From a virus: a DNA stretch of 20,681 bases. Made by a program: the position numbers and the translations under genes. Positions 1 through 20,681 of this stretch are shown in pieces; position 1 is the stretch's first letter; every line of letters begins with the position of its first letter. Under the pieces are notes generated by a model. The model saw only the letters and a list, made by a program, of their open reading frames with translations, searched no databases and was not told where the DNA came from. Location: IMG/VR virus record IMGVR_UViG_3300035162_003568, positions 1 through 20,681 of that record. The stretch is one strand, 5' to 3'.

Positions 1-155
1 ATAGTATGATGTTCTTGTTTGGTACTGAAGTAGACTATGTAAAGTCTATTGTAGGAGCAAACTTTGAGATACGTAACCCTAATGCACAATCAGCATGCGG
101 CTGTGGTGTTAGTGTAAATTTTGATATGGATAAACTGGCTGAGCCAGCAATATAA
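1..155 (+). CDS. A-type iron-sulfur cluster carrier (IscA/ErpA/HesB-like), C-terminal part
   Basis: The reading frame enters from the left edge (first full codon at base 3) and ends at TAA 153-155, so about 50 C-terminal residues are visible. They contain FGTEVDYVKSIVGANFEI, then NPNAQSACGCG, which is the C-terminal signature of A-type carriers. The two cysteines of CGCG, with a third upstream cysteine that lies outside the window, hold iron or a [Fe-S] cluster in this family. The protein would pass clusters to client enzymes in the host cytoplasm. It lies 15 bases before the giant fibre gene and is functionally unrelated to it. A few residues follow the usual CGCGxSF end (FDMDKLAEPAI), a short tail of the kind also seen in some bacterial members. 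IscA, SufA and ErpA cannot be told apart from this fragment. The family call is firm. Confidence 0.88.
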   Translation, partial: SMMFLFGTEVDYVKSIVGANFEIRNPNAQSACGCGVSVNFDMDKLAEPAI

Positions 156-170
156 CGGAGCACAAATTTA

Positions 171-3100
171 ATGGCAAAACAAGATGTAAACATCGGCGTA
201 GAAGGAAATGATGGCACTGGAGATAGTATCCGTGAGTCGTTCCGCAAAACAAATGAAAACTTCCAAGAGCTATATGCTGTATTTGGTCAAGGTGGCCAAA
301 TTAGTTTTACTACGTTAGGTGACAGCCCAGATACAATACAGTCCGGTAAAATAGTTACTACTAATGGAGATGGCACTGCTATTAACTACAGTACAATAGG
401 CAGTAACAGTGATTTAGATGCTACAAAAGCTGATAGTGTTAGTGTTGATGTAATTAGTGTTCCAGGAAAAATTATATTATCAACAGCATTTAGTGCTATA
501 GTTGATGACGATGTAATCCCAACATTGGGCGGACATGTATCAGCAGCTAACTTTGCTATTGCTGGTGTTGCAATTAGTGATGCTGCTGCTACTTCCCTTA
601 ACTCGCAGCCAGGTAGAAATGGAAGTCTTAGTTACACTATTGACGATCTAGTAATTACTAAAGGCTATGCTGATAGGCGTTATATTACTAGCGGACTTCC
701 AACTCGTGTTGCTGCTGAGCCAGCAACAAATACACAGTACACATTAGCTGTAACAAGTTACATAGACGGCAACTTGTTTATTAGCGGACACGGGTATGAC
801 AGTGGCGCTAACGGCACAGGCTTTGTATTTACAGCTGAAGACACTGACCCTACAGGTATAACAAGCGGAACAACATATTACATTCGCTACGTAACAGCAG
901 ACCAACTATCATTATTTGCAACACAAGAGCAAGCACAAACAGAAAGTGCAATTACTGCTGCGGCAACTAAAATATCAGTGTCAGGCACTATTGCAGCAGA
1001 CGATAGTCACACAATAGCAGACGCAGGATTTGATAAAACACTATCAGGCAACTTCCTAAGCGATGTTGCGGTGCCTAGAAAAAGTGTTGTAAGGCGCCAA
1101 GGTGATTCAATGACAGGAGACTTTTTCCTAAGTGATCATCCAGGTGACCTAGCAGGTGACGGTACTCCAAATGGTCCAGAAGATCTACAAGCAGCTACAA
1201 AATATTATGTAGACAATACTGCATACTCAAGCCCAGAAGTATTAAATGTTAGTACTATAGGTGATGACACTATGCAAGGTGTGCCAAACGGTAAAGAAGG
1301 CACGTCACTCACATACGCATTTAAAACAATTAACGCAGCGGCACGTAGAGCAGCAGAATTAATTAAAACTGCGCCAGAGGAGCCGGGTCCGTATTTCCAA
1401 ACACTTACCCATTCAAACTTTACTACAGAGGCTACAACGATTGCAGCAGGTGTTGAAAATGCAGTTAATGTAATTACTAGTGCAAATTTAAGACTAAACA
1501 AGCAATACATAATTTCAGAAGTGTCAGGATTTCTTGCATTTAAATATCCAAACTTTACTTACAACGTAGGCACTTGCGAACGTGACTTAGGTTTAATTAT
1601 TGATAGTTTAAGACTTGACGCTGAACGCGGCAACAATGCAAACTACTTAACAAGAACAGCAGCAGAACGTTATTATTCTAGCGTTAGTGGTAGAATTGCT
1701 ATTACTTCTCAGTTAGAGCAAACAACTGATGCTTTTTCATTCTTGGGTGGGTTAATTACTAGTTCGCTTTTACAAAATTCATTGTATCAACAAAAAGCTG
1801 TTGCAAGCATTGTTGTTAAGACAGGTGCTACTCCTTCGATAGTTACTACTACAACTCTACACGGTTTAGTAAGTGGCAACCAAGTAGTGTTTGACAGCAT
1901 TGCTGGTATGACAGAAATTGAAGACAAAGTTGTATATGCAAAAGTAACTAGCACTACACAATTTGAACTATTCACAGATGCTGCATTATCTATAGCATAT
2001 GATAACAGTACGTTTACTCCGTTTGTAAGCGGAAACATTGGCCTAAGATACCAATCTAAATTTGTGCAAGACAAAAGTCAAGCACAAGCATGGGACGGCG
2101 ATGTAGGTGGTGCAGAACCACTCGGAGCAGCAGCAATTACTGCCAACGTCACACTACTAAACGATATTATTAGCGATATTACAGAAGGGGTTGATGTATC
2201 GTTTGGTAACAGATATAAATTACAACTTACTAACGATACCGGTGGCGAATTAGATCAAACAAATCCAGATAATACAGATGCTATTCCTGGTAAAGTATTA
2301 CGTGGCAAGCGCACAGGCGCAATAGGACGTATTATTACGTTCACACAAGATACTAATTCAACTATATTTTATATGCAGCTACTATCACCAGTTCAGTTTG
2401 ATGTTGGTGAAGAAATTGAAGTCGGTAACTACGTAAAAGCAAAACAAGTTCTTATTAGAGTTGAAACTGGTATATATGAAGAAGACTATCCAATTAAACT
2501 TGCTAAAAACGTATCACTTAAAGGCGACGAATTTAGACGAGTAATTATTCGTCCAAAGCGTAGAACATCACAAAGTGTATACGCTAGTACGTATTTCTAT
2601 AGAGATGCAGAGTTTGACGGACTAACACTGCAATCCACTGGTACTCCTTTTGTTAACCAAGTTGGAGTTACACAAGGATACTTTGGACGTCACTACTTAA
2701 CTGATAATACAAAACCAGCCAACGTTGGAACAACATTTACTAACCTCGGCAAGTATGAAAATGCTGCCGCGATTATGAAGGCTAACAAAGAATTTATACA
2801 AGACGAAGTAATCTTTTATATTAACAGTACTTTCCCTGCACTAACATATGATGAAGCAAAATGTCGTAGAGACAGTGCGCTTATTTTAACAGCAGTTGGA
2901 TTTGATGTAGCACTAGGTACTAATTATAATAGTGTAACAGCAGGTCTTGCTTATCAACGTGCAAACGCAGTAAATGCCATCGGTGCACAGGGTGTTGCAA
3001 CTAACGCAGCAATTACATTCTTAAAATCAGCAGCAGCAGCTTTGATTACAGGCAATGGCGGAACTGCTGAAGGGCAGACGTTGGCCATAACTAGATCAAA

Positions 3101-6100
3101 CGCAGGCTTTGATGAAATACTTGATATCATTGCTAATGGTGTTGTAAGTACAGACACAAGTGCAGACGCTTTAGTATTCCCTGCACCAACAGGTGGCAGT
3201 GCAAACAAAGTAAATGCATCTGCACAGTTACAAGCAAACAGAAACTTCCTTGCAGCTGAAGTATTGGAATACATTAACGTAAACCATAACGCTGTATTTG
3301 ATACAATGAACCAAGCTAAGTGTTCAAGAGATGTAAAATACATTGTTGATGCATTAAGCTATGACGTACTATACGGCGGTAACACAGGTTCTGTAACAAA
3401 CGCACTAGCATACTTTGTAGGTGCAGCAAGTCAATTAGCAGCAGGGCAAAAGGATGCTACAGTAGGAGCATATCAGCACTTAGCAACTATTGCAAGTCAA
3501 GTTGTTACTGAAGCAGCAGTTACTAATTTACAAAGTGTAGTATCACAGGATACAACAGGTACAGCAGCAACTTCTACTGAAGCTACTGAAGTTGACGGCT
3601 TAGTACAAATTATTGAAGATGTTATTACAGCAGAAACCATAACAGGTATAGCATCTACAGTAAATCCAAGTGTAACATGGGCAGCAAATGAATACAAGCT
3701 AGGACAAGCAGGCATTGTTGCAGGCGCAACAGCTACTATTAATAATGTCATAACTTACATTGACCTTACATTTAAGAACTTTACATACAACGAAACAAAG
3801 TGTCGCAGAGATACAGGATACATTGTTGACGGTATTGTAAAAGACTTAAAATCAGGTGGAAGAGAATTTGCATTAGAGAATCAAGGTCAGTATTGGTCAG
3901 GTTATGTAAGTAGCGGATTTAGTGGACAAGAAACACAAACAACAGCAGCAATACAGCACATTAGTACACTTGCTGGATCACTATTATTAGGAACTGCTCC
4001 TACAAAGAATGCAGGTACAAATTTTGATCCTGACGTAACTATAGGTGATACAGAACCAAACTGGGCAGCTGGCGTAAGTTATCAACAAGGTGATTTTGTA
4101 CAAAAAGGTGCAGTTTATTATAGAGCATTAAAAACTCATGTATCAAAAGCAAGTGACGAAGGTACTGATATTTTAATTCCGGCAGAGTATCTAAAGTTGC
4201 CTGATATAACTTTATGGAAGTTAGTAAGTAGCAGTGTTAATATAGTAGGCAAGCTAGTTGATACAGTAACTTTTGCATTTAATGCAGCATACAATCCACC
4301 AAAGCGTAATGACGCAGACGGCATGGATGTATTCTTAATGGACGATGCAACTATTATTCGTAATGTGACTGTTCAAGGACACGGCGGATTTATGTGTGTG
4401 CTTGATCCAGAAGGTCAAATTTTAACTAAGTCTCCATACATTCAAACAGCATCGAGTTTTGCTAGAAGTGAAAATAAGAAAGCATTCCGTGGTGGCATGT
4501 ATGTTGACGCATTTGCTGGTAATATTCCAATACGTGTAAAACAAAATTCAGGTAACTATACAGATGCAAACGGCACTATTGCGTTAAACGCATTTACACT
4601 TTTTGTAGAATCACAAGATGTTGGTGGCCAGGGACAAGGCTTAAAATTAAGACTTCCTGAATTGCCTGCTCCATTTTATTACAGAGGACAGCGTTATCAA
4701 GTTACAGCTATATCAAACTATGATAGTTCATTAGGTAGAGCTGTTATATATCTTGACCCAAGTTCAAACGCTACTAACGGTTGGAACTTTACTGGCAGTG
4801 ATTCTCCTGGAGATGCAGGACACAATCAAGATGATACTATCCAAGATATCTTCTTACAAAGTGCTGGTAACAGAAGTATACTAGGCAACGACTTTACACA
4901 GATTAACGACTTAGCATACGGACTTGTAACTAATAACGGTGCGTTCTCTGAGATGGTTAGTATGTTTACATATTACTGTCATGCAGCATACTATGCAAGT
5001 AACGGCTCAGAAATTAGATCGCTTAACGGTTCTAATGGCTACGGTAACTTTGGCTTAGTTGCTGAAGGTGCTGATCCAAACGAAATTCCAGATCAAGTTA
5101 CTACGCTAAGAAGTATGGTCCAGCCAGTTAAGGCATTTACATATGGCGGATATACTAACGCAGCAGATGATACTAGTATTACACTATATGACTTTAAAGA
5201 AGCACCATTAAAGAACGCTTTTATCTATATTGATCACGGTGGCGTAACTGGTGCGCTAAACTATAAGATTACTAACGTACAAAACTTATCAGATCTAGAT
5301 AACAATGGCGCACCAGGTGATACCGGGTCTGTTGTTGTAACTGGTTTAGAAGCAGTAGCGTTTAGTTCCGGCACAGTTGGGTCTAATGGCACATATGCTA
5401 GTGTTCCACAAAAGTCTAGTACTGGTGGTGGAACCGGCGCCATATTTAATATTACTGTTGCAGCAGGTGTACTTACAATTAGTTCAATAGGAAATATTGG
5501 TAGCGGGTATGCACCTGCAGATACTATAACAATTGGTGGGGCAACCATTGGCGGAGTTGATGTTACTAATGACGTAATATTAAGTATAACCACATTGTTT
5601 ACAAACACTGCTGGTACATTTAGTAATAACGTTTATAGACTTACTATTCAAGAAGCAGGATCTAATTTAGATTACTTCCCTGCACTACAACTTGGCGTTT
5701 CGATGGACACTGTTGTTGAATACAGACATGGCGAAACTATAATATTTGATGGAGTTGACACACAAGATATTACAGAGCGTCCAAGCACAGCCGTAAACTT
5801 TGATGAAAGTGACACTGTTACATATAGAAGTACAGGATTTACTGGTACTGATGATCAGAGTTTAACATTACAAGCTGACGAAATTAAAACAGTGTTTGAT
5901 GACGATTATGCATATGTTGTTCCTACAATTGATTTTGCAAATAAAGCAGTTAGTGCTCCAACCGGCGGCGGCACACTAGGTAACGCAGTAACAGATACAT
6001 ATCTAGCTATTGAAAAGTTAAATGCTAAAGATGCTGTACGTATTGTACAACAGACTACTGATGCAACTAACCAAACAATTTTAAATCCAGGTGATGGTGG

Positions 6101-9100
6101 CTATGCAGGCGGTATGATATTTACATACGGTGGTAGAACACAACGAGTTCTTAACTACGGTCCAATGACATACGGTGCTATTACTGCTATAACAAGTGCA
6201 AGTCCAGTAGTAATTACAAGTGCAAGTCACAACTTATCAAACGGTGATAAGGTTGAATTTGATTCAATAGTTGGTACTACAATATTAAACGGAACAGCGT
6301 ATTGGGCCGGTAATGTAACTACTGACACATTTGCTCTTTATACTGATTCGGCACAAACTTCTGCATTAGATGGTGCATTGTATCCAGCATATGTAAGTGG
6401 TGGCCGTTGGGTAACTACTGACAGTGTTTGGTATATACAATCAGTATTTGTTGCAGGTACAGACGTTAATGGAGTTGCAAGTGCAGGAATAAGACTTAGC
6501 CCAACAGCAACTAGAACTATCCACTGTGGACTTATAGCAGGATCAACTGCTGAAATTACAGTTGCTATATCATTACTACGTGCAACAGGGCACGACTTTA
6601 CAGAGATTGGTACAGGTGGATTTAACACAAGTAACTATCCAAATGTGTTGTTAGGAAAACCAATTGGTGGATCAGCTTCTAAAGCTGGGCCATATACAGC
6701 AGCAGATGATGCAAGTAAAGCACAAGTATGGGAGCGTAGAAAAGGTAGAGTATTCTTTATCAGTTCAGACAACGATGGCTTCTTTAGAGTTGGTAAGTAT
6801 TTTGTTGTAGACCAATCAACAGGTAGTATTACTTTCGCAGGCGATGTTGGTATTTCAAGAGCAGCTTCATTAGGATTTAAAGAAGGTGTTACAATTGACG
6901 AGTTCTCAAATGATGAATTGTTTACTGACTTATCAGACACAGCAGTACCTACAGAAAAATCAGTTGCTAACTACATAAGTCGTAGACTAGGACACAATGG
7001 CAGTGCGCAACTAACTGGCACAAGTAGATTTGCTCCAGGCTTCTTAGCACTAGACGGGTCTACTCCACTAGAAGCTAACTTAAATGCTAATACTAAGCAG
7101 ATTAAAAACTTGGCTGATCCAACTGACGACAACGATGCAACTACTAAAGATTTTGTTGCGCAAGCAGTTAGTAACTATGACGAACTTGATGATTTAAGAA
7201 ACGTTACAATCCACTCAGTGTCAGATGCTAATAAAGCAAAGCAAATTCTTACTCCAACAGGTAAGCGTAGACTACTAACTGATCCTGAACTATCTGGTTT
7301 ATTTACAGTTGGCGGAACTATTACAGATGGTACTGCACAAGGTACAGTAGTAGCACTTGAATCGAGAGTTGATAACGTACTAAACAAAAACGTAAGAATT
7401 ATTACTTACACGCTAACAACTGTTGGTGAATTTAGTACAACAGCAAGTCCAATCAACAACGGTGTTGTTGGAAGTCCGGGCTCAACAACAGCAATAGTAT
7501 TAGAAAATCCAGTAGATGAATTTACTAACGCTTTTGAATCAACTGCTAGTGATATTAATATTACTGTAAACAGATTAGCATCATCTACAGAGATTGATTT
7601 ACAGATCGAAGCACAGGCTATTATTAACAGTGATGTTAATAATGCGGCAGCAATTGCACAAAGCAAACTTGCAATGACCATTGCAAGTACAGCGGCAGCA
7701 GCGCCAACAGGCACAGCAGCACAAAAACAAGCAGCAAGCGGACTTGCAAGTTTCGATAGTGCAAACTTTGAAATAACAGACGGCTTTGTTGGTATTAAAG
7801 CTGGAGGTGTTAGTTATGCTGAACTTCCACAACAGCCTACTGATAGTGTTCTTGGACGCAATGCAACTGGCACAGGCGTAGCAAGCGCAGTATCATTTAG
7901 TACTGTTGTTGCAGAAGGCGGTGGTTTAGAAGATAGCGACTTTGCATCAGTACTTGCGTATGGTTCACCTACAAGAACTGCACCAGGGTCTGTGCTTATA
8001 AAAACAGGAGCGGGCGCTTATAACACTAGTGTTATTTCATATGAAAACACAAACACTAGTATTGCAAAACGTGACGACAACGGTAGACTTCAAGCAACAG
8101 CACTTGTAATTGGCGGTACAAGTACATACGAAATATTATCTGAATCTTCAGGCACACTATCATTTAAGACTCCTGGACAAGGTACAATCTTAACAGCAAG
8201 TGGTACAAGTAAGCCGCAACTAAACACCGGTGGTAACATTAAAGTTGGTGATATGGCAGTTGCACCAACTGAGAGTAATTTCCAACTTAATAGTAAATAT
8301 GGTAGTGTAGGCGGTGTAGCAGACGGTACTGTTGAAAATAGTGCAATATCATCACGTTGGGTGTACACTAGCTTTATAGAAGCACCAAACGAGAAGAACG
8401 GAACCGGTACTGGTATCGGACTTGGTAGTAAAACTGGATTTGATGCTGGCGGTAATGATACTATTACGTTTGTTACTAATGGAACTTATAAAGCCAAAGT
8501 TACAAGTGCTAGACTTGAATGGGTTGGTATTGCTGGTGGTAGTATTAGTGGCAATGCTGCAACTATTACAGACCAAGCAAACTCAGCTACAATTGCTGCT
8601 ACAAATGCAAACACTGCTAGTCGAATCGTACAACGTGACGGAAGTGGAAACTTTAGTGCTGGTACAATTACTGCTAACCTTACAGGTACAGCAAGTGCAT
8701 TGAATGGTACAGCTACTACTACAAGTATAACAACAGGCGCAGCAGCAACAGCAGGTAGTATTACAGGTAACTGGAGTCTAACTACTGGTTCACGTATGCA
8801 AGCAACTTATGCGGATTTGGCGGAGTATTACGAAGGTGATACTGAATACGCTGTTGGCACAGTTGTTGTGTTTGGTGGCGACAATGAAGTTACTATTAGT
8901 ACAGAGCATAAAACAACACGCATTGCCGGAGTAGTAAGTGATCAAAGTGCATACACAATGAACGCTAATTGCCCAGGCATACAAACACTAGTTGCACTTC
9001 AAGGTAAAGTTCCAGTAAATGTTATTGGTCCAGTTGCTAAAGGCGATATGCTAGTAGCAAGTTCAATACCTGGTTATGCAGTAGTTGATAATGATCCAAA

Positions 9101-9185
9101 AGTTGGTAGTGTAATTGGTAAAGCAATTGCAATTAAAACAGATAGCGAACGTGGAACTGTTGATGCAGTAGTAGGTAGAGTATAA
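171..9185 (+). CDS. Giant 3004-residue phage fibre / adhesin protein
   Basis: A single open frame runs from ATG 171 (CGGAG at 156-160, 10-base spacer) to TAA 9183-9185. The N-terminus (NDGTGDSIRESFRKTNENF) matches the start of other marine T4-like fibre proteins and probably anchors the protein to the virion. Visible parts, by rough residue: ~361-400, STIGDDTMQGVPNGKEGTS followed by YAFKTINAA; two related HGL/GdxVxFdsI modules at ~548-621 and ~2004-2079; four C-x-R-D-x3-I-x-D repeats with Cys469, 898, 1051 and 1211; beta-helix-like stretches at ~760-800 and ~1384-1460; a conserved-looking block with SMFTYYCHAAYY near 1600; a Thr/Ala/Gly-rich shaft before 2870; and a terminal domain at 2876-3004 starting MQATYADLAEYYEGD. 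It probably builds a long or side fibre that binds the host surface. No signal peptide or membrane segment is seen. The gene is certain; the exact place in the virion is inferred. Confidence 0.95.
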   Translation: MAKQDVNIGVEGNDGTGDSIRESFRKTNENFQELYAVFGQGGQISFTTLGDSPDTIQSGKIVTTNGDGTAINYSTIGSNSDLDATKADSVSVDVISVPGKIILSTAFSAIVDDDVIPTLGGHVSAANFAIAGVAISDAAATSLNSQPGRNGSLSYTIDDLVITKGYADRRYITSGLPTRVAAEPATNTQYTLAVTSYIDGNLFISGHGYDSGANGTGFVFTAEDTDPTGITSGTTYYIRYVTADQLSLFATQEQAQTESAITAAATKISVSGTIAADDSHTIADAGFDKTLSGNFLSDVAVPRKSVVRRQGDSMTGDFFLSDHPGDLAGDGTPNGPEDLQAATKYYVDNTAYSSPEVLNVSTIGDDTMQGVPNGKEGTSLTYAFKTINAAARRAAELIKTAPEEPGPYFQTLTHSNFTTEATTIAAGVENAVNVITSANLRLNKQYIISEVSGFLAFKYPNFTYNVGTCERDLGLIIDSLRLDAERGNNANYLTRTAAERYYSSVSGRIAITSQLEQTTDAFSFLGGLITSSLLQNSLYQQKAVASIVVKTGATPSIVTTTTLHGLVSGNQVVFDSIAGMTEIEDKVVYAKVTSTTQFELFTDAALSIAYDNSTFTPFVSGNIGLRYQSKFVQDKSQAQAWDGDVGGAEPLGAAAITANVTLLNDIISDITEGVDVSFGNRYKLQLTNDTGGELDQTNPDNTDAIPGKVLRGKRTGAIGRIITFTQDTNSTIFYMQLLSPVQFDVGEEIEVGNYVKAKQVLIRVETGIYEEDYPIKLAKNVSLKGDEFRRVIIRPKRRTSQSVYASTYFYRDAEFDGLTLQSTGTPFVNQVGVTQGYFGRHYLTDNTKPANVGTTFTNLGKYENAAAIMKANKEFIQDEVIFYINSTFPALTYDEAKCRRDSALILTAVGFDVALGTNYNSVTAGLAYQRANAVNAIGAQGVATNAAITFLKSAAAALITGNGGTAEGQTLAITRSNAGFDEILDIIANGVVSTDTSADALVFPAPTGGSANKVNASAQLQANRNFLAAEVLEYINVNHNAVFDTMNQAKCSRDVKYIVDALSYDVLYGGNTGSVTNALAYFVGAASQLAAGQKDATVGAYQHLATIASQVVTEAAVTNLQSVVSQDTTGTAATSTEATEVDGLVQIIEDVITAETITGIASTVNPSVTWAANEYKLGQAGIVAGATATINNVITYIDLTFKNFTYNETKCRRDTGYIVDGIVKDLKSGGREFALENQGQYWSGYVSSGFSGQETQTTAAIQHISTLAGSLLLGTAPTKNAGTNFDPDVTIGDTEPNWAAGVSYQQGDFVQKGAVYYRALKTHVSKASDEGTDILIPAEYLKLPDITLWKLVSSSVNIVGKLVDTVTFAFNAAYNPPKRNDADGMDVFLMDDATIIRNVTVQGHGGFMCVLDPEGQILTKSPYIQTASSFARSENKKAFRGGMYVDAFAGNIPIRVKQNSGNYTDANGTIALNAFTLFVESQDVGGQGQGLKLRLPELPAPFYYRGQRYQVTAISNYDSSLGRAVIYLDPSSNATNGWNFTGSDSPGDAGHNQDDTIQDIFLQSAGNRSILGNDFTQINDLAYGLVTNNGAFSEMVSMFTYYCHAAYYASNGSEIRSLNGSNGYGNFGLVAEGADPNEIPDQVTTLRSMVQPVKAFTYGGYTNAADDTSITLYDFKEAPLKNAFIYIDHGGVTGALNYKITNVQNLSDLDNNGAPGDTGSVVVTGLEAVAFSSGTVGSNGTYASVPQKSSTGGGTGAIFNITVAAGVLTISSIGNIGSGYAPADTITIGGATIGGVDVTNDVILSITTLFTNTAGTFSNNVYRLTIQEAGSNLDYFPALQLGVSMDTVVEYRHGETIIFDGVDTQDITERPSTAVNFDESDTVTYRSTGFTGTDDQSLTLQADEIKTVFDDDYAYVVPTIDFANKAVSAPTGGGTLGNAVTDTYLAIEKLNAKDAVRIVQQTTDATNQTILNPGDGGYAGGMIFTYGGRTQRVLNYGPMTYGAITAITSASPVVITSASHNLSNGDKVEFDSIVGTTILNGTAYWAGNVTTDTFALYTDSAQTSALDGALYPAYVSGGRWVTTDSVWYIQSVFVAGTDVNGVASAGIRLSPTATRTIHCGLIAGSTAEITVAISLLRATGHDFTEIGTGGFNTSNYPNVLLGKPIGGSASKAGPYTAADDASKAQVWERRKGRVFFISSDNDGFFRVGKYFVVDQSTGSITFAGDVGISRAASLGFKEGVTIDEFSNDELFTDLSDTAVPTEKSVANYISRRLGHNGSAQLTGTSRFAPGFLALDGSTPLEANLNANTKQIKNLADPTDDNDATTKDFVAQAVSNYDELDDLRNVTIHSVSDANKAKQILTPTGKRRLLTDPELSGLFTVGGTITDGTAQGTVVALESRVDNVLNKNVRIITYTLTTVGEFSTTASPINNGVVGSPGSTTAIVLENPVDEFTNAFESTASDINITVNRLASSTEIDLQIEAQAIINSDVNNAAAIAQSKLAMTIASTAAAAPTGTAAQKQAASGLASFDSANFEITDGFVGIKAGGVSYAELPQQPTDSVLGRNATGTGVASAVSFSTVVAEGGGLEDSDFASVLAYGSPTRTAPGSVLIKTGAGAYNTSVISYENTNTSIAKRDDNGRLQATALVIGGTSTYEILSESSGTLSFKTPGQGTILTASGTSKPQLNTGGNIKVGDMAVAPTESNFQLNSKYGSVGGVADGTVENSAISSRWVYTSFIEAPNEKNGTGTGIGLGSKTGFDAGGNDTITFVTNGTYKAKVTSARLEWVGIAGGSISGNAATITDQANSATIAATNANTASRIVQRDGSGNFSAGTITANLTGTASALNGTATTTSITTGAAATAGSITGNWSLTTGSRMQATYADLAEYYEGDTEYAVGTVVVFGGDNEVTISTEHKTTRIAGVVSDQSAYTMNANCPGIQTLVALQGKVPVNVIGPVAKGDMLVASSIPGYAVVDNDPKVGSVIGKAIAIKTDSERGTVDAVVGRV

Positions 9186-9204
9186 ATGATAAAGCAAATA
9201 AATA
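9181..9204 (+). promoter_or_regulatory. Candidate T4-type late promoter(s) before the 470-residue fibre gene
   Basis: Two boxes resemble the T4 late promoter core TATAAATA: TATAAATG at 9181-9188, overlapping the stop of the giant gene, and AATAAATA at 9197-9204, which ends 18 bases before ATG 9223. The second has the same spacing as boxes found before other structural genes in this window. The call rests on motif and position only. Confidence 0.45.
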
Positions 9205-9222
9205 CACTAAGCGAGGACACAC

Positions 9223-10635
9223 ATGACAAATAGATATCCACTTATAGTTGATGCAAGTGACGGCAATAAGATTAAAGAATTACCAAGCGGTGACAATCTA
9301 CAACTTACAGGTAGTGCAATTACTGGAGTAACGGATGTAACCGCAAGTGGTACTATTGCTGGCGGAGTACTAAGTGCTACAAGTATTAAAAAGGGTGGCA
9401 CAGAAATTGCTACTATTGCAGTAACAGGTGCATGGACCGATGTAGTAGGTAGACCTACTCAGTTAAGTCAATTTACTAACAACTTAAACTTTTTAGTACC
9501 CGGAAATAACATTAGTATATTAACTAATGATTCAGGGTATTTGTCTACAGTTGCATTTGGTGATTTAACAGGCAAACCTACTACAATAGCAGGGTATGGC
9601 ATTACTGATGTAGCTTCATCTGGACAAGGAGCGTTGGCAGCTACTGCAATACAGCCAGGTGACAACGTTAGTAGATTGTTTAACAACTCAGGGTACTTAA
9701 CAGCATCGGATATACAAAACGGCTTAGTCACAATAGATGTTAACAACACAGGAGACTTAGTCGGTAGTGTGTTTGCTGATGATTCAACTGTGATGATTGA
9801 TAGTATACTAGCAGCTATAAATTTAGATGGCACAATAAGAGGCCATGTAACTCCTTATACTGCCCAGCATAATCTTTGGGACTTAGGCACAAGTGCAGTA
9901 CGATTTAAAGATGCATACTTCCAGGGCAATGTATCTGTAGGCGGAGCAATAACAGGTTCGCTAGCGTTCTCCAGTCTTACCGGCACACCAACTACACTTG
10001 CAGGATATGGCATTACTGATGCTATTGCCGCAGGCGGCACAGTAACTCCAGTAAGTGTTCATACATTAACAAACAAAACTATTAATACTGCAAGTAATAC
10101 TATTACTATTGTTGAAGCAGATATTAGTGACTTAGGTAGTTATCTAACAAGTACAGGTGTATTAAGTTCACATTCAGATGTACATACTGCAACACCAACA
10201 AACGGACAAGTACTTACTTGGGACCAAAGCAATACACGTTGGGCTCCTGCAGCAGCTGGTGGTGGAGACTCAATTGGTAACTTTACACTATCATCTAGTG
10301 TTATTGATACTGACGATAGTAGCGGAATAGTAATTACTCCAGCCGTTACAATAAGTAGTGATTTACTTGTTGAGAACGACTTGCGTGTAACAAATACTAT
10401 ATATGCCGATAGCTTTGAAAGCACAAACTCAGGCGTTCCTGAAATTAGAAGTAGTTCAAGAATTGAGCTTATTGCTGAAGATGCTGTTGTGATTACTAAG
10501 AGTCCAATAAGACTAGCTGCATTTACAACTACAACAAGAAATGCTCTTACTCCAACAAATGGCGACACAATTTACAACAGTACAACTAACAAGTTCCAAG
10601 GCTATGCTGGTGGTGCTTGGGTTGACCTACACTAA
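9223..10635 (+). CDS. Phage tail-fibre protein (470 residues)
   Basis: The start is ATG 9223, with a modest GAGG ribosome site about 8 bases upstream; the stop is TAA 10633-10635. The N-terminus (NRYPLIVDASDGNKIKELP) is of a kind seen in marine T4-like structural proteins and differs from the anchor motif of the giant fibre. The body is Ser/Thr/Gly/Ala-rich and carries tail-fibre repeats: FGDLTGKPTTIAGYGITDV at residues 112-130 and FSSLTGTPTTLAGYGITDA at about 249-267, plus NDSGYLS / NNSGYLT motifs. The C-terminus (NGDTIYNSTTNKFQGYAGG) is a common end cap of such fibres. There are no cysteines of note and no membrane segment. It is probably a trimeric fibre, as the repeats suggest. It shares a leader and probably a transcript with the protease gene that follows 12 bases later. 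Confidence 0.88.
   Translation: MTNRYPLIVDASDGNKIKELPSGDNLQLTGSAITGVTDVTASGTIAGGVLSATSIKKGGTEIATIAVTGAWTDVVGRPTQLSQFTNNLNFLVPGNNISILTNDSGYLSTVAFGDLTGKPTTIAGYGITDVASSGQGALAATAIQPGDNVSRLFNNSGYLTASDIQNGLVTIDVNNTGDLVGSVFADDSTVMIDSILAAINLDGTIRGHVTPYTAQHNLWDLGTSAVRFKDAYFQGNVSVGGAITGSLAFSSLTGTPTTLAGYGITDAIAAGGTVTPVSVHTLTNKTINTASNTITIVEADISDLGSYLTSTGVLSSHSDVHTATPTNGQVLTWDQSNTRWAPAAAGGGDSIGNFTLSSSVIDTDDSSGIVITPAVTISSDLLVENDLRVTNTIYADSFESTNSGVPEIRSSSRIELIAEDAVVITKSPIRLAAFTTTTRNALTPTNGDTIYNSTTNKFQGYAGGAWVDLH
9556..10023 (+). repeat. Two copies of the LTGxPTTxAGYGITD fibre repeat
   Basis: Copy 1 is at 9556-9612 and copy 2 at 9967-10023. Both encode F-x-x-L-T-G-x-P-T-T-x-A-G-Y-G-I-T-D, and the DNA is most alike over the GGxTATGGCATTACTGATG end. 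This repeat is widespread in phage tail fibres, where it is thought to form part of the trimeric shaft. Confidence 0.8.
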
Positions 10636-10647
10636 GGATATCTAAAC

Positions 10648-12213
10648 GTGAGCGAAGTAGAATACATTGTATCATTAAAACGCGGCGTCGATGCGGATGC
10701 ATTTAATCAAGAGATGATTGCATCTTCAGGGGCTGCTGCTATACCTAATAGAACAGTTGATATTGCTGATGCAAGAGAGTTAAGTGTAAGACTTACACAC
10801 TATTCTCTAACAGCAGCCGAAGCCGAATCATTAAAAGCCGATAGTAGAGTTGTTGATGTTGAAATACCTCCACAAGATCGAGACGATGTTGAAATTGGTC
10901 ACGACTCTTTGCAAGAAGCAACATTTACCAAGACGACTGCCGATAGCGGAGATTATCGAGACTGGGGTAAAATTAGACACAGCTATCCAGGAAACGTATA
11001 TGGTGCAGGCAGTACTACATCATTAAATTTTCCATATGCATTAGATGGCACAGGAGTTGACGTTGTAATACAAGATAGCGGAATACAAGTTGATCATCCT
11101 GAGTTTAACGATGCAAATGGTGCATCAAGAGTACAATTATTAGATTGGGGACAATACAGTAGTAGTGTTACTCAAAGTGCAAATCATTATAGAGACTATG
11201 ACGGCCACGGCACCCATTGTGCAGGAACAGCCGTTGGATTGAATTATGGTTGGGGCAAAAATGCAAGAATATATTCACAAAAACTTAGTGGACTAGAAGG
11301 AGCAGGTGATAGTGGTACTGGAATTAGTATTACATATGCATTTGATGTTATTACAGCTTGGCACAACGCTAAACCAATTGATCCAATTACAGGGGTTAAA
11401 CGTCCTACTATTGTTAATATGAGTTGGGGATACAGTTCAGGTTATACGCCAGGCAATATCACAGCCTTTACCTACAGAGGAGTAACATATAATTCAGGCA
11501 ATGACGGCGATCTTTTAAATTCAGCTAATCAATTATCAACGTATGGATTTTATCAATATCTTACAAGTAGTGGGTATAGAATTCCACTACGAGTAAGTAG
11601 TGTAGATACAAATATACAAGAAATGATCGATGCCGGGATACATGTATGTGTTGCAGCAGGTAATAATAGATTTAAAGCCGATCTGTCAGATGGCCTTGAT
11701 TACAATAACACTGTGTCGACACCAAGTGTTCGTAGCTACCATAGAGGTAGTAGTCCTACTGATGACGAAGCAATTTCAGTTGGTTCATTAGGATACGGTG
11801 TTGGATCGTTAACAGAAGAAACTAAATCAGTATTTTCTACTACCGGTCCGGGTGTTGACATTTATGCTGCTGGTGAATATATTATTAGTGCAACTAGTAC
11901 AACAAACAAATTTAGTGCTCCGAGTTATTATGGTAACGCAAGTTTTAAACAAACTAACATAAGTGGTACAAGTATGGCAAGTCCACAAGTATGTGGATTA
12001 GGAGCATTGCATTTACAAGCAAATCCACACTGGACCCCAGCACAACTTAAAGACAGACTAACTAAAGACGCCGAAGCAAGACTGCAAGACGGCGGATTAA
12101 CAGCATATAGTACACATACAAACATTATGGGCGGCAATAATCGTATTATGTTAAGCCGTTATGCAAATGCTGTACCGTTTAGTAGCAATGTTGCAGGATT
12201 AAAGAAACGCTAA
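10648..12213 (+). CDS. Subtilisin-family (peptidase S8) serine protease, virion-module
   Basis: The start is GTG 10648, with AAGGA at 10634-10638 and a 9-base spacer; the stop is TAA 12211-12213; 521 residues. All catalytic signatures of family S8 are present: Asp143 in VIQDSGIQVDHPEF, His187 in DGHGTHCAG, the oxyanion-hole Asn339 in AAGNN, and Ser442 in SGTSMASP. Residues 1-75 (YIVSLKRGVD ... RVVDVEIPP) look like an I9-type propeptide that would fold the enzyme and then be cut away. There is no secretion signal, as expected for a protein packed into or carried on a virion rather than exported. It sits between fibre genes and has no late box of its own, so it is probably co-transcribed with the 470-residue fibre. 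It could cleave host surface proteins during entry or process neighbouring fibres. The activity call is strong; the substrate is unknown. Confidence 0.93.
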   Translation: MSEVEYIVSLKRGVDADAFNQEMIASSGAAAIPNRTVDIADARELSVRLTHYSLTAAEAESLKADSRVVDVEIPPQDRDDVEIGHDSLQEATFTKTTADSGDYRDWGKIRHSYPGNVYGAGSTTSLNFPYALDGTGVDVVIQDSGIQVDHPEFNDANGASRVQLLDWGQYSSSVTQSANHYRDYDGHGTHCAGTAVGLNYGWGKNARIYSQKLSGLEGAGDSGTGISITYAFDVITAWHNAKPIDPITGVKRPTIVNMSWGYSSGYTPGNITAFTYRGVTYNSGNDGDLLNSANQLSTYGFYQYLTSSGYRIPLRVSSVDTNIQEMIDAGIHVCVAAGNNRFKADLSDGLDYNNTVSTPSVRSYHRGSSPTDDEAISVGSLGYGVGSLTEETKSVFSTTGPGVDIYAAGEYIISATSTTNKFSAPSYYGNASFKQTNISGTSMASPQVCGLGALHLQANPHWTPAQLKDRLTKDAEARLQDGGLTAYSTHTNIMGGNNRIMLSRYANAVPFSSNVAGLKKR

Positions 12214-12228
12214 ATATTAGCACAGGAG
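12209..12228 (+). promoter_or_regulatory. Candidate late promoter and ribosome site, copy A of a repeated leader
   Basis: GCTAAATAT at 12209-12217, four bases, then ACAGGAGA at 12222-12229. The leader before the 187-residue gene (15778-15798) has the same two blocks with the same four-base spacing. TAAATA matches the core of the T4 late promoter, and AGGAG is 7 bases before ATG 12236. The box overlaps the stop codon of the protease. Confidence 0.5.
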
Positions 12229-12235
12229 ATTACAC

Positions 12236-12937
12236 ATGAGTATAACAACAATTAATGTAGGTACTATAGCAAATGATAGTACCGGTGACGATCTTCGTCA
12301 AGCGTTTGTTAAAGTTAATAATAACTTTGATGAATTAGATGCAAGAGTTGTTCCACAAAACGAAGCAGCAAACTTAGGAGCAGGCACTGGCGTATTTTAT
12401 TCTAAAGATGGCGCAGTACTAAACTTTAGAAGTTTACTTGCTGGCGATAATGTTGCACTTACTTCAGATGGCACCACTGTTACAATATCTAGTCCAAGTA
12501 CACTATCAATTGCATCAGACAGCACAGCATTAAATATTTCAGGTGCTAGTAGACAGTTTGGTATTAAAGGTGGACAAAATATTACAACCGTAGTTAGTGC
12601 AACTGATGTTAGAGTTGCTATTGATCCAACTGACTTAATTTTCCAAGATACTAATCCAGCCCTTGGCGCAGCACTTAACGCTTCTACGTTTAATATTAAT
12701 AACGTAGGCACACTAACTGCAACAACTGTAGCTGGAACAACAATTACAGGTGCGCTAACAGGTACAGTAAACGGAGTAGATGTAACTAATCTAAATCGTA
12801 TAGTTACTAGTGCTGATTATGGCGACACTGGCGGAAATGCTACATCTGGTTTGGAACTATTATTTAGAGCAACTACAATTACATACGGAACAGTAACATC
12901 ACCAGCAGCAATAGTCTCAGATTACGGTACACTGTAA
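12236..12937 (+). CDS. Phage fibre/structural protein with shared N-terminal anchor motif (233 residues)
   Basis: ATG 12236 follows AGGAG at 12224-12228. The first 38 residues (INVGTIANDSTGDDLRQAF, then VKVNNNFDELDARV) match the N-terminus of the 3004-residue protein and form a pattern common to marine T4-like fibre proteins, so the two probably dock on the same kind of virion site. The remainder is Thr/Ser/Ala/Gly-rich beta-type sequence (DNVALTSDGTTVTISSP, then NINNVGTLTATTVAG and similar) with no enzyme motif. The C-terminus YGTVTSPAAIVSDYGTL lacks the large receptor-binding domain of the giant protein, so this may be a short fibre or a connector. The function is inferred from similarity in style and context. 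Confidence 0.8.
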   Translation: MSITTINVGTIANDSTGDDLRQAFVKVNNNFDELDARVVPQNEAANLGAGTGVFYSKDGAVLNFRSLLAGDNVALTSDGTTVTISSPSTLSIASDSTALNISGASRQFGIKGGQNITTVVSATDVRVAIDPTDLIFQDTNPALGAALNASTFNINNVGTLTATTVAGTTITGALTGTVNGVDVTNLNRIVTSADYGDTGGNATSGLELLFRATTITYGTVTSPAAIVSDYGTL

Positions 12938-12942
12938 TTTTC

Positions 12943-12950
12943 GATAAATA
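12943..12950 (+). promoter_or_regulatory. Candidate late promoter before the 933-residue gene
   Basis: GATAAATA lies 22 bases before ATG 12972, between the stop of the 233-residue gene and the AGGGA ribosome site at 12959-12963. It is one of five similar boxes at nearly constant distance from structural-gene starts. Confidence 0.5.
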
Positions 12951-12971
12951 TGCTATATAGGGAATAGATAT

Positions 12972-15773
12972 ATGGCAAACTTTTGGACAAACAATAACGG
13001 AGACAGCTTAGGTACCTTGCAAGAGCAAGTTACTATTGCCCCGTTACAACTACCGCTATCACAAGCAAGTGCTACGGTTGCATTAATTAGTGGCAAATTA
13101 CCTGCAGGGTTAAGGTTATCTAATAATACTATTGTAGGTACTCCGGTAGAAGTTGCAAACGAAACAGTTAGTACATTTGTACTTAGAGCAACATATGATT
13201 CACAAATAAGCGACAGGGCTATTAAAATAACAGTCCAGGGTGCAGATGACCCTGTATGGGTTACAGAAGCAGGATTATTAAAAGCAGGTAACGGCGATAC
13301 TTATTATATACTAGATAGCGCACCTGTTGACTTCCAATTACAAGTTACTGATAGCGACACTAATGCAGGACAGATACTAGAATTTTTTATTCCAAGCAAT
13401 GGTGGAACCCTTCCACCGGGAATACAGTTAACAAGTGATGGCAGACTAGTTGGTGTAGTTGATCCTATTTTAGCAATACAAAAATCTGTAGGTGGTGGAC
13501 AATATGATGACGCAGGCTTTGACGCAGGCACTACTTCAGCATACGACTTTAGTGTACCAAGTGCTAACGGCTACGACAGCTTTTATTACGACACAACAAT
13601 TTACGGCCTAAATACTCCGACTCGCTCTCCTAAAAAACTAAATCGGTTTTACGAGTTTGTAGTTAGTGTAAATGACGGCGATTCAATTTCAAGTAGAACT
13701 TTTAAATTATATGTTGTTGGTGATGACTTCTTTAGATCAGATACAACTGTTATGCAAGTTGGCACTGGAATCTTTAGTGCAGACAACACACACATCAGAG
13801 TACCAATTTGGTTAACTCCAAGAGACTTTGGTTACAGGCGAGCAGACAATTATGTTACGCTAGTACTTGATGTAATTGACCCTAACACATTAGCCGGAGT
13901 AGTTAGTTATTACAAGACAGCAGCCAATGATGATGGAAGTAACAGTATACTTCCTCCAGGATTAACCCTAGACACTACCACAGGAGAGATTGCAGGTAGA
14001 GTTCCATATCAGCCAGCAATAACACGAGAATATAAATTTACTGTTGCTGCAAAGCGCATCGGGTATGATATTGATACCGTACAATTAATAGAATATATGT
14101 ACGAAGGTGCAAATATTGGTATAGCACAGCTTAAAGTAAGTAAGTTTGACAAATATTCAGCTTATGTTATTGGTAAGGAATTTACAGTTGCAGGCGAAAC
14201 ATATTCTGTTACTAGTATTAATACAAGTAATGTATTATATGATGTTCTAACATTAAACAGAGCTGTTGTTTCTATCTTTACTAAGGGCATTAGTATTAAC
14301 TTTGGTACTATTGCTATTACTGAATTAGAAGAAGCGGTCAGTAAAAAGACATTTGTTATAAAACTATTGGGTGAAGTAGATTCAACTATTGCGTATACTA
14401 CACCTAGTAACTTAGGATCGTTTAATGCAAACTATATTAGTACTCTTTCTGTTGTTGCAACAACAACTGTTCCGGCAGCTATATTACTTTATAATGTAAC
14501 AGCAGGCACGTTGCCGCCAGGGATAACATTATCGTTATCCGGAGAACTAATTGGTAAAGTAAGAAGCTTTGGCACAGAATCAAATCCTGGACTTACTGTA
14601 TTTGACAATCAACAAATGCAGTTAGACGGAAATACTACTTCACTTGATCGTACATATAAGTTTACTATTAAAGCGCAGGATCAATTTGGATTTAGTGCAA
14701 TCGAAAAACAGTTCAGCATTAAGTTAGCTGATCCTGATAATAAACAATATAGTAATGTGTTTATGCGACCGTTGTTGCCAACCGCCCAACGTACTTCATT
14801 TATTAACTTTGTAAATGATGCAGAAATATTCCTTCCAGAATATCTATATAGACCAGACGATGTTAACTTTGGTGTACAAACTAAGATTAACATTCTTGCT
14901 TATGCAGGTATCGAAGCAAAAACATTAGACTACTTTGTGGCCGCGGCGGCTAAGAATCATAAAAGACGTAATCTTACAATTGGTAAAGTGAAAACAGCAG
15001 TTGCACTGGCACCTGGTACAAAAAATACAGTATACGAAGTTGTATACTTAGAAGTTATTGATCCGCAACAGTCTACTAAGAAAAATAAAAAAGTTGCTAA
15101 ACAAATTCAAATTAAGAATACCGAAAAAGTAACAGTTGACAGTGCAAGATTTCAAACCGAAGCTGCAAGTTATTATACTTTGGATGACTTATACAACAGT
15201 CAATTTGCTGAAGTTAGTGTTTCTACCAGACAAGCAGGCGATATTAGAGTCCAATGGATTGATATGTTTCCTATAACTAGTAGAGCAGGCGTACTTAATC
15301 TTCCTGCTACAAGTTCATTAGAAATAATTAGCCGTGATGGCACTTCTTTGAATATACCATTTACACCGGGAATTATTGAAAGCAATAAACTTAGATCAAA
15401 CCCAACAAATGTTCTTACAGTTGATAGTAATGCTATAACAGTTGACGGAACAAATGATACAACACGATATATATCTAACTTAACACATATGAGAGATAAT
15501 ATAAAAGCAATAGGCGAAACTGAAAAGAACTTTTTACCGTTATGGATGAGATCTTCACAGGCAGACACTGTAACTGAATTAGGATTTGTTAACGCTATTC
15601 CGTTATGTTACTGCAAGCCTGGCACAGCAAAAATAATTGCAAACACTATTGATTTTAATGGAATTGACTTTAAACAATATGAATTAGATGTTGATAGATA
15701 TGTTATTGATAATTCAGAAGGCGTTTCAGAAGAACAGTATGTTGTATTCGCAAATTACGAATTTAACACTTAA
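12972..15773 (+). CDS. Large virion structural protein with Ig-like (He_PIG-type) repeats (933 residues)
   Basis: The start is ATG 12972 with AGGGA at 12959-12963; the stop is TAA 15771-15773. Four copies of the motif L-P-x-G-[IL]-x-L-x-x-x-G-x-[IL]-x-G are visible: SGKLPAGLRLSNNTIVGTP (40-58), GTLPPGIQLTSDGRLVG (145-161), ILPPGLTLDTTTGEIAG (~326-342) and GTLPPGITLSLSGELIG (~513-529). These are hallmarks of the putative-Ig (He_PIG) fold used as spacers in surface and virion proteins. After ~600 the sequence changes: FLPEYLYRPDDVNFGVQTK is followed by a region with KNHKRRN and a Lys-rich stretch (~700), a block I associate with structural proteins of marine T4-like phages. No catalytic motif is seen. 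It is likely part of the tail or baseplate adhesion apparatus; its exact position is not known from the sequence. Confidence 0.85.
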   Translation: MANFWTNNNGDSLGTLQEQVTIAPLQLPLSQASATVALISGKLPAGLRLSNNTIVGTPVEVANETVSTFVLRATYDSQISDRAIKITVQGADDPVWVTEAGLLKAGNGDTYYILDSAPVDFQLQVTDSDTNAGQILEFFIPSNGGTLPPGIQLTSDGRLVGVVDPILAIQKSVGGGQYDDAGFDAGTTSAYDFSVPSANGYDSFYYDTTIYGLNTPTRSPKKLNRFYEFVVSVNDGDSISSRTFKLYVVGDDFFRSDTTVMQVGTGIFSADNTHIRVPIWLTPRDFGYRRADNYVTLVLDVIDPNTLAGVVSYYKTAANDDGSNSILPPGLTLDTTTGEIAGRVPYQPAITREYKFTVAAKRIGYDIDTVQLIEYMYEGANIGIAQLKVSKFDKYSAYVIGKEFTVAGETYSVTSINTSNVLYDVLTLNRAVVSIFTKGISINFGTIAITELEEAVSKKTFVIKLLGEVDSTIAYTTPSNLGSFNANYISTLSVVATTTVPAAILLYNVTAGTLPPGITLSLSGELIGKVRSFGTESNPGLTVFDNQQMQLDGNTTSLDRTYKFTIKAQDQFGFSAIEKQFSIKLADPDNKQYSNVFMRPLLPTAQRTSFINFVNDAEIFLPEYLYRPDDVNFGVQTKINILAYAGIEAKTLDYFVAAAAKNHKRRNLTIGKVKTAVALAPGTKNTVYEVVYLEVIDPQQSTKKNKKVAKQIQIKNTEKVTVDSARFQTEAASYYTLDDLYNSQFAEVSVSTRQAGDIRVQWIDMFPITSRAGVLNLPATSSLEIISRDGTSLNIPFTPGIIESNKLRSNPTNVLTVDSNAITVDGTNDTTRYISNLTHMRDNIKAIGETEKNFLPLWMRSSQADTVTELGFVNAIPLCYCKPGTAKIIANTIDFNGIDFKQYELDVDRYVIDNSEGVSEEQYVVFANYEFNT

Positions 15774-15777
15774 CAAA

Positions 15778-15798
15778 GCTAAATATGAATACAGGAGA
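15778..15798 (+). promoter_or_regulatory. Candidate late promoter and ribosome site, copy B of a repeated leader
   Basis: GCTAAATAT at 15778-15786, four bases, then ACAGGAGA at 15791-15798, the same arrangement as at 12209-12229. The AGGAG is 9 bases before ATG 15807. Confidence 0.5.
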
Positions 15799-15806
15799 AA
15801 AATAAA

Positions 15807-16370
15807 ATGGCAAGTACAATTAGTACAGTAGGATTCAACGCTGCTTTTCCAGTAGCAGGAGTAGACAACGATAGTCAAGGCTTTCGTACAAACTTCAATG
15901 TAACTAAAGTAGGGTTAGAGCAAGCAGCAACGGAAGTTTCTGCACTACAAGCAACAACAGCAAAATTAAATGCAACTAACGACTTTAATGGCAGTGTAAT
16001 TAGTGAAGCTAAACTTCAAAAGAATACCGAAACTGTATATTCCAATGCAGCACGAGCAGGTGCTTGGCCTGTTGATTGGGAGCAAGGACATTACCAAACA
16101 CTACAAGCAACTGGCACATTAACAGCAACAATTACAAACTTTCCAGCAAGTGGTGTAATGGGCAGAATGCGTTTACAATTAACCGGTAATGGCTCAGCTT
16201 GGGTTATTACCTTAGCAAGCGCAACTGGCTCAATTATGACTGACGCTAATGCTGCTTGGACAGGTGATACACTTACTGTCAACAGTGCAGATGAGCCTGT
16301 TATCATTGACTTATGGACCATTAATGGCGGTACAACAGTATTTGCTAACTATGTAGGCGTATTTGCTTAA
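15807..16370 (+). CDS. Small virion structural protein (187 residues)
   Basis: ATG 15807 follows a strong AGGAG. The N-terminus (AAFPVAGVDNDSQGFRTNF, then NVTKVGLEQAATEVSALQ) is a diverged form of the N-D-x-x-G-x-x-x-R-x-x-F-x-x-x anchor motif seen in the 3004- and 233-residue fibres, followed by a short helical stretch. The C-terminal part (~95-187) is a compact beta-type sequence (GTLTATITNFPASGVMGRM, then LQLTGNGSAWVITLASATGS, then DLWTINGGTTVFANYVGVF) resembling caps found at the ends of phage fibres. No catalytic motif is visible. It is probably a fibre tip or accessory protein. TAA 16368-16370 shares one base with the next start (TAATG). Confidence 0.75.
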   Translation: MASTISTVGFNAAFPVAGVDNDSQGFRTNFNVTKVGLEQAATEVSALQATTAKLNATNDFNGSVISEAKLQKNTETVYSNAARAGAWPVDWEQGHYQTLQATGTLTATITNFPASGVMGRMRLQLTGNGSAWVITLASATGSIMTDANAAWTGDTLTVNSADEPVIIDLWTINGGTTVFANYVGVFA

Positions 16371-16606
16371 TGTTTAATCCGCTAGTTGATAGTTTTGCAG
16401 ACCTAAGTGACGCTGAAGTAGAAAATAAATCTATTGAACTTCAGCGTAAATACTTCATGACGCATAATCCTCAAGTACAAGAACAAATTGCTGCGATACT
16501 AGACATGTATCAACAAGAAAATAGCTCAAGACGGGCAAAGCAATATCAAAAACAACAAGAACAAAATGGCGAAAAAGGACTTGACAGTTTAATAAATATA
16601 AGTTAA
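16370..16606 (+). CDS. Small Gln/Glu-rich helical protein of unknown function (78 residues)
   Basis: ATG 16370 overlaps the previous stop by one base and has no clear ribosome site, so translation is probably coupled to the 187-residue gene. The sequence begins MFNPLVDSFADLSDAEVENK and continues as a polar, Gln- and Glu-rich helix (QVQEQIAAILDMYQQ; KQYQKQQEQNGEK) ending LDSLINIS. It is likely a helical or coiled protein. I do not recognise a function. Its place at the end of the structural module suggests a virion or assembly role, which is inference. Confidence 0.75.
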   Translation: MFNPLVDSFADLSDAEVENKSIELQRKYFMTHNPQVQEQIAAILDMYQQENSSRRAKQYQKQQEQNGEKGLDSLINIS

Positions 16607-16611
16607 ACTGT
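16584..16611 (+). promoter_or_regulatory. Perfect 9-bp inverted repeat with a late-promoter-like box in its loop
   Basis: ACAGTTTAA (16584-16592) and TTAAACTGT (16603-16611) are exact inverted copies around a 10-base loop. The box AATAAATA (16591-16598) spans the 5' arm and loop, 17 bases before ATG 16616. TTGACA at 16581-16586 with TAAACT 17 bases later (16604-16609) is also a weak sigma70 candidate. The right arm contains the stop codon of the 78-residue gene. It could be an operator, a weak hairpin or a promoter; no T-tract follows, so it is not a typical intrinsic terminator. Confidence 0.5.
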
Positions 16612-16615
16612 ATAC

Positions 16616-17137
16616 ATGCTTATAAAAACAGACGAACTCGGTATTCCACGATTTACAAATAAAGACCTAGTTGACATGATCTATACTGGTCACGTCGACA
16701 AGTGTCATGTTGTATTGTGTGATCCAAGTGATAATGTAGACAAGTTTAATGCAGCAATGCGAAAACAATACCTGCCTGAGCTTAAACAATATATTCCATT
16801 AGATGTAGATCAAAAAGACTTTGATAATGCACTACAGTCTGAATGGTTCATGCCTGATGAATATAAAGAGCTTGATGTAGTACGTTTTTTAAACAATAGA
16901 GAACTTACTCACACACAAAGAGACCGTGTTCGAGAAGAACTACATGAATTTACTGAGCGTGGTATGTTACCACTATTACGTTATATGTGCTATCTTGTAG
17001 ATTTTATGCGTGAAAATAACATTGTTTGGGGTGTAGGACGTGGTAGTAGTGTAGCAAGTTATGTGCTATACTTAATAGGTGTACATAAAATTGATTCAAT
17101 CCAGTATGACCTGGACTGGACCGAGTTCCTGAGATAA
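16616..17137 (+). CDS. Truncated C-family DNA polymerase III alpha-like protein (173 residues)
   Basis: ATG 16616 is the only in-frame start after an upstream stop (16604) and has no Shine-Dalgarno sequence. Residues ~105-173 follow the DnaE/PolC pattern before the active site: a helical RVREELHEFTERGMLPLLRY, then FMRENNIVWGVGRGSSVASY, then LIGVHKIDSIQYDLDWTEFL. This aligns with bacterial alpha subunits (…VGPGRGSGAGSLVAYAL… D-P-L-x-[FY]-x-L-x-F-E-R-F-L). The GRGSS loop contacts the incoming nucleotide in that family. The protein ends just where the catalytic P-D-[FI]-D-x-D motif should begin, so it cannot polymerise alone. The first 100 residues (LIKTDELGIPRFTNKDLVDM …) are not a recognisable PHP domain. 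It may be a nucleotide- or DNA-binding accessory or a decoy subunit; the role is unknown. Confidence 0.75.
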   Translation: MLIKTDELGIPRFTNKDLVDMIYTGHVDKCHVVLCDPSDNVDKFNAAMRKQYLPELKQYIPLDVDQKDFDNALQSEWFMPDEYKELDVVRFLNNRELTHTQRDRVREELHEFTERGMLPLLRYMCYLVDFMRENNIVWGVGRGSSVASYVLYLIGVHKIDSIQYDLDWTEFLR

Positions 17138-17144
17138 GTAATAC

Positions 17145-17160
17145 TATAACTAAAAGGAGG
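17145..17160 (+). promoter_or_regulatory. Strong ribosome binding site with a late-like box before the 102-residue gene
   Basis: AAAAGGAGG at 17152-17160, 8 bases before ATG 17169, is the strongest Shine-Dalgarno sequence in the window. TATAACTA at 17145-17152 differs from the late core TATAAATA at one base and ends 16 bases before the start. No good -35 element is seen at 17 bases. Confidence 0.4.
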
Positions 17161-17168
17161 CTATTAAC

Positions 17169-17477
17169 ATGGCAATGAAACAACCAGGACGCATAGTCCA
17201 CAGAAGTGCTAACGGCAAGGCCGTTGATATGGATATGTTACGTCAGCGTAATGAATTAACTCCGGCAGTAGGTAATGCTAGAGTAAATGCCCGAGGCGAT
17301 GAATTAGGTGCAGGTGGAAGGATTGTTCGTAAGAAAGAAGATCTTCTCAAAGACTATTATGCAGCAGCCGAAGGTATGCAGGAAGAACAACCTGTAGCAA
17401 AAGGACAACCTACAGAAGCAGAAGCAGCTGAATGGGAAGAAGATGACGACGGAAATTTTGTACAAAAAGGTAACTAA
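17169..17477 (+). CDS. Conserved-looking phage protein of unknown function (102 residues)
   Basis: ATG 17169 follows a strong AAAAGGAGG. The first half is basic and ordered-looking (PGRIVHRSANGKAVDMDML, NELTPAVGNARVNARGDELG, AGGRIVRKKEDLLKDYY); the second half is acidic and low-complexity (AEAAEWEEDDDGNFVQKGN). The basic part followed by an acidic tail could suit a protein that works with capsid or DNA, but I do not recognise a family with certainty. It lies 3 bases before the gp31-like co-chaperonin gene and probably shares its transcript, which hints at a role in head assembly. That link is inferred from position only. Confidence 0.75.
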   Translation: MAMKQPGRIVHRSANGKAVDMDMLRQRNELTPAVGNARVNARGDELGAGGRIVRKKEDLLKDYYAAAEGMQEEQPVAKGQPTEAEAAEWEEDDDGNFVQKGN

Positions 17478-17480
17478 TAA

Positions 17481-17903
17481 ATGGCGTTAAACTTAAACAC
17501 AATCAAAGGTACACCGAGAGCAGTAGGCGATCGAACACTTGTAACAGATATGTTTTTTGGAGAACAAAAAACAGCAGGCGGTCTTATCATTAAAGATGAC
17601 GATGGCACTACACGAGGAATTTATCCGCGTTGGGCCAAAGTTTATTCTAAAGGTCCACAGAATAAAGAAGTGTTTGAAGTCGGACACTGGATTCTTGTAG
17701 AACACGGTCGATGGACTCGTGCAATGACCATAGATACTCCAGAAGGAGAAATTGAAGTTCGTATGGTAGAAACTGATAGTATATTTGGCTACTCAGAAGA
17801 GAAACCAAATGATATCTATATTGGTGCGGAATATACAGACGGCCAACATGCTACCGTTGATCCAAGTGCATTTGTAAATTCATCAGGAGCATTAGCACAG
17901 TGA
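17481..17903 (+). CDS. 31: gp31-like GroES-type co-chaperonin for capsid protein folding
   Basis: ATG 17481 follows AAAAAGG at 17464-17470. The GroES-fold signature is clear: TPRAVGDRTLVTDMFFGE, the mobile-loop region QKTAGGLIIKDDDGTTRGIY, then the beta-barrel core RWAKVYSKGPQNKEVFEVGH and WILVEHGRWTRAM. This is the pattern of T4-type gp31, which replaces host GroES on GroEL so that the large capsid protein can fold inside an enlarged cage. T4 gp31 is 111 residues; this one is 140, with extra acidic C-terminal sequence (TDSIFGYSEEKPNDIYIG and beyond). No GroEL is encoded here, so the host chaperonin is used. The stop TGA (17901-17903) overlaps the next start. Confidence 0.88.
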   Translation: MALNLNTIKGTPRAVGDRTLVTDMFFGEQKTAGGLIIKDDDGTTRGIYPRWAKVYSKGPQNKEVFEVGHWILVEHGRWTRAMTIDTPEGEIEVRMVETDSIFGYSEEKPNDIYIGAEYTDGQHATVDPSAFVNSSGALAQ

Positions 17904-18277
17904 CCAATACATTCAAGGACATTGACACATTTGCTACAGCATGTGATCAACCGCCTAGTGAAGCAAACTACGAGATGTATCTTGATCTAATAGATGAGGA
18001 GTATATTGAACTTCAAAAAGCACTTAGAACACATGACAAAGTAGAACAACTAGATGCCCTAGTTGATATCTTAGTTGTTACTATGGGAGCAATCCGTGCA
18101 GCAGGTTGGGACGGAGAAGCGGCTTGGAAAGAAGTGATGAACACTAACTTTGCAAAGATTGACCCAGACACAGGCAAAGTAATTAAACGTGAAGACGGCA
18201 AGGTACTAAAGCCGGAAGGCTGGAAGGCTCCTGAGCTTTCACAGTTTGTATTAACTACTGGCTTACTCGACAAATAA
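17900..18277 (+). CDS. MazG-like / phosphoribosyl-ATP-type nucleotide pyrophosphohydrolase
   Basis: GTG 17900 overlaps the gp31 stop as GTGA and has AGGAG at 17885-17889, so it is translationally coupled. The all-alpha NTP-PPase core is visible: the metal-binding E-E-x-x-E as Glu33, Glu34 and Glu37 in LIDEEYIELQKAL, and the second acidic helix with Asp52 and Asp56 in LDALVDILVVTMGAIRAAG. It ends with a family-typical tail (NFAKIDPDTGKVIKREDGKV, then LKPEGWKAPEL). These enzymes cut NTPs or dNTPs to the monophosphate plus pyrophosphate. In marine phages MazG has been discussed as a modulator of host nucleotide or alarmone pools, though its true substrate remains debated. The family call is strong; the substrate is not determined from the sequence. 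Confidence 0.87.
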   Translation: MTNTFKDIDTFATACDQPPSEANYEMYLDLIDEEYIELQKALRTHDKVEQLDALVDILVVTMGAIRAAGWDGEAAWKEVMNTNFAKIDPDTGKVIKREDGKVLKPEGWKAPELSQFVLTTGLLDK

Positions 18278-18289
18278 AGTAAAAACTAC

Positions 18290-18318
18290 TTGACTCCTTA
18301 GTTACTGTATGCTATAAT
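18290..18318 (+). promoter_or_regulatory. Near-consensus sigma70 promoter with extended -10
   Basis: The -35 is TTGACT (18290-18295), the spacer is exactly 17 bases, and the -10 is a perfect TATAAT (18313-18318) preceded by TGC, an extended -10. A second TATAAT lies at 18323-18328. Initiation would be near 18325, about 23 bases before the exonuclease start. It resembles a strong early promoter read by host RNA polymerase and is the best bacterial-type promoter in the window. Confidence 0.85.
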
Positions 18319-18349
18319 AGTGTATAATGTAATTAAGGAGTTTTCTTTT
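18293..18349 (+). promoter_or_regulatory. Hairpin that covers the exonuclease ribosome site, followed by a T-tract
   Basis: ACTCCTTAGTTAC (18293-18305) can pair with GTAATTAAGGAGT (18329-18341): 13 pairs, 12 Watson-Crick and one G-U, around a 23-base loop. The right arm contains the whole Shine-Dalgarno AAGGAG (18335-18340). The left arm overlaps the -35 element, so it is present only in read-through RNA and absent from RNA that starts at this promoter. TTTTCTTTT (18341-18349) follows, so a weak intrinsic terminator is also possible. Confidence 0.6.
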
Positions 18350-18884
18350 GGCAACACACGGCACAATTGACTTAGAAACTATTGATACTAGTCCGTCAGC
18401 AACTGTCCTATCACTAGGTGCAGTTAAATTTAATCCGCTGAACGATAGCGAACCACACTCTGAGTTGTATCTTAAAATTAATATTGATGAACAAGATACA
18501 CTAGGACGTACTGCAAGTGACAGCACTATTGAATGGTGGGGCAAACAAGATCCAAAGATCATGGAAGAAGCCTTTGACCAAACTGGTGCTGTTAGCGTAG
18601 ATGAAGCTCTACGTCAAATTAGCAAGTGGGTCGTTGGTATTGATACATTATGGGGACAAGGATATGGTTTTGACTATACCATACTAGAAGACATGTTCCG
18701 CCGCGCTGCAAAGCCGATTCCGTGGAACTTTTGGATTATACGGGATTCTAGGACCCTTTTTGGATGTTGTGAAAGCGATCCACGTAAAGGAATGCAAAGC
18801 AATTTACACAATGCATTAGCCGATGCATATTTTCAATCAAAAGCAATTCAAATTGCTTACAACCAGTTAGGACTTAAACGATGA
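18348..18884 (+). CDS. dexA: DexA-like 3'-5' exonuclease (DEDDh / RNase T fold)
   Basis: The start is TTG 18348, with AAGGAG at 18335-18340 and a 7-base spacer; 178 residues. All five DEDDh residues are visible: Asp8 and Glu10 in TIDLET (Exo I), Asp109 in GYGFDYTIL (Exo II), and His154 and Asp159 in LHNALADAYFQ (Exo III). The block DSTIEWWGKQDP is close to the T4 DexA segment around its STIEWW motif. T4 DexA is 227 residues, so this is a shorter version lacking part of the C-terminus. It would remove nucleotides from 3' ends of DNA, probably helping host DNA breakdown or nucleotide salvage. A strong promoter lies directly upstream, unlike its neighbours, and its stop overlaps the next start (ATGA). 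Confidence 0.88.
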   Translation: MATHGTIDLETIDTSPSATVLSLGAVKFNPLNDSEPHSELYLKINIDEQDTLGRTASDSTIEWWGKQDPKIMEEAFDQTGAVSVDEALRQISKWVVGIDTLWGQGYGFDYTILEDMFRRAAKPIPWNFWIIRDSRTLFGCCESDPRKGMQSNLHNALADAYFQSKAIQIAYNQLGLKR

Positions 18885-19072
18885 ATCCTCCACCAAGAGA
18901 ACAAAATCAACACGATAAAGATGTAGAAGAATTTTTAGCCAAAGGCGGCGAAATACAAAAGTTTGGATACGGAGAAAGAACTGAAAATCTTGAAACTGCT
19001 TATAGCTTTTATGGCAGACGTAAGAAACCTGCTGCTACTGCTGATGCTAAGAAGCCAGCTAAGAAGAAATAA
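18881..19072 (+). CDS. Small basic-tailed phage protein of unknown function (63 residues)
   Basis: ATG 18881 overlaps the exonuclease stop as ATGA and has TTAGGA 8 bases upstream. The centre contains DVEEFLAKGGEIQKFGYGER, a pattern of a short helix plus [KR]-G-G-x-[IV] seen in several small phage proteins, and the C-terminus is a Lys/Ala-rich tail (KKPAATADAKKPAKKK) that could bind nucleic acid. No enzyme motif is present. It probably shares the strong upstream promoter with the exonuclease. The gene is likely real from its coupling; the function is unknown. Confidence 0.7.
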   Translation: MNPPPREQNQHDKDVEEFLAKGGEIQKFGYGERTENLETAYSFYGRRKKPAATADAKKPAKKK

Positions 19073-19074
19073 CA

Positions 19075-19227
19075 ATGTTGACAAATAATGTTAAACGTGT
19101 TAAAGTAAGTGACATGTTAGATGATGATAGTGATATCATGAACGAGCTAGCAGATAAATTTGAACAACAATACGGAGAAGAACTTGAAAGAATTATGGGT
19201 AGAGAAGTACCGACCGAAGACAGTTGA
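19075..19227 (+). CDS. Very small acidic protein overlapping the start of gp44 (50 residues)
   Basis: ATG 19075 lies two bases after the previous stop and the frame ends at TGA 19225-19227. The product is acidic and helical (VKVSDMLDDDSDIMNELADK, then FEQQYGEELERIMGREVP). Its last 44 bases overlap the start of the clamp-loader gene in another frame, so the two are probably translationally coupled. It is the only frame that fills the otherwise empty stretch 19073-19183, which supports it being real. No family is recognised. AAGAAG upstream is a weak ribosome site. Confidence 0.6.
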   Translation: MLTNNVKRVKVSDMLDDDSDIMNELADKFEQQYGEELERIMGREVPTEDS

Positions 19228-20098
19228 CGGTTATGTGTTCCGAGACGAAGCACAAAGAAAACAAGTAAAGACTTGGATTGCAGACAAAAGTATTCCGCAT
19301 TTATTGTTTAGTGGCGCTGCTGGCATTGGTAAGACAACGTTAGCTAAACTATTATTTAATGAACTAGATCTTAATCCGTTAGATATTTTAGAAATTAACG
19401 CATCACGCACAAACAGTGTAGAAGACGTTCGTAATAAAATTGTTAATTTTGTACAAATGATTCCGTTTGGTGACTTTAAAGTTGTACTACTAGATGAGGC
19501 TGATTACTTGTCGCCTAACGCACAAGCAGCACTACGTGGTGTGATGGAAGAGTATCACACAACAGCAAGATTTGTTTTGACATGTAATTATGAGAACAGA
19601 ATTATTCCTGCTATTCATAGTCGTTGTCAAGGCTTTCATATTGCCAAGGTTGATCAAACAGAGTTTACAGCAAGAGTTGCAACTATTCTTATTACAGAAG
19701 GCATTACTCCAGACTTAGATATTCTTGATACATATGTTAAAGCAACATATCCAGACTTACGTAAGTGTATAAATATGTGTCAGATGAATGTACAAGAAGG
19801 CAGCTTGCTTCGTCCTAATGAAGGTGACACTGGCAATAGTGACTGGAAGCTAGATATGGTTGAGTTGTTTAAGCAAGGCAAAATTAACGATGCACGTAAA
19901 CTACTTTGTGGTTCAGTTCGACCAGAAGAGATGGAAGAGATCTATCGCTGGCTTTATGACAACATTGAATTGTTTGGTGACGATGCACAGCAAGATGCAG
20001 CAGTATTAACTATTAAACAAGGACTAGTAGATCATGCACTAGTTGCCGATGCTGAAATTAATTTAGCAGCAACGTTAATTAGACTTGGGAGAATTTAA
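19184..20098 (+). CDS. 44: Sliding clamp loader, ATPase small/large-ring subunit gp44 (AAA+)
   Basis: I place the start at TTG 19184, which has GGAG at 19174-19177 with a 6-base spacer and gives MKELWVEKYRPKTVDGYVF, the normal beginning of gp44/RFC subunits. A longer frame from TTG 19160 adds eight residues and lacks a ribosome site. The 304-residue product shows Walker A GAAGIGKTT (44-52), Walker B VVLLDEAD (100-107), sensor-1 LTCNY (132-136) and the SRC motif (146-148) of clamp loaders. Four gp44 and one gp62 load the gp45 ring onto DNA in T4. Neither gp62 nor gp45 is next to it here: a ferredoxin gene follows three bases later instead. T4 gp44 is 319 residues, so this is near full length. 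Confidence 0.93.
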   Translation: MKELWVEKYRPKTVDGYVFRDEAQRKQVKTWIADKSIPHLLFSGAAGIGKTTLAKLLFNELDLNPLDILEINASRTNSVEDVRNKIVNFVQMIPFGDFKVVLLDEADYLSPNAQAALRGVMEEYHTTARFVLTCNYENRIIPAIHSRCQGFHIAKVDQTEFTARVATILITEGITPDLDILDTYVKATYPDLRKCINMCQMNVQEGSLLRPNEGDTGNSDWKLDMVELFKQGKINDARKLLCGSVRPEEMEEIYRWLYDNIELFGDDAQQDAAVLTIKQGLVDHALVADAEINLAATLIRLGRI

Positions 20099-20101
20099 AA
20101 T

Positions 20102-20458
20102 ATGACATATTTGGTTAATGACAATTGTATTAAATGTAAGCACATGGACTGTGTATCAGTCTGTCCAGTTGACTGTTTTTACGAAGGTGAGAACATGTTA
20201 GTTATTAACCCAGATGAATGTATTGACTGCGGAGTATGTGAACCAGAATGTCCGGTTGATGCAATTTTAGCAGATAATGCATTTTCATCTCCTGACGAAG
20301 CAATTCGATGGGAAGAAATTAATCGAGAATACAGTTTAATTTGGCCTGTTATTACACAAGTGCGACCAGAGGATGTTCCAACGGATGCTGCTGAATGGGA
20401 TAACGTTCCTAATAAATTTGAAGACCATTTTAACCCAGCACCCGGAAAGGGCGACTAA
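20102..20458 (+). CDS. fdxA: Seven-iron ferredoxin ([3Fe-4S][4Fe-4S], FdxA / FdI type)
   Basis: ATG 20102 follows GGGAG at 20087-20091. The cysteine pattern is that of Azotobacter FdI-type ferredoxins: C9 and C17 with C50 for the [3Fe-4S] cluster; C21, C40, C43 and C46 for [4Fe-4S]; C12 and C25 match the two free cysteines. Motifs are [19 protein letters not shown] and [17 protein letters not shown]. The C-terminal region (SLIWPVITQ, then FNPAPGKGD) matches the alphaproteobacterial FdxA layout, which points to a host-derived gene. It carries electrons in the cytoplasm; possible partners include Fe-S assembly or reductases such as those feeding nucleotide synthesis, but none is identified here. 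It is inserted between gp44 and a DUF6356-like gene, overlapping the latter by one base. Confidence 0.94.
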
Positions 20459-20667
20459 TGTTTAGTAAACAATGTAAACTACATCTCAAAAATACAAATA
20501 TGACGGCTATGCAACATATGTTGCATGCTCTTAAAATTGCATTACAATTACAACTGCTAGTACCAGCAATTATTATACACAGTGTTGCTCCTAGAGTATT
20601 TACTACTATAGCAAGCGATACTATGAAAAGGATATTAGATGACAATCAAAGCAATTCTAGCATGTGA
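20458..20667 (+). CDS. DUF6356-like small membrane protein (69 residues)
   Basis: ATG 20458 shares one base with the ferredoxin stop (TAATG). The layout resembles DUF6356: KLHLKNTNMTAMQHMLHALK, a single hydrophobic segment around IALQLQLLVPAIIIHSVAPR, then FTTIASDTMKRILDD. Short proteins of this family occur in Alphaproteobacteria, have one predicted membrane helix and no known function. Here it is co-transcribed with the ferredoxin. The last 29 bases overlap the start of the next gene. The family match is from memory and is moderate. Confidence 0.6.
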   Translation: MFSKQCKLHLKNTNMTAMQHMLHALKIALQLQLLVPAIIIHSVAPRVFTTIASDTMKRILDDNQSNSSM

Positions 20668-20681
20668 TGACTACGGCGGCG
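20639..20681 (+). CDS. Probable dihydrofolate reductase, first 14 codons
   Basis: ATG 20639 has AAAGGA at 20627-20632 with a 6-base spacer, and lies inside the end of the previous gene. The visible residues MTIKAILACDDYGG fit the first beta strand and the beginning of the [GN]-x-I-G loop of phage and bacterial dihydrofolate reductases. That enzyme would make tetrahydrofolate for thymidylate synthesis and suits the replication and nucleotide neighbours. Only 14 codons are seen, so the call is tentative. Confidence 0.5.
   Translation, partial: MTIKAILACDDYGG

Follow-up and report, generated by a model that had tools for sequence, protein, structure and literature searches.

A host-type promoter, a ribosome-site-masking hairpin and a T-run share some 60 bases at a gene junction of T4-like phages and probably insulate the next gene

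In a 20.7 kb fragment from the virus record of an uncultured T4-like phage (20,681 nucleotides, hereafter the window), the 70 bases between the stop of mazG (18277) and the start of a DexA-like exonuclease gene (18348) hold a promoter, a hairpin, the ribosome site AAGGAG and a T-run. We consider it likely, at a probability of roughly 70%, that this element is an insulated junction promoter, at which incoming RNA is terminated or translationally silenced and the element's own sigma70 RNA is left free. This reading draws on the anatomy of the element, its folding in silico, the covariation of its arms, the conservation of its promoter, the T-run bias and its position among the genes. RNA arriving from upstream, produced by late structural and mazG transcription, would carry both arms of the hairpin. 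The hairpin and its U-run would end part of this RNA, and whatever reads through would leave the next gene silent with its ribosome site paired. Transcripts from the internal promoter would lack the 5' arm and be freely translated.

Starting from the large tail genes at its left, the window encodes a 78-aa ORF, a DNA polymerase III alpha-like ORF, a 102-aa ORF, a gp31-like protein (PHROG 931) and mazG, followed by the element, the DexA-like exonuclease, a small ORF, a gp44-like clamp loader and a ferredoxin. The exonuclease domain matches PF16473 (E 8e-34) and PHROG 255, the motifs IDLET, GFD and HNALAD are visible in it, and its nearest solved chains are those of an 'Exodeoxyribonuclease' (8kel/8ken). 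Judged by its sequence, the protein is an RNase H-like 3'-5' exonuclease with the DEDDh residues of the DexA-like class. The features of the window that matter here are as follows.

12942..12950 (+): T4-late-like motif CGATAAATA, 29 nt upstream of a 933-aa ORF at 12972; a possible origin of late read-through RNA
16581..16609 (+): sigma70-type promoter TTGACA-17-TAAACT, followed at 16616 by the DNA polymerase III alpha-like ORF; a possible origin of read-through RNA reaching the element
17900..18277 (+): MazG-type pyrophosphohydrolase, its stop codon 14 nt upstream of the stem
18290..18295 (+): -35 hexamer TTGACT, whose GACT doubles as the foot of the hairpin 5' arm
18292..18305 (+): 5' arm of the lower helix, masking the ribosome site in read-through RNA according to folding and covariation
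18306..18326 (+): apical helix and loop, 18306-18314 pairing with 18318-18326
18310..18318 (+): extended -10 TGC-TATAAT, at the hairpin apex and spaced 17 bases from the -35
18324..18326 (+): predicted transcription start, placed by the position of the -10; RNA from there would lack the 5' arm
18329..18342 (+): 3' arm of the lower helix, including the Shine-Dalgarno sequence (SD)
18335..18340 (+): SD AAGGAG, 7 nt upstream of the start codon
18341..18349 (+): T-tract TTTTCTTTT, immediately 3' of the stem and terminator-like
18348..18884 (+): DexA-like 3'-5' exonuclease, 178 aa, TTG start; PF16473, PHROG 255

Read from 18290, the DNA is TTGACT CCTTAGTTACTGTATGC TATAAT AGTGTATAATGTAATTAAGGAGTTTTCTTTTG. 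The host-type promoter proposed by the first-pass annotation was borne out as TTGACT-17-TATAAT, which relatives conserve. It scores 11/12, carries a TG ahead of the -10 and is among the best four in the window. Conservation carries the case, as promoter-like matches occur there at near their chance count (67 found, 60.8 expected). The 13-pair stem of the same annotation (18293-18305 with 18329-18341, 12 Watson-Crick pairs and one G-U) is present as claimed, but the description was incomplete, the actual structure having 14 pairs and a further apical helix of nine. The T-tract TTTTCTTTT is shared as well, its 5' bases helping to close the stem and its 3' bases belonging to the TTG start. The position of the -10 supports a start point between the arms, also proposed at first pass, and RNA begun near 18325 is predicted to have an open leader of 23 bases.

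The minimum-energy fold is a 51-base hairpin (18292-18342, -23.5 kcal/mol) whose stability none of 200 dinucleotide shuffles reached (z -4.96 over 76 nt, -6.95 over 58 nt). When long and short RNA were folded separately, as had been suggested, the hairpin formed in the long RNA and the site was open without the 5' arm; RNA from 18325 or 18321 contained no such hairpin and was weakly structured (z about +1). In the read-through RNA of the window, AAGGAG lies within the 3' arm and is paired with a probability of about 1.0, in agreement with the masking anatomy first described, and opening the ribosome site costs ~14 kcal/mol with the 5' arm as opposed to ~3 without it. The 15.5 kcal/mol needed at the exonuclease SD was matched by only one start among the 362 with an SD that six related contigs provided (median 3.3), and the exonuclease start ranks 2 of 363 for SD masking. 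One might suspect a chance or compositional palindrome in an AT-rich leader around AAGGAG, given the near-chance rate of promoter-like matches in the AT-rich window. Such an origin is scarcely conceivable in view of the shuffle scores (z -5 to -7), the rank for SD masking and the covariation presented below, which already refutes it.

As relatives we used 80 loci encoding the exonuclease at 72-99% identity. The promoter is found at the corresponding place in all 80, its -35 and -10 nearly always 17 bases apart. The exonuclease directly follows the element in 39 loci; in 37 an ORF of ~54 aa lies between the two and has its own SD in the stem, L020 has a different ORF there, and L018, L024 and L031 have a tRNA-Arg after the element. 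The intervening ORF of 54-56 aa (GIGTTGATGIALMILHITGYLTGWAWPLLYV; e.g. L017:5828-5995) is membrane-like, gave no PHROG match, and has elements 209-227 bases before the exonuclease. The loci yielded 49 distinct elements, defined by an SD near the promoter. Read-through RNA masks the SD of all of these except L077 and L079/L080, at pairing probabilities of 0.7-1.0. Across the 49, opening the region from SD to start costs a median of 13.8 kcal/mol in the read-through form and 2.3 in the element's own RNA.

Covarying stems in related phages had been named at first pass as a test of the idea, and they were found, the arms changing in a compensatory way. Arm sequences are highly divergent, each accompanied by its complement (CTCCTTAGTTAC, CTCCTTGCAGTTTAT, CTCCTATCAGTTTATGCG, CTTCTTCAACTTTATAC, CTCCTCTTGTGC). 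On alignment A1, where the rows of L037 and L040 are off by one column in the 3' arm so that counts come out lower rather than higher, 92.3% of the cells of the 13-pair helix are paired. Counted with kin sequences treated as independent, which overstates significance, double changes in this helix number 83 against 30.9 +/- 3.8 after shuffling, and an independent covariation count gave 279 against 174 +/- 10.5; the covariation score, compared with slid controls that retain relatedness, was 0.427 against at most 0.134, about three times that of any slid version. The number of A1 pairs with a change on both sides was not above the shuffle, unlike the cell count and the score.

G-U pairs in the stem outnumber A-C mismatches by 45 to 10, which argues for selection on the RNA of the + strand rather than on a DNA palindrome. 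An inverted repeat centred on the -10 and spanning the -35 to the start region does occupy the typical position of an operator, and a repressor or activator site over the promoter, or else a cruciform, would be the corresponding DNA-level explanation. We regard it as very improbable, because arms that vary freely with pairing kept leave no fixed binding sequence, the excess of G-U over A-C is not expected from DNA symmetry, and bulges are tolerated.

The promoter itself appears fitted to the stem. TTGACT forms the -35 of 46 of the 47 masked elements but of only 11 of 63 other promoters of the same phages, the remaining 52 having TTGACA. The final T of TTGACT pairs with the A of GGAG, and this pairing would explain why these promoters depart from TTGACA. 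The hexamer is TTGACA in the maskless L018, L024, L077 and L079; L081 is masked despite TTGACA because its stem is shifted. As far as sequences can tell, the promoter of fixed spacing, the compensatory arms, the G-U excess and the TTGACT bias indicate that the element is under selection.

Its T-run appears to have been selected too. The spacer between SD and start is 77% T and 12% A in the elements; for 237 other genes on these contigs the figures are 26% and 52%, and TTTT occurs in 73% of elements versus 3.4% of those genes. The element is thus also terminator-shaped, with a stable stem followed immediately by a T-run, and the early suspicion that the T-tract could add termination gains support from both the spacer bias and this arrangement. 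A terminator score of the d'Aubenton-Carafa type exceeds 0 in the window and in only 27 of the 49 elements. Several lineages, however, keep the SD-masking stem without a T-run (L040, L046/L073, L055, L058, L060 and L081). Masking therefore seems the more constant function, and termination is probably a second selected one.

These observations also bear on the view that the element is a plain intrinsic terminator of the upstream unit, overlapping the next promoter and SD for compactness, with SD masking a by-product of no regulatory weight. A T-run directly after the stem, strongly enriched over other genes and accompanying every strong hairpin class, including those before mazG and the 78-aa ORF, is what such a terminator would display. 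It would not account for the lineages that retain the masking stem without a T-run, for an SD that is always inside the 3' arm, or for a -35 bent to pair with it; and L018 and L024, in which a tRNA comes first, have no hairpin although upstream RNA would still need terminating there. On balance we find this explanation unlikely.

The mask is not indispensable, as two lineages have lost it: L077 and L079/L080 keep the promoter and ribosome site and show no visible compensation. Where a tRNA follows, L018 and L024 keep the promoter and lack the mask, and L031 keeps a 14-pair hairpin with no SD there to mask. These cases suggest that the element can be dispensable in some lineages or have another use. 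The idea, taken from L018, that read-through RNA misfolds the next tRNA failed in L024. The stem of L031 would suit a hairpin serving RNA stabilisation or processing (an RNase III site, protection of the upstream mRNA 3' end, or 5' protection) with silencing secondary; the constant location of the SD within the 3' arm and the missing stem in L018 and L024 speak against that role, to which we give little credence. In 24 of 52 relatives the upstream stop codon lies less than 12 nt from the stem, close enough for ribosomes terminating there to interfere with the hairpin foot, and coupling is possible.

The element that we read as an insulated promoter is not specific to the exonuclease, contrary to the first-pass annotation: the mask covers the ribosome site of the 54-aa ORF in 37 of 80 loci, and in other phages the element is found ahead of mazG or a 78-aa ORF. 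Nor could the weak TTG start be upheld as part of the device, since several relatives use ATG. A strict DNA pattern of the element occurs in at least 120 stretches of the viral collection. Among 119 examined, the next gene is the exonuclease in 43, the 54-aa ORF in 27, a cyanophage-type mazG in 19 and the 78-aa ORF in 5; these four classes have long stems (some bulged) and a T-run throughout, whereas most remaining matches lack both. In three classes the element comes after late structural genes: large structural genes precede it in L160 (mazG class) as well as in L119 (78-aa class), the latter having the gene order of the window without mazG or the exonuclease and the element one step earlier, directly after the tail genes. 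The same design before varied genes indicates that the element belongs to the junction, not to one gene.

Downstream of this junction lie genes of replication and nucleotide metabolism (clamp loader, dihydrofolate reductase, thymidylate synthase). The immediate upstream neighbour varies and may be mazG or, in names assigned by reading sequences, an SGNH-like hydrolase, a BAX-inhibitor-like membrane protein, a QueC-like protein or a HAD-like protein. This upstream site is a gene-turnover hot spot, occupied by at least five unrelated genes in the relatives (e.g. L002:5207-5932, L074:5254-5934, L041:5272-5928). L032 and L033 have a second near-perfect palindrome (TTGACTCCTTGTTGATT...AACTTAACAAGGAGTCAAG) ~243 bases before the exonuclease; it reads as a promoter on both strands and has no gene right after it.

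In bacterial genomes the strict pattern with TTTT occurred at 4 places in 257 Gb, of which L246 and perhaps L247 have the same shape before a gene. A near cultured relative of the phage was not found in the collection, where the exonuclease shares at best about 35-38% identity with cultured phages. In the annotated cultured cyanophages that we fetched there is no room for the element, since mazG abuts, overlaps or nearly touches the preceding gene. Rfam gave no match above threshold, the only sub-threshold one being a snoRNA on the opposite strand.

Two promoter signatures precede genes in these phages, CTTGACA..TATAAT and the T4-late-like CGATAAATAC. Near genes, the 20 kb ahead of the element in six long contigs yielded 14 late motifs as against 5 sigma70-type promoters, and stretches farther off on both sides are richer in sigma70 promoters. 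With its own RNA open and incoming RNA ended or silent, the first gene after the element would be expressed only from the host-type promoter, presumably early. As the upstream block appears to be late, the most natural use of the element would be to stop late transcription from expressing the first gene of an early unit. The promoter at 16581 may, as a counterpoint, make some incoming RNA early. This promoter is conserved, and it lies so near the ATG of the DNA polymerase III alpha-like ORF (16616) that its RNA would be nearly leaderless. The earlier picture of a switch confining the exonuclease to one time window thus stands in part: a position after ~20 kb poor in sigma70 promoters and marked by late motifs fits the silencing of late read-through, while the timing had been stated with too much confidence.

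Candidate masks at late motifs are seen elsewhere in these phages. Five contigs encode a conserved membrane-like protein of ~91-120 aa (MWEMIERMASDRLWIYTAIAGS...) whose gene is closely preceded by a late motif (ATAAATAC) and, like T4 gene e, has its start codon within a stem (L113:7020(-), L099:14498(-), L092:5153(+), L103:7733(-), L110:10207(+); minus-strand positions here and below are counted from the locus end). To judge from its sequence the gene is a candidate for late masking, holin-like by eye. At further masked starts the stem shares bases with either a sigma70 promoter or a late motif; these are L115:3033(-), L114:18776(+), L093:18582(+), L085:11179(-), L101:3522(-) and L106:4443(-). 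A late-like motif accompanies 14 of the 30 most masked starts and 73 of 432 overall.

A broader proposition can be advanced only tentatively: that these are instances of a widespread, unnamed and compact junction element of tailed phages, its 50-60 bases serving at once as sigma70 promoter, intrinsic terminator and SD mask. Such an element would sit at the late-to-early border, work whatever gene follows and have been adopted before several unrelated genes. In the same phages it would be found alongside late-promoter masks resembling that of T4 gene e, the two being mirror-image devices that silence both kinds of read-through. The element points to strong, testable selection against upstream RNA expressing an early phage gene, met by an overlapping solution within 60 bases. 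Its sequence signature may flag late/early borders in unannotated contigs, and it offers a ready design for a read-through-proof promoter.

Several known systems invite comparison. The transposases of IS10 and IS50 are subject to fold-back control of read-through RNA, and there, as here, a sigma70-type promoter yields RNA free of the hairpin by which the ribosome site is masked in transcripts from outside promoters. The IS10/IS50 leader, however, lies in transposon ends and guards against activation by the insertion site, whereas a phage gene of replication or nucleotide metabolism is concerned here; the genes downstream of our elements are the exonuclease, the 54-aa ORF, mazG and the 78-aa ORF, with neither a transposase nor an end repeat. 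Intrinsic terminators can act as insulators, for example near one end of Tn916, where a hairpin and T-run likewise shield downstream genes from incoming transcription (PMC11658703). In the phage element, by contrast, the two arms have second roles, the 3' arm serving as the ribosome site and the 5' arm as the promoter.

The closest likeness is to T4 genes e, soc, 49 and I-TevI, whose ribosome-binding sites are sequestered in transcripts initiated upstream and freed in RNA from internal late promoters; in gene e the same geometry, with a late promoter, silences about 100-fold (PMC3014915). As in these genes, the ribosome site is paired in read-through RNA and the promoter lies inside the 5' strand of the stem, which the element's own RNA would lack; pairing of the SD or start codon in upstream-initiated RNA, the mark of the gene e type, is found here in silico and through covariation. 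The reversed direction noted at first pass is supported: the T4 genes use a T4-late internal promoter and silence early read-through, whereas here the promoter is of the sigma70 type, and late or upstream read-through should be silenced. It reads TTGACT-17-TATAAT, instead of the T4-type late promoter (TATAAATA) or the phages' own late motif CGATAAATA. Unlike the T4 leaders, the element also has an added terminator-like T-run and occupies a module junction before varying genes. Our literature search for a described sigma70 version of such a masking leader returned only the T4 review (PMC3014915). The element would work like the leader of T4 gene e yet fails to carry the late promoter that defines that family, and it would extend the masking logic of T4 late genes to host-type promoters and to uncultured phages.
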